64,000 nucleotides of DNA, taken from the NCBI RefSeq assembly GCF_010500615.1, contig NZ_JAAGNX010000002.1:610990-674989 (forward strand), given 5' to 3'. This document shows, piece after piece, positions 1-64,000 of the stretch. How positions within the stretch are numbered: position 1 is the first letter of the stretch; each line of letters opens with the position of its first letter. The notes under the pieces were generated by a model. It saw nothing but the letters and a program-made list of their open reading frames with translations, made no database searches and was not told where the DNA came from. Position numbers and translations under genes: made by a program. The stretch comes from Oceanipulchritudo coccoides. Lineage in GTDB: Bacteria > Verrucomicrobiota > Verrucomicrobiia > Opitutales > Oceanipulchritudinaceae.

Positions 1-1
1 G

Positions 2-499
2 GCGGTTATTCCGGGCGGTTCCTCGGCGAAGGTCTGGCGCGCGGGAGAACGGTTTTCCGGCAAGCTGCGCAGCGGAGAGGCTTTTGACTGGGCCATCGAT
101 GATGTCCCGCTTGATTTTGACGGTCCCATGGCTGCCGGATCCATGTCCGGTTCCGGGGCGGTCATCGTGGTTGATGACAGCGTCGACATCGTGGAAGTCC
201 TTGCGAACATCAACGCCTTCTATGCGCATGAGAGTTGCGGCCAGTGCACACCGTGCCGCGAGGGCTCGCTTTGGATGAAGAAGATTACGACGCGGATGGT
301 CAATGGTGGTGCCCGGGAAGAGGATGCTGATTTGCTCGCCTCGATTGGCGACCAGATCGCCGGCCGGACAATTTGCGCCCACGGCGAGGCTTGCGCCTGG
401 CCAACACAGAGTTTTGTAGCCAAATTTCGCGACAAATTCACCGAAAAGGCAAAGGAGGATCCAGAGAAGGCCAGCAAAAGGCCGTTTCGTCTGGTGTAA
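2..499 (+). CDS. nuoF: NADH-quinone oxidoreductase subunit F, C-terminal part (5' end outside window)
   Basis: NuoF oxidises NADH in the peripheral arm of complex I through FMN and the N3 iron-sulfur cluster. The reading frame is open from the window edge, so the FMN and NADH sites lie upstream and are not visible. The visible 165 residues hold the tail of the SLBB region and then the N3 cluster motif SCGQCTPCREG, with the fourth cysteine in the later TICAHGEACAW stretch. The gene ends at TAA 497-499, and nuoG begins 25 nt later in the same direction. The start shown is simply the first full codon in frame. Identification rests on the cluster motif and on the following nuoG-N gene order. Confidence 0.95.
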   Translation, partial: AVIPGGSSAKVWRAGERFSGKLRSGEAFDWAIDDVPLDFDGPMAAGSMSGSGAVIVVDDSVDIVEVLANINAFYAHESCGQCTPCREGSLWMKKITTRMVNGGAREEDADLLASIGDQIAGRTICAHGEACAWPTQSFVAKFRDKFTEKAKEDPEKASKRPFRLV

Positions 500-524
500 G
501 CGCTAACGTGCCAAATCGCAGATC

Positions 525-2228
525 ATGAGCGAAGAAAACAAACAGGAAACGGTCACCATTTACATTGATGGCACTGCCGCCGAGGTCCCAGCCGGGTCCA
601 ATGTGGTGGATGCGGTTGAAAGCGTCGGCAAAGAGATCCCGCACTATTGCTATCACCCGAAACTTTCCGTCCCGGGGAATTGCCGCATGTGCCTTATCGA
701 GATGGGCACACCCGGACGCGATCGTGCCACGGGAGAACCGATGCTCAACGACGATGGCAGTCCCAAGATAATGTGGGTTCCAAAGCCGGTGATTGGTTGC
801 GCGACCAAGGTCTCCCCGGGCATGCACGTCCGCACGGAGTCCGAGACCGTCAAGGCCTGCCGCGAAGGGGTGATGGAATTCCTTCTCGTCAATCACCCGC
901 TCGACTGTCCGATCTGCGACCAGGCAGGGGAGTGCCGCCTGCAGGAATTTGCGACGGATTATGGCCGTGGCTACAGCCGCTTTGTCGAGCAGAAGAATGT
1001 GAAGCCCAAGCGGACCCGCCTCGGGCCACGGGTCATGCTTGATGATGAGCGCTGCATTCTTTGTTCACGGTGCATCCGCTTTTGCGAGGAAATCGCGGAG
1101 GATCCAGTCCTTGGATTCATTGATCGCGGATCCTTCTCCACGTTGACCACTTTCCCCGGTAAGCAGCTGGAAAACAATTACTCCCTGAATACGGTGGACA
1201 TCTGCCCGGTGGGAGCCCTGACCTCGACGGACTTCCGATTCAAGATGCGGGTCTGGTTCCTCAAGGAGACGCCTTCCATCGACACAGAATCAAGTGTTGG
1301 ATGTAATACGGTTGTCGGCAGTCGCGAAGGAACAATTTATCGTATCACTCCGCGCAGGAATGATAACGTCAACGATACCTGGATGCCGGACAGCGGTCGG
1401 GAGTTGTATAAAATTGTCGATTCGGACGAGCGCCTTAACCGCTATGCCATCAATGGCCGTCCTGCCAAGGCAGAGGAAGCCATTGAGGAAGCCGCCGAGC
1501 TGCTCCGCACAGACAAGGTGGCGATTGTCGCCAGCGGTCGCCTGAGTCTTGAGGAGCAATACCTCTTGACCCGGATCCGGTCCGAGCTCGGTGATTCCGT
1601 TCCGACATTTCTTGTGGGTCGCACTGCTGAAGGTGACGGCAAGCTTCTTTCGGCCGACCGGAACCCGAATGTCCGTGGGGCCCTGCTGACCGGCCTCATT
1701 GATTCATACCCTGAAGCCCGCTTGGACAAGCTGAACGCACTGGTAAAGGACGGCAGCGTGAAGACGATCCTCGCCGTGGGGGAAGACATCACCGGTTGTG
1801 GCATCGAGGCGGAAGCCCTGACGGATGCCAAGCTGCTCTACATGGGAGTCGATCACGCCAACTGCACACAATACGCTGCGGTGGAAATACCTCTCCTGAC
1901 AGTGTTTGAAAAATCAGGCACATTGGTGAACCAGCAGTTCCGGATACAGAAATTCGCGCAGGCGGTACCTGGCCCGGCCGGCGTGCTTCATGGTTTGAGT
2001 ACTTTCACACGGCTCCTCAATTGCCTGAATCGCGATGTCGTCATTGCGCCGAGTCCTTCCGCGGTCTGGAAAGAGATGCAGGCGGTCATACCGGAGCTTT
2101 CCGGTATGGAATTTGAGCGTATCCCATCGACGGGAACCCTCGTTGATGGAGCCCGTTTTGATGGAATTCCCTTTGTCGAAGAAAAGGGACTGCATTTTGA
2201 ACCGAATAACGCCTTAGCGGAGGCCTGA
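525..2228 (+). CDS. nuoG: NADH-quinone oxidoreductase subunit G (short form)
   Basis: NuoG carries iron-sulfur clusters that pass electrons from NuoF toward the quinone arm. The N-terminus is a 2Fe-2S ferredoxin fold (HYCYHP, then CRMC, then a later lone Cys). Next comes the His-Cys motif H-x3-C-x2-C-x5-C near residue 125 for cluster N5, then a 4Fe-4S site with CILCSRC and the distal DICPVG. The remainder is a reduced molybdopterin-oxidoreductase-like region without cofactor motifs that I can recognise. At 567 residues it is much shorter than the ~900-residue enterobacterial protein. It sits between nuoF and nuoH, with 4 nt before nuoH, so it is almost certainly in the same transcript. Confidence 0.96.
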   Translation: MSEENKQETVTIYIDGTAAEVPAGSNVVDAVESVGKEIPHYCYHPKLSVPGNCRMCLIEMGTPGRDRATGEPMLNDDGSPKIMWVPKPVIGCATKVSPGMHVRTESETVKACREGVMEFLLVNHPLDCPICDQAGECRLQEFATDYGRGYSRFVEQKNVKPKRTRLGPRVMLDDERCILCSRCIRFCEEIAEDPVLGFIDRGSFSTLTTFPGKQLENNYSLNTVDICPVGALTSTDFRFKMRVWFLKETPSIDTESSVGCNTVVGSREGTIYRITPRRNDNVNDTWMPDSGRELYKIVDSDERLNRYAINGRPAKAEEAIEEAAELLRTDKVAIVASGRLSLEEQYLLTRIRSELGDSVPTFLVGRTAEGDGKLLSADRNPNVRGALLTGLIDSYPEARLDKLNALVKDGSVKTILAVGEDITGCGIEAEALTDAKLLYMGVDHANCTQYAAVEIPLLTVFEKSGTLVNQQFRIQKFAQAVPGPAGVLHGLSTFTRLLNCLNRDVVIAPSPSAVWKEMQAVIPELSGMEFERIPSTGTLVDGARFDGIPFVEEKGLHFEPNNALAEA

Positions 2229-2232
2229 TAGC

Positions 2233-3324
2233 ATGGAACTGACTGAATTCGTCTGGCTCGTCACAAAAGCGCTGATCATGATCTCCGTGATCATGGGATG
2301 CGCGGCATACGCCGTGCTCCTTGAGCGGAAAGTGGCGGCTGTTATCCAGGGCCGTCCCGGTCCCAACCGGACCAAGATCCCTTTTCTGGGCAATATTCCG
2401 GTAATCGGCCCGATCATTACTCGTTTGGGTTTGTTCCAGCCAGCTGCTGACGGGCTCAAGTTCCTTTTCAAGGAAGATCCCTTCCCGAAGCATGTTAACG
2501 CCTTGTATTATCTTTTGGCCCCACTGATCGCCTTCATCCCGGCAATGACAACGATGATTGTCCTGCCGGTCGGTGTTTACACCACTGAGGCGGGTACTCT
2601 TGCCCCGATGGTTCTGGCCAATCTCGATATCGGCATCCTCTTCATTTTGGCGGTCTCCTCGCTGGGCGTTTACGGGATTATCCTTGGTGGATGGTCAGCC
2701 AACTCCAAGTACCCGTTCCTTGGTGGGATTCGTGCCTCGGCCCAGATGATTTCCTATGAGTTGGCGATGGGGCTTTCGCTTCTGCCTGTTTTCATGTGGT
2801 TTGGCGGCAGCTTGAATCTGTTCGACATTGCCCAGGGGCAAAACGAGCTCTTGTTCGGGTTTCTCCCGCAATGGACAATCGTTTACCAGCCATTGTCGGC
2901 ACTGATTTTCCTGGTCGCGCTCTTCGCGGAAACAAACCGCCTTCCTTTTGACATGCCGGAATCCGAGACAGATCTCGTGGCTGGCTACAATACAGAATAC
3001 GGTTCCTTCAAATTCGGGCTCTTCTTTGTGGGTGAATACGCCCATGTGATTGTCGGCTCAGGTGCCTTTGTCCTGCTCTTTCTGGGGGGATGGAATATTC
3101 CCTTTGTCACTTATCCGGAGGGAATCCTCGGATCCATGCTCTCAGTCAGCGTTTTCTTTTTCAAAGTTCTCGCGCTGGTCTTCTTTTTCATGTGGATCCG
3201 CTGGACTCTTCCGCGTTTCCGATATGACCAGGTCATGGCTCTCGGATGGCAGCGTTTGCTGCCCCTCGCCATCGCCAACCTTGTCTTCTACGCGATCCTG
3301 ATCGCCCTCATTGAACAATTTTAA
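2233..3324 (+). CDS. nuoH: NADH-quinone oxidoreductase subunit H
   Basis: NuoH is the membrane subunit that forms much of the quinone chamber and joins the hydrophilic arm to the proton-pumping arm. The 363-residue protein is strongly hydrophobic, with about eight to nine membrane spans. It contains the family signature ETNRLPFDMPESETDLVAGY, whose acidic residues line the quinone/E-channel region, and the early GRPGPNR loop. Length is normal for the family. It starts 4 nt after nuoG and ends 2 nt before nuoI, which indicates tight translational coupling. Confidence 0.97.
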   Translation: MELTEFVWLVTKALIMISVIMGCAAYAVLLERKVAAVIQGRPGPNRTKIPFLGNIPVIGPIITRLGLFQPAADGLKFLFKEDPFPKHVNALYYLLAPLIAFIPAMTTMIVLPVGVYTTEAGTLAPMVLANLDIGILFILAVSSLGVYGIILGGWSANSKYPFLGGIRASAQMISYELAMGLSLLPVFMWFGGSLNLFDIAQGQNELLFGFLPQWTIVYQPLSALIFLVALFAETNRLPFDMPESETDLVAGYNTEYGSFKFGLFFVGEYAHVIVGSGAFVLLFLGGWNIPFVTYPEGILGSMLSVSVFFFKVLALVFFFMWIRWTLPRFRYDQVMALGWQRLLPLAIANLVFYAILIALIEQF

Positions 3325-3326
3325 TT

Positions 3327-3869
3327 ATGGCTACCAAATTAGTTGAGCGGAAACCCCTGAGCCTTGCGGAACAAACTTATCTTCCGCAAATTGTGACTGG
3401 CCTGAAAATCACCATGAAGAACATGTTGAAGCCGCCGGTCACGCTTGAGTATCCGGAAGAGCGGCCTGAGATCCCGACCGGTTATCGTGGTGTTCCCACC
3501 CTCGTCAAGGATCCCAACGGCCGGGAAAAGTGCGTCAGCTGCCAGTTGTGCGAGTTTGTCTGTCCCCCCAAGGCCATCCGGATCACTCCGGGCGAAATCA
3601 GTGAGGAGAGTGAAAATGCCCATGTTGAGAAAGCACCGCGTGAGTTCGAGATCAACATGTTGCGCTGCATTTATTGCGGGTATTGCCAGGAAGTCTGCCC
3701 CGAAGAGGCTATTTTCCTGCAGGATATCTACTCTCTGAGCGGTTTTTCCCGTGAGGAAATGGTTTTCAAGAAAAAGAAGCTCTACGAAATTGGGGGAACG
3801 CTTCCGGATAACCATTTTAAATGGGGCAAAAAGAAGGATGCTGAGCTCTCCGGAAATCCGCACCATTAA
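3327..3869 (+). CDS. nuoI: NADH-quinone oxidoreductase subunit I
   Basis: NuoI holds clusters N6a and N6b, which relay electrons to the terminal N2 cluster. Two complete 4Fe-4S ferredoxin motifs are visible: CVSCQLCEFVCP near residue 68 and CIYCGYCQEVCP near residue 112. Each is C-x2-C-x2-C-x3-C-P. Length (180 residues) is typical. The C-terminal tail is rich in lysine and glycine. The gene follows nuoH with 2 nt between them and is followed by a 55-nt gap to nuoJ, the largest gap inside this operon. Confidence 0.97.
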   Translation: MATKLVERKPLSLAEQTYLPQIVTGLKITMKNMLKPPVTLEYPEERPEIPTGYRGVPTLVKDPNGREKCVSCQLCEFVCPPKAIRITPGEISEESENAHVEKAPREFEINMLRCIYCGYCQEVCPEEAIFLQDIYSLSGFSREEMVFKKKKLYEIGGTLPDNHFKWGKKKDAELSGNPHH

Positions 3870-3924
3870 TCACCCGTGACTTTTACCTTCCAATCAAATT
3901 TGGCGATGTTCTAATGAGCGTCCT

Positions 3925-4440
3925 GTGATCATGAGAGAACTGCTCTTTCACTTTTTTGCCGCCCTGACAATCGTGCCCGCATTTTTTGTGGCCACGAGCC
4001 GTAAGCCGGTCAACGCAGCCATGAACATGCTGGTGTCCTTTGTTGGATTGTCGGCCCTGTTTGTCATGCTCGAGACTTACTTTCTGGCGATCCTTCAGGT
4101 GCTGGTGTACGCGGGGGCCATTGTGGTCCTCTTTTTGTTCATCATCATGTTGATTGACGCCGGCAAGTCGCCCCATCCCAAGCTGATCCGTTACCTGGCC
4201 AGCCTTGCGGCTCTCGCCCTGATGGTCTTTGCAGGTTATGCGCTGGTCTTTGGCGGGGGCTCTGGCCCGTTTGCCGAAATTTCCGTTGTCGCACCGGCAA
4301 ACATGGCGCGAACTTTCGGGGTCGAATTGTTCACCCGATACCTGCTGCCCTTCCAGATAACCGGCTTCATGCTCCTGATCGCGATGGTCGGGGTCATCGT
4401 CATCAGCAAGAAAGCGGAAGCAGAAGGAGGTGCGGAATGA
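3925..4440 (+). CDS. nuoJ: NADH-quinone oxidoreductase subunit J
   Basis: NuoJ is a five-helix membrane subunit at the junction between the quinone site and the pumping arm. The protein is hydrophobic and has the family pattern [19 protein letters not shown] around residues 60-80. Two starts are possible: GTG at 3925 or ATG at 3931, two codons further on; the sequence does not settle which is used. The stop codon overlaps the nuoK start (ATGA, 4437-4440), so translation of K is probably coupled to J. Confidence 0.95.
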
Positions 4441-4757
4441 CCGTTGCCCTCGAACACTACGTCTTTGTTTCCATCCTCCTCTTTGCCATCGGCTTCTTCG
4501 GGGTTCTTTTGAGAAAGAACACACTCGTGGTTTTCATGTGCCTCGAGTTGATGCTAAGCGCCTCGATCCTGGCCCTGATCGCCTTCTCGCGCTACAATGC
4601 CACGGCGGCCAACCCGCTCATGGAGGGGAATCTGTTTGTTCTATTTATCATCGCCATTGCCGCCTGTGAAGTATCGGTCGGACTGGCGATTATCGTGACC
4701 CTCTGGCGCCGTCATCAGACGGTGGAACTGAATGAAATCAACGAGTTGAAGCACTGA
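4437..4757 (+). CDS. nuoK: NADH-quinone oxidoreductase subunit K
   Basis: NuoK is a three-helix membrane subunit related to MrpC, carrying conserved glutamates in the proton path. The 106-residue protein shows [10 protein letters not shown], with the first conserved membrane Glu, and [11 protein letters not shown], with the second. Length fits the family exactly. It overlaps nuoJ by 4 nt and shares one base with the nuoL start (4757). Confidence 0.97.
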
Positions 4758-6661
4758 TGGATCTGGGAACCGTACTTTCGGGAATTTTGCTGGCACCGCT
4801 AATCGCTGCCGGCCTGATCTGGATGTTTGCCCGCCAGCGGGCCGGTCTTGCAATGGCGCTTTCGCTCGCTGCTGCAGCCACCATCCTCGGTTTGAGCGCA
4901 TGGCTTTTCTTCGGGCTTTGGAACGGTGAGGCCTACGAGGCCCAAGTCGAGTGGCTGACCCTGGGAAATTTCACGCTTTCAGTGGGCTTCCTGCTCAATG
5001 ACTTGAGCGCGCTCATGTTATTCGTGGTTTCATTCGTCGGCTTCTGGATTCACTTGTTCAGTGTCGGGTATATGACCGATGACGGTGCACGCGGACGGTT
5101 TTTCGGTGGCTTATCAATTTTCATGTTCTCGATGCTGGGGATCGTCCTCGCCAACAATCTTTTCATGATGTTCATCTTCTGGGAACTGGTCGGCTTCAGT
5201 TCCTACATGTTGATTGGCCACTACCTGAAAACACAAGAGGCCTCGGATGCATCGAAGAAGGCCTTCATCGTGAACCGGGTGGGGGACTTCGGATTCCTGA
5301 TCGGAATTATCCTCACTTTCTGGACCTTTGGTACGGTTTCTCTCAGTGAGCTGGCCGTCCAGACATCGCTCCAGCCCGAGCTGGTGACAACTCTTGGTGC
5401 GCTTCTCCTTTTCTGCGGGGTTCTCGGCAAGTCCGCGCAAATGCCGCTGCACGTCTGGTTGCCCGATGCAATGGCGGGCCCGACACCCATTTCCGCCTTG
5501 ATCCATGCCGCAACAATGGTGGCCGCCGGGGTTTATTTCCTTGGGCGTACCGTGACTCTTTTCACTCCCGAAGCACTGACTACTGTCGCCTGGGTGGGAG
5601 TTGTGACCGCAGTCTGCGCTGCAATCTGGGCCTTCGGCCAGCGCGACATCAAGAAGATCCTTGCCTATTCGACGCTGTCCCAACTCGGTTACATGGTGGC
5701 AGGCTTTGGTCTGGGAACCCTTTACGGATTGCACCACGGAGATTCAGCGACCGCACTTTACTACGGCATTGGCGCATCGATGTTCCACTTGACAACGCAT
5801 GCCTTTTTCAAGGCGCTCCTGTTCCTTGGATCCGGTTCGGTGATCCATGCCTGCCATCACGAGCAGGATATTTTCAAGATGGGTGGCCTGTACAAGAAAA
5901 TGCCTTTGACGACCCTGACCTTTGGCGCGGGCGTGATCGCGATTGCCGGAATTCCTTTTATTGCCTCAGCCTTTTTCAGTAAGGATGCGATCCTTTATGT
6001 GGCCAAGTCCACCAGCCAGCCGGCATTTATTATCCTCACGGGAACGGCGCTCCTGACCGCCCTTTACATGGGCCGACTATTTGTCATCGCCTTCCTGGGC
6101 AAGCCCAACAGCGAATCCGCGGAGCATGCCCATGAATCCTCATGGACGATGGTCCTGCCCCTTGTTGTGCTTGCGGTTTTCTCGATTGGGGGCGGCTACC
6201 TCGTCATGTATCCAGAGGCCCTCCAAGTTTTGATTGGTACCTGGGTCCCGCATCCGCACGGAGCAGACCACACCCTGATGATCATCATCTCCACGGTCGC
6301 TTCCTTCGGCGGATTGATACTTGCCCGTATCATTTACGGTGCCGGCTCAACAACGGACACCCTCGAGGCCAAGATTCCGCCGGTTTACGCATTGGCAAAG
6401 TCGCGTTTCTATTTTGACGAGATGTACAACGGCTATGTCCGGTTGATCCAGGATCGCGTGGCCAACATTATCGGCTTTTTCGATACACTTTTCATTTCCG
6501 GCATGCTTGTCCGTGGATCGGCCGGTTTGGCTGGTTTGCTTGGCATAGCAGCCCGGCGTATGCACACCGGCAGTGTCGCCACCTACGTCTGGTGGTTTTT
6601 TGCCGGCCTTGTTCTTTTCGGCGCTTATGCCGGTGGGTTTCTTGATAGGATTTTCCAATGA
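4757..6661 (+). CDS. nuoL: NADH-quinone oxidoreductase subunit L
   Basis: NuoL is the distal antiporter-like proton pump of complex I, with a long lateral helix. The 634-residue protein is polytopic. It has the Proton_antipo core, including the stretch PDAMAGPTPISALIHAATMV near residue 240 and a preceding Lys/Glu set (FWELVGFSSYMLIG near residue 140). The C-terminal part contains the expected amphipathic region before a last transmembrane helix. The final stop overlaps the nuoM start by 4 nt. Family length is about 610-650, so it is complete. Confidence 0.97.
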   Translation: MDLGTVLSGILLAPLIAAGLIWMFARQRAGLAMALSLAAAATILGLSAWLFFGLWNGEAYEAQVEWLTLGNFTLSVGFLLNDLSALMLFVVSFVGFWIHLFSVGYMTDDGARGRFFGGLSIFMFSMLGIVLANNLFMMFIFWELVGFSSYMLIGHYLKTQEASDASKKAFIVNRVGDFGFLIGIILTFWTFGTVSLSELAVQTSLQPELVTTLGALLLFCGVLGKSAQMPLHVWLPDAMAGPTPISALIHAATMVAAGVYFLGRTVTLFTPEALTTVAWVGVVTAVCAAIWAFGQRDIKKILAYSTLSQLGYMVAGFGLGTLYGLHHGDSATALYYGIGASMFHLTTHAFFKALLFLGSGSVIHACHHEQDIFKMGGLYKKMPLTTLTFGAGVIAIAGIPFIASAFFSKDAILYVAKSTSQPAFIILTGTALLTALYMGRLFVIAFLGKPNSESAEHAHESSWTMVLPLVVLAVFSIGGGYLVMYPEALQVLIGTWVPHPHGADHTLMIIISTVASFGGLILARIIYGAGSTTDTLEAKIPPVYALAKSRFYFDEMYNGYVRLIQDRVANIIGFFDTLFISGMLVRGSAGLAGLLGIAARRMHTGSVATYVWWFFAGLVLFGAYAGGFLDRIFQ

Positions 6662-8250
6662 CACAGCACTTGCCAATAGCCTCCACGGGAGGGATGTGTG
6701 ACTTTTTCCGAACCATTGGAGAGAGTTATCCGGTCCTGCATTCCTATCTGGTCATTTTTGCGATCGCGATTCCCCTGATCATGGCCCTTTCGCTGGCTGT
6801 TTCAGGCAAGCTTCCTGCAAGCGTCGTGAAAGTGAGCGGGATTCTGGGTTTTCTTGTTCCCGGTCTGATCAGTCTCTGGCTGGCGGGTGTTTACCTCTCC
6901 AGTGGTTACAACGGACTTTATGCGTTTCCTGTCATTGCCGACCTTGGGCTTGAACAATTTGGGATTCGCCTCCATCTCGGCCTCAACGGTCTGGCCCTGC
7001 CATTTTATGTCCTCTCCGGGATTGTTGGTTTGGCGGCTGGCCTTTACGCCGTGCAGAGCGGTGTTGAACGCCTGCGCCTGATGTTGATTCTTTTGCTGAT
7101 CATGCAGGCTGGCCTGATGGGGGTTTTCTCCTCGGTGGATATTCTCTTCTTCTATTTTTTCCACGAATTCGCCCTTATTCCGACCTTTGTCATGATTGCC
7201 ATCTGGGGCCGTTCCGGTCGCCGGGCGGTTGCGCTTGAAGTGACGATCTACCTCACCCTTGGTGCGATGATCACCCTGGCCGGCTTGATTGCCCTCTACA
7301 TTTTCAGTGGAGCCAGCGATTTCAACATGATTGCCCTTCGTGACGCGGTTGTTGCCGCTCCCCGGCAGGGAACAATCTTTGGCCTGTTGCTGATCGGGTT
7401 TGGTGTCCTTGTTTCCCTTTTCCCTTTTCACACCTGGGCTCCCCGGGCCTATGCGACTGCGCCTGCGCCTGCAGCAATGCTGCATGCCGGTGTGCTTAAG
7501 AAGTTCGGGCTTTATGGCTTGATCCAGATTGCCTATCCCATCCTGCCACAGGGTGTAGCTGACTGGGCACCGCTCCTTCTCATTCTGGCGCTTGGTAACG
7601 TGCTTATAATCGGTTTTGTGACCATGGCCCAGCGTGACCTGAAGTTGATGCTTGGGAATGCCTCGGTCATGCACATGGGATACGCCTTTCTCGGACTGTA
7701 CGCCTATTCGAGCATTGGTATCGGGGCCGCTGTCCTGATGCTGTTTGCGCACGGACTTTCAGTTGCCTTGCTGTTCCTCCTTGCGGATGTCGTCGAGAAA
7801 CGCGGTGGGACCTGTGACATGGAAGAAATAGGAGGACTTGGGCAGAAGGCACCGGTCCTCATGAGTTTGTTTGTTGCGGCCATGCTGGCCAGTATCGGCC
7901 TGCCGGGATTTGCCAATTTCTGGGGCGAGCTTGGAATCTTTGTTTCGCTCTTTGCCACCGCCACACCGTGGGCGCTATATCTGGCCCTGATCGGAATCCT
8001 CATTTCCGCAATTTACGGATTACGGGCAATCGCTTCCGTCTTCTTCGGAGAGGAAAAGGGCGAGCTATCCGGCGGCGACATCAGCTGGCGCGAGAAAATA
8101 CCGGCCCTCCTGTTGCTTGCATTTCTTTTACTCATCGGGATCTGGCCCAAGCTCTTGTCAGATCCTGTCAATGAAAGTGTCACCCGAACCTTTGCCGATA
8201 GTGCTCCCACGATGGTTGTCCCTTCCGGTGAGTTTTCCCTGACCAAATAA
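6658..8250 (+). CDS. nuoM: NADH-quinone oxidoreductase subunit M
   Basis: NuoM is the middle antiporter-like subunit and pumps protons. The 530-residue polytopic protein has the characteristic FHEFALIPTFVMI segment near residue 167 and the core APAPAAMLHAGVLKKFGLYG near residue 268, with the buried lysine. The chosen ATG overlaps the end of nuoL (ATGA). The first ~20 residues are unusual for the family (a Thr/Gly-rich segment containing a Cys) before the first membrane span, so a later start is possible, but no better-placed ATG with a ribosome site was evident. Confidence 0.96.
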   Translation: MTQHLPIASTGGMCDFFRTIGESYPVLHSYLVIFAIAIPLIMALSLAVSGKLPASVVKVSGILGFLVPGLISLWLAGVYLSSGYNGLYAFPVIADLGLEQFGIRLHLGLNGLALPFYVLSGIVGLAAGLYAVQSGVERLRLMLILLLIMQAGLMGVFSSVDILFFYFFHEFALIPTFVMIAIWGRSGRRAVALEVTIYLTLGAMITLAGLIALYIFSGASDFNMIALRDAVVAAPRQGTIFGLLLIGFGVLVSLFPFHTWAPRAYATAPAPAAMLHAGVLKKFGLYGLIQIAYPILPQGVADWAPLLLILALGNVLIIGFVTMAQRDLKLMLGNASVMHMGYAFLGLYAYSSIGIGAAVLMLFAHGLSVALLFLLADVVEKRGGTCDMEEIGGLGQKAPVLMSLFVAAMLASIGLPGFANFWGELGIFVSLFATATPWALYLALIGILISAIYGLRAIASVFFGEEKGELSGGDISWREKIPALLLLAFLLLIGIWPKLLSDPVNESVTRTFADSAPTMVVPSGEFSLTK

Positions 8251-8251
8251 G

Positions 8252-9766
8252 ATGGAAACTGAAACCCTTCAATCCGTTGTCAGCACCAACCAATGGGGTG
8301 CGCTCCTGCCGGAAATCATTCTTGGTTGCTTTGCCGTCCTGATCCTTTTCGTCGACTTGCTTGCACCCAGGACCCGACCTCATTTATCCAGCCTGTCCAT
8401 TCTGGCGCAATTGATTGCTGGAGCAGTCCTTATTCTGGGAATGCAGGCAAATGCGTCCCGTGATGGGGCAGAGGTTCTCTTTGCGGGCCTGATTGCCCAG
8501 GAAAGTACAGCGGACTGGATGCGCCTTTTCTTCCTGCTGTCCTCAATCATCATCACGCACTTGGGATCAGTATTCCTGAAAAAGCAGAAGTTGGCCCATG
8601 TTGAATTCTATCATCTCGTCCTGATTGTCTCAGCTGCGTTCATGCTGCTAGTGCAGACGCACCACTTTATCTCCCTTTTTGTTGTCCTCGAAACCCTGAC
8701 GGTTGGTTTCTACATCCTGGTCGCCTACAAACGCGACAGCCGCCTGTCACTCGAAGCCGGACTCAAGTATTTGATCATGGCGGCTTTCAGTTCAGGGATT
8801 TTCCTCTTCGGGGTTGCCCTCCTTTATGGAGCTGCCAGTAATCCGGCCCTCCCCATGACGGCTACCAGCCCGCTGAATTTTTCCGAGCTCACGGCCTTCA
8901 TCAGCGCCTCGAATGATTTGTTCAACAACAGCACCAACTACATGGTCCTTTTTGGATCAGTGCTCGTCCTAACCGGGATCGCTTTCAAAATCGGGGTTGT
9001 TCCATTTCAAATCTGGATTCCGGATGTCTATCAAGGCGCACCGACACCGGTGACCGCATTCCTTGCCGTCTCTTCCAAGGCCGCCGGGTTCTATCTGCTT
9101 TACCTGCTTCTGCGGGGTCCATTTGCGGCCCTTGAGCATGTCACGGTTCCCCTGCTGACCGTCATTGCCATCCTGACGCTCCTTTTCGGCAACATTGCTG
9201 CACTCGGGCAACGGAATGTGAAGCGCGTCATGGGCATGTCCGGTGTGGCGCATGCCGGTATCCTGCTTATGGGCTTGCTCGCCTCCCTGACAGTCGACTG
9301 GGCCTTTGCCGCGGTATTATTCTATCTGGTCACTTACGCCCTCGCGTCCTTTGGCGTCTTTGAGGTGATGGTCCATGTGGCAGAAAGCAACGATGCCGAC
9401 CAGGATCTCGACCTGTACGACAACCTGCTCAAGAAGGATCCCTATCTGGGCGGAATCCTCCTCATCAGCCTCGGTTCGCTGGCTGGAATCCCGCCATTGG
9501 CAGGCTTTATTGCCAAGCTATTGGTCTTTATCGCAGCGTTTCAGGCCGGGCTTTACCCTGTGCTCGGAGTAGCGCTGGCTGGGGTTGTGATTTCCATTTA
9601 CTACTACTTCGGCTGGATGCGGTCCGCCGCCATGGGAAATCCCTATCTCGCGGAGGATGCTGCCAAGGCCATTACTTCACCGGCTTTAAGCGCACGCCTG
9701 GTCATGGGCCTGCTCGCCGGGGCAACCATCCTTTTCGGATTCTACCAGGGCTTCTTCGCGTTCTAG
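8252..9766 (+). CDS. nuoN: NADH-quinone oxidoreductase subunit N
   Basis: NuoN is the antiporter-like subunit closest to the quinone arm and completes the membrane domain. The 504-residue protein has about 14 spans, the FVVLETLTVGFYILVAY segment with the conserved Glu near residue 145, and the core FKIGVVPFQIWIPDVYQGAP near residue 248. It starts one base after the nuoM stop and is the last gene of the operon. A short perfect hairpin (9766-9782) overlaps the stop codon, but no T-run follows it, so a classic intrinsic terminator is not evident. Confidence 0.96.
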   Translation: METETLQSVVSTNQWGALLPEIILGCFAVLILFVDLLAPRTRPHLSSLSILAQLIAGAVLILGMQANASRDGAEVLFAGLIAQESTADWMRLFFLLSSIIITHLGSVFLKKQKLAHVEFYHLVLIVSAAFMLLVQTHHFISLFVVLETLTVGFYILVAYKRDSRLSLEAGLKYLIMAAFSSGIFLFGVALLYGAASNPALPMTATSPLNFSELTAFISASNDLFNNSTNYMVLFGSVLVLTGIAFKIGVVPFQIWIPDVYQGAPTPVTAFLAVSSKAAGFYLLYLLLRGPFAALEHVTVPLLTVIAILTLLFGNIAALGQRNVKRVMGMSGVAHAGILLMGLLASLTVDWAFAAVLFYLVTYALASFGVFEVMVHVAESNDADQDLDLYDNLLKKDPYLGGILLISLGSLAGIPPLAGFIAKLLVFIAAFQAGLYPVLGVALAGVVISIYYYFGWMRSAAMGNPYLAEDAAKAITSPALSARLVMGLLAGATILFGFYQGFFAF

Positions 9767-9825
9767 ATCCCGGTTCGGGATCAGAGGTGGCCAGAGGGAT
9801 CTCCTTCGTTTCAGATTATACATTC

Positions 9826-9876
9826 TTGACGCACGATAAAATGCATGCAAAATGCATGCAATAAATTGAGTGCATA
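9826..9876 (+). promoter_or_regulatory. Promoter and operator-like repeat of the toxin-antitoxin pair
   Basis: A -35-like TTGACG (9826-9831) is followed after 16 bp by CAAAAT (9848-9853), a plausible -10. Overlapping this is a tandem repeat of AAATGCATGCAA (9839-9850 and 9850-9861). Each copy has an 8-bp perfect palindrome TGCATGCA, and the two palindromes are 11 bp apart, one helical turn. A third partial copy, TGCAT, follows at 9871-9875. Ribbon-helix-helix antitoxins of this family usually repress their own promoter from such repeats. Autoregulation here is inferred. Confidence 0.55.
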
Positions 9877-9883
9877 AAGAACA

Positions 9884-10117
9884 ATGAGAACCATGACGAT
9901 ACGGAATGTGCCTGATGAAACCTACAAGGGTCTACAGGAGATGGCCCGGGCTAACCACAGGAGCCTTCAGGAGCAGGTGCGGCTCATGCTCACCGAGGAA
10001 GTCGAGCTGAGAAATCCGTCTGTGTGCGAGCAGGCGGCCGCCTACCGGGCCCACTTATCCGGGCGAAATCCTGCCAAGACAGTCATTGAAGACCTTCGAG
10101 AAGACCGTTCACGATGA
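9884..10117 (+). CDS. Ribbon-helix-helix antitoxin (FitA/VapB-like)
   Basis: Predicted antitoxin that neutralises the PIN toxin encoded next to it and binds its own promoter. The 77-residue protein starts with a ribbon-helix-helix pattern: a short strand MTIRNVPDETY followed by two helices containing MARANHRSLQEQVRLML. This resembles FitA-like (Arc-type) antitoxins. The C-terminal part is charged and probably wraps the toxin. ATG 9893 (fourth codon) is an alternative start. The stop overlaps the toxin start by 4 nt (10114-10117), the typical antitoxin-first arrangement. It is isolated from the flanking nuo and pan operons, as expected for a mobile module. Confidence 0.85.
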   Translation: MRTMTIRNVPDETYKGLQEMARANHRSLQEQVRLMLTEEVELRNPSVCEQAAAYRAHLSGRNPAKTVIEDLREDRSR

Positions 10118-10530
10118 TTGCTGTTGTTGATACTTCAGCAGTGCTTCGGATGTTTATTCCGGACGGGCCCATTCCCGATGGGTTAGAAGCTTTTTTCCGA
10201 GGCGTTGAGACTGGGGCCAATTTGGCCATTGCCCCGGAGTTGCTGCTGGTGGAAGCCCTGAATGTCGTGGTTAAGAAGCATCGCCGGGAAGAGTTGACGA
10301 CTGAAGAGGCAGAAAGCCTGATGAGCTTACTCCGGCAAATGCCCATCCGCTATTACGGGCACCTGCCATACGGTTCCCGGGCCTGCCATCTGGCCATCGA
10401 AACCGGACTCTCGGGCTATGATGCAATTTTTCTGGCCCTTGCCCTTGATCGGGGGGTGCCATTGTTTACTGCTGATCATCAACTGGAGGCTGTTGCGTCC
10501 AGAAAAGGAATCGGCCGGCCTCGGGGCTAG
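10114..10530 (+). CDS. vapC: PIN-domain toxin, VapC-like ribonuclease
   Basis: VapC toxins are Mg-dependent RNases that cleave tRNA or rRNA. The 138-residue protein is a single PIN domain of normal length. The acidic active-site set appears to be Asp6 (VVDTSA), Glu42 or Glu47, Asp103 (GYDAIFLALA) and Asp121 (LFTADHQL), so the toxin looks catalytically intact. It is translated in overlap with the antitoxin. The exact family name (VapC or FitB) cannot be settled from sequence by eye, and the RNA target is unknown. Confidence 0.87.
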   Translation: MIAVVDTSAVLRMFIPDGPIPDGLEAFFRGVETGANLAIAPELLLVEALNVVVKKHRREELTTEEAESLMSLLRQMPIRYYGHLPYGSRACHLAIETGLSGYDAIFLALALDRGVPLFTADHQLEAVASRKGIGRPRG

Positions 10531-10735
10531 CGCTAAATACCCAATCGACGATTGAGGCTTGATATCCAGCCGAAAATGGAGTCCATTTCCCTCCTTGCGC
10601 ATACTGGAATTCTCCAGATGCGACTTTGAAATCAGTCTATTTAGTTTTAATTCCCGTATTTGAAAGGACTTGATCGATGCGACAGGTACCCAGAAAGCGA
10701 GCCATTGGCTCCATAAAAGACGAAGGGGGTCACTC

Positions 10736-11548
10736 ATGAAGAGTGTGACCGACTTTTCCCGCTACCATTCCGAAGGGCAGCCCATTTCCATGGTGACCTG
10801 CTACGATGCATGGAGCGCCCGACTGATTGCGGAAACCAACGTGGATGCGGTCCTTGTGGGCGACAGCGTGGCCATGGTCATGCACGGGCATCCGTCAACT
10901 GTTCACGCGACCACCGATATGATGGCGAGCCACACGGCGGCGGTCCGGCGCGGAATCGGCGATCGCTTTGTAACCACCGACATCCCCTTCCCTGAGCATC
11001 GCAAGGGTCTCCGGGGCGCGATGGAGTCAGTGGACACGATCATGAAGGCGGGGGCAAATGCTGTGAAAATTGAAGGGGCCCAAGGGCATCTCGATGTGAT
11101 CCGGCACATTGTCCAGAGCGGTGTCCCCGTCATGGGGCATTTGGGACTGACGCCGCAATCCGTTAATCTAATGGGCGGTTACCGGGTTCAGGGAAGAGAG
11201 GCCGCCGCCGCTCAGCAAATTGAACTGGATGCCCTGGCTCTTCAGGAGGCTGGTGTATACGCCTTGGTCCTGGAATGTGTTCCGGCAGAGCTGGCTGCCC
11301 GCGTGACAGAGTCGTTGAGCATCCCGACAATCGGGATAGGTTCAGGTCCCTCCTGCAGTGGACAGATTCTGGTTCTGCAAGATCTCCTGGGCATGAACCT
11401 TGGTTTCAAACCGAAGTTCCTCAGGACGTATGCCGAAGGATCTCAAAATATCATGCACGCGCTGAATAGCTATAACGAGGACGTGAAAGCGGGCTCATTC
11501 CCTTCACTGGAGGAAAGTTTTCATTATGAAACAACTCGCAAACATTAA
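10736..11548 (+). CDS. panB: 3-methyl-2-oxobutanoate hydroxymethyltransferase
   Basis: PanB transfers a hydroxymethyl group from methylenetetrahydrofolate to ketoisovalerate, the first committed step of pantothenate synthesis. The protein is a TIM barrel with MVTCYDAWSARLI, LVGDSVAMVMHGH (metal and substrate site) and GHLGLTPQ. The frame is open upstream to 10670. I chose ATG 10736 because AAGGGGG lies just upstream and the resulting 270 residues match the family (~264). The 3' end overlaps panC by 23 nt. The 205 bp upstream hold a weak TTGAAA (10626-10631) that could be a -35 element, with no convincing -10. Confidence 0.95.
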   Translation: MKSVTDFSRYHSEGQPISMVTCYDAWSARLIAETNVDAVLVGDSVAMVMHGHPSTVHATTDMMASHTAAVRRGIGDRFVTTDIPFPEHRKGLRGAMESVDTIMKAGANAVKIEGAQGHLDVIRHIVQSGVPVMGHLGLTPQSVNLMGGYRVQGREAAAAQQIELDALALQEAGVYALVLECVPAELAARVTESLSIPTIGIGSGPSCSGQILVLQDLLGMNLGFKPKFLRTYAEGSQNIMHALNSYNEDVKAGSFPSLEESFHYETTRKH

Positions 11549-12287
11549 TTCACTCAAGGACTGGCGGCGCTCAATTGGCACCGGATCGGTTGGATTTGTC
11601 CCAACGATGGGGGCCCTTCATGCCGGTCACGGAAAACTGATTGAGCAGTCCTGCGCGGAGAATGAAAAGACGCTGGTCAGCATTTTTGTCAACCCGACCC
11701 AGTTCAATGACCAGAATGACTGTGCAACTTATCCGCAACCCTTGAAGGAAGATCTGGAGTTGTGTGAAAAGGCAGGGGTGGATGCGGTTTTTCTGCCTCA
11801 GCGCCGCGAACTTTACCCGGACAATTACACCTACCGGGTCATAGAAAATGAAGAGAGTACTGTCCTTGAGGGGGAAAGCCGCCCGGAGCATTTTGACGGG
11901 GTCCTGACCGTTGTCATGAAACTCCTGATACTGGCCAATGCCAACAAGGCTTACTTCGGGGAAAAGGACTGGCAGCAACTCAAACTTGTCAGGGGAATGG
12001 CTGGTGCGTATTTTCTTGATACGGAGGTTGTTGGCGTTCCAACCGTGAGGGAAGAGGACGGACTCGCCTTGAGCAGTCGCAACGTCCGCCTTTCCGCCTC
12101 CGCACGCATGCTGGCGCCTGAGTTTCACCGGGTTCTTTCCACGGCAATGGATTGTGCCATGGCACGCCTTGAATTGGAATCGCTCGGCTTTGATGTTGAG
12201 TATGTCGATGAGCGTGATGGCCGCCGCCTGGGGGCCGTCCAGTTGGAGGGGGTCCGGTTGATCGATAATGTTCAGGCGATGGAATAG
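11526..12287 (+). CDS. panC: Pantothenate synthetase
   Basis: PanC joins pantoate and beta-alanine using ATP. It is a Rossmann-type ligase of the HIGH superfamily. Visible motifs are PTMGALHAGH (HIGH-like, near residue 27), FVNPTQF, FGEKDWQQ and LALSSRN (KMSKS-like loop). At 253 residues it is shorter than many homologues (~280), and the loss is at the C-terminus, where the ATP lid domain is compact. The start is supported by GGAGGAAAG shortly upstream, inside the end of panB. CoaX starts 2 nt after the stop. Confidence 0.94.
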   Translation: MKQLANINSLKDWRRSIGTGSVGFVPTMGALHAGHGKLIEQSCAENEKTLVSIFVNPTQFNDQNDCATYPQPLKEDLELCEKAGVDAVFLPQRRELYPDNYTYRVIENEESTVLEGESRPEHFDGVLTVVMKLLILANANKAYFGEKDWQQLKLVRGMAGAYFLDTEVVGVPTVREEDGLALSSRNVRLSASARMLAPEFHRVLSTAMDCAMARLELESLGFDVEYVDERDGRRLGAVQLEGVRLIDNVQAME

Positions 12288-12289
12288 AG

Positions 12290-13066
12290 ATGATCTTGTG
12301 TTTTGATATTGGCAACACCGACATCTACGGCGGCGTTTGCGAGGGGCGGGAGTTGGTTGCGGAATTCCGCAAGGCCAACCACTTCCATCCGAGCGCTGAT
12401 GAGTTTGGTGTATTTGTCCGGCAAATACTTTCGTCCAAAGGCGTGAAGCTGGAATCGCTGAAGGCGGTCGCGGTGGCCTCTGTTGTCCCCGATTGCATTG
12501 GAATGGTGAGGGAGGCGGCACGTTCGTATCTGGGGATTGATCCCTTGATCCTTAAGGCTGGTGTGAAAACCGGCTTGAAGATTCGCACGAATAACCCGTC
12601 TGAGGTCGGCGCGGACCGGATTGCGAATGCTATTGCCGCTGTGGAACTATACCCGGCAATGGACCGTATTGTTGTCGACATGGGGACAGCGACAACCTTC
12701 TGCGCGATCAACCAGAAGGATGAATATCTTGGTGGTGTGATCTGTGCGGGGATGGGTCTTTCGATGAAGGCCCTGGCCCAGAACACGGCCAAGTTGCCGT
12801 ATGTGGATCTTGTCCGACCAGGCAATTGCCTTGGAAAGACAACCGTGGAGAGTATTCAAAACGGGCTCTATTTCAGCCATCTTGGATTAATCCGTGAGGT
12901 GGTTGGCCGCCTAAAGGAAGAAGCCTTCGAAGGTCGTGAACCGGTTGTCATTGGAACTGGTGGCCACGCTGGATTCTTTCGTGAGGAATCTTTGTTATCG
13001 GCCTATGTGCCTGATCTTGTCCTGCGCGGGCTTTGTCGTGCAGTCGAATTAAACTCAACCCTTTAA
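12290..13066 (+). CDS. coaX: Type III pantothenate kinase
   Basis: CoaX phosphorylates pantothenate, the first step from vitamin to coenzyme A. It belongs to the ASKHA fold family and is typically potassium dependent and insensitive to CoA feedback. Motifs: N-terminal DIGNT with the catalytic-region Asp, [13 protein letters not shown] near residue 103, and VDMGTATTF near residue 125. Length (258) is normal. Its place between panC and panD puts pantothenate synthesis and its activation in one transcript. Confidence 0.95.
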
Positions 13067-13079
13067 GAGGAACAGACCT

Positions 13080-13427
13080 ATGAATCGTATTTTACTAAAA
13101 TCAAAAATCCATCGGGCCACGGTGACTGACGCTGACCTGAACTACACCGGATCCATTTCCCTCGGACCGGAGTTTCTGGAAGCGGCCGACCTGCTGGAGT
13201 TTGAACAGGTCGACATCTATAACTGTAACAATGGCGAGCGTTTCCATACGTATGTTATCCTTGGTCAACCCGGCGAAGTTTGCCTCAACGGTGCTGCTGC
13301 GCGAAAGGTACAGCCGGGGGATATTGTTATTATCGCAAGTTACGCGGAGTATGAGGATAGCGAGGCAAAGGCCCATAAGCCGACCCTCATCTACGTCGAC
13401 GATAAGAACTCCATTTTGAAGGATTAA
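13080..13427 (+). CDS. panD: Aspartate 1-decarboxylase (pyruvoyl proenzyme)
   Basis: PanD makes beta-alanine, the second substrate of PanC. It is made as a proenzyme and cleaves itself at a Gly-Ser bond to form the pyruvoyl group. The predicted site is the Gly-Ser of NYTGSISLG near residues 24-25. Other family marks are the N-terminal [12 protein letters not shown] and the later [17 protein letters not shown]. Length 115 is slightly under the ~126 of E. coli. AAGAGGAA lies just upstream of the ATG. It is the last gene of the pan operon and faces nrdA on the opposite strand. Confidence 0.95.
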
Positions 13428-13432
13428 AATAA

Positions 13433-13465
13433 AAGGCCCTCCGGCGGGGTAAACCGGAGGGCCTT
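13433..13465 (-). terminator. Intrinsic terminator for nrdBA, between convergent panD and nrdA
   Basis: A perfect 12-bp stem AAGGCCCTCCGG / CCGGAGGGCCTT with a 9-nt loop. Read on the - strand, the stem is followed by TTATTTTAATCC, a T-rich tract, so it fits termination of nrdA (stop at 13492). In the + direction there is an A-rich tract before the stem and no T-run after it, so it should be weaker for panD. Confidence 0.85.
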
Positions 13466-13491
13466 GGATATACCATCGCAAACCGTGGTCG

Positions 13492-16734
<3,243 letters not shown>

Positions 16735-16779
16735 GTGTGAAATCCTTTTTCTTCGTTTGTCTGGTTTGTAGTGGTTTTT

Positions 16780-17871
16780 CTATAGCTCGTCGTCATCAAC
16801 AACTTCAAGCGAGCTGGACTTCTGGTATTCCGTGACGCGCCCTTCGAAGAAATTCTGTTCTTTCTGGATATCCATCATCTCGGCGAGCCAGGGAAGTGGA
16901 TTTTTGACGCCGGGATTAATTGGCTGGAGGCCGACACTTTCGAGGCGGCGGTCCGCGATGTAGTCAATGTACTGGGTAAACTCGGAAGCACTGAGACCGA
17001 GGGCGTTGACTGGCAGGCAGTCTTCAATGAATTCTTTCTCAAGCCGGACGGCTTCTTTCATCAGGTCAACAAGCTCCGCCTGGAATTCCTTGGTCCAAAT
17101 GTCCGGGTTCTCCTCGATGAGATCCACGAAGAGGTTCTTGAAGACGGAAATATGGTTGGATTCATCCCGCAGGGTGTAGCGGAACATCTGCCCGATTCCC
17201 GGGAATTTGTTCTGTCTGTACAGGCTCAGGACCATGCCGAAGAGGCCGTAGAACTGGGTCCCTTCCATACACTGGCCAAACAGGAACATGTTCTTGGCCA
17301 GCTCCTGCTTGTTTTCAGTCTGTGTCAGGTCAATATCCCGTCGCAGTTGCCGGCTGTTGTTCACCACGAGTGAATTCTTGGCCTTGATCGTCGGGACATC
17401 CTCAAACATCGCCTCACACTCATGCGGGTTCAGCCCGAGGGAGCTGATCATGTAGACAAGGCTGTCCGCATGGATGTTTTCCTCGTGCGCATGGCGGCCG
17501 AGGACCAGCTTCAGTTCGGGGGCGGTCACGACCTCCCGGGTAACATGTAGGATATTATCGCCGACAATGCCTTCCGCGGCGCTGAAATACCCGATGGCCA
17601 TCTTGATGATCCAGCGGTCGATTTCAGAGATTGCCCCGGAGGTGTCGCGCCACTGCTCGACATCCTTCTGCATGGGCACATCTTCCGGCTCCCAGTGGTT
17701 GGCCTTCATTGTCTTGTAATGCTCGTAAGCCCACTGGTACTTCAACGGAAGAATGTTGAAGAACATGGTCTCCTTCCCGTTGATGACTTTCTTGGCCGAA
17801 AAGGCCGCTTCTGCTTTCTGTTTATCGAGTACGAATTCCTTGTTTCCGATTTTTACGACGGTCGTTTCCAT
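16780..17871 (-). CDS. nrdB: Ribonucleotide reductase beta subunit, class Ic-like (no radical tyrosine)
   Basis: The small subunit builds the oxidising cofactor that starts catalysis in NrdA. All six metal ligands can be placed: Glu100, Glu131, His134, Glu203, Glu237 and His240. Aligning EENIHADSLVY with the E. coli helix puts Leu138 where the radical Tyr should be. The first ligand is Glu100 instead of Asp, as in the chlamydial Mn/Fe enzyme, which has Phe at the radical position. Trp47 (YQWAYEHY) fits the radical-transfer Trp. The C-terminal acidic tail ending VVDDDEL would dock on NrdA. Length 363. I infer class Ic; the assignment as an R2 protein itself is firm. Confidence 0.95.
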   Translation of the reverse strand: METTVVKIGNKEFVLDKQKAEAAFSAKKVINGKETMFFNILPLKYQWAYEHYKTMKANHWEPEDVPMQKDVEQWRDTSGAISEIDRWIIKMAIGYFSAAEGIVGDNILHVTREVVTAPELKLVLGRHAHEENIHADSLVYMISSLGLNPHECEAMFEDVPTIKAKNSLVVNNSRQLRRDIDLTQTENKQELAKNMFLFGQCMEGTQFYGLFGMVLSLYRQNKFPGIGQMFRYTLRDESNHISVFKNLFVDLIEENPDIWTKEFQAELVDLMKEAVRLEKEFIEDCLPVNALGLSASEFTQYIDYIADRRLESVGLQPINPGVKNPLPWLAEMMDIQKEQNFFEGRVTEYQKSSSLEVVDDDEL

Positions 17872-17949
17872 GAAGTTGTTTTGCTAACTGGTTGATATTG
17901 AAGTGAATAAAAATAACGAATATCTATTTGAGGTTGATTTGAACACCCA

Positions 17950-17997
17950 CCCCAACATGTTGGGGTTGTTAAACTCAAATTGCACTAGATATGGTGT
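17950..17997 (-). promoter_or_regulatory. Tandem NrdR-box-like sites upstream of nrdBA
   Basis: Two 16-bp sites with start positions 32 bp apart. The site at 17982-17997 (GCACTAGATATGGTGT) matches the remembered NrdR consensus acaCwAtATaTwGtgt at 13 of 16 positions. The site at 17950-17965 (CCCCAACATGTTGGGG) is a perfect palindrome with 10 of 16 matches. NrdR boxes usually occur as such pairs about three helical turns apart in front of nrd operons. A TTGACA on the - strand (18000-17995) overlaps the distal box and could be a -35. The rest of the 318-bp gap (17872-18189) is AT-rich with no gene seen. nrdR itself is not in the window. Confidence 0.7.
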
Positions 17998-18189
17998 CAA
18001 CGGTATTTAATAGTCCTTATTAGTTTTTTCTCCGGTCGAGCTATACCGCAGCTATTCAGAGATGAATTTCCATTTGAAAACACAAGCAGGAGATATTGGA
18101 ACTTGTTCACATCGGGCAGGGAATCATGGTGCCGGGACTATCTGGAAAAGTGTTTTGACAGGGCTTCCGTATGGGATAGCTCTTGGCCC

Positions 18190-19263
18190 ATGGTTCCGGT
18201 GACGGTTTCGAATGTGGAGAAGCGATTTGGCAACGTGGTGGCACTCAAGGGTGTCGACCTTGAGATTGCCCCGGGCGAGCTCTTTTTTCTTTTGGGCCCG
18301 AGCGGGTGTGGAAAGACAACCCTGCTGCGTTGCCTGGCGGGATTTTACATTCCGGAACGGGGAACAATTCATTTTGGCAAATCTGATGTAACCCGGCTGG
18401 CTCCGCACAAGCGGAACACCGGGATGATGTTCCAGAGTTATGCTCTCTGGCCCCATATGACTGTGGCTGAGAACGTCGCCTTCGGCTTGGAACAGCGCCA
18501 TGTGAACCGCAAGGAGAAGCAGGCCCGGGTGGAGGAGGCATTGGCCTCGGTCAGGATGGAAAAGTATGCCAGCCGGAAGCCTAACCAGCTCTCTGGCGGC
18601 CAGCAGCAGCGCGTCGCGCTGGCCCGCTCGCTGGTAATTCGCCCGCAGTGCCTCTTCCTTGATGAACCCCTCTCCAATCTTGATGCAAAGCTGCGGATGG
18701 AAATGCGGCAGGAAATCCGGCGGGTCTGCAAGGAATACAACCTGACCACGATCTACGTCACTCACGACCAGAAGGAGGCTCTCTCAATCGCCGATCGGAT
18801 GGCGATTCTGAGTGAGGGGGAAATCCTCCAGCTGGGCACGCCTGCCGGTGTCTACAAGCGACCGAAAAGTGCCTTTGTCGCAGACTTCATCGGCGAGACC
18901 AATTTCATCGAGGGGACGGTGGTGCGCGCTGGAGCAGGCAACATCCTTGTGAAAACCCTGATCGGTGATCTAAGCGGGGTGGCTGGCGACCCGGAAGATT
19001 CCTTTACGGAAGGACAACAGGTCACCCTTTCTATCCGTCCGGAATGCGTGAAACTCGATACCTATCCGGTTGAGGAAAATGGATTTGCCGGAAAAATCGG
19101 TGAGTCGGTCTACTACGGGGAATTGGCCCAGTACGAGTTTTTCAGCGGCGAGGATTTCCACCTCAAGGTATTTGAATTGAATCCGCGCTATTTGAACCGC
19201 GTCGGGCAGGAAGGGCTGTATGCCTATGTTGACCCGGATGATGTGGTCGTTCTTTCCAAATGA
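18190..19263 (+). CDS. ABC transporter ATP-binding protein, PotA/FbpC type
   Basis: ATPase subunit of an importer of the iron(III)/polyamine/sugar class. Walker A GPSGCGKTT, Q-loop (MMFQSYALWPHMT), signature LSGGQQQRVALARSL, Walker B LFLDEPLSNLD and the H-loop THDQKEAL are all intact. The C-terminal ~120 residues form the TOBE/OB regulatory region found in PotA, FbpC and MalK. The frame is open from 18103, but the first 29 residues precede the domain and look non-conserved, so I start at ATG 18190 (357 residues). The stop overlaps the next gene's ATG by 4 nt. No permease gene is adjacent, so substrate is unknown. Confidence 0.9.
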   Translation: MVPVTVSNVEKRFGNVVALKGVDLEIAPGELFFLLGPSGCGKTTLLRCLAGFYIPERGTIHFGKSDVTRLAPHKRNTGMMFQSYALWPHMTVAENVAFGLEQRHVNRKEKQARVEEALASVRMEKYASRKPNQLSGGQQQRVALARSLVIRPQCLFLDEPLSNLDAKLRMEMRQEIRRVCKEYNLTTIYVTHDQKEALSIADRMAILSEGEILQLGTPAGVYKRPKSAFVADFIGETNFIEGTVVRAGAGNILVKTLIGDLSGVAGDPEDSFTEGQQVTLSIRPECVKLDTYPVEENGFAGKIGESVYYGELAQYEFFSGEDFHLKVFELNPRYLNRVGQEGLYAYVDPDDVVVLSK

Positions 19264-20900
19264 ATAAAGCGGGCAAGCTATTCATCGTCCTGGCGCTGGT
19301 GGTTGTTCTGGGCCTCCCGTTTCTCCTGCAGAAATCGGAAAAAGTGACCCGTTTCGCCGATGACACGGTGGTGATCATAACCCCGCACACGGAATCAATT
19401 CGCTACGAATTTGCCCGTGCCTTTGAGAAGTGGTACCAGCAGAAGACCGGGCGGTCCATTTACGTGGACTACCGGGTGATTGGGGGAACAAGTGAAATTG
19501 GTAAATTCCTGAATTCAGAATTTACCAATTCCTTCCGTAACCATTGGGAGAATGACCTGCAGCAGGAGTGGACCCAGGCGGTTCAGGCGGCTTTCGCCAA
19601 TCCCTACACCATGCCCGATTCGACACCGGGGGACGATACGCCCGCGGAAGCGGCGCGCCGTGCCTTTCTGGCCAGTGGGGCCAGCAGCGGTATTGACTTG
19701 TTCTTTGGTGGTGGCGCCTACGATTTCCGTAAGCAGGCCAATATCGGCAATCTCGTGGATGCCGGACTTTTGCGATCCCGTCCGGATTGGTTTCAGGAAA
19801 CGGTGATTCCGGGCGCCATCCCAAAGGCTATTCCGGAGAGTATTTCGGGGGAAAGCTTTTATGACGGGGAAGGGCGCTGGTACGGCACCGTACTCTCGAG
19901 CTACGGCATCATTTACAATCGCGATGCCTTGGCTCGCCTCGAAATCCCCAATGAGCCGCGGCAATGGGTGGATCTCACCGACCCGCGTTACTTTGGCCAG
20001 ATCGCGGTCAGTGATCCGACAAAAAGCGGATCCATGGCGCAGGCCTTCGAAATGATCATCCAGCAGCAGATGCATCTGTTGGAGGGACAAGGAAACCGGG
20101 ACGAGCATGAGGTGGTCCGGGAGGGCTGGATACGCGGGATGCAGGTTGTGCAGAAAATTGCCGCCAATGCCCGCTATTTCACGGATACCTCGCAGAAGCC
20201 CAACATTGACGTGGCGACAGGCGACTGTGCCGCCGGTATGTCAATTGATTTCTACGGGCGCTTTCAACAGGAGAACATTCTCGATCGAAGCGGGGATACA
20301 CGCTTTGGATTTCATGTCCCCGTGGGTGGGACGACTGTCTCTGCGGATCCGATTGGCTTGCTGCGAGGAGCCCGCAATAAAGAGCAGGCGATCCTGTTCA
20401 TTGAGTTTGTCCTCTCACTCGAAGGACAGAAACTCTGGAATTTCAAGGTTGGGGAACCCGGCGGGCCGGAATTGTTCAGTTTGCGTCGGCCCCCCATTCG
20501 TCCAGAGCTCTATGGCCCTGAATGGAATCAGAAGCGATCCGATGCTTCATTCAACCCCTACGTCGCAGCGCGGGACTTTACTTACCGGGGAGATTGGACC
20601 GGACGCCTTTTCAGCGAAATCCGCACAATCATCCGGATTTGCTTCATTGACGTGCGAAAGGAATTGGTCGAGGCATGGGCCGCAATTATTAAGGCGAAGA
20701 ATGCAGGCAGGTTGGCCGATGCCGAAGAGGCTGAGCGGATCATGCAGGACATGACGCCGATTTCCTACGAGGAGGCTGAGACAACAATCGATGCGGTCCT
20801 GAAAGCGCCGAGGATTGAGGAAGTGCGATTGGCCCGTGAGCTGAGTGAGCATTTTCGTGAACAATACAAGCGCGCACGCCGAATTGCAGAGGGGCGGTGA
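19260..20900 (+). CDS. Extracellular solute-binding protein (ABC importer, Fe/sulfate/polyamine-like family)
   Basis: Predicted periplasmic binding protein paired with the ATPase just upstream. It has an N-terminal membrane anchor (residues ~5-22) with no lipobox Cys, then two-lobed binding-protein features: VVIITPHTESIRYEFARAFEKWY, YGTVLSSYGIIYN, and VSDPTKSGSMAQAFEMI, which is common in iron(III)- and thiamine-type binding proteins. At 546 residues it is longer than usual (~350). The additional ~110 C-terminal residues are helical and charged and have no function I can name. It converges on the MFS gene with an 8-nt gap. A 35-nt near-perfect inverted repeat lies inside the gene at 19496-19530. 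Confidence 0.85.
   Translation: MNKAGKLFIVLALVVVLGLPFLLQKSEKVTRFADDTVVIITPHTESIRYEFARAFEKWYQQKTGRSIYVDYRVIGGTSEIGKFLNSEFTNSFRNHWENDLQQEWTQAVQAAFANPYTMPDSTPGDDTPAEAARRAFLASGASSGIDLFFGGGAYDFRKQANIGNLVDAGLLRSRPDWFQETVIPGAIPKAIPESISGESFYDGEGRWYGTVLSSYGIIYNRDALARLEIPNEPRQWVDLTDPRYFGQIAVSDPTKSGSMAQAFEMIIQQQMHLLEGQGNRDEHEVVREGWIRGMQVVQKIAANARYFTDTSQKPNIDVATGDCAAGMSIDFYGRFQQENILDRSGDTRFGFHVPVGGTTVSADPIGLLRGARNKEQAILFIEFVLSLEGQKLWNFKVGEPGGPELFSLRRPPIRPELYGPEWNQKRSDASFNPYVAARDFTYRGDWTGRLFSEIRTIIRICFIDVRKELVEAWAAIIKAKNAGRLADAEEAERIMQDMTPISYEEAETTIDAVLKAPRIEEVRLARELSEHFREQYKRARRIAEGR
19496..19530. repeat. Near-perfect 35-nt inverted repeat inside the binding-protein gene
   Basis: Arms AATTGGTAAATT (19496-19507) and AATTTACCAATT (19519-19530) are exact reverse complements. 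The centre is one unpaired C plus CTGAATTCAG, itself a perfect palindrome. In RNA this would be a long AU-rich hairpin, and in DNA a symmetric site. It encodes ordinary residues of the protein, so it may be chance, but the symmetry is unusual for coding sequence. Confidence 0.6.
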
Positions 20901-20908
20901 GGTTTTTC

Positions 20909-22306
20909 TCAGGAAGGGGACTTGGATTCGTTCCCCACCTGGAAGCAAAGCTGGCTCCGGCGTATGAACATGCGGCCGAAGACAATCACCAGGGCAAACA
21001 GGAAGAGGAAATAGACCGGGAAGGCCTTAAGGGAATCGATAAATACGGATTCCTGAAGGGCCTCCGGCGACAGGCCGGCTTCCTCCCGGGCCTTGAGGGC
21101 CGCGATCAATCCCGTATAGAACAGACTCGCCAGTCCAAGGCCAAGATTCAGGGCCAGCCCGCGAAAACTCAATACGGTGGCCCGCTTGGAAGAGTCCACC
21201 TCGCGGTTGATATAGTAACTGGATTGGTAGTTGACCATGCCCATCATGGCAAAGGCTCCAATGGCGAAGAACACTCCAAACCAAGGAATGGTGAAGAGAA
21301 TCCCGGTCAGGCCGACGAGAAGAATTGCTGAAAGAACGAGGTAATTGAAAAACGGGGAATGATGAGTGACAAGATACCGCGAAATACGGGCGTTCACAAT
21401 GCCCAGCAGGGACATGCCCGCACCAATGAATCCAAACCATGCCGGTGGTATATCAATGATGCGGTAATACTCGCTCGCTAAAACGACGAATTGCCGGGCC
21501 ACGCTATCGATAGCCAGGGCGGCAAGGATCACGAACAGGACAAAGCGATGGTTCAGGGTCCATCCAGCCGCGGCAAGGATCTGCTTGAATGGCTTGATGA
21601 TGACCCGCCACCCGAGGCGTTCCGCCTTGGGCGCCTGTTCCCCGGTGGGTTCAATCTCCCGCATGCCAAGTGTCGTGAAAATCACAATACAAGAAGTGGC
21701 CAGGCAGAGAATGATCGGGAAGCGGATGATGGTCTCCTTCTGGAGTTCCCAGTCCTTGTTCAGAAACCCCAAGAAAGTGTTCATCACCTGCTCGTCGTAG
21801 GAGAGGGCGCCGGTAATCATCGTGACAAAGAAGCCAATCGATACGACGCGCGTTGTTTTCTCCAAAAGATGGGGCCAATCCTTTTCGCGCCCCAATGCCT
21901 TGAGGGAATCATAGGCCAATGCTTCATCCGCACCGCTTGCCGCAGCCTCTGCCAGTCCGGAGAAGATCCGGTTGATCAGGAAGACAACAAAAAGCAGGGT
22001 GGAGGTCCCAATCGGGACAACGGTCAACAGGCCCATCTCGATAAACATGAGAAAGGCCGCAAACACCAGAAGGCGTTTCCTGCCGATCAGGTCGGCCAGT
22101 GCGCCGGATGGCACCTCCGCGAGGACAATGGTCAAGGCCCAGATCAGGTTCAGGATGGCGAACTGTTCCAGACTCAATCCGTAGTCAAGATACAGGATGG
22201 TGAAGACCGGATAGTAAAAGCGGGCGTTGAAAAAGAGCCTGAACCAGATAAACCGCCGCAGGTTGCCTTCCAGAATTTCAGGGGCGGGACCGTCGGACCT
22301 GGTCAT
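20909..22306 (-). CDS. Major facilitator superfamily transporter
   Basis: Secondary transporter with about 12 hydrophobic segments over 465 residues. The MFS loop 2-3 signature is visible as GALADLIGRKRLLVF near residue 68, after EVPSGALAD. A long central loop (residues ~155-235, with KTTRVVSIGF and EIEPTGEQAPKAE) separates the two halves. The substrate cannot be told; the EVPSG start of the motif is common in drug-resistance-like and uncharacterised MFS members. The start overlaps the end of the upstream HAD gene by 4 nt, so the two are translationally coupled, the last two genes of a four-gene - strand group. Confidence 0.9.
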   Translation of the reverse strand: MTRSDGPAPEILEGNLRRFIWFRLFFNARFYYPVFTILYLDYGLSLEQFAILNLIWALTIVLAEVPSGALADLIGRKRLLVFAAFLMFIEMGLLTVVPIGTSTLLFVVFLINRIFSGLAEAAASGADEALAYDSLKALGREKDWPHLLEKTTRVVSIGFFVTMITGALSYDEQVMNTFLGFLNKDWELQKETIIRFPIILCLATSCIVIFTTLGMREIEPTGEQAPKAERLGWRVIIKPFKQILAAAGWTLNHRFVLFVILAALAIDSVARQFVVLASEYYRIIDIPPAWFGFIGAGMSLLGIVNARISRYLVTHHSPFFNYLVLSAILLVGLTGILFTIPWFGVFFAIGAFAMMGMVNYQSSYYINREVDSSKRATVLSFRGLALNLGLGLASLFYTGLIAALKAREEAGLSPEALQESVFIDSLKAFPVYFLFLFALVIVFGRMFIRRSQLCFQVGNESKSPS

Positions 22307-23406
22307 TTAGACGAATTTTCCTCGGGCTGGGTCTGCTCATCCTCAAACAGGTTCTCCTGAAAGGACCCTTTCATGACTGGCGGATCGTCACGGTGCAGGT
22401 GCTGTGGCGGACGTCCGACACGATGGGTCAGGGCCCGCTCGGATTCCTCGACGATGCGATTGCAGATTTGCCGGACATGGGTGGTCAGCCACATGTAGGT
22501 GTCGCTTTTCTCCCGATAGTCAGCCCGGCCAAAATGATCGACCCGTTCACTTGCGCGAAGGGCATCGTTCTGGGCAAATTCCTTCTCGTTCTTGGGTTCA
22601 TAGACGGCGTAGGCCTTCCCGCCATGCTTGCGGACCACGGAAAAGACCGGAACGTCACTGGGCCCATCGGCAACATAGATCATATTGCGGACCGGGACGC
22701 GCCGGTCCTCGGGCGCGATTCGCGAATTCACATCAATCGAGGTGATTTTGTTGGTCCCCTTGTTGATTTCAAAAACATAACGCGTCTTGATCGTGTTATC
22801 GACGAGGTGGCCGATCTGCGAAACTTCGCGCGGGCCTGAAATTTCAAACTCCGGTTGCGAGGCAAAATTCGGTGGGAGCGGGTTTTCGATTAGTTCGCAC
22901 CCATAAACCTGTTCGACATATGGAGCAATCGCACTGCCCCTGATCATTTCTGCAAGACCGGTCGAGATAATGTAGTGTTCCAGCCGGATTTCATAGCGCG
23001 CATACATCGGGTCCTTGGTCACGATATCCTTCAAGGTCTGGAAGAATTCCGGGAGGCCCTGGTAGAAGTTGAGTTTTGCGCCGAGTTTGCGCAGGAGCGC
23101 ATTGTTGAGCCCGGCCAACTTGCCATGACGGATGTACGTGAGAATATGGTTCAGGTACATGATCTCAGTCGACACGATCTGCCCCTGTTCCTTGTACTTC
23201 TGTGGAAGGTCGTTCACTTCCTTCCAGAAACGTTTCTCATCAATCCCATAGTGCTCGAAAATGGGCCATTGCATGTATCCCGGGATGAGGGTCTTGTCGA
23301 AGTCCCAGATACAAGCGACAATGTTTTGTCGGTTAAGTGTGCTGTCTTCTGGCATAAGGTTAATCAAACCCGAATCCGCCTTCGGGTCAATCCTGCTTAA
23401 AGACAT
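22303..23406 (-). CDS. HAD-superfamily hydrolase
   Basis: Predicted phosphatase or phosphotransferase of the haloacid dehalogenase superfamily. The nucleophile motif is IWDFDKTL (Asp35, Asp37), and the acidic motif IV is YVADGPSDVPVF near residue 245. Between them is a ~200-residue cap region that resembles other large uncharacterised HADs (IDEKRFWKEVNDLPQKYKE). The C-terminal ~60 residues are polar and look disordered. At 367 residues it is large for a HAD. A start at 23355 (Met18) is also possible. It lies 20 nt after mgtE and overlaps the MFS gene, which hints at, but does not prove, a shared role. Confidence 0.85.
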   Translation of the reverse strand: MSLSRIDPKADSGLINLMPEDSTLNRQNIVACIWDFDKTLIPGYMQWPIFEHYGIDEKRFWKEVNDLPQKYKEQGQIVSTEIMYLNHILTYIRHGKLAGLNNALLRKLGAKLNFYQGLPEFFQTLKDIVTKDPMYARYEIRLEHYIISTGLAEMIRGSAIAPYVEQVYGCELIENPLPPNFASQPEFEISGPREVSQIGHLVDNTIKTRYVFEINKGTNKITSIDVNSRIAPEDRRVPVRNMIYVADGPSDVPVFSVVRKHGGKAYAVYEPKNEKEFAQNDALRASERVDHFGRADYREKSDTYMWLTTHVRQICNRIVEESERALTHRVGRPPQHLHRDDPPVMKGSFQENLFEDEQTQPEENSSK

Positions 23407-23426
23407 CCAGCGGGGGAAATTTGTCC

Positions 23427-24794
23427 TTAAAGAAGGAATATTGAGCCCAGAGTTAGAAAGATGAAAAAACCACCGGTATCGGTTACGAAGGTGAGAAGAA
23501 TCGAGGATACCTGGGCGGGATCCTGCTTGAGTTTAAGGAGCACCAGTGGAATCAAAGTTCCCGTTATACAGCCCATGGCAAGATTGATGATCATCGCGCT
23601 CAGGACGATAATCGACAGCTTCAAGGGTCCGCCAAAAAAGGCCACCATGACGGCTGCCAACAGGCCGATTAGAAGCCCGTTAATGAGACCAATAACCGCC
23701 TGACGAAAAAGGATTCCCTTGGCATCGCCTTCCTTGACCAGACCGAGGGCAATGGAGCGGATGGTGATGGCAAGGGACTGCTGCCCGCTGTTGCCTCCCA
23801 CACCGGCAATGATGGGCATGATGGCAGCCAGAATGGGGAGTGCCCCAATGTCTGCCTCGAAAATTTTCACAACCATTGCCGCAATGAAGGCTGTCCCCAG
23901 GTTGACGGCAAGCCAGGGCTGGCGTTGGCGAATACTGAAGAGGATGTCATCGTGGATATCCTCGTCCCCGCCCGCACCGGCGAGTTTCTGGATATCCTCA
24001 GTCGCTTCGTCCCGGATAACGTCCAAAACGTCATCGTGGGTGATCACGCCAAGGAGGGTGTTTTGTGCATCAACGACAGCGATATCCGGAAGATTATGTT
24101 CCGCCATGAGCAGCGAGACTTCCTCCTTGTCCATTTCCGGAGTACAGACCCCTTGGATATCACTTCGCATGATGGTGCTGATGAGTTGCTGCGGTCCGGA
24201 CTGGATAAGTTTCCGCAAGGAAACAATGCCCCTCAATTGTCGTTGCTCGTTCACTACATACACGTAGTGCAGATCCTCATGCTTGTTGGCGAATTCGCGG
24301 ATGCGCGAGGTGGCTTCTTCCACCGTCATCCTGTCAAGCGCGGTATCGACTTCCGTCGTCATGAGACCGCCGGCGCTGTCAGGGTCGTAGGACAGGAGTT
24401 CTTCAACGCTTTCCCGGGAGTCCTGCTCCATGTGGGCCAGCAGCTGTTCCCGGTTCTCAGGCTCGAGCTCGGCCACAACATCGGCGGCATCATCCGGTTC
24501 GAAATCATCGAGGATTCGGGCCGCCCGGTGGGGTCGCATTTCCTCGAGGACGTCCGCCGCGTCCTCCTCATCCATTTCGGCAAGGATGTCCGCGGCCCGC
24601 TCGGTGGAGAGCTGCCGCAGGAGTTCCCTTCGTTCGTCAATCTCAAGCCGCTCAAGGAATTGGGCCACGGCAAGAGACGAGGTGGCTGCCAACCGGACAG
24701 GGTTCAGGTTGGACAGCTCATCCCGAGGCCATTCCATCAACTCTTCGTGCGAATAGGAGAGGTCCTGACGTTCAGTGGGCGTATCCATGCTCAT
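23427..24794 (-). CDS. mgtE: Magnesium transporter MgtE
   Basis: MgtE is a dimeric Mg2+ channel gated by cytoplasmic Mg2+. The order is typical: N-terminal superhelical MgtE_N domain with repeated DEEDAADVLEEM/FEPDDAADVVAEL motifs (residues ~50-150), two CBS domains (~155-280), then a five-helix membrane domain with the family motif IIAGVGGNSGQQSLAI. The frame extends to 24950 but would run into the metallophosphatase gene, so I start at ATG 24794 (455 residues, normal for the family); ATG 24788 is equally possible. The 65-nt upstream gap is too short for a full M-box riboswitch, and none was seen. Confidence 0.95.
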   Translation of the reverse strand: MSMDTPTERQDLSYSHEELMEWPRDELSNLNPVRLAATSSLAVAQFLERLEIDERRELLRQLSTERAADILAEMDEEDAADVLEEMRPHRAARILDDFEPDDAADVVAELEPENREQLLAHMEQDSRESVEELLSYDPDSAGGLMTTEVDTALDRMTVEEATSRIREFANKHEDLHYVYVVNEQRQLRGIVSLRKLIQSGPQQLISTIMRSDIQGVCTPEMDKEEVSLLMAEHNLPDIAVVDAQNTLLGVITHDDVLDVIRDEATEDIQKLAGAGGDEDIHDDILFSIRQRQPWLAVNLGTAFIAAMVVKIFEADIGALPILAAIMPIIAGVGGNSGQQSLAITIRSIALGLVKEGDAKGILFRQAVIGLINGLLIGLLAAVMVAFFGGPLKLSIIVLSAMIINLAMGCITGTLIPLVLLKLKQDPAQVSSILLTFVTDTGGFFIFLTLGSIFLL

Positions 24795-24859
24795 TAGAAT
24801 GGGAAAAGTGATCGAAGAGGCAAAGGAGAATCTAACGAATAATTCCTGCTGCGGCCGTT

Positions 24860-25555
24860 TTAGCCATCCACGTAATTTTTGCGGGCGTGTACGCGGAAGA
24901 TCTCCTTTTCCGGGAGGGAAATCCCGGTGAGGGTATAGCCATACAGGCAACCTGTATCCAGTCCGGTCGCAAAGGGATGGAAGAGGGGATGCGGCCTTGG
25001 CGTATGTCCGTAATAAACATGTTCAGGGCCGGACCAGCTCTCCGCCCACGGGCGACCGCTCGGGGCATCGGATCTTTTTGCAGGGAGCCCCTTTTTGTCG
25101 AGAACCTGGATGCGGGTCACAATTTCCGGATCCTGCTTTTTCCAGGCAACCCCTTGGGCAAATCCGCCGTGTACGACCAAGGTCTTCAGGGAGGGAATCT
25201 CCAGCACATGGGGCCAAGTCTCAATCCACTTCCAATCAGTCTCAGAAAGCTTCTTGAAGGACGGTTTGTCCTTGGATTTGAGAAGGGAGGATTTGTCCTT
25301 CTGCCAGGCTTTCAGAAGGCGCATCTCGTGATTGCCCAGAATGGGTTCAATGGCGTGCTTCCTCACCAGCTTAAGGACGCCAACACTGTCCGGGCCGCGG
25401 TTTATCAGATCACCGGCGGCGATGATGCGGTCTTCCTTCCGCGCAGAGAAGGCGTCGAGGAGCGTCTCCAACTCATCGGCGCAGCCGTGAATATCGCCGA
25501 TAATAAGGGTCCTGCCCGAACAGGGCGGAAGGCACTTGACGGTGAGTTTTGCCAT
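24860..25555 (-). CDS. Calcineurin-like metallophosphatase (PrpA/ApaH-like)
   Basis: Binuclear-metal phosphoesterase. All three core signatures are present: GDIHGCADEL, GDLINRGPDS and GNHEMRLL in the N-terminal third. Later histidines appear in VVHGGFAQG and in YYGHTPRPHP. This matches bacterial Ser/Thr protein phosphatases of the PP2A-like type (PrpA/PrpE) and diadenosine tetraphosphatase ApaH; I cannot choose between them. Length is 231 residues. It is the first gene of the - strand group followed by mgtE. It is divergent from the hypothetical gene at 25646, with 90 nt between them that must hold both promoters. Confidence 0.88.
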   Translation of the reverse strand: MAKLTVKCLPPCSGRTLIIGDIHGCADELETLLDAFSARKEDRIIAAGDLINRGPDSVGVLKLVRKHAIEPILGNHEMRLLKAWQKDKSSLLKSKDKPSFKKLSETDWKWIETWPHVLEIPSLKTLVVHGGFAQGVAWKKQDPEIVTRIQVLDKKGLPAKRSDAPSGRPWAESWSGPEHVYYGHTPRPHPLFHPFATGLDTGCLYGYTLTGISLPEKEIFRVHARKNYVDG

Positions 25556-25645
25556 GGCAGTGCGATTACCTTCAAGGCAGGTGGCGGGCCCTGTCGATCC
25601 TCATTTGATTTGAATTTTTCCCCTGCTCCTCCATACAAGCGGATC

Positions 25646-26251
25646 ATGGAGGTTCCAATCAAGTCAGTCGGCGAGCAATCCTTTGTTTCGGGGAAGGCCT
25701 TTGTCCCGGGAGACCGGGTCTGGAGCTGTCTCTACCGGACGGATGAGGGCGTGCTCGAGCGCGTGGATGTGCTGGAGGAGGAAAGGGAACAATTGAATCT
25801 TGATGCGGGTGTGCTCTGTAAATGGAGCCAGATGATCAAGGAACGGGAGATTTCCGAGGCGGAAGTGCGTAAAGCTGATCTGCAATCAACGGACGAGATT
25901 TTCCTCAGTCTCTATGATGAACTGGAAGAGGATGGTGATGATTCCGCAGAGATTCGGGAAACGCGCGACCGGCTCAAGTTTTTCCTTGCCCTGCAACTGG
26001 AGCGAAAGCGGGTCCTCAAGCCGCTCGGTCGTGGAAAGTTTCGTCACATGCCGACCAAGCGAGAGTTTGAGGTTCCTCAACTGGAACTGACCCCTGAGCT
26101 TGTGGCGGCACATTTGAAGCCGGAGATGCCGGAAGATTCCGGTCAGGATGCTGCCGGGGAGGACGACACGGAGGTGACTCCCCCGGAAGAGGACAATGCC
26201 GCGACGGAGGGACTGGCTGAGCCTGGTCCGGAAGCTATCAAAAAAGACTGA
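25646..26251 (+). CDS. Hypothetical protein with acidic low-complexity tail
   Basis: I do not recognise this 201-residue protein. The frame is open far upstream (to 24887), but that part is antisense to the metallophosphatase. ATG 25646 gives a natural start (MEVPIKSVGEQSFVSGKAF). The first ~50 residues look beta-rich and include SCLYRTDEG, reminiscent of a small treble-clef-like or SH3-like fold but without a CxxC pair. Residues ~50-150 are helical and highly charged. The last ~45 residues are rich in Asp, Glu and Pro and probably disordered. The 3' end overlaps the convergent aldose epimerase gene by 14 nt. Confidence 0.8.
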   Translation: MEVPIKSVGEQSFVSGKAFVPGDRVWSCLYRTDEGVLERVDVLEEEREQLNLDAGVLCKWSQMIKEREISEAEVRKADLQSTDEIFLSLYDELEEDGDDSAEIRETRDRLKFFLALQLERKRVLKPLGRGKFRHMPTKREFEVPQLELTPELVAAHLKPEMPEDSGQDAAGEDDTEVTPPEEDNAATEGLAEPGPEAIKKD

Positions 26252-27158
26252 CCTGCACCTCAAACGAGGCACATTCCCCCGGGCCAACCCAGTGGAGTCC
26301 CTTTCCGTGCTCAGCTGCATTTGGTGCACCCATCCACGGCTCAATACAGTAATAGGGCGCACTTTCGGATTCTGACCATGTCACGACAGCAACCCCCTTC
26401 TGTGGCACGGGCTCGGACCCGATGATAAGGTGAACATCCTCTTCGCCACCTTTGGGTCCAAACGAGACCCGGTTGTGTCGCAATTCCCAATGAATCCGGT
26501 CAAGCAGATCTGTATCGGATAAATCATGACAGGATTCGCGATCCTTCTGCATGACAAGTTTGCCGTCTGGCCCATGGTAGGCGCATTTCCGGGCCTCCAT
26601 GTTCAGCCGGTAATCTTTTCGTCTGGCAGCATTGTGCCAGGGTAATGTGAAATAAAAGTGATGTCCGGCAGACCAGGGAATGGGTTCCTCCCCATGATTT
26701 TCGAGCTTGAGGGAAATGGTGAAGGCGAGTTCTTCAAACGTGTAGCGGGTTGAGAAAGTGTAGTTGTATGGATAAGCCGCCTTTGCCTTCTCATCCGGCA
26801 CCAGCTTGGCTGAGATGTGGTGGGAATCCTTCGACACCACTTCAAATTCTCCATCACGGGCAAATCCATGCCTTGGCATAGGCAGCTGTTCTCCCCCTGG
26901 AGCACGCCAGTGGTCTTCCAGACCGCGATCAAAGGACCTTCCGGCAAACGGGAAGAGGAGGGGATTACCGCCACGGATTCCATGGAACGGTTCATTTCCT
27001 GCAGAATCCGGCCAGTGAAGGATTTCGCGCTTTCCAACCGCTGTCGAGAGGGTCCATCGCATCAAGCGAAAGCCGCTCTCCGGGGCAATTTGGAACGTTG
27101 AGGAACCTAGTTCGAAGGTTTCCGTCTTCAAGGCGGCAGGATTTTCTTCGGCGGCCAT
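26238..27158 (-). CDS. Aldose 1-epimerase family protein
   Basis: Galactose mutarotase-like enzyme that interconverts alpha and beta anomers of hexoses. The 306-residue protein is beta-rich. It shows GIRGGNPLLFPFAGR near residue 62, PRHGFARD with the first active-site His near residue 96, and WSAGHHFYFTLP with the second His near residue 165. The general base Glu would be in the C-terminal part (CIEPWMGAPNAAEHGKG). This pattern also fits the glucose-6-phosphate 1-epimerase (YeaD) branch, so substrate is open. Single gene on its strand; converges with the hypothetical gene at 25646. Confidence 0.88.
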   Translation of the reverse strand: MAAEENPAALKTETFELGSSTFQIAPESGFRLMRWTLSTAVGKREILHWPDSAGNEPFHGIRGGNPLLFPFAGRSFDRGLEDHWRAPGGEQLPMPRHGFARDGEFEVVSKDSHHISAKLVPDEKAKAAYPYNYTFSTRYTFEELAFTISLKLENHGEEPIPWSAGHHFYFTLPWHNAARRKDYRLNMEARKCAYHGPDGKLVMQKDRESCHDLSDTDLLDRIHWELRHNRVSFGPKGGEEDVHLIIGSEPVPQKGVAVVTWSESESAPYYCIEPWMGAPNAAEHGKGLHWVGPGECASFEVQVSLF

Positions 27159-27222
27159 GGTCTGACTATGTAAAATTCAGAGCCGTGGGGAAGGCCGAAT
27201 CGAAGTAGGAGGGTAAAAAGAA

Positions 27223-27252
27223 GGCAGGCGACCTACCCCTAAGTCGCCTGCC
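27223..27252 (-). terminator. Strong stem-loop with T-rich flanks, probable terminator downstream of xseA
   Basis: A perfect 10-bp stem GGCAGGCGAC / GTCGCCTGCC with a 10-nt loop. On the - strand it is followed by TTCTTTTTACC; on the + strand by ATTATTTTCTATTT, so it could act both ways. The only gene pointing toward it is xseA, which stops at 27436, leaving ~180 nt of untranslated sequence in between. The stretch 27253-27435 holds no open frame of note. Confidence 0.7.
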
Positions 27253-27435
27253 ATTATTTTCTATTTCACTACTCCTTATATGTTACCCCAAAACTCCCTT
27301 ACGGGAAATCTTGTATGGTTGTACTAATCTTCATCTTCTTGGGTTTTTCAAGTAGAAAATGGGATTTTTCTGCAAAAATCAGTCATTTCACACATCTGTA
27401 ACAAAAGCAGGGCAGAAGAACCGCTAATTTTGGGC

Positions 27436-28716
27436 TTAAGAATCACTTTTGCGGGTTGCCTCAAAGGAATCGTCCCGCATTTCAACGACAAAGTCCTCTC
27501 CAGGAAGTAGCTTTACGGCCTCACTGAGCACAGATTGGTCGGTTTTCCGGACGATCGCATAGCCCCGGTTGAGGGTAGCCTGATGGCTGTTGTTGACTAG
27601 GCGCAAACGGAGCTGACGAAGATTTTCGCGATAATGGCCAATTTGTTTTTCGGGCTTGAGGGAGTGAAATCGAGTGCAGATGTGCTCGAGCTGCCGGGCA
27701 TTGTCCCGGAACGCGTTGACAAGGGTCTGGCCAAGGCGCGCCTGCAGGTCATCAAGGCGCAAGGCCGCTTGTTCGAGGCGATTCCGCGGGTGTTGATTCT
27801 GCAGGTGGGCCCGCGCAAGATTGAGTGAATGGGTCTTTCGCTCAACGGCATAGTCCACTGTGGAATAAAGCCGGTCCTTAAGCGTATCGCACTGGTCAAG
27901 GGTCTGCTGCCATGCACTTGTGATCAGTTCAGCGGCGGCGGAAGGAGTTTCAGCCCGGTGATCAGCGGCAAAGTCGCTCAGGGTGAAATCGATTTCGTGA
28001 CCGACTGCCGAGATAATGGGAATTTCTGATACGGCCACAGCACGGGCAACGGCTTCCTCGTTGAATGGCCAGAGGTCTTCGAGGCTGCCTCCGCCACGGC
28101 CGATGACGAGCAGATCGCAAAGCTTCAGTTGATTGGCCTGTTCAATTCCCCGGACAATTTCCGGGGCAGCCTCGGCACCCTGCACGCGGGCCGGGATGAC
28201 AATGAGCCGGCCCCGCCAATCCCTGCGTTGCAGGATTGAGACAAAATCCCGCAGGGCGGCCCCGGTCTCGGAAGTGACAAACCCAACCGTTCGGGGCAGT
28301 CTGGGAAGGGCCCGTTTGCGATCCTTGTCAAAGAGGCCCTCGTCCCCGAGCTTTTGCTTGAGCTCCAGAAATGCCTGCTGAAGACGCCCGACTCCATCCT
28401 CTTCAATGGTCCTGAAGATGATCTGGTAGTTGCCGCGTGGCTCGTAGACATTGACGCGTCCACCGCCGACAATCTGGAGGCCGTCCCGCAGCTTGACCTT
28501 CAGTCGGGCGGCATCATTCCGGAAACAGACGCAGGAAATGGAAGCTCCGCTGTCCTTGAGAGAGAAGTAGATATGCCCGGAGGCCTGCTGGCGCAGATTA
28601 CTGATTTCTCCACGGATTCGGACAGCCGGGAAAGCCGACTCGAGGAGAGTCCTGATTTCACGGGTCAGGGAGGTGACCGTGTAACAAGGATCAGATTTCT
28701 GGCTGGACAGATTCAC
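27436..28716 (-). CDS. xseA: Exodeoxyribonuclease VII large subunit
   Basis: XseA with XseB degrades single-stranded DNA in both directions. The N-terminal ~100 residues are an OB fold (RGEISNLRQQASGHIYFSLKD). The nuclease domain follows with IGRGGGSLEDLWPFNEE near residue 202 and SAVGHEIDFTLSDFAADHRAETPSAAAE near residue 240. The C-terminal coiled-coil region binds XseB. Length 426 is normal. The small-subunit gene xseB is not beside it. The 5' end overlaps the membrane-protein gene upstream by 26 nt, so the two are cotranscribed. Confidence 0.96.
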   Translation of the reverse strand: MNLSSQKSDPCYTVTSLTREIRTLLESAFPAVRIRGEISNLRQQASGHIYFSLKDSGASISCVCFRNDAARLKVKLRDGLQIVGGGRVNVYEPRGNYQIIFRTIEEDGVGRLQQAFLELKQKLGDEGLFDKDRKRALPRLPRTVGFVTSETGAALRDFVSILQRRDWRGRLIVIPARVQGAEAAPEIVRGIEQANQLKLCDLLVIGRGGGSLEDLWPFNEEAVARAVAVSEIPIISAVGHEIDFTLSDFAADHRAETPSAAAELITSAWQQTLDQCDTLKDRLYSTVDYAVERKTHSLNLARAHLQNQHPRNRLEQAALRLDDLQARLGQTLVNAFRDNARQLEHICTRFHSLKPEKQIGHYRENLRQLRLRLVNNSHQATLNRGYAIVRKTDQSVLSEAVKLLPGEDFVVEMRDDSFEATRKSDS

Positions 28717-29467
28717 GACTGAGGCGTTTGCGGAAATTTTGTAGTAACAGGTTCACGACAAAAATCAAAAAGATGGCGAGCAAGACATAGCCAAATCCAC
28801 CCTTCAGAACGGATTCCCCGAGCAGCATCATGGCCAGCCCGATGCCGCCTTGGATGGGAAGAGAAAACCAGAGGTAGTATCTCCAGCGGGAATGCCCGAG
28901 GGCGAGAAGGTAATTCTGCAGGGCCCATGGAGCAGGTGAAATCCTTGTTGCCAGAACAATTTTCCATTCGTTTTCCTTCCGGATACGGGGAATTTTCATA
29001 TTCCGGTGGCGAATAAGCCGTTCGATGATGGGGCGGAAGACTCCATGCGTCAGCAAATTGGTGAAAGCCATGTTCAGGGCGATGGCAACCCAGGTAAGCA
29101 TCACTCCGTAAAAAGCATTTCCGTGTCCGAGAACTGGCAGGGCCGTCAAGTAAAAGAGGGTCAACGGGACGCCAAAGGCCGGAAGAATGACCAAGGCCAG
29201 AAAATACAAGGGCGCCGGGATCGTGTTGAGCAGGCTGTAAACGCCTTCCCGGATTTCCGCTAGCGGGGGCAATGGAAATATCGCCTCCCGGAAGATGTAC
29301 ACTGCCAAGGCGCACACCGCTGAGCCGAGCAGGGCGGCGGCAAGGGCGAGCCAAAGCAGGTTTCGATGTTCCGATAGGCGCATTTTCAGCAAACTTGGAG
29401 TATTCAGCTGATGAGCGCAAGCATCGGAAAAGGGAGGATTTCGAGGGAAAGAATTGCCTTCTGCCAT
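28691..29467 (-). CDS. TVP38/TMEM64 (DedA-like) membrane protein
   Basis: Integral membrane protein of the VTT/SNARE-associated family, relatives of which move or scramble lipids. Hydrophobic spans cover most of the protein after residue 35. The family-like central part has FGVPLTLFYLTALPVLGHGNAFYG, then a cytoplasmic basic loop with RHRNMKIPRI, and the segment LATRISPAPWALQNYLLALG. I use ATG 29467; ATG 29383 (29th codon) lies just before the first span and is also plausible, and neither has a good ribosome site. Divergent from the glycosyltransferase gene at 29490. Confidence 0.8.
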   Translation of the reverse strand: MAEGNSFPRNPPFSDACAHQLNTPSLLKMRLSEHRNLLWLALAAALLGSAVCALAVYIFREAIFPLPPLAEIREGVYSLLNTIPAPLYFLALVILPAFGVPLTLFYLTALPVLGHGNAFYGVMLTWVAIALNMAFTNLLTHGVFRPIIERLIRHRNMKIPRIRKENEWKIVLATRISPAPWALQNYLLALGHSRWRYYLWFSLPIQGGIGLAMMLLGESVLKGGFGYVLLAIFLIFVVNLLLQNFRKRLSRESVQPEI

Positions 29468-29489
29468 CAATCCAAACTAAACCTGAGAC

Positions 29490-30476
29490 ATGACAGAGCC
29501 ACTCCTTGCGCCCGAACCGCCGCCGGATGACGATCCCCGCGAGATCAGCGCGGTCGTGCCGGTCTTCAATGAGGAGGATTCACTTGAGGAATTGACGCAG
29601 CGGTTGGTAGTGGTGCTCAGCGAACAGGTCGGGGAGGATTTTGAGATTCTCTTTGTCGATGATGGCAGTACGGATGGCTCGTGGAAGCGCATCCGTGAAC
29701 TTCACCAAAAGCATCCCAATCACGTGCGCGGCCTGAGGCACCGGAGAAACTTTGGCAAGGCAGCAGCGCTTGCCCAGGGCTTTCGCGCGGCGGATGCAAA
29801 GGTCATTATCACGATGGATGCCGATCTGCAGGACCAGCCTGAGGAGATCCCCAAGTTTATCAAGGCCCTTGAGGAGGGGCATGACCTTGTTTCCGGATGG
29901 AAGCAGCGTCGTCACGATCCGCTCGACAAGACCCTGCCCTCGAAAGTTTTTAATTTCGTCGCCCGGTCAATTTCCGGAGTGAAGCTCCACGACATGAACT
30001 GCGGGTTCAAGGCCTACCGGGCCGATGTGGCGAAGGGCGTCAAACTCTACGGTGAGATGCACCGCTTTATCCCGATCCTGGCCCATGCCGATGGATACCG
30101 GATCGGGGAAATTGTCGTCGAGCATCATGCCCGTCAGCACGGCCATTCCAAATACGGTGCCACCCGGATGTTCAAGGGCGCGTTGGATTTATTGACCGCT
30201 GTCGTCCTCACGCGCTACCTGCGTCGCCCGGCACATTTCTTTGGGGGGCTTGGATTGCTGGTTGGAGCGGTCGGGATCGGGGTTCTCTCCTATCTGAGTA
30301 TCGGCTGGTTCCTTGGATACAAAGGGATCGGGACGCGACCTCTGTTTTTCTTCGGCATCCTCGGGACCTTGTTATCCGCACAATTGATATCCCTTGGACT
30401 GGTGGCCGAGTTGGTCCTGGTGAGGACCCTGCGACTCGAACCGGCTGCAGGTGTCGCCGAGCGGGTAGGGGAGTAG
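29490..30476 (+). CDS. Polyprenyl-phosphate glycosyltransferase, GT2 (DPM/ArnC/GtrB-like)
   Basis: Transfers a sugar from a nucleotide donor to undecaprenyl phosphate on the cytoplasmic face. The GT2 domain covers residues ~20-240, with SAVVPVFNEEDSLEEL, FVDDGSTDGSW, the metal-binding DADLQDQPEEIP and the acceptor motif DMNCGFKAYR. Two membrane helices follow (residues ~240-310), as in GtrB/ArnC-type enzymes. Its product would suit the GT-C enzymes encoded further along, which use polyprenyl-phosphate sugars. It is the only + strand gene of the glycan region. Confidence 0.92.
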   Translation: MTEPLLAPEPPPDDDPREISAVVPVFNEEDSLEELTQRLVVVLSEQVGEDFEILFVDDGSTDGSWKRIRELHQKHPNHVRGLRHRRNFGKAAALAQGFRAADAKVIITMDADLQDQPEEIPKFIKALEEGHDLVSGWKQRRHDPLDKTLPSKVFNFVARSISGVKLHDMNCGFKAYRADVAKGVKLYGEMHRFIPILAHADGYRIGEIVVEHHARQHGHSKYGATRMFKGALDLLTAVVLTRYLRRPAHFFGGLGLLVGAVGIGVLSYLSIGWFLGYKGIGTRPLFFFGILGTLLSAQLISLGLVAELVLVRTLRLEPAAGVAERVGE

Positions 30477-30514
30477 AATCAGGAATGGCTAACGGCGAGC
30501 GTGCCGGTTGGTGA

Positions 30515-31609
30515 TCAGGAGAGCAACCCGTTGTAGATTTCCAGTGTTTTCTCAGCACACTTCTGCCATGAAAAGAGCGGAATTCTCTCATAACCACTTT
30601 GCACCAGCTTCAGCCTGAATGAGTCGTCGAGGAGAACCTGTTCGATAGCCTGCCGCATCTCATCGATATCATACGGATCGAACATTGAAGCAGCATCACC
30701 AGTGACTTCTGGAATCGAGCTGACTCGGCTGGCGGCTACCGGGCATCCGCGCATCATGGCCTCGAGCGGAGGGATTCCGAACCCTTCGTAGAGGGATGGA
30801 TAAACAAAAACGGAGGCGCGACGATATAGGCTGTCCAGGGTTGAATCATTTCCTTCCACCCGTTGGACCTGATCCTTTGCAAGTCCGAGTTTCGTGAAGA
30901 ATTCCTTTTCTGAACTTGAAAATGGTTTACCGCCCAGAGTCACAATTTTGTAGGAGGAATTCATTACACTTGAAGAGGCATATGCTTGGACAAGGCGATT
31001 GAAGTTCTTGTATCGAGCTCGCAAGCCCACGTATAGAATCATGTTTTCACGGGATTCCGGGCATTCCTCTTTATCTGTCAGGTTGTCCACGCCGTGGTGA
31101 ACAGTCGAAACATCCGATTCATTGACATTGTAGTAAGCCAACAAGTCTTTCCGGGTATTTTCCGAGACGCAAATGATGTGGTCTGCCCTTTCAATGGCCC
31201 TCCGTTTCAAGGCAATGTTTTCCTTTGCCTTGTAGGAGCAATGCGGAAGTTTCTCATTGATCAGGTCATGGACTGTTATGACAAGAGGCTTTTTGATGTG
31301 GCGCAGGTCTCGAGGCGAATAAAGGGTCTCATGCACTATGTCCGGGTTCCAATTCCTTATCTGGCGGCTGTTGATAAATTGATTGAGCGGGAAGACCAGA
31401 GGTTTCGGGAAAGCAGGTAGCCAGGCTAAATTCAGTCCCGGGGCATGATCCGGGTGCCCCTTCTGGACGTAGGCGTTCTGGTGTACAGCGGGGAATATTC
31501 TTGGATCGTTCCCGGATTTTCTCATCTCCTCTGCCAGCTTTACAAGATACCGTGAGATACCCCCGTAACGTTGGTCCATAAAGGCTTGGTGAGTGTAGGC
31601 TATTTTCAT
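30515..31609 (-). CDS. Glycosyltransferase family 1 (GT4-like)
   Basis: Cytoplasmic GT-B fold enzyme likely adding a sugar to a lipid-linked glycan. The N-terminal part has the typical early DQRYGGISRYLVKLAEEM glycine-rich loop. The C-terminal donor-binding half has LYVGLRARYKNFNRLVQAY near residue 200 and the E-x7-E motif within YEGFGIPPLEAMMRGCPVA near residue 276. Length 364. It is the last gene of the - strand glycan run and converges with the GT2 gene on the + strand. Confidence 0.92.
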   Translation of the reverse strand: MKIAYTHQAFMDQRYGGISRYLVKLAEEMRKSGNDPRIFPAVHQNAYVQKGHPDHAPGLNLAWLPAFPKPLVFPLNQFINSRQIRNWNPDIVHETLYSPRDLRHIKKPLVITVHDLINEKLPHCSYKAKENIALKRRAIERADHIICVSENTRKDLLAYYNVNESDVSTVHHGVDNLTDKEECPESRENMILYVGLRARYKNFNRLVQAYASSSVMNSSYKIVTLGGKPFSSSEKEFFTKLGLAKDQVQRVEGNDSTLDSLYRRASVFVYPSLYEGFGIPPLEAMMRGCPVAASRVSSIPEVTGDAASMFDPYDIDEMRQAIEQVLLDDSFRLKLVQSGYERIPLFSWQKCAEKTLEIYNGLLS

Positions 31610-31640
31610 CCGGGAGGAGATCTGCTTTCATGGAAGCTAT

Positions 31641-32408
31641 TTAACTCAAGCGATCATGGTCTGCTTGAGTATAACTTCCGTTGAGGGCTCGAACCAAGTA
31701 GGGCGTAAAGCGTACAAGCGGGCTGTAAGCCAATTGCATCATGATCCTTGGAATTTTCTTTTCACCGATGTAGTGGAATTGCCTGCCGTTTGAGGAAAGG
31801 TGCAGTCCATGTTTCCTCGCCATTATCCCAAGGGATTTGAGTGTATAAAAGGCCACATGCTGACCGTGGTCGAATCCATAGTAGTCCCAGTCTTCAGGGG
31901 CGGGAGGGTTCATTGAGATCAGAGTCGTTGTCAGAAAAATATTCCGGCTGATGCCCAGTTGCTTTTGTAGCTCTTGCATGGGATCAGCAAGATGTTCAAA
32001 ACACTCGCAGCAGGTTAATGCTGAATATGGGATATGCTCCTCAGTCATTTCAAATCCCCTGGCAAAAAGATTCTCCGTGAAGGGATCATTCCAGTAAAAA
32101 TCAAAACCGCAGTCACGCATGAAACGGGTGAGCACACCGTATCCTCCAGCATAATCAAGAAAACGGTCTTGTTTGTTAAAGTAGATCTTGAAAAGGAGAG
32201 AGAAAACATCCCGCATCTTTTCGTTGCGGAACAAAAGGCCGGTATCGCAAAGGTTTATCGGGCGGGCATATGCTTCATCCAACCAGTGTGGCTCTTCGGT
32301 GGAAACAAACCCACATTCCTCACACCGGTCGTAGCGCACCGTGTGGCGGTTCAACACCAAATGCTTGAACAAGACTGAGGTTGGTCCGTTGCAGATTTTA
32401 CAGGTCAT
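31641..32408 (-). CDS. SAM-dependent methyltransferase with N-terminal zinc ribbon
   Basis: Predicted class I methyltransferase, probably acting on a sugar of the glycan made by this cluster. Residues 1-40 contain two CxxC pairs (CKIC and CEECGF), a zinc-ribbon-like knuckle often found at the front of sugar methyltransferases (Methyltransf_13 arrangement). The glycine-rich SAM loop FLDYAGGYGVLTRFM is near residue 78, followed by TCCECFEHLADPMQEL, a typical motif post-II region. Length 255 residues. It lies 31 nt upstream of the GT1 gene. Confidence 0.82.
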   Translation of the reverse strand: MTCKICNGPTSVLFKHLVLNRHTVRYDRCEECGFVSTEEPHWLDEAYARPINLCDTGLLFRNEKMRDVFSLLFKIYFNKQDRFLDYAGGYGVLTRFMRDCGFDFYWNDPFTENLFARGFEMTEEHIPYSALTCCECFEHLADPMQELQKQLGISRNIFLTTTLISMNPPAPEDWDYYGFDHGQHVAFYTLKSLGIMARKHGLHLSSNGRQFHYIGEKKIPRIMMQLAYSPLVRFTPYLVRALNGSYTQADHDRLS

Positions 32409-32448
32409 CTCTCATGTGGAAGTTTATTGGTTTCATTACTCATCGGAT

Positions 32449-33408
32449 CTAAGTCCCGTTTACTTTTGGAAACAGATTGCCATACAAGCACTTCAAACGC
32501 TGCAGGAATATCCGGGGCCACGATGGCACAAATTCCCTCGAAAAAGCATTATCAAAGGCGCGATTGCTGACCTGCTTTGATGGATGGTTTAAGGGGAATT
32601 GCATTGGCTGAGGTTCTGGATATTGAGCTGAACCATGAGTGTGGGTTGAATCCACGCCAATACCGATGTTTTTAATTAAGTTATTCCTGGGAACAATACT
32701 GAGGGAACCATTTTGGAGTTTTGCGAAGTCCCATTGATAATCCCAAGTGTTGATCTGGCCATTCAGAATCCGTGCATTCACGATATTCCGCCAAATGACT
32801 TCCCGCGCAGGGACTCCGGTTTTTCGCAATCGTCTTGAAAAGTCTGAATGTTTCCAGGCTTTCATATCGAAGTCATAATGGCTCCACGCTCTTGCCCAGC
32901 TTGCCCATCCCCAGATGGGTGAGTGTCGGCTGAAGCTGTAACTGTATGGGTCGTTCTCCTGACTGGAAGGCATCAATTGAAAGCCACAAATCTGCATTAT
33001 GGAATGGTCGTCCCTGTATCTTTCCAGCAATTCATCACAAAACAGGAAGAAGGATTTATCCGGCAAACAATCATCCTCCAGGATAATGGCTTCAGGAACT
33101 TCTTCGAAGACCCAATCCAGTCCACTTGAAATACGCTTTCCACACCCGAGATTGGTTTTCGAAAAATTGGTCTTCAACTCACACTCCCAGTCTATTCCTT
33201 GAGTGATGAGGTTCCTCACCTCGGAACACTTGCCGGTGTCACCCGGCTTTCCGGGGTTTGGTCCGTCGGCAACCACTAACAGTATTGGTGGGCGCGCCTG
33301 CCGGATTTTCTCAAACACGCGCCGGGTTAATTCCGGACGATTATAGACCAGGAAAGCCACAGGGGTCTTTGACGGGCGATCGGGCAGATTGGAATTACCT
33401 GAATTCAT
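32449..33408 (-). CDS. Glycosyltransferase, GT-A type (GT2-like)
   Basis: Predicted glycosyltransferase of the surface-glycan cluster. It opens with PVAFLVYNRPELTRRVFEKI, a pattern seen in GT2-like sugar transferases, and has an acidic AIILEDDCLPDKSFF metal-site motif near residue 105 and a typical later stretch PIWGWASWARAW. The frame is open to 33510, but the first 34 residues are Cys-rich and overlap the flippase gene. The ATG at 33408 gives 319 residues and a 4-nt overlap with the flippase stop, which supports this start. Confidence 0.85.
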   Translation of the reverse strand: MNSGNSNLPDRPSKTPVAFLVYNRPELTRRVFEKIRQARPPILLVVADGPNPGKPGDTGKCSEVRNLITQGIDWECELKTNFSKTNLGCGKRISSGLDWVFEEVPEAIILEDDCLPDKSFFLFCDELLERYRDDHSIMQICGFQLMPSSQENDPYSYSFSRHSPIWGWASWARAWSHYDFDMKAWKHSDFSRRLRKTGVPAREVIWRNIVNARILNGQINTWDYQWDFAKLQNGSLSIVPRNNLIKNIGIGVDSTHTHGSAQYPEPQPMQFPLNHPSKQVSNRAFDNAFSREFVPSWPRIFLQRLKCLYGNLFPKVNGT

Positions 33409-34730
33409 TGGTCTTGGCTCCGGGTGAGGTCGCTTATAAAGCTGAACGGAAAGACAGCTGCCTTGACAAGCGCTAATCCGATTGGCCGGACAGGCGAATA
33501 GGCAAAACAAGCGCCAACAGAGGCAAAGGCCTGGGCAAGCAATGTTGCTACCGCGGCACCAACTCCACCGAGTGAAGGAATCAGGAGAAGGTTGAGAACA
33601 ATGTTGAGAACAGCTCCTGAAACAGTTGAAATCATGACAAATCGATACTGCTCCTCGACGAGAAGGGCCTGGCCCCTCGCAACACCCAGAAAAACAAACA
33701 GGAGGCTCCAGATATGAACGGACAGGATCAATGATGCTTGGCCATAGCTTTGGCCAAAGAGGAGAGGAACAAGCCAGAAAGCTCCAATGGCCAATGGCAC
33801 TGTTATCAGGTAAGCAACAAAAGCATTGAGCTCAAAGTATTGCCGCAAGCGTGATCGGTACTGGGCTTCGGAGTCAGCACGGGCTTTGACTATCGCGGGA
33901 AACAAGGATGTCGCCAGCATCATGGGAATAAAGTACCAGACCGTGCTGATGCGGATCGCGGCTGAGTAGTGACCGACTGCTTCCTCGTCCAGCAGAAGGC
34001 CCAGCATGACCTGATCGATTTGCATGTATACGGTCACTGCAATTCCGGAGAGTAGCAGTGGCCAACTGTCTGATAAAAGTTGCCGGGATAGCTTCCAGTC
34101 AACTTTCCAGTCGGTAAAGGTGCCAGCTTTCAGCCTGTAGAATCCAAGCAGGAGGATGATCGTCACCAGAGTTTCAAGGAATATGGCTGCGGCGAACAAC
34201 GGTAGCCCGGCACCCGTCAGGATTAAATAGATTTTGACAATGGCGGACAAGGTCACCCCTGCAGATCCAGCAATGACAGTTAACTGCGATCGCACCTGCG
34301 TCTGAAACCAGATTTCCGTACATCGAAGCGGAGAGAAAAGGAAGACTGCCCCAAGCCACAGATAGAGAGGGAGGTTTGTTAGATCTCCGGTTCCGGTAAT
34401 AATCACCATCGCCATCAGCAAGTAGACAAAAAGAGAAGCAGCCAGCGTGAGAACAATATAAGTTCCCAATGTCACATCCCGTCTGTCCGGTCTTTCCGCG
34501 AGCTCCTTCTGGAGACGTTTATCCAGTCCCAGATTGGCGAGCACGCCCAACAACAATGTGATCGCGAGGACAAAGTTCAGGCGCCCGAACTCCTGCGGTC
34601 CCAGATAACGGGCCATGGCAATTGTCACGGCCATGTTCACGGCCATGCGGAAAGTATGGCCCCCCATTAACCAGCTCGTATTCTGGAAGTAGCGTCTAAT
34701 CCCGCTTTTTGTGAACGCCTTTACTTCCAT
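33405..34730 (-). CDS. Polysaccharide flippase (Wzx/MATE-like)
   Basis: Oligosaccharide exporter-type membrane protein, predicted to flip lipid-linked sugar units across the inner membrane. About 12-14 spans over 441 residues; the early segment MAVTIAMARYLGPQEFGRLNF is the usual Polysacc_synt opening. I start at ATG 34730 (MEVKAFTKSG); the longer frame to 34778 has no family character. It overlaps the upstream GT2 gene by 10 nt and the downstream glycosyltransferase by 4 nt, which points to a single transcript. Confidence 0.9.
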   Translation of the reverse strand: MEVKAFTKSGIRRYFQNTSWLMGGHTFRMAVNMAVTIAMARYLGPQEFGRLNFVLAITLLLGVLANLGLDKRLQKELAERPDRRDVTLGTYIVLTLAASLFVYLLMAMVIITGTGDLTNLPLYLWLGAVFLFSPLRCTEIWFQTQVRSQLTVIAGSAGVTLSAIVKIYLILTGAGLPLFAAAIFLETLVTIILLLGFYRLKAGTFTDWKVDWKLSRQLLSDSWPLLLSGIAVTVYMQIDQVMLGLLLDEEAVGHYSAAIRISTVWYFIPMMLATSLFPAIVKARADSEAQYRSRLRQYFELNAFVAYLITVPLAIGAFWLVPLLFGQSYGQASLILSVHIWSLLFVFLGVARGQALLVEEQYRFVMISTVSGAVLNIVLNLLLIPSLGGVGAAVATLLAQAFASVGACFAYSPVRPIGLALVKAAVFPFSFISDLTRSQDQ

Positions 34731-35479
34731 AGCTTGGTCCTTTTCCCATGTAGAAGACGCCGCAACAAAATCGTGCAATGGTTTATTAGGGTCGGCACGG
34801 TACCAAAGTGCCTTGCGAGGATGAGAAAGCGTTCATACTGGGATTGCTCCCAGTTCTGGAGAGTGGCTCCGTCACGGTCGATTCTGGCAAGGGTGCCGAG
34901 ATTCACGGAATTGCGGGGCTCGGCAAGAATCCTGAGCATCCAATCCAGATCTGCGGAAAACCGATATCGCGGATGTGCAAATGTTGGGACCAAGCGCCTT
35001 TTAACCACGAAGGCCTGATGTGAAACCACCATTCCGTGAGTGAATTGGGATCTTTCGAGAAATTCCGGTAATGCGTGGGGCGTTACGTATGATCGCGGCC
35101 CCAGGTTATTTCCTTTGCCATCGTAAACAAGACTCTCACCAAAGCAGATATCTAAATTGGAATCCGCCTGTGCCACCTTTTGCACGGAGGATTGATCATG
35201 AAAGCAGTCTCCCGCGTTCATGAACCAGACCCATTCCCCGCTGGCTTTTGCCAACCCCTTGTTCATGGCATCGTAAATCCCCTCATCGGGCTCGCTGATC
35301 GTGTGAATCCATGGTTGATCCAGAGTCTCGAGAAATTCACCTGTCCCGTCGGTTGAGGCTCCATCGACGATGATCCACTCAAAATCATCCGCCGATTGGA
35401 GAAACACGGAATCCGCAGTCTTCCGCAAATCCTTCAAGGCATTCCGGCAGACTGTGATCACACTGACAGAGGGGCTCAT
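34721..35479 (-). CDS. Glycosyltransferase family 2
   Basis: Small cytoplasmic GT-A enzyme of 252 residues. The sequence begins SVSVITVCRNALKDLRKTADSV, followed by FEWIIVDGASTDGTGEFLE and the acidic-substrate part EPDEGIYDAMNKGLAKASGEWVWFMNAGD. This set is characteristic of WcaE/colanic-acid-like GT2 enzymes that start from galactose or glucose. The specific sugar cannot be read from sequence. Overlaps its upstream neighbour by 4 nt. Confidence 0.92.
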   Translation of the reverse strand: MSPSVSVITVCRNALKDLRKTADSVFLQSADDFEWIIVDGASTDGTGEFLETLDQPWIHTISEPDEGIYDAMNKGLAKASGEWVWFMNAGDCFHDQSSVQKVAQADSNLDICFGESLVYDGKGNNLGPRSYVTPHALPEFLERSQFTHGMVVSHQAFVVKRRLVPTFAHPRYRFSADLDWMLRILAEPRNSVNLGTLARIDRDGATLQNWEQSQYERFLILARHFGTVPTLINHCTILLRRLLHGKRTKLWK

Positions 35480-36513
35480 TCCTTGTGTGCCCCCTCCAGA
35501 ACATTCACGACAAATTTTGTCACATCACAATGATCCTCGATGAGCTTCTGGCGGTTAGCCCGCATCTTCACCATGGATGAGTCATCAAGTGAACTTAGCC
35601 AGTTAATGGCCGCCGGCATACCCATGCCGGCCTCCCTGAAGTTTTGCACAAGGCCGTATCTGTCCTCTAGCATCTGGAGGTAACCGCGAGGTTCAGTTGA
35701 ATTGATATAGACTGTGGGAATACCGAGGCAGGCCGCTTCGCTTGCGGTGGACGCGCCCTCGGTCAGGACAAAGCGGGCGAACCCGAGAACATGATGAAAG
35801 TCTTCCGGGGGCACAGGCATCGCGTACTGCCGTAATTCCTCCGGCAACTGGTTTTCCTCGGCGGAAATGACAATTTGCCAGGTATCCTTGAAGCGATTGA
35901 TAAATTCAAAAACAGCTTTGCCGATGCCCTGGTGATTGATGTCGTGAAAGGTATTCCACGCGGACAGGCGGATCACGACATATTTACCGGGAACCAGATT
36001 CCCATGGTTTTCCAGGACTTTCTGATCCGGGACAAACCGCCTTCCATCGAGAAAGGCCAGTTCATGGATACCATTGTAGTGAACTTGCTTGGACCCCAGG
36101 TCCTTCCAAAAGCAGTACGGCGTATACACGGCATCTGCAAACGGGTGGGCAATGCGGTGGTTGAAATGCTGGAATTCCGAATCGGTGAAGATGATATTCG
36201 GGCATCCCATCATTCCGGCACTCTGGCAATAGCTTCCAAACAGGCTGCTTACAATATCCGGCCTGAAACGGTGCACTGCTTGAGCAACAGCCCATTGCCG
36301 GGAGAGCATTTCCTTCAGGGGAAAGCGGTTGCGGTTGCTTGAACGCTTTGGAATCTTGTGCGGGATCCAATCATAGGCCTCCACCAGCCTGCGCATCACA
36401 TCGCGATCCCGGCCGAGCATCAGGACCTTGTGACCGCGATCCTGCAGCTCCTGGACGGGATATTTCCAGAAGTGGATGTCTCCGGGATGATGGGCCTCTA
36501 TCAGGATACGCAT
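35476..36513 (-). CDS. DUF354 family protein, glycosyltransferase-like
   Basis: Predicted GT-B-like protein of the DUF354 family, often found in glycan clusters. It starts MRILIEAHHPGDIHFWKY, with the HPGDIHF-type motif of the family, and has the C-terminal half LTEGASTASEAACLGIPTVYI near residue 265, similar to the UDP-GlcNAc 2-epimerase/MurG fold. The frame extends to 36633, but the first 40 residues are Arg/Cys-rich noise; ATG 36513 gives 345 residues, the normal family length. No enzymatic activity is established for this family as far as I know. Confidence 0.85.
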   Translation of the reverse strand: MRILIEAHHPGDIHFWKYPVQELQDRGHKVLMLGRDRDVMRRLVEAYDWIPHKIPKRSSNRNRFPLKEMLSRQWAVAQAVHRFRPDIVSSLFGSYCQSAGMMGCPNIIFTDSEFQHFNHRIAHPFADAVYTPYCFWKDLGSKQVHYNGIHELAFLDGRRFVPDQKVLENHGNLVPGKYVVIRLSAWNTFHDINHQGIGKAVFEFINRFKDTWQIVISAEENQLPEELRQYAMPVPPEDFHHVLGFARFVLTEGASTASEAACLGIPTVYINSTEPRGYLQMLEDRYGLVQNFREAGMGMPAAINWLSSLDDSSMVKMRANRQKLIEDHCDVTKFVVNVLEGAHKE

Positions 36514-36536
36514 ATTTCTTGATTGGTCATGGAAGG

Positions 36537-38165
36537 TTAAGGGTCTCTCCGATCCTTGACAACCCCGAGTGTGGCACCTGCTCGAGTCACCTCGACAATG
36601 ACTTCTCCCTCGTAAAATTGGTCTGCGGCCCAAGTTGTTGCAGCCGCATAGTAGTCATCATCATCCGGACGCGATCGGGTGACGGTGATCGGAAGGCTCG
36701 TTTCTTCAGGCAGGAAGGGGGTAAAGAGCCAGGTGACATGCTCCATGTTGACGACTACCTCGGGCCTGGAAAAGGCCGGTCTTTCCTCAGCAAGGTGCGC
36801 ATAGAACTCCTCTGCCAGTTCCTTGTAGACGGTGCCCCAGTAATCCAGTTCATAGCTTCGGGAGGCATTGGCGGTTCCTCCGGCCAGTTCATTGTAATAA
36901 ATATATTGATAAGGATGGAGCCGGATCATGCTGGCGAAGGGAAGCAGCAGGGCCGCGATAAAAGCCACGCGGAGCGGGACAAGCAGTCGTGGGAGCCGGT
37001 CTCTGAGGAGTTTGTCCAGTCGGCAGAGAGCCCAACCAGCAACAACGCAAATGGAGGGTAGGACAAAGAGCAGGTGGCGCAGTCCATTATAGAGAATAGA
37101 GTCCCTGACAATGACGTAGAGCAGTGGAAACAAGATTGAGAAGAAGATAAGGAACAAGCCCAACCCGGATTGCCCACGGCCCTTCGGTCGGGTCCACCTT
37201 TTTCTGACTTCCATGATTGATAATCCGATGGAAGCGGCAAAGAGAAGAAGGGTAATGACCGGAACCTTCAGGAGAAACATTTTCAGGATGTAGTAGGCCG
37301 GAAGATCCGGGGCGCTGATAAAGGCCCCTTCAAAAAAGACGGGCATGGGCCAATCATAATGTGTGATCTTACCGAGGGTTTCCCCAGCACCTGAAAAGGG
37401 TCGTAGCTGACCGGATGGCCAGTACAGGAGTAGAATGAAAAAGCTGATACAGAGGACAGTCAAAAGCCGGGGCAGTTGAGCTTTCATCACCTTGAATGTG
37501 AAATCCTTCCCGCCGTTCGGTCCTGAGTTCCAGAGATCAAGCATCCAGCTTAGTCCGATGAAGAGCCCAAGGTAGCATATAAGCAGGAGGCCTCCGATAC
37601 GCGATGCCATCGCGACGCCTATGGCGACTCCACAGATGATGACAATGCGCCATGAGGGTGCTTTCCTGCTAGTGATCCATTGAAAAATAAAATTAAGGGC
37701 CCAAATGTATCCACAAGCGAACGGGATATCCTTCGGATTGATGAACATGTGCCCGTACCAGGCGGGCAGAAGGGTCAGGAGTACGCCTGCCCAGAAACCT
37801 GCGGCAGGACCGCCCAGAATTCGCGCCAGTCGGACTGTCCCAATGACGCCAAGAATGCCAAGGATGGCCGAAAACAAATTGCCGGTAAGAAAGTCTGGTG
37901 CGGGGGAGATTCGCCGAAGTATGGCAAGATTGAGGTCATGGAAACCGGGATAGTTGTCGCCCCGGGGCGCCTTTTCCACTGCACCCTCCATATCTCCGCT
38001 GAGGAGAGCTTGATAATAGCCGAGCTTTAATTCTCCTGCATCAAAGCGAAGTTTTTCATCCCAGCTGTCGCCGTATTGGCTCGCCGTCAGCAAGGCCACG
38101 ACGGACAGCATCCCCACCCAGATCCAGGTGGCAATTGTCCATCGGCTGTATTGGGAATCCGGCAT
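36537..38165 (-). CDS. GT-C membrane glycosyltransferase, GT39-like (first of four in a row)
   Basis: Polytopic inner-membrane enzyme expected to use a polyprenyl-phosphate sugar on the periplasmic side. The first membrane span is followed by QYGDSWDEKLRFDAGELK, whose Asp/Glu pair fits the catalytic acidic motif of the GT-C/PMT fold. A later segment, GHMFINPKDIPFACGYIWAL, is typical of this subgroup. About 10 hydrophobic spans occupy residues 10-410, and the last ~120 residues form a soluble periplasmic tail. Length 542. One base separates it from the upstream neighbour. Confidence 0.82.
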   Translation of the reverse strand: MPDSQYSRWTIATWIWVGMLSVVALLTASQYGDSWDEKLRFDAGELKLGYYQALLSGDMEGAVEKAPRGDNYPGFHDLNLAILRRISPAPDFLTGNLFSAILGILGVIGTVRLARILGGPAAGFWAGVLLTLLPAWYGHMFINPKDIPFACGYIWALNFIFQWITSRKAPSWRIVIICGVAIGVAMASRIGGLLLICYLGLFIGLSWMLDLWNSGPNGGKDFTFKVMKAQLPRLLTVLCISFFILLLYWPSGQLRPFSGAGETLGKITHYDWPMPVFFEGAFISAPDLPAYYILKMFLLKVPVITLLLFAASIGLSIMEVRKRWTRPKGRGQSGLGLFLIFFSILFPLLYVIVRDSILYNGLRHLLFVLPSICVVAGWALCRLDKLLRDRLPRLLVPLRVAFIAALLLPFASMIRLHPYQYIYYNELAGGTANASRSYELDYWGTVYKELAEEFYAHLAEERPAFSRPEVVVNMEHVTWLFTPFLPEETSLPITVTRSRPDDDDYYAAATTWAADQFYEGEVIVEVTRAGATLGVVKDRRDP

Positions 38166-38166
38166 T

Positions 38167-39972
38167 CTAATCTTCTGATAGAAGGGTTTTAATGGTCAGC
38201 TGCTTTGGAGTCAGCGCATTCTCTTTTGTATTCAGTACAGACAAAGTCAGACCGGCAAGTGAAGGTGCGCTGGCTTGGGACTTGCTCACTTGTTGCCAGA
38301 TTCGCGTGGCTGTTTCTTGCTCTCCCCAATGCCATTTGTAGAAAGCGAGGATCGTCGCCAGATCCGCATCCTGCGTTGATCCCGGATTGACCCAATCTTT
38401 CTGTTCGTCCCATGTGCCGAATACTTTCCAGCCCTTGGAGTTGGTGAGGCGCAGATTGAAATAGCTGATTGCGTAAATGCGTTGTGCCTCCAGCCGGTTT
38501 GGTGATTCCTGAAGAACTTGCCGGGCCCATTTCGCCGCCTCAAGGTCGTTGTTCACCTCGGCATTTGCATTGGCCAACAAGAGCTTATCCTGAATAAAGG
38601 TGTCCGTATTGCGGATTTCCCCGAATGAACTGAAGGCAAGGCCACCGCTCACGAGGACAACGCCCACCGTGATGACCAAGCGACTTTTCTCGTCCAGCAG
38701 GTTCCTGAACCAGGGTAAACTTCCAACGGCCAGGACAGCCATCAAGGGAACAAGGGGCAGGCGGAAACGGGCACTCGCATAGAAGAGAATGAGTACGGAG
38801 GCGTACGCCATGATAATTAAAGTCATCGTAGTGGCTGAGCGAGGGTCTTTCCGGTAAAGTTGCATCAATCCGAGGCTCGCGAAGACAAAAAGAATTCCCC
38901 AGTTAATGGGGTTGTAATTCAATAACGGTAAGCGCGCCTTGTGGAATGAGAATGTCAGGTTGTTATATTGCTCAAATGCATTGGCGGTCGCGTAAGCCTT
39001 GAAAACCCAGAGACGAAGCACCTGCGTGGGACTGGTCTTGACTTGGTCAACAAACAGTTCGCGCCAGTATGCGTTCATCTTGTCGATCGAGTAGGGCGGT
39101 TCTTCCGCTGGATGTGCTTGTCCGTACAGGTAAACCGACTCCGCCTTGGCGGGGTTGCGCACCGATCCACGCTGGGACATGTCGACTGATTGCTTGTAAT
39201 AGAGGCCGTTCGCTGAAGGCTTGTTGGCTGCCCAGAGATTGTAGGCACCCTGCCAGGGAAGTACCCGGAATTCGGCCGAATGCTGGAAATTTAATATTCC
39301 CTGTATAAGTAGAATTGCCCCAAGAGGAACCCACATTGTCAACCAACGCGGAGCCAGGCGGGATTGCCGGAGCATCAGGATAACGGGCATGGCCAGGGCA
39401 AGTGGAAGGAAGTGTGGCCTGGTGATCACCGCCAAACCCATGAACAGTCCGCTCAGGAGAATGGTCCAGAAATCTATCCGTCGAGACATGGCGAGGGCCA
39501 ACCCGCCAAGAAACAGGGTAATGGAAAGGGTCACATCCAATAACTGAACAGCAAAGAACAGTGAGACCGGATTTATTAGATACAGCAGACCCGATAGGGT
39601 GCCAAGTTGTCTGGATTCCCAGAGGGACAGGGCAATCCGGGAGACAAGCCAACCACAGAGCAGATGGCAGATCAGGCCAAAGAAAAGGCCACGCATCGGA
39701 TGATCGCCAGCATCGAATAGTCCTAGGATATATGGATAGAGGAGCGCCCTGTAGAAAGGTTCCGGTTCAAGGCTGCTATCCTTTATGGCTTGTGCGATGA
39801 CAAGATTCTCTTGCGCATCCAGTTGAGGTGCATGGGCAAGGGCATCAAACGAGTATTGGATGCCAAAGAGGATAATGTAGCCAATCACTACTACAAAAAG
39901 GCCACGCATGAAATTGATCCCGCGGTTTGCGGGAAACTGTCCTCTTTGGGTTGTTATTCCTCTTGCTGACAA
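38167..39972 (-). CDS. GT-C membrane glycosyltransferase, GT39-like, with C-terminal helical domain
   Basis: Polytopic membrane protein of 601 residues. After the first span comes FDALAHAPQLDAQENLVIAQAI and EPFYRALLYPYILGLFD, the extracytoplasmic acidic loop typical of GT39/ArnT-like enzymes that often carry C-terminal TPR repeats. The soluble part after residue ~465 (NANAEVNNDLEAAKWARQVL, FYKWHWGEQETATRIWQ) looks like degenerate TPR helices. A start at Met22 (MRGLFVVVIG) is also possible and would remove a polar N-terminus. Acceptor unknown. Confidence 0.82.
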   Translation of the reverse strand: MSARGITTQRGQFPANRGINFMRGLFVVVIGYIILFGIQYSFDALAHAPQLDAQENLVIAQAIKDSSLEPEPFYRALLYPYILGLFDAGDHPMRGLFFGLICHLLCGWLVSRIALSLWESRQLGTLSGLLYLINPVSLFFAVQLLDVTLSITLFLGGLALAMSRRIDFWTILLSGLFMGLAVITRPHFLPLALAMPVILMLRQSRLAPRWLTMWVPLGAILLIQGILNFQHSAEFRVLPWQGAYNLWAANKPSANGLYYKQSVDMSQRGSVRNPAKAESVYLYGQAHPAEEPPYSIDKMNAYWRELFVDQVKTSPTQVLRLWVFKAYATANAFEQYNNLTFSFHKARLPLLNYNPINWGILFVFASLGLMQLYRKDPRSATTMTLIIMAYASVLILFYASARFRLPLVPLMAVLAVGSLPWFRNLLDEKSRLVITVGVVLVSGGLAFSSFGEIRNTDTFIQDKLLLANANAEVNNDLEAAKWARQVLQESPNRLEAQRIYAISYFNLRLTNSKGWKVFGTWDEQKDWVNPGSTQDADLATILAFYKWHWGEQETATRIWQQVSKSQASAPSLAGLTLSVLNTKENALTPKQLTIKTLLSED

Positions 39973-39993
39973 GTATCTGTTCCCCTTTTCGCC

Positions 39994-41976
39994 TTAGAAG
40001 GTGTCCAATTCTTCCGGGCCAAGCCTGAAGACAAGAATCGATCCGTTCAAGACCTCTTCCGGATCCCTTTTTTGCAGATAGTTTTTGAGCCGCTGGAACC
40101 TCAGGTATTCAAAGTCCTCGAGGGTCTTCACTTCAGCTCCACCAAGCAGGGAGTCTGCCGACTCAATCGAGAGGTCACCTCTTTGCATGAGTTTCTTGTA
40201 CAGCGGATCCGCTTCCCGACGAATGAGTTGGTATGCTTGCTCAAGTTGGGTTGTCCATTCCTGTTTTGTGGTGATGAATGCCGTCGCGCCGATCACATAC
40301 AAGCCACTTTCCAGCTTGGGAGTATAGGCCTTCCTTCGCCAGCTTCCCCAGGAAGGAAGGTACCCGGCATTGCTTAACCCAAATGATTCCGGTTCGGCTG
40401 ATCCAAAATAGGATAAGTGGACGGCTTTCTCGGGTTCTTCCTCTTGAAATGCCTTAATGGCGGCAACCGCAGCGGGGAGATCCTGCCCCCAGTCGAGCGA
40501 ACTGTCGGCAAGGCGCTGGTAACCCCGTTCCTCACCTCCTCCAAGGATGTTCACATAGGAAATAGTCCGGTTAATCTGTGACACGCTAAGGGGAACCAAA
40601 CTGACAAGAATGACAAAAAGCGCGATGCCAGCCCGCGGTCGGCGTGCGGCAATCCATGGAATGCTGACCCCGGCGATGATAGTCGACAGATAAAGCAATA
40701 CGAACGCGTGCCGGTGGCCGATGCTGATTTGCGATGACCAAAGCATCAGGAAATAGACTATCCCCAGTATCAAGATTCCGCGGATGGTCGGGCTGAGATT
40801 GGGCCGATTTTTCCACAGATAGGAAACAAAGCAGCTGCCGCCGATTATATGAAGCAGCATGGCTGGCAGGGGCGTCTTGTAGAGGAATGTCCAGAAGTGA
40901 TAAAACTGGAATCCATCCACTGAATATTCACCATTCAAGAATCCGCCCCGGGCCCCGTGGGCCAGAATGAAGTTGAGGCCGTACAGGAAGGCTTCCGGCA
41001 AAAGCTGCCATTCACGCATGAAGGCAATTATTGGATAGAGCGAAATGCCGGTAAGTTGATCCCACGGAACTTGAAACTGGGTGAATTCTCCAACGGAAGG
41101 GTTGGCCGCCGAGTAACGCCAGGAGTAGGCCCACCAGATGATCAGGACCGACACGGCCGCAGACAGGAGTGAGGCCCCGGTCAACCAGGCTGTTTTGCCA
41201 AGACGGTTTTGGCTCTTCTTAACAAGTCCAAAGCAGGAAATGTCCAATGGCCTTTGCTCAAGAATCCGCCAGAGAACAAGGGCTCCAGCGATAGGGGCAA
41301 TAATCACTGCGGAATGTTTGCAAAGCAGGGCTACAGCAGCGGTGATCCCGGCAAGGACAACCGTGTGGAAGCGGACCCTCTCCAACATCTGGACAAAGGC
41401 CAGAATCGCGAGGACTAGCGTCCATGTCCCTAAAAAGTCGGAAGTCGCGAGCGGGATGTGGCCGAGGAAATTCGGGGAAAAGCCAGCCAGGATAAGACTG
41501 AAATAAGCGCCTCCACGCCCCCAGAGATGTCCACTCCAGATAAAGACCAGCAGTAGTCCAAGGAGATTGAAGGCGAGCATTGTCAGGTGTGAGAGATGAA
41601 AGACCTTGCGGTGGTCCATCCCTGACTTGAACCACCAGCGGTATCCAAGAAACCATTGTTGGGATTCCGCCCAGTCACTGGAATCTGTTTCGACGGGGGC
41701 TAAATCCTTCAGCCCCTGGATTGGGAGGGCGGCAATCCGGCAGACCAGAGTCCCGTTTTCCGGATTCAGCCGATAATCATTCAGGCTCAGTGCCACATGC
41801 CCAGCCAGAACATGGACAAGCTCATCAGTTGTGTTGGCCTTGTCCCGGGTTCCGATCCACGCGGACAAGCCAATGGCAAGAAGGATGATGATTACCGGAA
41901 TAATGTCCCGACGAGAGACTTTTGCCAGAATGAGCGATGGCCGGGATTCCTGCACTGATCTGGAATGTGTTTCCAT
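39994..41976 (-). CDS. GT-C membrane glycosyltransferase, GT39-like, long periplasmic tail
   Basis: 660-residue polytopic protein. After the first span it has GTRDKANTTDELVHVLAGHV and DYRLNPENGTLVCRIAALPI, which closely follow the pattern of ArnT/PMT-like enzymes (acidic pair, then a D-x-RLNPEHPPL-type loop). About 12 spans follow, then a C-terminal soluble region from about residue 465 with SSLDWGQDLPAAVAAIKAF and SYFGSAEPESFG, a feature common to a bacterial and planctomycete GT39 subgroup. Shares one base with the upstream gene end (41976). Confidence 0.82.
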   Translation of the reverse strand: METHSRSVQESRPSLILAKVSRRDIIPVIIILLAIGLSAWIGTRDKANTTDELVHVLAGHVALSLNDYRLNPENGTLVCRIAALPIQGLKDLAPVETDSSDWAESQQWFLGYRWWFKSGMDHRKVFHLSHLTMLAFNLLGLLLVFIWSGHLWGRGGAYFSLILAGFSPNFLGHIPLATSDFLGTWTLVLAILAFVQMLERVRFHTVVLAGITAAVALLCKHSAVIIAPIAGALVLWRILEQRPLDISCFGLVKKSQNRLGKTAWLTGASLLSAAVSVLIIWWAYSWRYSAANPSVGEFTQFQVPWDQLTGISLYPIIAFMREWQLLPEAFLYGLNFILAHGARGGFLNGEYSVDGFQFYHFWTFLYKTPLPAMLLHIIGGSCFVSYLWKNRPNLSPTIRGILILGIVYFLMLWSSQISIGHRHAFVLLYLSTIIAGVSIPWIAARRPRAGIALFVILVSLVPLSVSQINRTISYVNILGGGEERGYQRLADSSLDWGQDLPAAVAAIKAFQEEEPEKAVHLSYFGSAEPESFGLSNAGYLPSWGSWRRKAYTPKLESGLYVIGATAFITTKQEWTTQLEQAYQLIRREADPLYKKLMQRGDLSIESADSLLGGAEVKTLEDFEYLRFQRLKNYLQKRDPEEVLNGSILVFRLGPEELDTF

Positions 41977-43919
41977 TATCCTTCCGTCAGGACTTCACCG
42001 GGATCCTCATCCTCGCTTTCCTCAGCTGCTTTCTCCGGTACATGAACTTCCACCAGACGTTCGAATCTCAGGTGGATCGTGTTGTTGAGCGGCTTCTCAT
42101 AAACCGGTTCGGTGATGAAAATCTCCGGATCAAGCGCTTCATCCTCATTCACCGGATAAAATTCCCCGTCTTCCGCATTTCTCTCAAACCGCCTCGAGAT
42201 ATAGATGGAGGTGTACATCTTGTGCCGCAGATGCTCAAAGGCGACATTTGGATACTGCTTGAGTACATCAATGAAAGTCGAATTTGTCTGGGTGAGCAGG
42301 GCACTGTATTGATTGCCCGATACAAAGAGGATTTTCTCATGGTCCTGGCGCTCCTCGATGAAGTTGATCTCCTCCATGATGATGTTCGCCGACTTGTAGT
42401 TTTTGGTATAGCGCTGGCTATGACCGACCGGCAGGGTGACAGTCAGGATGTAGACAAGGGGAATCAGGAGGATACCGCTTTGCGGGTGGGCCGCCTTTTT
42501 TGACAACCAGTACATGGCGCCCATAAATCCAAACAGAAGAAGGGTAAACTGGCTTCCCATCTTGAGAATACTCTCCCGGTCAAATGAGGAGAAGGTGATG
42601 AAGGCGCAGACAAGGCCGAATAACAGGGCCCAGACGGTGTAATTGCGCCGCAGGCGCTTCATCATGTAGGGCACCAGAATGATGAAGTAGAGGTGAATCG
42701 GGAGGCTCAACCGGCTGGTGATGTAGCGGTCGAACATGCCGAAATTAAAGAAGGCAATGACCAGGCAGAAGAGGAATATTGCCAGGGTGAAGACAAAGAT
42801 AATCGTGCCTTTCGGGTCTTTCCCGGTGAGGAACCGGGACCGTCGCAAGGCATAGTACAGGAAGGCAAAGAGGGCCGAGAAACCCAATACCGAAAGCAGA
42901 TAGGAATTCGGCTGGTTTTGTCCTGTGGCAAAGAAAAACCTGACCGCGGAAAGCAGGTTCTCGGAAGCGTAGGAGAGGGAAAAAGTATCCATCCGGCCGT
43001 TCGGGCCCTCCTGGAAAAAGCCATGCGAGGATGATTGGATCATCTTGAATTGCATCGCGAAGAGAATCAGGAAAATCGGGCAGATGATGGCCCGGAAGGG
43101 GAGAATTAACTGGTCCGCCTTTTTCCATCCCAAGAGGATCAGGAATCCAAAGGGGAGCAGGTAAAGCCCGTTCTCGTAGCGCACTTGGCAGAGTAGAATC
43201 AAGGCATAGATCAGGGGGATTAATCGCCTGTCACATGGCTTTTCAATATACAGGTATCCGAGCAGGACGACAACGCTCACCATGACCAGGTTCAGTACTT
43301 CGAAGTGGCCACTGGTAGCAAAAATGGCAAGAAGCGGAAGAGTTCCGGCAAGAAGGACAGAAAGCAGGCCTCCACGATGTCCGGAGAAGAGTTTTCCCAC
43401 GATATAGGTAAGGGTGATGAGGATCAGGGTGAGAAACCCATTCAGGTAAAAGGCATTCTGGAAGCGGTAGCCCGTGAGATCATGGACCAGTCCCAGCAGA
43501 AACGGGAAAAAGAAGGGACGCTTGTCCAGAATCGCATCCATCAGAACATAGCTGCCCAGATAATCATTGGCCTCACGCGGCACCCCGGAGAGGCGGTTGA
43601 AGTGAAGAAATTGCCCGGAAACGGCCAGGATGGTTTCGTCAAAGACAATTTTGAATTGCAGGGGTTCAAAGAGAATCAGAAGTCCTGTGACTAGCCCGAT
43701 GGCCACCCATGCACTGCGTTTTTTCGGGAGCAGCGCTTTCAGGCAAAAATCATCACGGTTCAATTCAAACAGCGACCAGAGGAAAAGCGCGAAGGTGATA
43801 AACAGGCTCGGATAGGCCATATAGACTACCACATAGTGGAGAGTCCCTTCACCGAACCAAAAGAAAGCGACCCAGAAGGCAAAGAGGGCAACCGATATAA
43901 AACTGAGGAGTCGTGTCAT
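41976..43919 (-). CDS. GT-C-like membrane glycosyltransferase (fourth in the row)
   Basis: Polytopic protein, 647 residues from ATG 43919; the frame runs on to 44093, but that extension crosses the pilin terminator. AAGAAAGA lies upstream of the chosen start. The extracytoplasmic loop FDETILAVSGQFLHFNRLSG carries the acidic residue pair expected for the GT-C fold, and HDLTGYRFQNAFYLNGF follows the subgroup pattern. A ~130-residue soluble tail ends with an acidic stretch (EESEDEDPGEV). It is the first gene of the long - strand run and starts 77 nt after the pilin stop. Confidence 0.78.
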   Translation of the reverse strand: MTRLLSFISVALFAFWVAFFWFGEGTLHYVVVYMAYPSLFITFALFLWSLFELNRDDFCLKALLPKKRSAWVAIGLVTGLLILFEPLQFKIVFDETILAVSGQFLHFNRLSGVPREANDYLGSYVLMDAILDKRPFFFPFLLGLVHDLTGYRFQNAFYLNGFLTLILITLTYIVGKLFSGHRGGLLSVLLAGTLPLLAIFATSGHFEVLNLVMVSVVVLLGYLYIEKPCDRRLIPLIYALILLCQVRYENGLYLLPFGFLILLGWKKADQLILPFRAIICPIFLILFAMQFKMIQSSSHGFFQEGPNGRMDTFSLSYASENLLSAVRFFFATGQNQPNSYLLSVLGFSALFAFLYYALRRSRFLTGKDPKGTIIFVFTLAIFLFCLVIAFFNFGMFDRYITSRLSLPIHLYFIILVPYMMKRLRRNYTVWALLFGLVCAFITFSSFDRESILKMGSQFTLLLFGFMGAMYWLSKKAAHPQSGILLIPLVYILTVTLPVGHSQRYTKNYKSANIIMEEINFIEERQDHEKILFVSGNQYSALLTQTNSTFIDVLKQYPNVAFEHLRHKMYTSIYISRRFERNAEDGEFYPVNEDEALDPEIFITEPVYEKPLNNTIHLRFERLVEVHVPEKAAEESEDEDPGEVLTEG

Positions 43920-43944
43920 AACTGCATCTTTCTTGATAAATAAA

Positions 43945-43969
43945 AAGCCGCCCCAGTGTGGGGCGGCTT
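43945..43969 (-). terminator. Intrinsic terminator of the pilin gene
   Basis: A perfect 11-bp stem AAGCCGCCCCA / TGGGGCGGCTT with a 3-nt loop. On the - strand it is followed by TTTTATTTATC. It sits 27-51 nt downstream of the pilin stop (43996), so it should end most pilin transcripts before the glycosyltransferase run; some read-through into that run is possible. Confidence 0.88.
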
Positions 43970-43995
43970 GTTCATTCGGTAAACTAGAAAGTTTA

Positions 43996-44340
43996 TTAGA
44001 ATGTGTAAGTAACCGTGCGCTCGTTACCAACGTTGGTGGCTGTGATAGTCGTGTCACCAGCAGTGATAGCGGTCGGGTAGGTTTCGTCAGCAACCAGTTC
44101 CGGAGTAGTCAAGTATTCCGGGTAGAGGTCGTTAACAGCAACCGTGGAGAGACCTTCTTCCAGCATGTACTGCTGAGCAGCAGAAGCGATCTGGCGAAGG
44201 TTATTGGTTACAGCCTTATCCTGTGAAGTCGCGCGGACTTTCTGGAAGGCAGGGATAGCCATAGCAGCCAAGAGGCCGATGATGACCACAACAATCATAA
44301 TTTCAACGAGGGTGAAGCCCTTTTTGCTCTTATTATTCAT
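43996..44340 (-). CDS. Type IV pilin-like / pseudopilin protein
   Basis: Exported pilin subunit of a type IV pilus or type II secretion pseudopilus. The prepilin peptidase site is textbook: KKG|FTLVEIMIVV, cleaved after Gly8, with Glu at mature position 5 and a hydrophobic helix to about residue 31. The mature protein is only ~106 residues with no Cys pair and a Thr-rich C-terminus (TTITATNVGNERTVTYTF). Small size and high Thr content are typical of verrucomicrobial PilA/GspG-like proteins. AAAGGA lies 8 nt upstream of the ATG. No pilus assembly genes are nearby. Its own terminator suggests it is expressed strongly and alone. Confidence 0.92.
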   Translation of the reverse strand: MNNKSKKGFTLVEIMIVVVIIGLLAAMAIPAFQKVRATSQDKAVTNNLRQIASAAQQYMLEEGLSTVAVNDLYPEYLTTPELVADETYPTAITAGDTTITATNVGNERTVTYTF

Positions 44341-44484
44341 AATATTATCCTTTATATGTTTTATATATACCTCTCGTGAGGTGAGAACGACCTTCTACGA
44401 TTTTCCAGTTTTTGCCAAGTCAAAACATTTGTGAATGAACGATTTACAGGAAATTTAAAAAGACTTGGGGGGTATCCCCGGTAA

Positions 44485-45513
44485 TCATTTTTTGATGACA
44501 GCAAAGATCATTTTTCCGCCTGCAGACGGAATAATTGAGTCGACGGAAGCAGTGACCGTTTCCCCGATCAGGTGCTTTGCCTCGGAGACCACGACCATTG
44601 AGCCATCAGGCAGATAGCCGACTGCCTGGTTGTGGTCTTTGCCCGGCTTGGTCAATTTGATACGGAGTTCCTCCCCGACCAGAAGTTGGGGATTCATGGC
44701 CTTGGCGAGGGCGTTGAGGTTGAGCCAGTCGATATTATGAAACTCTGCGATCTGAGCCAGGTTGTAATCGGTCGTCATGAGCTTCGCCTTGAGGGATTGC
44801 GCCAAATAAACGAGCTTGGCATCAACACGCTGTCGATTACTGACGCTGCTTTCGTTGATTCTCAGGTCAAGGTGCTCCATTTCGCGGAGCTGATTGAGCA
44901 CCTCAATGCCCTTGCGGCCCTTGGCCTGCCGCTCTGGATCCTTGGAATCGGCGATATTCTGTAGCTCATCAATGACAAAACGCGGGATGACTAATCCAAA
45001 TCCCATGAAGCGGCTTTCACAAATGCCGACTAGCCGGCCATCGATGAGCGCGCTGGTGTCGACAATCGCAAGGGGGACTTCCACTCCGTGAGGAACAAAT
45101 CGAATGTAGGGAATTACCAGATTGAATTCATCACGGCCGCGCAGCGCAATGACGGCCCCCAGATACATAAGAATGACATAAAGCGACAATTGGATGAGAT
45201 ATTTATTCTGGGTCAGAATCATGCTGCCTTCATCGAGGGCGTCGAAGGGCACATCAAAGAAAGGTGAAGCGGCGATTAATTTTGCACAGGCCCAGCCAAC
45301 AAACAGCCCAAACGTCAGGGCGGAGAGTCCTCGCAGGGAGAAGCCCTTCAGGAGGACATCGACGAGGACGACAAGGGCGCCCATTGCGGCGGCAATAAAA
45401 ACAGCAACCCATCGATATTCGTCCCATTCGGGAACCGAGTAGCTGACGAGCCACCCGGCAGCGATGCAGAGCAGGATAAAAAACAGGCGGAGAATCCGGA
45501 TCGTGTAGGCCAT
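44485..45513 (-). CDS. Membrane-anchored PIN-TRAM domain protein (YacL-like)
   Basis: The protein has four hydrophobic spans in residues ~8-125, then a PIN domain (~145-265) opening with AIVDTSALIDGRL and with VIPRFVIDELQNIADS and MTTDYNLAQIAEFHN, so the acidic RNase residues look intact. A C-terminal TRAM domain follows (~270-340, GEELRIKLTKPGKDHNQAVGYL), a small RNA-binding beta barrel. This is the same architecture as Bacillus YacL and cyanobacterial homologues. A role in RNA turnover or surveillance is inferred from the domains. It is on the same strand as the two motor-like genes, 142 nt downstream of them. Confidence 0.9.
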   Translation of the reverse strand: MAYTIRILRLFFILLCIAAGWLVSYSVPEWDEYRWVAVFIAAAMGALVVLVDVLLKGFSLRGLSALTFGLFVGWACAKLIAASPFFDVPFDALDEGSMILTQNKYLIQLSLYVILMYLGAVIALRGRDEFNLVIPYIRFVPHGVEVPLAIVDTSALIDGRLVGICESRFMGFGLVIPRFVIDELQNIADSKDPERQAKGRKGIEVLNQLREMEHLDLRINESSVSNRQRVDAKLVYLAQSLKAKLMTTDYNLAQIAEFHNIDWLNLNALAKAMNPQLLVGEELRIKLTKPGKDHNQAVGYLPDGSMVVVSEAKHLIGETVTASVDSIIPSAGGKMIFAVIKK

Positions 45514-45655
45514 TTTAGACTAAGGTCTTGGGGTTTCCGCCCCGGGACTTGTTATCAGAGCTGAAATTGGAAGGTGTTTGATGATGTTCAGGTTTTGGGA
45601 AGGGACTCATTAAGGCGAATAAATTCAGGTTTTCGGGCATTCTTTGACGGACTTT

Positions 45656-46993
45656 TCAATTTTGTGGGGCCTGTAGATTGATAAAGTTCGTGAATTCCGG
45701 ATCCTGCAACAGGCGAGCGCGGTTGTTTCCTACCATGACACCGATCAGTTCACCCGTCATGGAGAAGACATAATCGCCCGGATTTGGGGTAAATTCCCCA
45801 AAGAGGCGGTTAAAAAGCTTGGATTCCACCTCAAGGGTGCCCGATTCCCCGGGTGGGACACGTACCGGGATCTCCCCATAGAGTTCTTGATCATCGCTGA
45901 CGAGGACGGCCTCGGAAAACCGGAATGGATCAGTCGAAAGGGAAAATATGGCCAGCCCGGCGCTATCTGTAATGGAATCCGGTACCCGCACAGCGGCAAT
46001 GCCCTGGTCTGCCTCAAGAAATCCCAGTTGACGAATGGCAAATGACCGGTTTCCGATGCTCAGGATGGCTTCAGTGGAAATACCCTGCCTTCCACCGGCA
46101 AACGGGGTGTTGACGGTGGCAAACAGTGCGTGAGTGCCTTGCGGGGTCTGTACAAGGATGGATTGAAGGGCGACTTGACGGGTGCTTGAACCCAGAAAGG
46201 CCCGTTCTTCCCATTGGAAGCGCAGGAAGACGCGGTTGTCCTCGAATTTCTTGAATATTGCGTTGAGGGATAGCGGTTGGGCCTGCCGGAACTCTTCTTG
46301 CAGGGCGGAAGACGAAGCCGCCAGCTCACTCACGCCCACGGCCAGATTTTCCGTTTGTTTTTGCGCGCGCTCAGCCTCAATCCTTGCCCGCTCGACCTCC
46401 GCTTGGGCCGCGATAAGGTTTTGCTCGAGCATTTCCTTTTCCGTTTCCCGGATCTGGAGTTGCGTTGAAAGCTGCCGTTGCTGGCCCTCCAGCTCGGTCA
46501 ACTTGCTCTTTGCGGTTTCCAGCGCTTGGTTTTTCTCAAGAGCCAGGGCTTGTTGAGCCTGTAGTTCCTCCTGAAGTTGTCGCGAGCGAGCTTCCTTTTC
46601 CTGAAGGGATTTGGCGAGGTTGGCTTTTTCCTCGAGGGTCAGCTCCAGAGACCCGCGGGTCTGGGCGAGTTCCGTGGAAAGGGCAGTTGTTTCCTGTTCC
46701 TTCTCCTTGAGTGCAGTATTCACTTCCTCAAGTGTTTCCGAGGTTTCCTGCAGGTTCTCGTTGGTCTTGGTCAGTTGCTCACGTGTATCATCGAGGCTGC
46801 TTTCAACTTCCTGCCGCTGGGCACTTTCATGTTCAAGCGACAGCTGCAGCAGCTCCAGCATTTCCTCTGCTGCCTGGTCGCGCAGAGCTTCCTCATCGAC
46901 GGCATCCACTTCCACCGTCGGTTTGAATTCAACAAGGGCGAGAATGCTGATCAGCAGGAAATCGCAGATGATGATGAGCAAGGTCTTGTTCAC
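45656..46993 (-). CDS. MotB/ExbD-like stator subunit with coiled coil and pseudo-trypsin domain (inferred)
   Basis: Not recognised as any named family. Residues 4-22 form a single membrane span with a lone Asp at position 11 (IICDFLLISILALVEF), the pattern of the proton-binding Asp in MotB, ExbD, TolR and ZorB. Residues ~33-236 are a long heptad-rich coiled coil made almost only of Glu, Gln, Leu, Lys and Ala. Residues ~250-430 are beta-rich and follow a trypsin-like outline: ATVNTPF where the His motif should be, GIAAVRVPD like the DIAVLKV strand, and PGDYVFSMTGELIGVMVG in place of GNSGGP...GEVIGV. His and Ser are missing, so it would be a dead protease fold. The start overlaps the end of the MotA-like gene by 4 nt. 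Confidence 0.72.
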   Translation of the reverse strand: MNKTLLIIICDFLLISILALVEFKPTVEVDAVDEEALRDQAAEEMLELLQLSLEHESAQRQEVESSLDDTREQLTKTNENLQETSETLEEVNTALKEKEQETTALSTELAQTRGSLELTLEEKANLAKSLQEKEARSRQLQEELQAQQALALEKNQALETAKSKLTELEGQQRQLSTQLQIRETEKEMLEQNLIAAQAEVERARIEAERAQKQTENLAVGVSELAASSSALQEEFRQAQPLSLNAIFKKFEDNRVFLRFQWEERAFLGSSTRQVALQSILVQTPQGTHALFATVNTPFAGGRQGISTEAILSIGNRSFAIRQLGFLEADQGIAAVRVPDSITDSAGLAIFSLSTDPFRFSEAVLVSDDQELYGEIPVRVPPGESGTLEVESKLFNRLFGEFTPNPGDYVFSMTGELIGVMVGNNRARLLQDPEFTNFINLQAPQN

Positions 46994-48714
46994 TTGTCCT
47001 TTTGGGAATCGTTCTTTTCGAGGATCAGCAACCGGCGATAAGGCCTGAGAAACCCGACCTTCAGGACAGCGACAAAAATAATCCCGAACAGGGTGGAAGC
47101 GTAGGCCGCCATCAGGCTGGCATCGACGACATTCAGGACAACCAGGATGAGGGAGGCCACGGTGCCGCCAAGCCCGACATACAGACCGAGATCAAACAGG
47201 TTTTCCTCGTTATCCAGAAGATGGAGTTTGACACGGGCCGCATGGCGTTGGCGCCTCACTTCGGCAATCTTGAGAAGACAGAATATGAAGACGAGTAGCT
47301 GAATGATAAAAAACAACAGGAGGATGAGGATGGTGACTTGGTCAATCATGGTTGTTGAATCGGTTGGTGATTGTAAATCCTGGCTGTCGGGAAGAATTTG
47401 CGCGAGCTGGATCTGAAGGGTGCCTTGTTCATTTGGTTGGAAATCAAGCAGGCCGGGTTCAATTAAAATCCAGACAAGCATCATGACAAGGACGCCGCCT
47501 ACGATGCTGTCGAGATTTATGAGGACCCGTCTCTGGTGATCCGGGCGCGCCTGCCCCTTGAAAATGATCACGCGCAGGATTGCCACGAGGAAAAACCCAC
47601 AAAGGGCGAATGCCGCCGCGCGTGCCCCGATTGCCAGAACAGGCCAGGTCTCCGCAAATTGTTTGAAGGCATGTTGATTCTGGCGGATTTTTTCAGGAAG
47701 GGCTTCCCAGAGTCCGGGAGGATCATAGACCGGCTTGTCAAATTGCAAAAGCGCCTCCATGGCTCCCTGACCCAATGCAAGGGCCACCTCAAGGCCCTCC
47801 CATCCGCGCTCCTTGTGCTGACCAAGGTATTGTATCAGCCCTTCAGGTGAGCGCAGGTTGAAGACAGCGCTCATGATCAGGGGCAACCGGTCTGGCGACT
47901 CCTGAATTGCCTGGGCAATCATGAAAAGCTGTTCAGGATTCTCCAGGCTGCGCACCAGTTCTTGGAACTGGAGCCAGGTTGCGCGGCGCCCGATGGTCAG
48001 GAGAGCGATGTAGGAGCTCTCCAGTTGGGTGACCGCAGACAAGTCGCCCTGCAGGGCATCCGCCATGTTTTTCAATATTGGGGACCGGATACCATCCGGG
48101 AGAGCCGATGACTGCTCCAGCAGTGCAGTGGCAAGAATTGTCGCTTCCAGCGGTTGTCCGGAAGTGGAGTAGACTGGATAAAAACGCTGCCAACCGCCAA
48201 GGGTGCGCGTTTTTAGTATGAGTTGTACATTCTGGTTGGAGCTCTGGCTTAAGAAGGCGGCCAATTCAATCCGGTTCTCGCCGGGAAGCAGGGTGGGAAT
48301 AACCGCCGGTTCATCCTCCCTGAGATAGGGTGCCTGCCGCAGGAATTGCTCGTAAAAGGGCGCTGGACCGCCACTCCACCGGTAGAGAGGGTTTTCTTCA
48401 AGCAGTGCTTGCTGACGGCTGGCCAGTCCTGTTGGGATCTTGTTTCCCGTCGTCCGTTTCCATGTTTGCAAGAGGGAGCCGGCCGGCCCGGGCCGCCCGG
48501 CCTGCAGTTGGCCTTCAGCCTGCGAGAGGAGAGTTGGCGTATCCTTTGCCGCAGCCTCAAGGACCAGCGGGGAGACTGAACGAAAATAGGAAGGAATGCA
48601 CATTCCCAGCGCCAACGCGGCAAAAGCGAGAAACAAGTTTATCATTACCAGGCCAACTAGTTGCCAGACTGGTCGTCGTTTGCGGGTGGGCGGCTTTTCC
48701 AGGGTGCTTCCCAT
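46990..48714 (-). CDS. MotA/TolQ/ExbB-like membrane protein with large extracytoplasmic insert (inferred)
   Basis: No named family recognised. Six spans are predicted: ~17-39, 358-385, 402-420, 458-483, 508-530 and 533-556. The last two resemble the channel pair of ExbB/MotA: GLYVGLGGTVASLILV and AAYASTLFGIIFVAVL, keeping both polar Thr positions (518, 541) and separated by a very tight turn, with a basic cytoplasmic stretch before (VRRQRHAARVK) and after (RPYRR). Between spans 1 and 2 lies a ~315-residue helical domain (TPR-like in appearance), probably periplasmic. It is the first gene of the pair; the second overlaps by 4 nt. Divergent from def, 56 nt away. Confidence 0.72.
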   Translation of the reverse strand: MGSTLEKPPTRKRRPVWQLVGLVMINLFLAFAALALGMCIPSYFRSVSPLVLEAAAKDTPTLLSQAEGQLQAGRPGPAGSLLQTWKRTTGNKIPTGLASRQQALLEENPLYRWSGGPAPFYEQFLRQAPYLREDEPAVIPTLLPGENRIELAAFLSQSSNQNVQLILKTRTLGGWQRFYPVYSTSGQPLEATILATALLEQSSALPDGIRSPILKNMADALQGDLSAVTQLESSYIALLTIGRRATWLQFQELVRSLENPEQLFMIAQAIQESPDRLPLIMSAVFNLRSPEGLIQYLGQHKERGWEGLEVALALGQGAMEALLQFDKPVYDPPGLWEALPEKIRQNQHAFKQFAETWPVLAIGARAAAFALCGFFLVAILRVIIFKGQARPDHQRRVLINLDSIVGGVLVMMLVWILIEPGLLDFQPNEQGTLQIQLAQILPDSQDLQSPTDSTTMIDQVTILILLLFFIIQLLVFIFCLLKIAEVRRQRHAARVKLHLLDNEENLFDLGLYVGLGGTVASLILVVLNVVDASLMAAYASTLFGIIFVAVLKVGFLRPYRRLLILEKNDSQKDK

Positions 48715-48770
48715 GGGAACCCCTTATTTGACTGGACATGCAGATGGGTGCAAGCTGTTAAATAGTCCTT

Positions 48771-49340
48771 ATGCAGTTGCGCGTGACACAGTATGGGGAG
48801 CCTGTACTCCGTCAGGCCGGAAAGAAGGTCGAAGTTTTTGATGAAGAACTTCGAAACCTCGTTTCTGACATGATCGAGACGATGTATGCAGAGGAGGGGG
48901 TTGGCCTGGCTGCCCAACAGGTGAATAAGGCACTGATGGTGTTCGTCATGGATGTTTCCCATCTGCCCGGTGAGGAATTGGATTACCAGCTGGATGGTCT
49001 CCGCCAGCCAATCGATCTGATCATGCCAATGGCCCTTGTTAACCCGGAAGTGGAAGTGCTTCCCGGGAAAAAAGTTTTCGGGGAGGAAGGGTGTCTTTCC
49101 TTTCCCAATATCCGCGGAGATGTCCCACGTGCAGAGGCGGTGAAAGTCGATTTTCAGGATATCAATGGCAAGCCGCACACCCTTGTCTGTAGCGGATGGG
49201 TTGCCCGGGTCGTCCAACACGAGCTCGATCACCTCCACGGGCGCCTCTTTATCGACTTAATGGACAAGCGCCAATTGCGCACCCTTGACTCCAAAATAAA
49301 GCGCTTGAAACAAAATAGCCGCAAAGCGTTAATGGAGTAG
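48771..49340 (+). CDS. def: Peptide deformylase
   Basis: Removes the formyl group from the N-terminal Met of new proteins. All three metalloenzyme motifs are intact: GVGLAAQQ (residues 43-50), EGCLS with Cys108, and HELDH with His150, Glu151 and His154. A ~20-residue insertion after position 65 (LPGEELDYQLDG) makes it slightly longer (189) than E. coli Def (169). The fmt gene usually found beside def is absent. It is followed 8 nt later by an isomerase-like gene. Confidence 0.96.
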   Translation: MQLRVTQYGEPVLRQAGKKVEVFDEELRNLVSDMIETMYAEEGVGLAAQQVNKALMVFVMDVSHLPGEELDYQLDGLRQPIDLIMPMALVNPEVEVLPGKKVFGEEGCLSFPNIRGDVPRAEAVKVDFQDINGKPHTLVCSGWVARVVQHELDHLHGRLFIDLMDKRQLRTLDSKIKRLKQNSRKALME

Positions 49341-49348
49341 CCAAAATC

Positions 49349-50122
49349 ATGAGAATCGAACAAGTCGCTGTACAGCTATACACCCTCCGTGATTATTTAA
49401 AGACACCGGAGGATTTTCAGGAATCCCTTCAAAAGGTGGCTGATATTGGCTACCGGTCCGTGGAGGTTGCCGGTCCACGCCCTGTAAGCGAATCTGAGAT
49501 TGCTTCCCTGTGTGCCGAAAAGGGCCTTGTGATAAACTCCTGCCATGAGGAATCCGATTTAATCCTGAACAACCCACACAAGGTGGTGGAAAACTTGGAG
49601 GCTTTCGGTTGTCGTTACACCGCCTATCCTTACCCCCGGGATATCAATTTCAATTCCGAGGAATCCGTAATGGGGCTGGTCAACGGCCTGGATGCTGCCG
49701 GCAAGGTGCTCAAGGCAGCTGGCAAAGTCCTCACATACCACAATCATGATCTGGAGCTGGACATTTTAAAAGGGGTTCCGATTCTTGAGATTATCTATGG
49801 CGAGACCAACCCGGAATACCTTCAGGGCGAAATCGATACATACTGGATTCATGCCGGGGGATCGTCCCCGCAGGCATGGTGCGCCCGTTTGCGTGACCGG
49901 CTTCCGCTCCTCCATTTGAAGGATTACGCTACAGATGAGGATGGCACCGCCCGCTTTGCTGAAATCGGCCATGGTATCCTTGATTTCAAGACCATTATTG
50001 CCACTGCTGAAGCTTCTGGTTGTGAATGGTTTATTGTTGAGCAGGACACATGCCCTGGTGATCCGTTTAAATCCCTCGAAATGAGTTTTCGCTACATCAG
50101 TGATAACCTCGTCGAGGCGTAG
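49349..50122 (+). CDS. Sugar phosphate isomerase/epimerase (xylose isomerase-like TIM barrel)
   Basis: TIM-barrel protein of the AP-endonuclease-2/IolE/IolH-like superfamily. Motifs: VAVQLYTLRDYLKTPEDFQESL at the start, GYRSVEVAGP, LTYHNHDLEL with the metal-site His near residue 132, and LLHLKDYA with another His near residue 188; FIVEQD carries the C-terminal Glu. This set is common in sugar-catabolic isomerases of PVC bacteria. The real substrate is unknown. Length 257 residues; the gene may share a transcript with def and is followed by the Fur-family gene 14 nt on. Confidence 0.88.
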   Translation: MRIEQVAVQLYTLRDYLKTPEDFQESLQKVADIGYRSVEVAGPRPVSESEIASLCAEKGLVINSCHEESDLILNNPHKVVENLEAFGCRYTAYPYPRDINFNSEESVMGLVNGLDAAGKVLKAAGKVLTYHNHDLELDILKGVPILEIIYGETNPEYLQGEIDTYWIHAGGSSPQAWCARLRDRLPLLHLKDYATDEDGTARFAEIGHGILDFKTIIATAEASGCEWFIVEQDTCPGDPFKSLEMSFRYISDNLVEA

Positions 50123-50136
50123 GGGGCAATGAAGAG

Positions 50137-50505
50137 GTGATTCGCACGACGCGCCAGCGACTCACGATTGAGGAGGTCTTCCAGAAGGAGGCCCGTCCCT
50201 TGACGCCCCCCGAGGTATTTGAGGGAGCAAAGCGCATTCTTCCCCGGATCGGCCTCCGCACTGTGTATCGACAACTTAAGGACATGGCTGCCGAAGGTTT
50301 GATCGTCGGCGTTGATTATCCGGGACAACCCCTGCGTTATGAATGGGTCAGTGATGCCCATCATGCCCACTTTATCTGTCGGAAATGCGATCGGGTGTTT
50401 GATCTTCAGGTGGCCGTGCCGGATGTGAAAATAAAGCCACCAAAGGGGTTTAAACTGACCGGACAGGAAACCGTGTTCTACGGGACTTGCCCGGAGTGTA
50501 AATAG
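50137..50505 (+). CDS. Fur-family transcriptional regulator
   Basis: Metal-responsive repressor of the Fur/PerR/Zur family. The winged-helix part has TRQRLTIEEVFQ, RPLTPPEVFEGAK and IGLRTVYRQLKDMAAEGLI (recognition helix). The C-terminal dimer domain has the metal-site HHAHFICRKC and a second CPEC pair at the very end, giving the structural zinc CxxC...CxxC. At 122 residues it is shorter than most members (~140), mainly at the N-terminus. The start is GTG 50137 with AGGGGGC upstream. Adjacency to a heme/cobalamin-type binding protein gene fits iron regulation, but Zur or PerR cannot be excluded. Confidence 0.9.
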   Translation: MIRTTRQRLTIEEVFQKEARPLTPPEVFEGAKRILPRIGLRTVYRQLKDMAAEGLIVGVDYPGQPLRYEWVSDAHHAHFICRKCDRVFDLQVAVPDVKIKPPKGFKLTGQETVFYGTCPECK

Positions 50506-50507
50506 TT

Positions 50508-50541
50508 GGGGTTCCGCCTTATTATGAAGGCGAGACTCCCA
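50508..50541. terminator. Hairpin between convergent fur-like and binding-protein genes
   Basis: CGCCTT (50515-50520) and AAGGCG (50527-50532) form a 6-bp stem with a 6-nt loop, extended by an imperfect GGGG / CTCC outer part. It lies in the 37-nt gap between two convergent genes. No T-run follows on either strand, so it may be only a weak or Rho-assisted stop. Confidence 0.35.
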
Positions 50542-50542
50542 G

Positions 50543-51541
50543 CTATCGCCATATAGCCTGAGCGATTTCCGCGTACGCTTCCATGACGCGCGGTCCCGGG
50601 ATGCTGAGAGGGCCGTTGGGGATCCAATGAACCCGTCCGTTCCGGATTGCCGGGATCTGGCTCCAGACCGGGTGATCTGGCAACTGGGCGACAAGCGCTT
50701 CCATGCGGGCCTGTTCGGCGGGAGAATCCGCTTCCCGGACAAGAAGAACATCGGGATCCAGGGCGAGGAGCGCTTCAAAGGAAACCTCTCCCCAGGCCTT
50801 GCCCAACTCTGAAGCGACATTGATGGCATGTGAGGACTCGATTAGGTTGGTCACCCAGGCATCTTCCCCGGGTGCCCATCCGGGTTGGCTGTTTTCCTCG
50901 ATGGACAGAAGAAACAGGACTTTCCTTTTCGGGAATTCAAGAAAAGGCGCTAAGCTTTCCTCTACTGCGGATCGTTCCGCCTTTAGCCGGTTGATCAACG
51001 CCAGTGCTTTTCCGGGGACCCCCGTGATCGTCCCGACAGACTTTATATCCTCCAGAATGTCACTCATGTTCTCATGCCGAAGAGCAAAAGCGATCGTACG
51101 GGGAGGATTGTGAATTGCCTCATAGATTACCGGTGGCGTGAGGTCTGTCCCCAGGATGAGATCCGGCCGGTATGCGACCAGCGCTTCCCTATTGGGCTGG
51201 TCCATGGAACCGACCTGGGCCCCGGAGTCCCGGAGAGCTTTCGCTTCCTCGGGAAATGTGCACCACTGGGTGACAGCCATCAGGTGGTCTCCCATATCCA
51301 TGGCAAAGAGGATTTCTGTGACGCTTGGGGCCAGTGAGATAAAGTGGCGGGGTTGTTTCCCGAAAGTTACGGTGCGGCCAATGTCGTCGGTGACCGTCAT
51401 GGGGTAAGTCCCTTCCACTGCGGTCTGGGCGTGCCACGGATGGCGCTGGGGCTTCTTCTCCTCCCGTGGTATGAGCGCCAGAATCAAGCAGCCAAGGACA
51501 AAGCCGACAGCATAAGTAGTGATCTTTTGCTGTCTGTTCAT
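50543..51541 (-). CDS. ABC transporter substrate-binding protein, heme/cobalamin type (BtuF/HmuT-like)
   Basis: Periplasmic binding protein of the TroA/BtuF class. It has an N-terminal membrane anchor (residues ~8-24, without lipobox Cys), then YPMTVTDDIGRTVTFGKQPRHFISLAPSVTEILFAM, the family opening, and YRPDLILGTDL and LLALDPDVLLV later. Long central helix as in the family. Length 332. The overlap of its start with the end of the carbonic anhydrase gene (51538-51541) implies one transcript. The matching permease and ATPase are most likely the genes at 54372-56278; the ligand (heme, cobalamin or siderophore) is open. Confidence 0.88.
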   Translation of the reverse strand: MNRQQKITTYAVGFVLGCLILALIPREEKKPQRHPWHAQTAVEGTYPMTVTDDIGRTVTFGKQPRHFISLAPSVTEILFAMDMGDHLMAVTQWCTFPEEAKALRDSGAQVGSMDQPNREALVAYRPDLILGTDLTPPVIYEAIHNPPRTIAFALRHENMSDILEDIKSVGTITGVPGKALALINRLKAERSAVEESLAPFLEFPKRKVLFLLSIEENSQPGWAPGEDAWVTNLIESSHAINVASELGKAWGEVSFEALLALDPDVLLVREADSPAEQARMEALVAQLPDHPVWSQIPAIRNGRVHWIPNGPLSIPGPRVMEAYAEIAQAIWR

Positions 51542-52071
51542 TTTATGGTTGCATCCCGCTTCTTGTGCGCTTCGGCCGCGATGACATATTTATCAGCCCA
51601 GTATTTCAGGCCTTCCTGTTCCTCCTCGCTGAGCTGCTTAATGACTTTGGCCGGCATCCCGAGGACAAGTGAACCGGGCGGGACTTGCATGTTTTTTGTC
51701 ACGACGGCCCCGGCGCCGACAATTGAACGCTTTCCAATCACCGCCCCATCCAGGACTGTGGCCTTCATCCCGATCAGGCATTCATCCTCAATGGTACAGG
51801 CATGGATCATTGCCGCATGGCCTATTGTCACGTACTTGCCAATTTTCACGCCGAGATCATCCGCAAGGTGGACAATTGTTCCATCCTGCACATTCGAGCC
51901 TTCACCAATCTCGATTTCCTCAATATCCCCGCGCAGCACGCAGAGTGGCCAGACCGATGCCCTTGGTCCAATCTTGACCGCACCCATCATGACCACCGAG
52001 GATGCCACATAGGCCGAGGGATCCACTTCAGGTTGGCGGGAAAGGAACTTATCCAGTCGTTCTTGTGGTGT
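51538..52071 (-). CDS. Gamma-class carbonic anhydrase family protein
   Basis: Left-handed beta-helix hexapeptide protein, related to Cam/CaiE/YrdA. The zinc-ligand histidines are present in IVHLADD and in IGHAAMIHAC, the three positions expected for gamma carbonic anhydrase. The repeats run through VKIGPRASVWPLCVLRGD to GAGAVVTKNMQVPPGSL. The frame extends to 52095; ATG 52071 gives a normal-length 177-residue protein. Activity cannot be assumed, since many members of this subfamily have no measured activity. Confidence 0.9.
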   Translation of the reverse strand, partial: TPQERLDKFLSRQPEVDPSAYVASSVVMMGAVKIGPRASVWPLCVLRGDIEEIEIGEGSNVQDGTIVHLADDLGVKIGKYVTIGHAAMIHACTIEDECLIGMKATVLDGAVIGKRSIVGAGAVVTKNMQVPPGSLVLGMPAKVIKQLSEEEQEGLKYWADKYVIAAEAHKKRDATIK

Positions 52072-52183
52072 CATTCTTGTAACCTGTCCCTGCAAAATTG
52101 GACTGACAAGGCGATTTCCTTGGGATGCTGGCTTTCCCGTTGACCTGCCTTGCCAAAATCCGGTATTCCGGCATTCTGCGGGT

Positions 52184-52936
52184 ATGGATTCCTCGAGTTA
52201 TGAAACCGATGAGCTTCTGCATCAATACCTGCTCTTCCATTATGGTGAGTCGAACGATCAACTTCCCTTGGCATTTGGACCAACGGACGCCTTGGCTTTT
52301 CCTGTCCGATGCGTTCAGGAGGGTCTTGATCAGGCGAGATTGGTAAAGAGGGTCCGTGCCTTGGATATTGGTTGCGCGGTGGGACGGGCTTCTTTTGAGC
52401 TGGCCCGCTTCTTCGACGAAGTGATCGGGATCGACTACTCCGAGGCCTTTGCGAGCGCTGCGAGGAATATTTACGAAAATGGTCATTTGCCATTTCTCCT
52501 GAAGGAAACCGGGACCATAACCCATCGCCTGGTGGCTACGCGGCCGGAAGGCGTAAGTGGCAAACTTCACTTTGAGCAGGGCGATGCGCAGGATCTGCGT
52601 GCGGACCTCGGTTCCTTCGACTGCGTTCTTGCCGCCAACTTGTTATGCCGGTTGGCCCGACCGCAGGACTTTCTTGCCCGTCTGCCGCACCTGCTAAATC
52701 CCGGGGGACAATTGATCATCACAACTCCGAATACATGGCTCGAGACATTTACCGCACGAGAGTTCTGGATTGGTGCCACACCGGAAACAGGCGAACCGCT
52801 TGAAGCACTCAAGCCGCTCCTGGGCGATGCCTTTGAATTTGATGCCACATGGGATATGCCGTTCCTGATTCGCGAACATCGGCGGAAATACCAATGGTCC
52901 GTCGCCCAGGCCTCCCGGTGGATCCGGAAAAGCTAG
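52184..52936 (+). CDS. SAM-dependent methyltransferase, OvoA C-terminal-like (putative 4-mercaptohistidine N1-methyltransferase)
   Basis: A class I methyltransferase matching the remembered pattern of the ovothiol synthase C-terminal domain: YETDELLHQYLLFHYGES at residues ~6-23, DALAFPVRCVQEGL near 35, then the SAM loop LDIGCAVGRASFELA and IDYSEAFASAA. The end has FLIREHRRKYQWSVAQASRW. In ovothiol biosynthesis this domain methylates the imidazole N of 5-histidylcysteine-derived thiol; here it stands alone without the sulfoxide-synthase part, which is not in the window. Length 250. The next gene, menF, starts 8 nt after its stop. Confidence 0.72.
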   Translation: MDSSSYETDELLHQYLLFHYGESNDQLPLAFGPTDALAFPVRCVQEGLDQARLVKRVRALDIGCAVGRASFELARFFDEVIGIDYSEAFASAARNIYENGHLPFLLKETGTITHRLVATRPEGVSGKLHFEQGDAQDLRADLGSFDCVLAANLLCRLARPQDFLARLPHLLNPGGQLIITTPNTWLETFTAREFWIGATPETGEPLEALKPLLGDAFEFDATWDMPFLIREHRRKYQWSVAQASRWIRKS

Positions 52937-52944
52937 TTGCCCGA

Positions 52945-54375
52945 ATGGAAATCATCGACATACCGCTTGAGGGGCGGGCAGACATGGACGGCCTGCGGGC
53001 CTTTCTGTCGGCCTGCCTGGACGCGGCCAATGAGGATGGACACGACAAGATAGCCAGCATCACTCTGTCGGTTAAGCATATCGATCCCCTTGCCGTCCTG
53101 GATTCCATCTACGAGGGGGACGCTCACCATTTCTACATGGAAAACCCCTACCGCGAATGGGCTGTCGCCGGCGCGGAGGCCGTTGTCTCCGCTTCATGGA
53201 ACGGACCGGATCGTTTCCAGCAGGCCCGCACATTTGCGGCCGGGCTTGATGAGCATGTCATTGCCATCGGGGATTTGTCGCTACCGTTTTCCGGCCCGCT
53301 TTTCTTCGCCGGTTTTTCCTTCTACGACTCAGTCGACGGCAGGGAAGAGGCATTCCCGGGCGGACAGGTTTTCGTCCCGCAATGGCAGGTGGCGAGGGCT
53401 GGTGATCATTATGTCGCTGTAGCGAATGCCTTGATACGGCCCGGAATGGATGTTGAGGCAGTGGCTCAACGCATCTGGTCGGCTCACCGGAAATTCAGTG
53501 CCTACACTTACGACCAGCCGCCACGGCCGCCTGTCTATCATATCCTCGAAGAGCGCGAGGTCGGCCCGGAAGGAACATTCCTCAAAAACGTTGCGCTGGC
53601 CCTTGAGGCGATCAAGAAGGGGTCTTACAACAAGATTGTCCTGTCGCGAGCCGTGGACCTGCTTTTTGATAATTCCTGTCAGCCACTGAAGATCCTCAAC
53701 CGCCTCCGCCGCGACTATCCTCGATGTAGCAGTTTTTCATTACAAAGCGAGAACGGCACGAGCTTCATCGGAGCCACCCCCGAGCGTCTGGTTTCAGTGG
53801 ACAACGGACGCTACACGACTGAGGCCATCGCGGGCTCGGCGGCCCGTGACCCTTCCGCAGGAGAAGATGCGCGCCTGGCCCGTGATCTTCTTGCCAGCGA
53901 AAAAGACCTTCGCGAGCACGGCCATGTTGTGGAGAGTATTCGGCGGCGTTTGGAATCCCTTGGCCTGGAGGCCCGCATCCCGGATTCCCCGGGTTTGCTG
54001 GTCCTGCCCAACGTCCAGCATTTGCGGACACCCATCAACGGCCCACTGAAGGAAGGTGTCCACATTCTGGATCTTGCTGAAGCGCTTCACCCGACGCCGG
54101 CTGTTGGAGGAACTCCCCGCGAGGATGCGCTCAAGGATATATTCAAATGGGAACCTTTTCCCCGGGGCATGTTTGCCGGTCTCACTGGCTGGTTTGACTT
54201 GCGCGGCAATGGCGAATTCGCAGTCGGGATCAGGAGTGCCCTTGTGCGGGATTCGCGGGCACGTCTCTTCGCGGGTGCGGGAATCGTGGAGGGGTCCATT
54301 CCGGAAATGGAATTGCGTGAAACCACCCTGAAGATGGAGGCCTTGCTCCGCTGTATTCGTGGTGCAGCTGGTTAG
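52945..54375 (+). CDS. menF: Isochorismate synthase
   Basis: Converts chorismate to isochorismate at the start of menaquinone or siderophore synthesis. The chorismate-binding domain in the C-terminal half has YNKIVLSRAVDL, FIGATPERLVSV, TEAIAGSAARD, LLVLPNVQHLRTPI, HPTPAVGGTPRE and FAGLTGWFDLRGNGEF. This set, with the GSA-R and PTPAVGG motifs, fits MenF/EntC rather than anthranilate synthase. The frame begins at 52849 inside the methyltransferase gene; ATG 52945 gives 476 residues. A menaquinone role is inferred from the complex I operon in the window; no other men genes are visible. It converges with the ATPase gene, overlapping by 4 nt. Confidence 0.93.
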   Translation: MEIIDIPLEGRADMDGLRAFLSACLDAANEDGHDKIASITLSVKHIDPLAVLDSIYEGDAHHFYMENPYREWAVAGAEAVVSASWNGPDRFQQARTFAAGLDEHVIAIGDLSLPFSGPLFFAGFSFYDSVDGREEAFPGGQVFVPQWQVARAGDHYVAVANALIRPGMDVEAVAQRIWSAHRKFSAYTYDQPPRPPVYHILEEREVGPEGTFLKNVALALEAIKKGSYNKIVLSRAVDLLFDNSCQPLKILNRLRRDYPRCSSFSLQSENGTSFIGATPERLVSVDNGRYTTEAIAGSAARDPSAGEDARLARDLLASEKDLREHGHVVESIRRRLESLGLEARIPDSPGLLVLPNVQHLRTPINGPLKEGVHILDLAEALHPTPAVGGTPREDALKDIFKWEPFPRGMFAGLTGWFDLRGNGEFAVGIRSALVRDSRARLFAGAGIVEGSIPEMELRETTLKMEALLRCIRGAAG

Positions 54376-55184
54376 GCCTCGCGGTTGACGTCCTGACCCG
54401 CGTTGAAAACGAGATAAGGGTAGCGGCTTCCGGGGATTTGTACTCGCTGAAGGGGCACGCCGAAGATCGCCTCACATTCACGTGAGTTGGCAATTTGCTC
54501 CGGCTCACCGCTGAGAGCCATCCGGCCCCTGTTGAGAATGTGAATAGTATCTGCTACCTGGAAGGCCTGGTTGAGGTCATGGATCACCATGCAGACTGCC
54601 ACGTTGCGTGAGGCCACTGCACGGACCACCCGGTAGATGGTACGTTGGTGTGACAGGTCGAGATTGTTGGTCGGTTCATCAAGAAACAGATAGCGGGGCT
54701 CCTCAATGGTCGGTTCATCCATTTGTGCAAGCACCCTGGCCAAATGGACTCGCTGTTTCTCGCCTCCGGAGAGTGAGGTATACAGGTCGTTTTCCCGGTC
54801 ATGAAGATCGACTTCCACAAGGGCCCGTCGGGCGGCTTCGTAGTCGGCCGGGCGCTCACCTCCATGCATGTGCGGGCTCCTCCCGAGCATGACTACCTCA
54901 ATGACCTTGAAGGCAAAATCAAGCGAGGACTCCTGATGCAGGTATGCCCGAAGTTTTCCAAGCCTTCTCACCGGAATATCGTGTAGTGGCTCCCCGTTCA
55001 GTTGGACGGATCCGGTCGTGCAATCCCATTCGCCGGAGAGAATACGGAGGAGAGTTGTCTTACCGGCCCCATTCGGGCCTAGAAGGGCAGTGACCCTCCC
55101 GGGAAGCAGCTCGATATTCACCCCGGAGAGAATTTCCCGCGATCCGATTAACTTGGAGATCTGGTGACCCTTCAACATGCTCAT
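54372..55184 (-). CDS. ABC transporter ATP-binding protein, heme/cobalamin type (HmuV/BtuD-like)
   Basis: ATPase of a FecCDE/HmuTUV-type importer. Intact Walker A GPNGAGKTT, Q-loop LHQESSLDF, signature LSGGEKQRVHLARVL, Walker B LFLDEPTNNLD and H-loop VIHDLNQAF. The sequence around QISKLIGSREILSGVNIELLPG is typical of the HmuV branch. Length 270; ATG 55178 (third codon) is a possible second start. Overlaps the permease gene by 4 nt. Confidence 0.92.
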   Translation of the reverse strand: MSMLKGHQISKLIGSREILSGVNIELLPGRVTALLGPNGAGKTTLLRILSGEWDCTTGSVQLNGEPLHDIPVRRLGKLRAYLHQESSLDFAFKVIEVVMLGRSPHMHGGERPADYEAARRALVEVDLHDRENDLYTSLSGGEKQRVHLARVLAQMDEPTIEEPRYLFLDEPTNNLDLSHQRTIYRVVRAVASRNVAVCMVIHDLNQAFQVADTIHILNRGRMALSGEPEQIANSRECEAIFGVPLQRVQIPGSRYPYLVFNAGQDVNREA

Positions 55185-56278
55185 ACACTCAGTTGGCGTT
55201 TGCGACGGTTGATCAGGTAAAGGAAAAAAGGGGCGCCCATGAGGGAGGTTACGACCCCGATGGGAATCTCGGCCGGCGCGTTGACCGTCCGGGCCACAAG
55301 GTCGGCGGCCAGGACAAGAAAAGCCCCAAGAAAGGCTGAAGCGGGAATGAGTCGGCGAAAATCAGGGCCCCAGATCATTCTCACAACGTGTGGAACAACC
55401 AGTCCGACAAAGCCAATGAGGCCACAGAAGGCAACAGTCACTCCGACCATTATGGCACAAAGCCCCACCACTATCCGCTTGACCCATTGGGTATTGAAAC
55501 CGAGGTGATAGGCTTCCGCTTCGCCAAGAAGAAAAGCATTCAAGGCGTTTCGGTAACGTGGAAGAATCAGTATTGGAACGACGATGAAAGGAGCCATCAT
55601 GGCGACGCTTTTCCAGGTGGTTGTATGCAGGCTTCCCAAGGTCCAGAATGTGAAGCGCCGCAAGGCGTCATTATCCGATAAGTACAGGACTGCCCCGACA
55701 ATTGCTCCGGCCAGTGCGTTTACGGCAATCCCAGCCAGGAGTAGCGTCGAGATGTGCGTCTTCCCGGCAATCCGGGCGATGCGGTAGACAATGAAGGTGG
55801 TCAGCATGGCCCCGAGCATGGCCCAAAGCGGGACTTGCAGGGCAGCCAGCCAACCGGTCATTCCCGGTAGCCAGCCAAGGCTGCTGATAGCGAGGATCGA
55901 GCCAATCGCACCACCGCTTGACACACCGATCAAGCCGGGATCAGCCAATGGATTCCGGAACAATCCCTGCAGGCAGGCGCCCGCTGTTGCCAGAGCCGCC
56001 CCGACTCCCATCGCGACCAGCACACGCGGCAGACGAATCTCCCAGACTGCCGCCGCTACCCGGGAGTCCACCACTTCAGGCCAATGCCCGAAGCTGAGCC
56101 GGTTGCCCAAAACCGCAAGAACTGCACCCGGCTCCGTGACCAGTGGCCCCAGCATCAAGGAGATCAATCCGAGGATCAGAAGACAGCCCGAAAGGAGTGG
56201 GATCATCCATCCCTTCCGCGCTCGACTGTTCTGCGGATTTCTCCCTTTCTCCATCCCGCCAGCCTCGCTTAATGGCAT
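55181..56278 (-). CDS. ABC transporter permease, FecCD/BtuC family (HmuU-like)
   Basis: Membrane subunit of an iron-complex or vitamin B12 importer. It has the family motif RLPRVLVAMGVGAALATAGACLQGLFRNPLADPG near residues 90-124, IGVSSGGAIGSI and the C-terminal GLVVPHVVRMIWGPDFR, with about 10 spans. The frame is open to 56422, but the extra part is Ser/Gly-rich; I use ATG 56278 (365 residues). ATG 56254 has a better ribosome site (GCGAGG) and is also plausible. TTGACA on the - strand at 56291-56286 lies just upstream of 56278 and would favour the later start. Confidence 0.92.
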   Translation of the reverse strand: MPLSEAGGMEKGRNPQNSRARKGWMIPLLSGCLLILGLISLMLGPLVTEPGAVLAVLGNRLSFGHWPEVVDSRVAAAVWEIRLPRVLVAMGVGAALATAGACLQGLFRNPLADPGLIGVSSGGAIGSILAISSLGWLPGMTGWLAALQVPLWAMLGAMLTTFIVYRIARIAGKTHISTLLLAGIAVNALAGAIVGAVLYLSDNDALRRFTFWTLGSLHTTTWKSVAMMAPFIVVPILILPRYRNALNAFLLGEAEAYHLGFNTQWVKRIVVGLCAIMVGVTVAFCGLIGFVGLVVPHVVRMIWGPDFRRLIPASAFLGAFLVLAADLVARTVNAPAEIPIGVVTSLMGAPFFLYLINRRKRQLSV

Positions 56279-56364
56279 TCTAGTGTCAATAAAACAGGGG
56301 ATAAACAGTTTGTGCGGAATTGCGTTTGTATCTTTTAACAGAATATCCACTAATTCTGCCCAAG

Positions 56365-56709
56365 ATGTCGAAAAACCTGAAATCAAGACGCCGGAGCCGC
56401 TCCCGGAGGCAGAAGGAGCCATGGATAGCCAAGGCCTCGATCCTTCTGCTTTTGGTAAACGGGTTTATCTGGGCTGGATTAAGGAGCCTGGACATCGTCT
56501 TGTTATCATTTCTCTCGATGGCGGTTGCCTTTGGCGGGTGGCTTTTCGGCCGGGCTGCGGGTAAGTATATCCGGCGCCGCCATGGATCGCTGGGCGGGGA
56601 ATCGATGGCGCAAATCGGCTACTGGGGCAACTTGGTGGCCTTTATTGCGACCTTCCTCCTTTTTTCCTATTCTTTGGCGATGGGAGTTCTCCGCGGAGAC
56701 TTTCTTTAA
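56365..56709 (+). CDS. Small membrane protein, unknown function
   Basis: I do not recognise this 114-residue protein. The N-terminal 20 residues are very basic (KSRRRSRSRRQK), then two or three spans follow (~22-40, 45-62, 85-108). Charges around the spans suggest the N-terminus stays in the cytoplasm. Divergent from the permease gene, with ~86 nt between. ATG 56365 gives the best start; the longer frame from 56320 adds hydrophobic residues without a ribosome site. Confidence 0.65.
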   Translation: MSKNLKSRRRSRSRRQKEPWIAKASILLLLVNGFIWAGLRSLDIVLLSFLSMAVAFGGWLFGRAAGKYIRRRHGSLGGESMAQIGYWGNLVAFIATFLLFSYSLAMGVLRGDFL

Positions 56710-56765
56710 GCCCTGGAGGTAGCGAGATTTTGACAAACCGGTCGCTCTGCTGCAGATTCAAGAGC

Positions 56766-57155
56766 ATGAAAGCAGCGATCCGGAAAATTCTCGTTATATG
56801 TGCCTTTGTCATTCCCCTGGCCTCGGTGGCCTCAGCGGAGGGCAAGATCCTATTCGGCCCGTACGAAGCCTTGACGATCAACAGTGAAGTGGTTCGAGGG
56901 GTGAAAGTAGACGACGGTGGAAAGATCTGGCTATTATTGAATCCGACTTACCGTGAGCAGGAAATTATTTTGAAAATTTCCTCCGAGGAAGGTGCGGGTT
57001 ACCGCAAATGGTTCAATGGTAGTTATGAGTTGGTTTCTCCCGCCAATCAAGGCAAGCAACCAAACCAGTGGACCGATTGGATTGAAACGGTATCACCGTA
57101 CATTGAGTACTGGATGTCGGGTGAGAAGATTCTCCACTTGAAGAAAGTGAAGTAG
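56766..57155 (+). CDS. Small exported protein, unknown function
   Basis: Predicted secreted protein of 129 residues. ATG 56766 begins a clear signal peptide: two Lys/Arg, a hydrophobic core (ILVICAFVIPLASVA) and an Ala-x-Ala cleavage site before EGK. The mature part is beta-rich with several Trp and Tyr (WLLLNPTYREQEIILKISSE, WTDWIETVSPYIEYWMSG). No domain named. Followed 4 nt later by a cell-wall hydrolase gene, so a periplasmic or envelope role is plausible. Confidence 0.75.
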   Translation: MKAAIRKILVICAFVIPLASVASAEGKILFGPYEALTINSEVVRGVKVDDGGKIWLLLNPTYREQEIILKISSEEGAGYRKWFNGSYELVSPANQGKQPNQWTDWIETVSPYIEYWMSGEKILHLKKVK

Positions 57156-57159
57156 TCTT

Positions 57160-57966
57160 ATGCCCGTTTCATTAGACAAGATCCTATCGCGTTCAAAGAG
57201 ACACTACTGGATGAATCCGGCCGTTCTTGCCGGAATCCTCATCGCAGCAGTTGTCCTGATTGTCGTCTTGATTCCAGTCAAGTTGGGCCGTGACCTGCCA
57301 GACTTTTCCAAGATTGATGATATCGGGGAACGCAAGGCCGCCTTCTTCGAATTCCTCAAACCCTACGTTGACCGGTCTGACCTGGAGATCCTGAGCCAGC
57401 GCAAGCGCCTCGAGGCAATTAATGGGAATCTGGACCGCGGACCCATGAGCCGGCGCAATGAGCGTTGGGTCAGGCAGCTCGCCTCTGCATACGAAATGGA
57501 GATTGATCCGGAAAGTCCGTTGACGGCGGATTTGGTCGGCAGTCTTCTCGAGCGGGTGGACATCATTCCACAGTCCATGGCGCTTGCCCAAGCGGCACTG
57601 GAAAGCGGGTGGGGGACGAGCCGCTTCGCCCAGCAAGGGAATAACCTGTATGGGGTCTGGTGCTATGAGCCGGGCTGCGGAATTGTGCCAAAGCGTCGAC
57701 CGGCAGGTGCCACCTACGAGGTTAAGAAATACAGCACACCGAAGGAGTCCTTTGACGATTATATCCAGAATTTGAATACAAATCCGGCCTACCTGTCCCT
57801 CCGGCAAATTCGCAGCAGCCTCCGCCGGGAAGGCAAACCGGTGACCGGCATTGCTCTGTCTGACGGCCTTTATCGCTATTCAGAAGAGGGATGGACCTAC
57901 ATCGGAAAGATTCAACGCGTTATCCAGACCAATAACCTGCAGATTTATGACACGATCAAAGATTAA
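57160..57966 (+). CDS. Bax-like glucosaminidase (peptidoglycan hydrolase)
   Basis: Membrane-anchored cell-wall hydrolase of the GH73-related Bax/FlgJ group. One span at residues ~20-40, then a periplasmic domain with the catalytic Glu148 in AALESGWGTSRFAQQGNNLYGVW, and the usual YSTPKESFDDYIQNLNTNPAY and LYRYSEEGWTYIGKI. Length 268 matches E. coli Bax (~274). A Cys pair (WCYEPGCG) follows the active-site region. The gene's end overlaps the next one by 20 nt. Confidence 0.9.
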   Translation: MPVSLDKILSRSKRHYWMNPAVLAGILIAAVVLIVVLIPVKLGRDLPDFSKIDDIGERKAAFFEFLKPYVDRSDLEILSQRKRLEAINGNLDRGPMSRRNERWVRQLASAYEMEIDPESPLTADLVGSLLERVDIIPQSMALAQAALESGWGTSRFAQQGNNLYGVWCYEPGCGIVPKRRPAGATYEVKKYSTPKESFDDYIQNLNTNPAYLSLRQIRSSLRREGKPVTGIALSDGLYRYSEEGWTYIGKIQRVIQTNNLQIYDTIKD

Positions 57967-59575
57967 CTTTTTTTCACTTATCACCGTTCTCCTCGGCCTG
58001 CTTTCGGTTGCCGGATGCGGCAAGCGCGAGGATGCGGTCATCGCGTCTTCACGAGATGGAATTCTCCTTTTCAACAACGGAGCTGAACCGCGTGATTTGG
58101 ATCCCCACGTGGTCACCGGAATGCCCGAGAACCGGGTCATCAAATCCCTTCTGGAGGGACTTGTCCGCGAGCATCCGGAAAGCAGCGACAAGGTGCTTCC
58201 GGGAATGGCTGAGCGCTGGGAGAGCAATCTGGAAAAGAGCATTTGGACCTTTCATTTGCGTGAGGCGTACTGGACAAATGGCGATCCGGTGACGGCGGAT
58301 GATTTTGCTTATTCGTACAGTCGTATCCTGAATCCCGAATTTGGTGCACCCTACGTCAGCATGCTGTTTCGCGTGAAAAATGCCGAGGCTTACAATACGG
58401 GACAAGTCACTGATTTTGGCGAGGTCGGGATCAAGGTCCTGGGTCCACGCACGTTGCAAGTCGAACTGGATGGTCCGACGCCTTACCTTCCGCTCATGTT
58501 GACGCACTACACGTGGTTCCCGCTGCACCGGGCCACGATTGAAAAAGCGGGAGGCTTTGCCAGCCGGGACAGCGGTTGGACCCTTCCCGGGAACTATGTC
58601 GGCAACGGCCCGTTTGTCCTTAAGGAGTGGCTACCAAATCAGCGGATCATTGTTGAGAAGAATCCGGGTTATTGGGACGCCGGATCTGTGGCCCTGAACG
58701 GCATCCATTTCTTTCCCATTCAGGATCGTCAGACGGAAAACCGCATGTTCCAGACCGGTCAACTCCATATCACAAACGGTGTTCCTTTCAATTTGCGTGA
58801 CAAATACCGTCAGGAAAACAACCCCGCTCTTCGCGAGGACCCCATGTTTGCGACCGGCTATCTCGGCCTGAATAACCGTCACGAGGGTCTTGATGATCCC
58901 CGTGTTCGCCATGCCCTCTCCATGGCCCTTGATCGGAAAACGATCATTGATAAAGTCACCAAGAATGGATCTCCAGCCGGTGGGTTTGTCCCTCCGACGA
59001 TTGGGGGATATGCCCTCTCCGACGCGCTTCCCTACGATCCGGAGGCGGCCCGGCAATTACTTGCCGAGGCGGGTTATCCCGGCGGGGAAGGTTTGCCGGA
59101 ATTTGAGTTCATGATCGCCAATTCCGACACCTCCCGCACCTTTGCCGAAGTGGTCCAGGAAATGTGGCGGACCGAGCTCGGCGTTTCCATCGAGATCCTG
59201 AACAAGGAATGGCAGGTCCTCATCGCCGAGATGGATAGTGGCAATTATGACATCTTCCTTCTTTCTTGGATCGGGGATTATCTGGATCCAGCTACTTTCC
59301 TGAAAATCATGCGGACAGGAGATGGCAATAATCGCACAGGCTATGGGAATCCTGCCTATGATGCCCTGCTGGCCAAAGCCAATCAGGTCACCTCGATTGA
59401 AGAGCGCTATGCCCTTCTTGCGGAAGCCGAGGCCATTCTGCTCGCGGATTTGCCAATTTTGCCCATTACGTGGGCCCGGAACATGTATCTCATTCATCCC
59501 GATGTCCAGGGTTGGGCCTCCAAAGCCCTGATGGATCAGCCGTATGAATCAGTCCGTCTGGTGCCGGGAGAATAA
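57947..59575 (+). CDS. Oligopeptide-binding lipoprotein (OppA/DppA family)
   Basis: Periplasmic family-5 solute-binding protein of a peptide ABC importer. ATG 57947 gives a lipoprotein signal (SVAGC lipobox). The mature part has the family opening LDPHVVTGMPENRVIKSLLEGLV, the conserved WTFHLREAYWTNGDPVTADDFAYS, the KNPGYWDAG stretch and the C-terminal AWI/W-rich region (ISWIGDYLDPATFLKIM-like). Length 542 is typical. Permease and ATPase genes are not adjacent. The frame is open from 57851, but that part overlaps the hydrolase gene. Confidence 0.92.
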   Translation: MTRSKINFFSLITVLLGLLSVAGCGKREDAVIASSRDGILLFNNGAEPRDLDPHVVTGMPENRVIKSLLEGLVREHPESSDKVLPGMAERWESNLEKSIWTFHLREAYWTNGDPVTADDFAYSYSRILNPEFGAPYVSMLFRVKNAEAYNTGQVTDFGEVGIKVLGPRTLQVELDGPTPYLPLMLTHYTWFPLHRATIEKAGGFASRDSGWTLPGNYVGNGPFVLKEWLPNQRIIVEKNPGYWDAGSVALNGIHFFPIQDRQTENRMFQTGQLHITNGVPFNLRDKYRQENNPALREDPMFATGYLGLNNRHEGLDDPRVRHALSMALDRKTIIDKVTKNGSPAGGFVPPTIGGYALSDALPYDPEAARQLLAEAGYPGGEGLPEFEFMIANSDTSRTFAEVVQEMWRTELGVSIEILNKEWQVLIAEMDSGNYDIFLLSWIGDYLDPATFLKIMRTGDGNNRTGYGNPAYDALLAKANQVTSIEERYALLAEAEAILLADLPILPITWARNMYLIHPDVQGWASKALMDQPYESVRLVPGE

Positions 59576-59598
59576 GCGACAAGTTGACCCAGTGTGGG

Positions 59599-59626
59599 TT
59601 GATAGCCACGAAGCGGTGTGTAATAA
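59599..59626 (+). promoter_or_regulatory. Possible promoter of clpB
   Basis: TTGATA (59599-59604) and TAATAA (59621-59626) are 16 bp apart, a fair match to a housekeeping promoter, ~100 nt before clpB. No CIRCE inverted repeat and no clear heat-shock sigma-32 signature was seen in the 147-nt gap. A short ACCCA gtg TGGGT inverted repeat lies just before it. Confidence 0.4.
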
Positions 59627-59722
59627 TGTCGCTATCTCCGTCTGGATGTTAATCATAACATGCTGAAAAACAGGTTGTTACGTTAATTGCTACCTTGGCG
59701 TGGGTTATGCGTTAGCTGAGGT

Positions 59723-62332
59723 ATGACATTTGACGCAAACAAGTATACAGAAAAGGCTCGTGAGGCCGTTGTCGGGGCCCAGACCGAGGCCCGCCGGCTT
59801 GGGCACCAACAAGTCGATTGCTGGCATCTGCTGGCCGCCATGTTGATCCAAACCAACGGAATCCTGCCCGTACTCCTGAAACGCCTTGAGATCACACCGG
59901 CGGCGGTCGAGCTGGCGCTCCGGCGAGAGTTGGAGAAATTGCCTGCAGTGAGCGGCGCGACAGCTTCAGGGACGGTCTACATTTCCGAGAGTCTGGGTCG
60001 GGCTTTTACGCATGCGGAAAACCTTGCCAGTGAACTCAAGGACGAATTTGTCTCGGTCGAGCACCTGTTTCTGGGCCTCATCCGGGAAACCGGCAATGCC
60101 GAGCTACAGAAGGTCCTCAAGACCTTTGAGCTGGATGAGAAGCGCGTGCTTGAAGCAGTCAGGCGCATGCGCGGGTCACAGCGCGTGACCAGCCAGAATC
60201 CCGAGGGGACCTATGACGTATTGGAAAAGTACGGTATTGATCTGGTTGAAACAGCACGGTCCGGCAAGCTGGACCCGGTCATCGGCCGGGATGATGAAAT
60301 CCGACGCGTCATTCGTATTCTTTCCAGGAAGACCAAGAACAACCCTGTCCTGATCGGAGATCCGGGAGTGGGGAAGACTGCCATTGTGGAGGGACTAGCC
60401 CAGCGAATCCTGAACGGGGATGTCCCTGAGGGCCTGAAGGATAAGACCGTTTTTGCCCTCGATATGGGGGCCCTGCTCGCTGGGGCCAAATTCCGGGGCG
60501 AGTTTGAAGAGCGCTTGAAGGCGGTCCTGCAGGAAATCAAGTCCGCCGAAGGTCGAATTCTCCTCTTCATCGACGAGCTGCACACAATTGTTGGTGCGGG
60601 CAAGGCGGAGGGTGCCATGGATGCCGGGAATTTGCTCAAGCCGATGTTGGCCCGTGGGGAACTCCATTGCATAGGAGCGACCACCCTTGATGAATACCGC
60701 AAGCATCTTGAAAAGGATGCTGCCCTCGAGCGGCGTTTCCAGCCGGTGCTGGTCGATCAGCCGAGCGTGGAGGACACAATTTCCATCCTGCGTGGATTGC
60801 GGGAACGCTTTGAGGTGCACCATGGGGTCCGGATTACTGACAATGCCCTTGTGCACGCGGCAACCCTCTCGCACCGCTACATCTCCGATCGCTTTCTTCC
60901 CGACAAGGCAATTGACCTCGTTGACGAGGCCGGGGCCATGATCCGTACGGAAATGGATTCCATGCCGCAGGAACTGGACACCCTTTCGAGACGCGTCATG
61001 CAGTTGGAAATCGAGGAAGCCGCGCTCAAGAAGGAGAAGGACGAGGCCTCCCGTGAGCGCCTCAAGGAATTGAAGTCCGAGCTGGCCAGTGAGCGGGAAA
61101 AGTGTTCTGCCCTTCGCGCCCAGTGGGAGTCCGAGAAGGAGGCCCTGAGTGGTACACGCAAGCTGCGGGAGGCCCTCGAGAAGGCCCGTCTCGATATGGA
61201 GGCCGCCGAGCGCGTCTACGACTTGAACAAGGCGGCCCAGTTACGCCACGGGACAATTCCTGATCTCGAGGAGCGCCTGAAGCAGGCCGAGGATCAGGTC
61301 CAGACTGACAAAAGCCATCTCTTCAAGGAGGAGGTGACCGACGAGGAGATCGGGGAAATAGTCAGCCGCTGGACAGGTATTCCGGTTTCACGACTCCTCG
61401 AAGGGGAAAAGGAGAAACTTCTCAAAATGGAAGACATCCTCCATGAGCGAGTCATCGGACAGGATGAGGGAGTTCGCGTTGTCAGCGAGGCCATCCTGCG
61501 CTCAAGGGCCGGCATCAAGGACCCGCGTCGCCCAATCGGAAGCTTTCTCTTTCTCGGGCCGACGGGGGTCGGCAAGACCGAGCTCGCACGCACATTGGCT
61601 GAGTCCTTGTTCGACAGTGAAGACAATATGGTCCGGCTGGACATGTCTGAATACATGGAGAAGCACTCGGTTTCGCGTCTTGTCGGTGCGCCTCCCGGCT
61701 ATGTCGGATATGACGAAGGCGGTCAGCTGACCGAGGCCGTCCGGCGCAAACCGTATTCGGTCATCCTTTTCGATGAGATTGAGAAGGCCCACCCAGACGT
61801 CTTCAACACGCTCCTCCAAATCATGGACGATGGGCGCATCACTGACAGCCAGGGCCACACCGTTGATTTCAAGAACACGGTTCTCATCCTGACCTCCAAT
61901 ATTGGCAGCCGCTACCTGACAGAGGGAGTGACCGGCGATGAGATTCCGGATTCCGTCAAGGAGTCCGTCTTCACTGAATTGCGGAATGCCTTCCGACCGG
62001 AGTTCCTCAACCGGCTCGATGATACCATCCTTTTCAAACCCCTGACCCTTGAGAATATCGAGGCCATCATCGAAATCCTGCTGAAGGACCTCAATAAGCG
62101 CCTCAAGGACCGGAAAATTGAGATTTGTCTCGATGAAAAGGCCCGTCACTGGTTTGCCGAGAAGGGTTATGATCCTGTCTATGGAGCCCGGCCGCTTCGA
62201 CGCCTTCTCCAGAAACGCGTTGAAAACGCCCTTGCCAGGGGAATTATCAGCGGCGAGATCCGCGAAGGGTCACTTGTCCAGTTCTCTATTGAGGAGGACC
62301 AGCCGGTCTGGGCGGAAATTACCAGTTCCTGA
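59723..62332 (+). CDS. clpB: ATP-dependent disaggregase ClpB
   Basis: Hexameric chaperone that pulls proteins out of aggregates with DnaK. Order: Clp N domain (~1-145), first AAA+ module with Walker [10 protein letters not shown] (212-220) and Walker [12 protein letters not shown], the M-domain coiled coil (~410-525, present, which separates ClpB from ClpA), and the second AAA+ module with [24 protein letters not shown] and GSRYL/arginine-finger region. The C-terminal D2-small domain ends normally. Length 869 matches the family. Confidence 0.97.
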
Positions 62333-62407
62333 CTTAAAGCGGGATTTTTTGTTGACGCACCGGGTCGGGCTGGTTTGCTGGCTCCTTTTCCCTAATACAA
62401 ATTTATT

Positions 62408-62608
62408 ATGTCCGTAGAAATTAAGATTCGCAAAGGAGAACCGATTGAGCGCGCGCTGCGTCGCCTGAAGAAGCGGCTTGACCGCGAAGGCGTCATCCGT
62501 GACGTCCGTGCCAAACGGTATTTTGAAAAGCCCTGTGAAGTACGCCGCCGCAAGAAGAAGGTCGCTGCTTTCTCGGCTATGTTGCGTGCCCGTTACGAAA
62601 ATCAGTAA
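62408..62608 (+). CDS. rpsU: 30S ribosomal protein S21
   Basis: Small basic ribosomal protein of the 30S platform. The 66-residue sequence shows the family pattern EIKIRKGEPIERALRRLKKR, VRAKRYFEKP and the basic KVAAFSAML tail. It lies 75 nt after clpB. The stretch before it is T-rich with no clear ribosome-binding site, as is common for this gene. It is followed by its own terminator, so it is probably a single-gene transcript. Confidence 0.95.
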   Translation: MSVEIKIRKGEPIERALRRLKKRLDREGVIRDVRAKRYFEKPCEVRRRKKKVAAFSAMLRARYENQ

Positions 62609-62634
62609 TTGAGCGGAAATTGACCCTTTTCCTT

Positions 62635-62666
62635 CCCCTCCGGATCTCCCGGTGGGGATTTTTTTT
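62635..62666 (+). terminator. Intrinsic terminator downstream of rpsU
   Basis: CCCC (62635-62638) pairs with GGGG (62654-62657) and an inner CCGG pairs with CCGG around a 5-nt loop, with one mismatch between the two helices. Eight T residues follow (62659-62666). It starts 27 nt after the rpsU stop. Confidence 0.85.
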
Positions 62667-62732
62667 GCCGTTTTTTGATGGGAGGGTTGCCCTTTTGGCA
62701 GGGATGCCGTTCTTCTAGAAGCGCCTTATCAA

Positions 62733-63671
62733 ATGAAATTTTCTGTCTCCAGTTGTTGGAATTCACATCGCCATGACGACGGTTACCCGATGCTCGTCGA
62801 ATTGGCCGAGCTTGGATTTGACTATGTCGAGTTGTCGCACGGGACGCGCCTAAGCCTTGTCCCGGGAATTCTCAAGGCACTCGAGGAGGGCATTATCAAG
62901 GTGTCTTCGGTTCATAACTTCTGTCCTTTGCCGGTTGGCGTGATGGGCGCAGCGCCTAATTTGTTCGAGCCGAGCTCACCGAGCCGCCGTGAGCGAATTC
63001 TCTGGTTGAACAACACCCTGAGGACGCTGGAATTTGCCCAGCGCGTGGAATGCGAACGGGTTGTTCTCCATTCCGGGAGGACGCTCTTTGTCTGGCGTAA
63101 TCCGGAGCCGGTGTTTGAGGCCGCCTATGAGGTGGATGAAGGGAAAAACAGCGAAACATTTCAACTGGCCCGGGAGAAGGGTCTCAAGCGGCTGCGTAAA
63201 AAGCAGGGGTCGTTCATGAAGCAGCTGAAGAAAAACTACGACCTGCTGGCTGAGAAAGCGAAGGACAAGGGCGTTCTTTTCGGGATTGAAAACCGCGAGG
63301 GATTTACCGAGCTGCCCATGGACGAGGAAATGCCAAACCTTATCGACAGCCTGAAGGAACACGGCGTTTTTGGTTACTGGCATGATTCTGGCCATGCCCA
63401 GCTCAAGGAGCGCATGGGCTTGCTTGAGCATAAAGGCTTTCTTGAATCCCTCCGGCCCAACTTGGTAGGGTTCCATTTGCATGACGTGAGCACGGAGGAC
63501 CGGGATCACCAGGTTCCCGGAACGGGAGTCATTGACTGGGACATGCTGGCCAAGTTTGTCCGATCCGACGATGTGGTCGTGATGGAGATGAGTCCGCGCC
63601 TGTCTTCTGAGCAGATGCGGGAAGGCCGTGAATTTCTCCTCCGGACAATTCCCGCCCTGAGCGCATCATGA
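62733..63671 (+). CDS. Sugar phosphate isomerase/epimerase family TIM barrel
   Basis: Second TIM-barrel isomerase-like protein of the window, 312 residues. Typical features: FDYVELSHGTRLSLVPGILKAL, VSSVHNFCPLPVG, VVLHSGRT, FGIENREGFTELP (metal-site Glu), YWHDSGHAQLKERM with two His, FHLHDVSTEDRDHQVPGTG and VMEMS. A basic helical insertion (KGLKRLRKKQGSFMKQLKKN, ~150-170) is unusual for the family. The stop overlaps the next gene by 4 nt. Substrate unknown. Confidence 0.88.
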   Translation: MKFSVSSCWNSHRHDDGYPMLVELAELGFDYVELSHGTRLSLVPGILKALEEGIIKVSSVHNFCPLPVGVMGAAPNLFEPSSPSRRERILWLNNTLRTLEFAQRVECERVVLHSGRTLFVWRNPEPVFEAAYEVDEGKNSETFQLAREKGLKRLRKKQGSFMKQLKKNYDLLAEKAKDKGVLFGIENREGFTELPMDEEMPNLIDSLKEHGVFGYWHDSGHAQLKERMGLLEHKGFLESLRPNLVGFHLHDVSTEDRDHQVPGTGVIDWDMLAKFVRSDDVVVMEMSPRLSSEQMREGREFLLRTIPALSAS

Positions 63672-64000
63672 AGGCCCCCGTGGAGTGGATTCTCGCCTCG
63701 GGATCCCCGCGGCGCCGTGAGTTGCTATCGCAACTAAAGGCTGATTTCCGGGTCGTCACCGCGGATGTGGAGGAATGGGAGCCGGATCACGCGGACCCGG
63801 TGGAGCAGGTCGAGGAGAACGCTCGTCGAAAAGGTGAAGCAGTTGCTGCCCGCCACGCTGACGCCCTTGTCATTGCGGCAGATACGACCGTTGCCCTCGG
63901 CAAGCGCCTTTTTGCGAAGCCGAAGAATCCGGATCACGCAGTCTCAATGCTGACTGAACTAAGCGGCCGGACCCATCAGGTTCTCACCGGGGTGGCACTC
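63668..64000 (+). CDS. Maf family nucleotide pyrophosphatase (3' end outside window)
   Basis: Maf proteins hydrolyse canonical and modified nucleoside triphosphates and are linked to septum control. The visible 111 residues open with ILASGSPRRRELLSQL, the family signature, followed by ENARRKGEAVAARH and IAADTTVALGKRLFAKP, then MLTELSGRTHQVLTGV. All early active-site motifs are intact. The frame is open at the window edge, so the C-terminus is missing from view. Its start overlaps the isomerase-like gene by 4 nt. Confidence 0.93.
   Translation, partial: MKAPVEWILASGSPRRRELLSQLKADFRVVTADVEEWEPDHADPVEQVEENARRKGEAVAARHADALVIAADTTVALGKRLFAKPKNPDHAVSMLTELSGRTHQVLTGVAL

Follow-up and report, generated by a model that had tools for sequence, protein, structure and literature searches.

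Subclass Ic of the class I ribonucleotide reductases (RNR) is described in PMC6370689 as comprising NrdBz proteins whose tyrosine site is occupied by Phe, Leu or Val. R2c proteins with Leu, Ile or Val are documented in PMC3824934 (citing Hogbom 2010), and PMC12918982 gives Phe or Leu for the Ic references and Ile or Val for the viral Ic-like proteins. The literature further covers class O, with Phe or Leu and closely resembling Ic (PMC9531940); Ic-like betas found in NrdAz and NrdAq (PMC9669993); and the haloarchaeal Phe type, described together with its gene order (PMC3019208).

The NrdB analysed here is encoded in a window of 64 kb of DNA (the whole stretch analysed) from Oceanipulchritudo coccoides, an Opitutales-like member of the Verrucomicrobiota, and carries Leu138 at the radical site and Glu100 as first metal ligand. 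The preliminary description considered Leu a further variant beyond the chlamydial Phe; PMC6370689, PMC3824934 and PMC12918982 already give Leu for Ic or R2c, and NrdB is an Ic-type R2 of a sort already described, the Leu type not being new.

The closest protein by both sequence and fold is the Chlamydia trachomatis R2c (Ct R2c; NrdB; structures 1syy, 4d8f and 4m1i), which shares the Glu first ligand, the tyrosine-less radical site, the same ligands, the Trp, Tyr222 and the C-terminal Tyr, and differs in having Phe127 in place of Leu138, in its identity of about 40% and in belonging to a separate clade. The runner-up by sequence and fold is PDB 6y2n, presumably the Saccharopolyspora erythraea R2c, itself Phe/Glu; unlike NrdB it is of the Phe type and groups beside Tyr-type R2s in the R2 tree. 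The residue rule and ligand row of NrdBzc in RNRdb (subclass Ic) are matched exactly. The viral R2s that are probably the marine Ic-like group of PMC12918982 are likewise tyrosine-less with a Glu first ligand, but have Val or Ile instead of Leu and form a clade of their own.

The nrdB-nrdA locus and the RNR genes of the genome

nrdB: 16780..17871, minus strand, ORF of 363 aa, R2 subunit, tyrosine-less (Leu138/Glu100)
nrdA: 13492..16734, minus strand, R1 subunit of 1080 aa (NF005544, 1226 bits, above cut-off)

The reading frame of nrdB lies on the minus strand and not on the strand initially given, the plus strand being interrupted by stops. Its product matches PF00268 (234.6 bits) and scores above the threshold of NF005550, an RNR beta subunit model. 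The gene order is nrdB-nrdA, with 45 bases between the two genes. NrdA comprises an ATP-cone (residues 163-248) and the barrel (496-1032), a second ATP-cone-like stretch appearing only under a lax threshold; its translation contains the motif TTYYLRT, which we take to be the Tyr pair on the radical-transfer path. This nrdB is the single R2 of the genome (52 contigs, 99.4% complete), in which two barrel R1s and no class III RNR were found. The second R1 is a class II B12-dependent RNR (L003:820-3759, minus strand, about 10 kb past the end of the window), and the genome thus has two RNR classes. An Rfam search of the 64-kb window gave no match, and all phage and plasmid matches to NrdB were below 60% identity.

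Two sites resembling NrdR boxes precede nrdB (scored against a 16-base consensus that we assume for these boxes):

17982..17997, minus strand, NrdR-box-like site 1, ACACCATATCTAGTGC, 126 bases before the ATG, 13/16 to consensus
17950..17965, minus strand, NrdR-box-like site 2, CCCCAACATGTTGGGG, 94 bases before the ATG, 10/16, strict core matched

The sites are 32 bases apart, resembling paired NrdR boxes; site 1 is one base short of the strict core, so that the window's own sites are not a strict-core pair. Of 78 relatives examined, 24 have a strict-core pair with 31-32 base spacing upstream of nrdB, and 56 have at least one strict core there; shuffled controls gave a pair in 0/800 stretches and a single core in 4/800. 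The genome contains an nrdR gene.

Radical site, metal ligands and predicted fold

The functional positions of NrdB, assigned from a phmmer alignment to Ct R2c and from the alignment of R2 sequences, are:

17692..17694, minus strand, Trp60 codon (Ct Trp51, transfer; phmmer and R2 alignment)
17572..17574, minus strand, Glu100 codon, first metal ligand (phmmer)
17479..17484, minus strand, Glu130 (second sphere) and Glu131 (ligand) codons (R2 alignment)
17470..17472, minus strand, His134 codon, ligand (R2 alignment)
17458..17460, minus strand, Leu138 codon, radical site (phmmer)
17452..17454, minus strand, Tyr140 codon (Ct Tyr129; phmmer and R2 alignment)
17263..17265, minus strand, Glu203 codon, ligand (R2 alignment)
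17176..17178, minus strand, Tyr232 codon (Ct Tyr222; phmmer and R2 alignment)
17161..17166, minus strand, Asp236 (second sphere) and Glu237 (ligand) codons (R2 alignment)
17152..17154, minus strand, His240 codon, ligand (R2 alignment)
16825..16827, minus strand, Tyr349 codon, C-terminal transfer Tyr (R2 alignment)

Tyr232 presumably has the role in activation that we ascribe to Ct Tyr222. Among PDB sequences, phmmer ranked Ct R2c (1syy/4d8f) at the top (E 3e-85), followed by 6y2n (5e-70), the remaining R2s scoring 3e-36 or weaker; E. coli R2 was alignable only from residue 184 onward. Residues 100-140 align with Ct R2c free of gaps, placing Glu100 on Glu89, Leu138 on Phe127 and Tyr140 on Tyr129 (Ct numbers counted from the phmmer alignment). 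The assignment of Leu138 to the radical Tyr position and of Glu100 to the first ligand, made in the preliminary description, is thereby confirmed, as is the presence of the remaining ligands and the transfer Trp, to which the R2 alignment adds the second-sphere acids and the C-terminal Tyr. Tyr140, whose placement at the radical site would have spoken against that description, was considered as the radical residue and ruled out in the sequence alignments: E. coli-type R2s of the same phylum (L161, L172 and L173) have Asp, Tyr and His at columns 100, 138 and 140, so that Tyr140 lies outside the radical position.

In terms of class, Leu138 on Ct Phe127 agrees with the subclass Ic residue rule of PMC6370689, and E100, E131, H134, E203, E237 and H240, together with E130 and D236, reproduce exactly the Ic row in Table 4 of that source. 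Trp60, Tyr349 and the adjoining nrdA are features that would be expected of a functional class I R2. Class Ia (Tyr with an Asp first ligand) does not fit Leu138 and Glu100, nor does class Id (Tyr kept, Glu, Cys/Ser in the second sphere) fit Leu138 and Glu130.

The AlphaFold model of NrdB has a mean pLDDT of 82.3 with residues 334-363 unreliable; it was obtained with a deeper alignment and replaced a poor first model (pLDDT 69). Compared with known structures, the predicted fold is closest to Ct R2c (Z 40.5, 325 residues, rmsd 3.0), followed by 6y2n (Z 38.1), E. coli R2 (about 33) and class Id (about 31), and the Foldseek ranking was concordant. Because the structure search yields ranges and not residue pairs, the residues were assigned from the sequence alignments.

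Conservation of Leu138 and Glu100

Leu138 and Glu100 are present in 112/112 aligned rows (the query counted three times and some genomes twice) and therefore reflect neither chance nor sequencing error; all the ligands, Trp60, Tyr140, Tyr232 and Tyr349 are equally invariant in these rows. Leu at the radical site is not peculiar to this genome: it is fixed throughout a clade that extends across Verrucomicrobiota. Of the genomes searched, 175/273 in the order and 125/387 in the phylum contained a match to the query, counts that take in Phe-type and distant R2s.

Extending the survey to 182 unique R2s gave 143 Leu/Glu, 18 Phe/Glu, 20 Tyr/Asp and one Leu/Gln sequences. Of the 143 Leu/Glu rows, 140 retain Trp60, Tyr232 and Tyr349; the exceptions are L139, which is divergent, and two tandem paralogues. 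Scanning for viral relatives with the query found none, and with the Leu alignment only one distant Tyr-type R2 (L322) and no Leu-type; a scan with a mixed alignment returned 451 relatives, of which the best 80 were kept, and Leu-type R2s were absent from these 80. The resulting 81 viral R2s (the best 80 of 451, plus L322) comprised 54 Val/Glu, 20 Ile/Glu, two Phe/Glu and five Tyr/Asp, that is, Val or Ile with Glu in 74/81 loci, which we infer to be the viral group of PMC12918982. In seven of the viral Ile R2s (within L243-L321, among the best 80 of 451), Tyr140 is replaced by His.

Pooling both sets (263 R2s, the viral part restricted to the best 80 of 451 plus L322), each intact non-Tyr R2 has Glu100 (Leu 143, Phe 20, Val 54, Ile 20) and the Tyr rows have Asp in 25/25; the lone exception, the Leu/Gln row, is a paralogue without its ligands. 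Seven added outgroup R2s were six Tyr/Asp and one Tyr/Glu (L231, the class Id pairing), and four added plasmid R2s were two Phe/Glu, of which L239 duplicates L199, and two Tyr/Asp. The census and L231 show that an inert residue at 138 accompanies Glu100, yet Glu alone does not entail loss of the Tyr.

Members of other Verrucomicrobiota families (L140-L151) have, in place of the Leu type, Chlamydia-like Phe/Glu R2s that cluster with Ct R2c. Two contigs labelled Fimbriimonadaceae and Armatimonadetes (L056 and L106) carry Leu-type R2s with 77-79% identity to the query, reflecting either transfer or mis-binning. One genome (G451) has two Leu-type R2s on different contigs (L170 and L171; 78% and 77% identity). 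Tandem paralogues also occur: L134:6411-7532 (plus strand) and its L135 counterpart are second R2s with 50-53% identity to the query, Leu138 and all ligands, and changes of Tyr140 to His, Tyr232 to Asn and Phe211 to His; L136:5302-6516 (plus strand) is an intact tandem paralogue preceding a Leu-type nrdB (6565-7650) and nrdA (8176-11442), with 44-46% identity to the query, lost ligands (100 Q, 134 R, 237 V, 240 R) and Val for Tyr349. The latter appears to be a bacterial equivalent of ligand-less beta-prime subunits such as yeast Rnr4.

Phylogeny and possible origin of the tyrosine-less state

The R1 tree placed the Leu-lineage alphas in one clade (100/99), sister to the Phe-type and Tyr z-type alphas (95/88), the three jointly at 100/100 with the other class I alphas outside. 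A second R1 tree (in which L238 is labelled with the Tyr set though Phe) had the same topology (sister group 94/89; the three jointly 100/99), the Tyr-type alphas adjoining the Phe-type of Methylocella and Aureimonas (100/99). Adding viral alphas gave the same picture, with the long-branched viral Phe row L249 weakly in the Leu clade (82/87). After omission of long rows and with stricter columns, the order of Leu, Phe and Tyr was unresolved, viral Val/Ile branched off first (82/93) and the Tyr rows formed a clade in just 74% of the bootstrap trees. Several trees contain long outgroup branches, and C. trachomatis itself is only in the R2 trees.

Approximately unbiased (AU) tests of the tyrosine-less R1s as one clade gave p 0.007, 0.004 with viral alphas and 0.21 with long rows omitted and stricter columns; the corresponding value for tyrosine-less R2s was 0.16. 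Since the outcome varies with the choice of rows and columns, the contention that the tyrosine-less R1s cannot be monophyletic is not firm and was dropped in view of the values of 0.21 (R1) and 0.16 (R2). In the R2 trees (one with every fourth Leu row and the ligand-less paralogue omitted, the others, like the R1 trees, with hand-picked rows), Leu R2s form one clade apart from the Phe and Tyr z clade and join distant Tyr outgroups on long branches, a weak placement that we do not trust; a single clade of Leu, Phe and Tyr z R2s was not rejected (AU, p 0.22). The tight cluster of tyrosine-less NrdBs presented in PMC4390871 is not supported by the present trees. Polyphyly of R2c is itself not new, PMC3824934 having reported an earlier tree that contains it.

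Gene order was nrdB-nrdA in 18/18 Leu loci checked, as opposed to nrdA-nrdB in 13/13 Phe-type loci with both genes in view (C. trachomatis not among them; L210, with no nrdA in view, not counted) and in 2/3 Tyr loci. At 38 alignment columns, among them residue 138 and three gap columns at the C terminus, the Leu rows are nearly invariant and differ from the Phe rows, with which the Tyr z rows agree at most of these columns; the marking residues in ligand and radical-site helices include Gly101, Asn132, Gln206 and Thr233. The Leu lineage is a separate, deep one in the trees, and gene order and the 38 columns set it apart independently. The class Ic-like assignment of the preliminary description stands by all sequence criteria tested, but the protein does not belong to the chlamydial Phe group, the Leu rows being a clade of their own outside it in every tree.

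The Pseudomonas aeruginosa-type Tyr enzymes nest among tyrosine-less ones, which would fit an ancestral tyrosine-less state and one regain of Tyr. A binary count of Tyr against no Tyr needs two changes (R1 tree without long rows, stricter columns), and a scenario of losses only needs four or five (read from the R1 tree with viral alphas). We tentatively propose, as a possibility that is still doubtful, that in the clade of the Chlamydia and P. aeruginosa types the tyrosine-less, metal-centred Glu state was ancestral and a tyrosyl radical, together with Asp, arose again a single time; a literature search covering few subscription papers returned nothing pertinent on a regained tyrosine. If so, the ancestral state would have been kept as Leu in Verrucomicrobiota, as Val/Ile in marine viruses and as Phe in the Chlamydia-like and archaeal enzymes, and the Leu enzymes would be early-branching, without a tyrosyl radical since that ancestor and no product of late loss.

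Proposed cofactor and alternative readings

From the residues, their conservation, the operon with its NrdR-like boxes, the nrdR gene, the sole R2 of the genome and the predicted fold, we consider NrdB to be the functional small subunit of a class I RNR, tyrosine-less (class Ic) and with a Mn/Fe centre, with a probability of roughly three in four. The metals, their oxidation states and the hole route are taken from C. trachomatis, by analogy with which NrdB would use a Mn(IV)/Fe(III) cofactor: two metal ions would be held by four Glu and two His; O2 would oxidise these ions in their reduced state, most probably Mn(II)/Fe(II), yielding Mn(IV)/Fe(III); the Mn(IV) of site 1 would replace the tyrosyl radical; and in each turnover the hole would pass through Trp60, Tyr349 and the NrdA Tyr pair to the catalytic Cys. 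Leu138 would act as a redox-inert filler in place of Tyr, and Glu100 as the ligand accompanying all such fillers.

According to PMC4118035, metal identity cannot be inferred from the ligand set; a search of the genome for Nramp-type Mn importers found none, which counts against Mn/Fe; and a literature search covering few subscription papers found neither a purified Leu-type R2c nor its measured metals. The 38 columns separating the Leu lineage from the Phe type, some of them in ligand and radical-site helices, mean that Leu-type chemistry could differ. A tyrosine-less enzyme with a Mn(IV)/Mn(III) or a high-valent di-iron oxidant is unlikely: this lineage does stand apart from the characterised Ic enzymes, and class Id, a Mn2(IV,III) enzyme, also has a Glu first ligand (PMC6754362, PMC8463856), but in class Id the Tyr is retained and the second-sphere column, where NrdB has Glu130, is Cys/Ser (Table 4 of PMC6370689), and class Id structures (Z about 31) rank below Ct R2c (Z about 40) for the NrdB model.

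That NrdB might be a dead or structural, beta-prime-like R2 relying on another R2 finds a precedent in the ligand-less tandem paralogues of the phylum (L136); it is very improbable for the sole R2 of a genome, with ligands and transfer residues conserved and a position directly before nrdA. The R2-like ligand-binding oxidases (R2lox), which are no RNR subunits, also combine absence of the Tyr with a Glu first ligand (PMC4118035, PMC3824934), but are characterised by the lack of a C-terminal Tyr and of an R1 partner; Tyr349 and the adjacent nrdA, R2lox models scoring at most 45 bits, far under their cut-offs, and the passed NF005550 threshold leave this reading with almost no weight. The Mn/Fe class Ic reading is the one that we retain.

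Biological significance

These results suggest that a large phylum of mostly free-living bacteria routinely starts ribonucleotide reduction from a metal centre alone, and that tyrosine-less RNR is thus no peculiarity of intracellular pathogens. The Leu lineage offers a natural test of whether Mn/Fe chemistry requires no more than a Glu ligand and an inert residue of any kind, and also of the evolutionary regain of the tyrosyl radical.

Follow-up and report, generated by a model that had tools for sequence, protein, structure and literature searches.

Two overlapping genes, here called A and B, lie on the reverse strand of the analysed stretch of Oceanipulchritudo coccoides DNA, 64,000 nucleotides in its full length and referred to below as the window (Table 1). 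Gene A comes first and gene B follows with an overlap of 4 nt, the TGA stop codon of A lying inside the GTGA of B. Both open reading frames and their overlap had been reported in a preliminary description of this DNA and are present. Scans of the two proteins against Pfam, NCBIfam, PADLOC and PHROGs yield no family, merely coiled-coil cross-matches and a sub-threshold anti-sigma match to A, and no title or abstract searched in the open-licence literature describes the pair. Its neighbours in Opitutales are peptide deformylase, rlmN-like, methyltransferase and radC-like genes, named in part by eye from their sequences, and they provide no functional clue.

Table 1 Features of the A-B locus, with predicted structural elements placed by residue number
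Feature	Position in window	Strand	Remarks
Gene A	46990-48714	-	574 aa; predicted six-span membrane protein with helical periplasmic domain of ~310 aa and ExbB-like pore hairpin
A span 1, residues 16-39	48598-48669	-	AF2 helix; RKRR N terminus inside by positive-inside count
A periplasmic domain, residues about 48-356	47647-48573	-	AF2; all-helical, solenoid-like; between spans 1 and 2
A span 2, residues 358-384	47563-47643	-	AF2
A span 3, residues 393-418	47461-47538	-	AF2; followed by E419-P420
A span 4, residues 459-488	47251-47340	-	AF2; contains Q472
A cytoplasmic loop, residues 489-508	47191-47250	-	AF2 and topology; ~20 residues; nothing equivalent to the cytoplasmic domain of MotA/ExbB
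A span 5, residues 509-526	47137-47190	-	G514-L-G-G517-T518-V519, at the place of ExbB GLFGTV (T148)
A span 6 and C-terminal helix, residues 533-573	46996-47118	-	A537-Y-A-S-T541-L-F-G544, at the place of ExbB A177-L-L-A-T181-A-I-G184
Gene B	45656-46993	-	445 aa; starts with GTG; overlaps A by 4 nt
B N-terminal span, about residues 3-20	46934-46987	-	AF2 (3-18 in model)
B Asp11	46961-46963	-	Acidic residue of the span
B coiled-coil rod, residues 44-213	46355-46864	-	AF2; uninterrupted helix of 170 residues; heptad period 3.50
B head, residues 241-438	45680-46273	-	HtrA/chymotrypsin-like fold without catalytic Ser

The structure of A was predicted as a monomer by AF2 from an alignment of 70 sequences, with a mean pLDDT of 91.3. 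The model contains six long spans (Table 1), not just the terminal two-helix pair from which a channel had been proposed, and the large helical insert that had been placed between spans 1 and 2 is found at about residues 49-356. Scans of the family libraries matched this helical domain to no known family. In the predicted topology, basic residues place the RKRR N terminus, the loops 385-392 and 489-508 and the C-terminal tail inside, and a 309-residue block (26 K/R versus 32 D/E) and the loops 419-458 and 527-532 are located outside. The positive-inside charges thus suggest that spans 4-6 run out-in, in-out and out-in, as do spans 1-3 of ExbB and TolQ, and spans 3-6 have the orientation of spans 1-4 of MotA. 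However, A lacks the helical domain, condensed or torque-generating, that precedes the pore hairpin on the cytoplasmic side of those proteins, and has only the loop 489-508 and a tail of ~18 residues on this side. Gly514, Gly517, Ser540, Gly544, Gln472, Glu419, Pro420, Asn502 and Glu503 are invariant in all 70 A sequences, and the Gln matching Q472 is also present in 17 of 17 sequences of a short branch of the family described below.

The last two spans of A carry a paired sequence signature of the ExbB type. By sequence comparison, E. coli ExbB has G144-L-F-G147-T148-V in the first and A177-L-L-A-T181-A-I-G184 in the second of the equivalent helices, TolQ is alike, and AYASTLFG of A corresponds to AMVGTFLG of MotA. 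GLFGTV of the short-branch A is letter for letter identical to that of E. coli ExbB and TolQ. The two threonines singled out in the preliminary description stand at the places of T148 and T181, but not in every homologue: of the 70 sequences, 66 have T and 4 have S at residue 518, and 54 have T and 16 have N at residue 541. The signature, defined as G-[LIVMF]-x-G-T-[VIALF] followed by A-xxx-T-xx-G in consecutive hydrophobic segments, was scanned in 2.2 Mb of fetched loci. It is found in 107 of 140 A-family ORFs and in 39 of 42 ExbB/TolQ proteins. Of the 1,599 remaining ORFs, which include 182 with at least two spans, none contains it.

Profile searches do not place A in the MotA/ExbB family. 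In Pfam scans, PF01618 (MotA/TolQ/ExbB) matches neither A nor any A1 or A3 member and PF02472 (ExbD) matches no member, and a PF01618 profile search of the O. coccoides genome misses A even at E values up to 10. When the pooled A core is compared with 44 ExbB/TolQ sequences by hhalign, the pore helices are aligned with P=0.02, which is not significant, 6-7% of window-shuffled decoys scoring as well; with the A-only profile, the best alignment differed between two hhalign runs. Homology of A to MotA/ExbB is therefore not demonstrated, and A is likened to ExbB in function on the grounds of motif, topology and partner, not of profile homology. Structural similarity of the C-terminal helices to MotA/ExbB had been set as a test in the preliminary description; Foldseek and VIA searches with the A model contain no MotA/ExbB chain among the matches listed, the best rows having Z values of ~7. 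Because the query model is long and monomeric, this is no evidence against a relationship. A PDB sequence search gave nothing with A1, and designed helical proteins and other unrelated chains only with A3. A may be unrelated to MotA/ExbB, as the want of a significant profile or fold match would suggest; GxGT and AxxxT would then reflect ordinary helix packing, the Asp of B would only orient or pair its span, and A-B would be a tether running across the envelope from the inner membrane to the wall or outer membrane. We regard this as improbable, because none of the 182 other ORFs with several spans from the same bacteria has the paired motif and the topology of A matches that of ExbB.

B, modelled by AF2 with a mean pLDDT of 81.6, begins with the single span carrying an Asp that had been described. 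The span sequence, ICDFLLISILAL, resembles YADFMTAMMAFF of MotB, and Pfam scans detect neither an ExbD domain (PF02472) nor an OmpA-type domain in the protein. Conservation of Asp11 had been proposed as a test of the motor interpretation; the residue is Asp in 114 of 114 distinct B sequences from all branches, 65 of which were picked without an Asp criterion and 49 partly through an N-terminal pattern asking for D/E nearby. Such an Asp at residue 11 in every B also argues against a mere tether.

The span is followed by a long coiled coil. The coil itself agrees with the preliminary description; its length does not, the uninterrupted helix of the window comprising 170 instead of ~200 residues. 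A hydrophobic period of 3.50, that is, a continuous heptad coil, is seen in all 55 B rods tested. Among these 55 homologues the rod measures 150 to 323 residues between flanking conserved residues and has 18 distinct lengths, 14 of which are offset from the register of the window by multiples of half a heptad. With a rise of 0.1485 nm per residue, the rod is computed to be ~25 nm long in the window and 22-48 nm among homologues.

The rod ends in a beta domain (residues 254-439 in the AF2 model), whose predicted structure has a chymotrypsin-like double barrel. Foldseek relates the head to HtrA/Deg proteases with an E value of 1.5e-6, and VIA gives residues 241-438 a Z of 12-13 (12.0-12.8 to HtrA/Deg chains; 13.4 in the top row). 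The fold is also shared by DegS and by RsgI9, an anti-sigma factor, in its pseudo-protease S1C domain (7sjy). In contrast to the HtrA/Deg proteases, the head has no catalytic Ser and no PDZ domain and is borne on a motor-like rod. Counting backwards from the conserved Gly of GELIGV puts the catalytic Ser of GNSGG at position 405, where the window has P, the homologues have mostly R, T, A or E, and 2 of 55 sequences have S; the His could not be placed with confidence. Because hhalign of the head to two HtrA proteins of the same genome gave no residue alignment, the claim of an HtrA fold rests on structure. These results strongly support an HtrA-like, catalytically dead head, in keeping with the pseudo-trypsin domain proposed before.

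Domains such as HtrA, DegS and the RsgI9 S1C domain are known for ligand sensing. A and B may accordingly form a complex that has an ion path or a buried Asp and does no mechanical work, in which B is a tethered envelope sensor or scaffold, its head binding peptides or proteins like DegS or RsgI-type domains, and A is an anchor or gated channel. However, A has almost no cytoplasmic part for passing a signal, the fixed place of the Asp and the ExbB-type pore signature are what a motor needs and not what an anchor needs, and the long unbroken rod is superfluous for a sensor. A sensor or scaffold of this kind is therefore unlikely, if somewhat less so than a tether.

A scan of a species-wide genome collection, which beyond the phylum reaches near relatives only, identified 140 relatives, and the best 80 of the 140 are mostly from Opitutales/Verrucomicrobiota. 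A is present in 97 of 289 genomes of the phylum, both in the order of the window and in genomes outside its class. Most homologues outside the class are 170-220 aa long and match the last four spans of A (~190 aa) with E values of 1e-14 to 1e-24. This short A is homologous to the long one (hhalign probability 99.7%, E 1.8e-26), and the reverse search with it finds the same genomes, nearly always at one place each. Beside it lies a B, ~485-630 aa long, that has Asp span, rod and head, the head being homologous to that of the window type (hhalign 98.3%, E 1.4e-14). A third form (family f36) has an A of ~600 aa. Homologues of A and B down to about 30% identity are still paired, and with the invariant Asp11 this is conservation well above what chance would give. 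The short-branch pair is often followed by a Ser/Thr kinase gene, which would suit a sensor.

A and B are inherited together. Among 105 genomes of the order that are at least 90% complete, where B was counted if the match covers more than the coil, A and B are both present in 65, neither is intact in 40, and A alone or full-length B alone is found in none, a count that ignores kinship. Co-occurrence, another test set in the preliminary description, thus holds in 65 of 65 genomes, unlinked ones included; in 12 genomes B is encoded elsewhere than A, for example 70 kb away. Matches to B without A in the order consist of seven coil-only cross-matches and one head-only protein (genome G024). In G024, A was not found, and the B at the corresponding deformylase/Fur-like locus has 272 aa and consists of the head preceded by a signal-like N terminus, with neither the Asp span nor the coil. 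This suggests that loss of A and loss of the Asp span and rod go together, which argues further against a tether; the same protein suggests that the head can work without a motor, in favour of a sensor. Many of the genomes listed without A are small (0.8-2.3 Mb), with exceptions such as G052 (4.3 Mb) and G349 (4.8 Mb). A-B is a real, conserved, single-copy gene pair. Since a profile search of the O. coccoides genome gives eight PF01618 and eight PF02472 matches, the pair is additional to the Ton/Tol-like systems. Cerasicoccus, Coraliomargarita and Ereboglobus are cultured relatives.

The ExbB-ExbD and TolQ-TolR systems (PF01618/PF02472) share with A-B the pore hairpin GLFGTV...AxxxTxxG, the topology of the last three spans and a partner with one N-in span carrying an Asp. 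In contrast to ExbB and TolQ, A has a ~20-aa loop in place of a cytoplasmic domain and, in the Opitutales branch, extra spans and the 310-aa helical periplasmic domain, and B has the long coiled coil and HtrA-like head instead of the ExbD domain of ExbD and TolR. MotA-MotB resembles A-B in the pore and span sequences given above, in the four-span core of the short branch, and in a gene order with A before B and a 4-nt overlap. However, A-B lacks a torque-generating cytoplasmic domain, and B lacks the OmpA-type peptidoglycan domain.

GldL-GldM is likewise a two-gene motor, with a long periplasmic arm as its axle subunit, and Zorya also pairs a MotA-like with a MotB-like protein and has a long coil. 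A divergent GldLM-type secretion or gliding motor, or a Zorya-like defence motor, is nevertheless the least probable of the alternatives. By published descriptions, GldL has two spans and a Glu, GldM has an Arg in its span, and the arm of GldM consists of beta-domains, whereas B has an Asp, a coiled coil and an HtrA-like head and A-B differs in span number and charged residues. The long coil of ZorAB resides in ZorA on the cytoplasmic side, whereas that of A-B resides in B on the periplasmic side; PADLOC gives no ZorA/ZorB match to A and, for B, only a coil match (E 0.63). The pair has no defence context: it is present in one copy beside housekeeping genes, is widely retained in the order and does not lie in an island. 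A recent scheme that divides MotAB relatives into FIT and GIT types sets remote systems such as ZorAB and GldLM apart (PMC12505986).

A 2025 study proposes that vWA proteins with their own Asp transpore helix sit in TolQ-like pentamers and states that further 5:2 systems are still to be found (PMC12204202). Like B, the TPH-vWA transducers described there are periplasmic, have their own Asp-bearing transpore helix and no ExbD/TolR, and occur in Verrucomicrobia among other hosts; unlike A-B, they have a vWA head, a recognisable TolQ partner and mostly heterologous transducer pairs (PMC12204202). A-B is analogous in plan to the vWA/TolQ-like systems, with both subunits different.

The ExbB-type pore hairpin, the invariant acidic span of the partner and the long rigid rod on the outer side together suggest that A and B form a membrane motor that is driven by ions and works in the manner of MotAB, ExbBD and TolQR, with an architecture of its own (probability roughly 0.7). 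The odds are about even for a more specific proposal, in which A-B is an unrecognised family of ion-driven A5B2 rotary motors without a cytoplasmic torque domain, the axle being a coiled-coil drive shaft of 22-48 nm whose pseudo-HtrA head reaches the outer membrane or wall, and in which the family is ancient in the phylum and has a minimal four-span form outside the class. The overall interpretation of the preliminary description is partly supported, and the pair may be the 5:2 proton motor that it describes, turning or pulling a rod.

We infer the stoichiometry, ion flow and motion of this motor, the partner of its head and its purpose from these likenesses. Several copies of A, five by analogy, would make a ring in which spans 5 and 6 line a pore with their Gly/Thr faces. 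This pore would hold the N-terminal spans of two B chains, each of which contributes its Asp11 for binding the ion. Inward flow of ions past Asp11 and Thr518/Thr541 would rotate the B dimer with respect to A, or push and pull it. Unlike MotB, ExbD or TolR, B would pass straight from its span into a stiff, dimeric coiled coil whose length suffices to bridge the periplasm, and its dead HtrA-like head may contact a partner at the cell wall or the outer membrane. The helical periplasmic domain of A may form a collar round the base of the rod or hold the rod to the wall. Because A is almost devoid of a cytoplasmic domain, work would be delivered on the periplasmic side.

If this proposal is true, A-B is related in function to the flagellar and Tol/Ton motors and has so far gone unrecognised. 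Few ion-driven motors of this class are known (flagellar stator, Ton, Tol, Gld, Agl and Zorya), and every addition to them has opened up a physiological function. In A-B, the axle and the long lever are parts of a single polypeptide. The pair carries no family name in any library scanned, and it is widely retained in single copy, both across the order of the window and in lineages beyond its class. The rigid rod of B with its head would be a natural reporter, making the pair a simple test case for turning of the axle dimer, and A-B would likewise be a test case for the operation of a motor without a cytoplasmic domain.

Families f17 and f21 of the Opitutales retain both A, the six-span membrane protein with an ExbB-like pore hairpin, and its partner B, although the two genes are unlinked (e.g. 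G032, G373 and G393), which suggests that the A–B operon was broken up separately in these families. A homologues in f2 genomes (e.g. G017:C49) are ~765 aa long and apparently contain an added stretch within the periplasmic domain, between model positions ~157 and ~189. Opitutales-like A is also found on MAG contigs in public databases (L086, L136) that are assigned to Rhodospirillaceae and to Akkermansia muciniphila; these organism labels are probably wrong.

Adjacency of the PIN/TRAM-domain membrane protein to the pair is retained in the two nearest relatives only, and therefore this gene is probably unrelated to the pair. In the short branch, where A comprises only the last four spans, a kinase/FGE-like fusion is often the next gene past B (8 loci in the cluster) and is a possible partner.

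Neighbours and relatives of the A–B pair
Feature	Location	Strand	Genome
PIN/TRAM-domain membrane protein, adjoining the pair	window 44485-45513	-	
Ser/Thr kinase and sulfatase-modifying-factor (FGE-like) domains, one fused gene, short branch	L163:7534-9837; L170:8457-11045		
Head-only B relative, 272 aa, signal-like N terminus	L253:6218-7033		G024

The head-only relative of B occupies the corresponding deformylase/Fur locus in G024, a genome in which A was not found. This protein is the head parted from the proposed ion-driven motor in nature.
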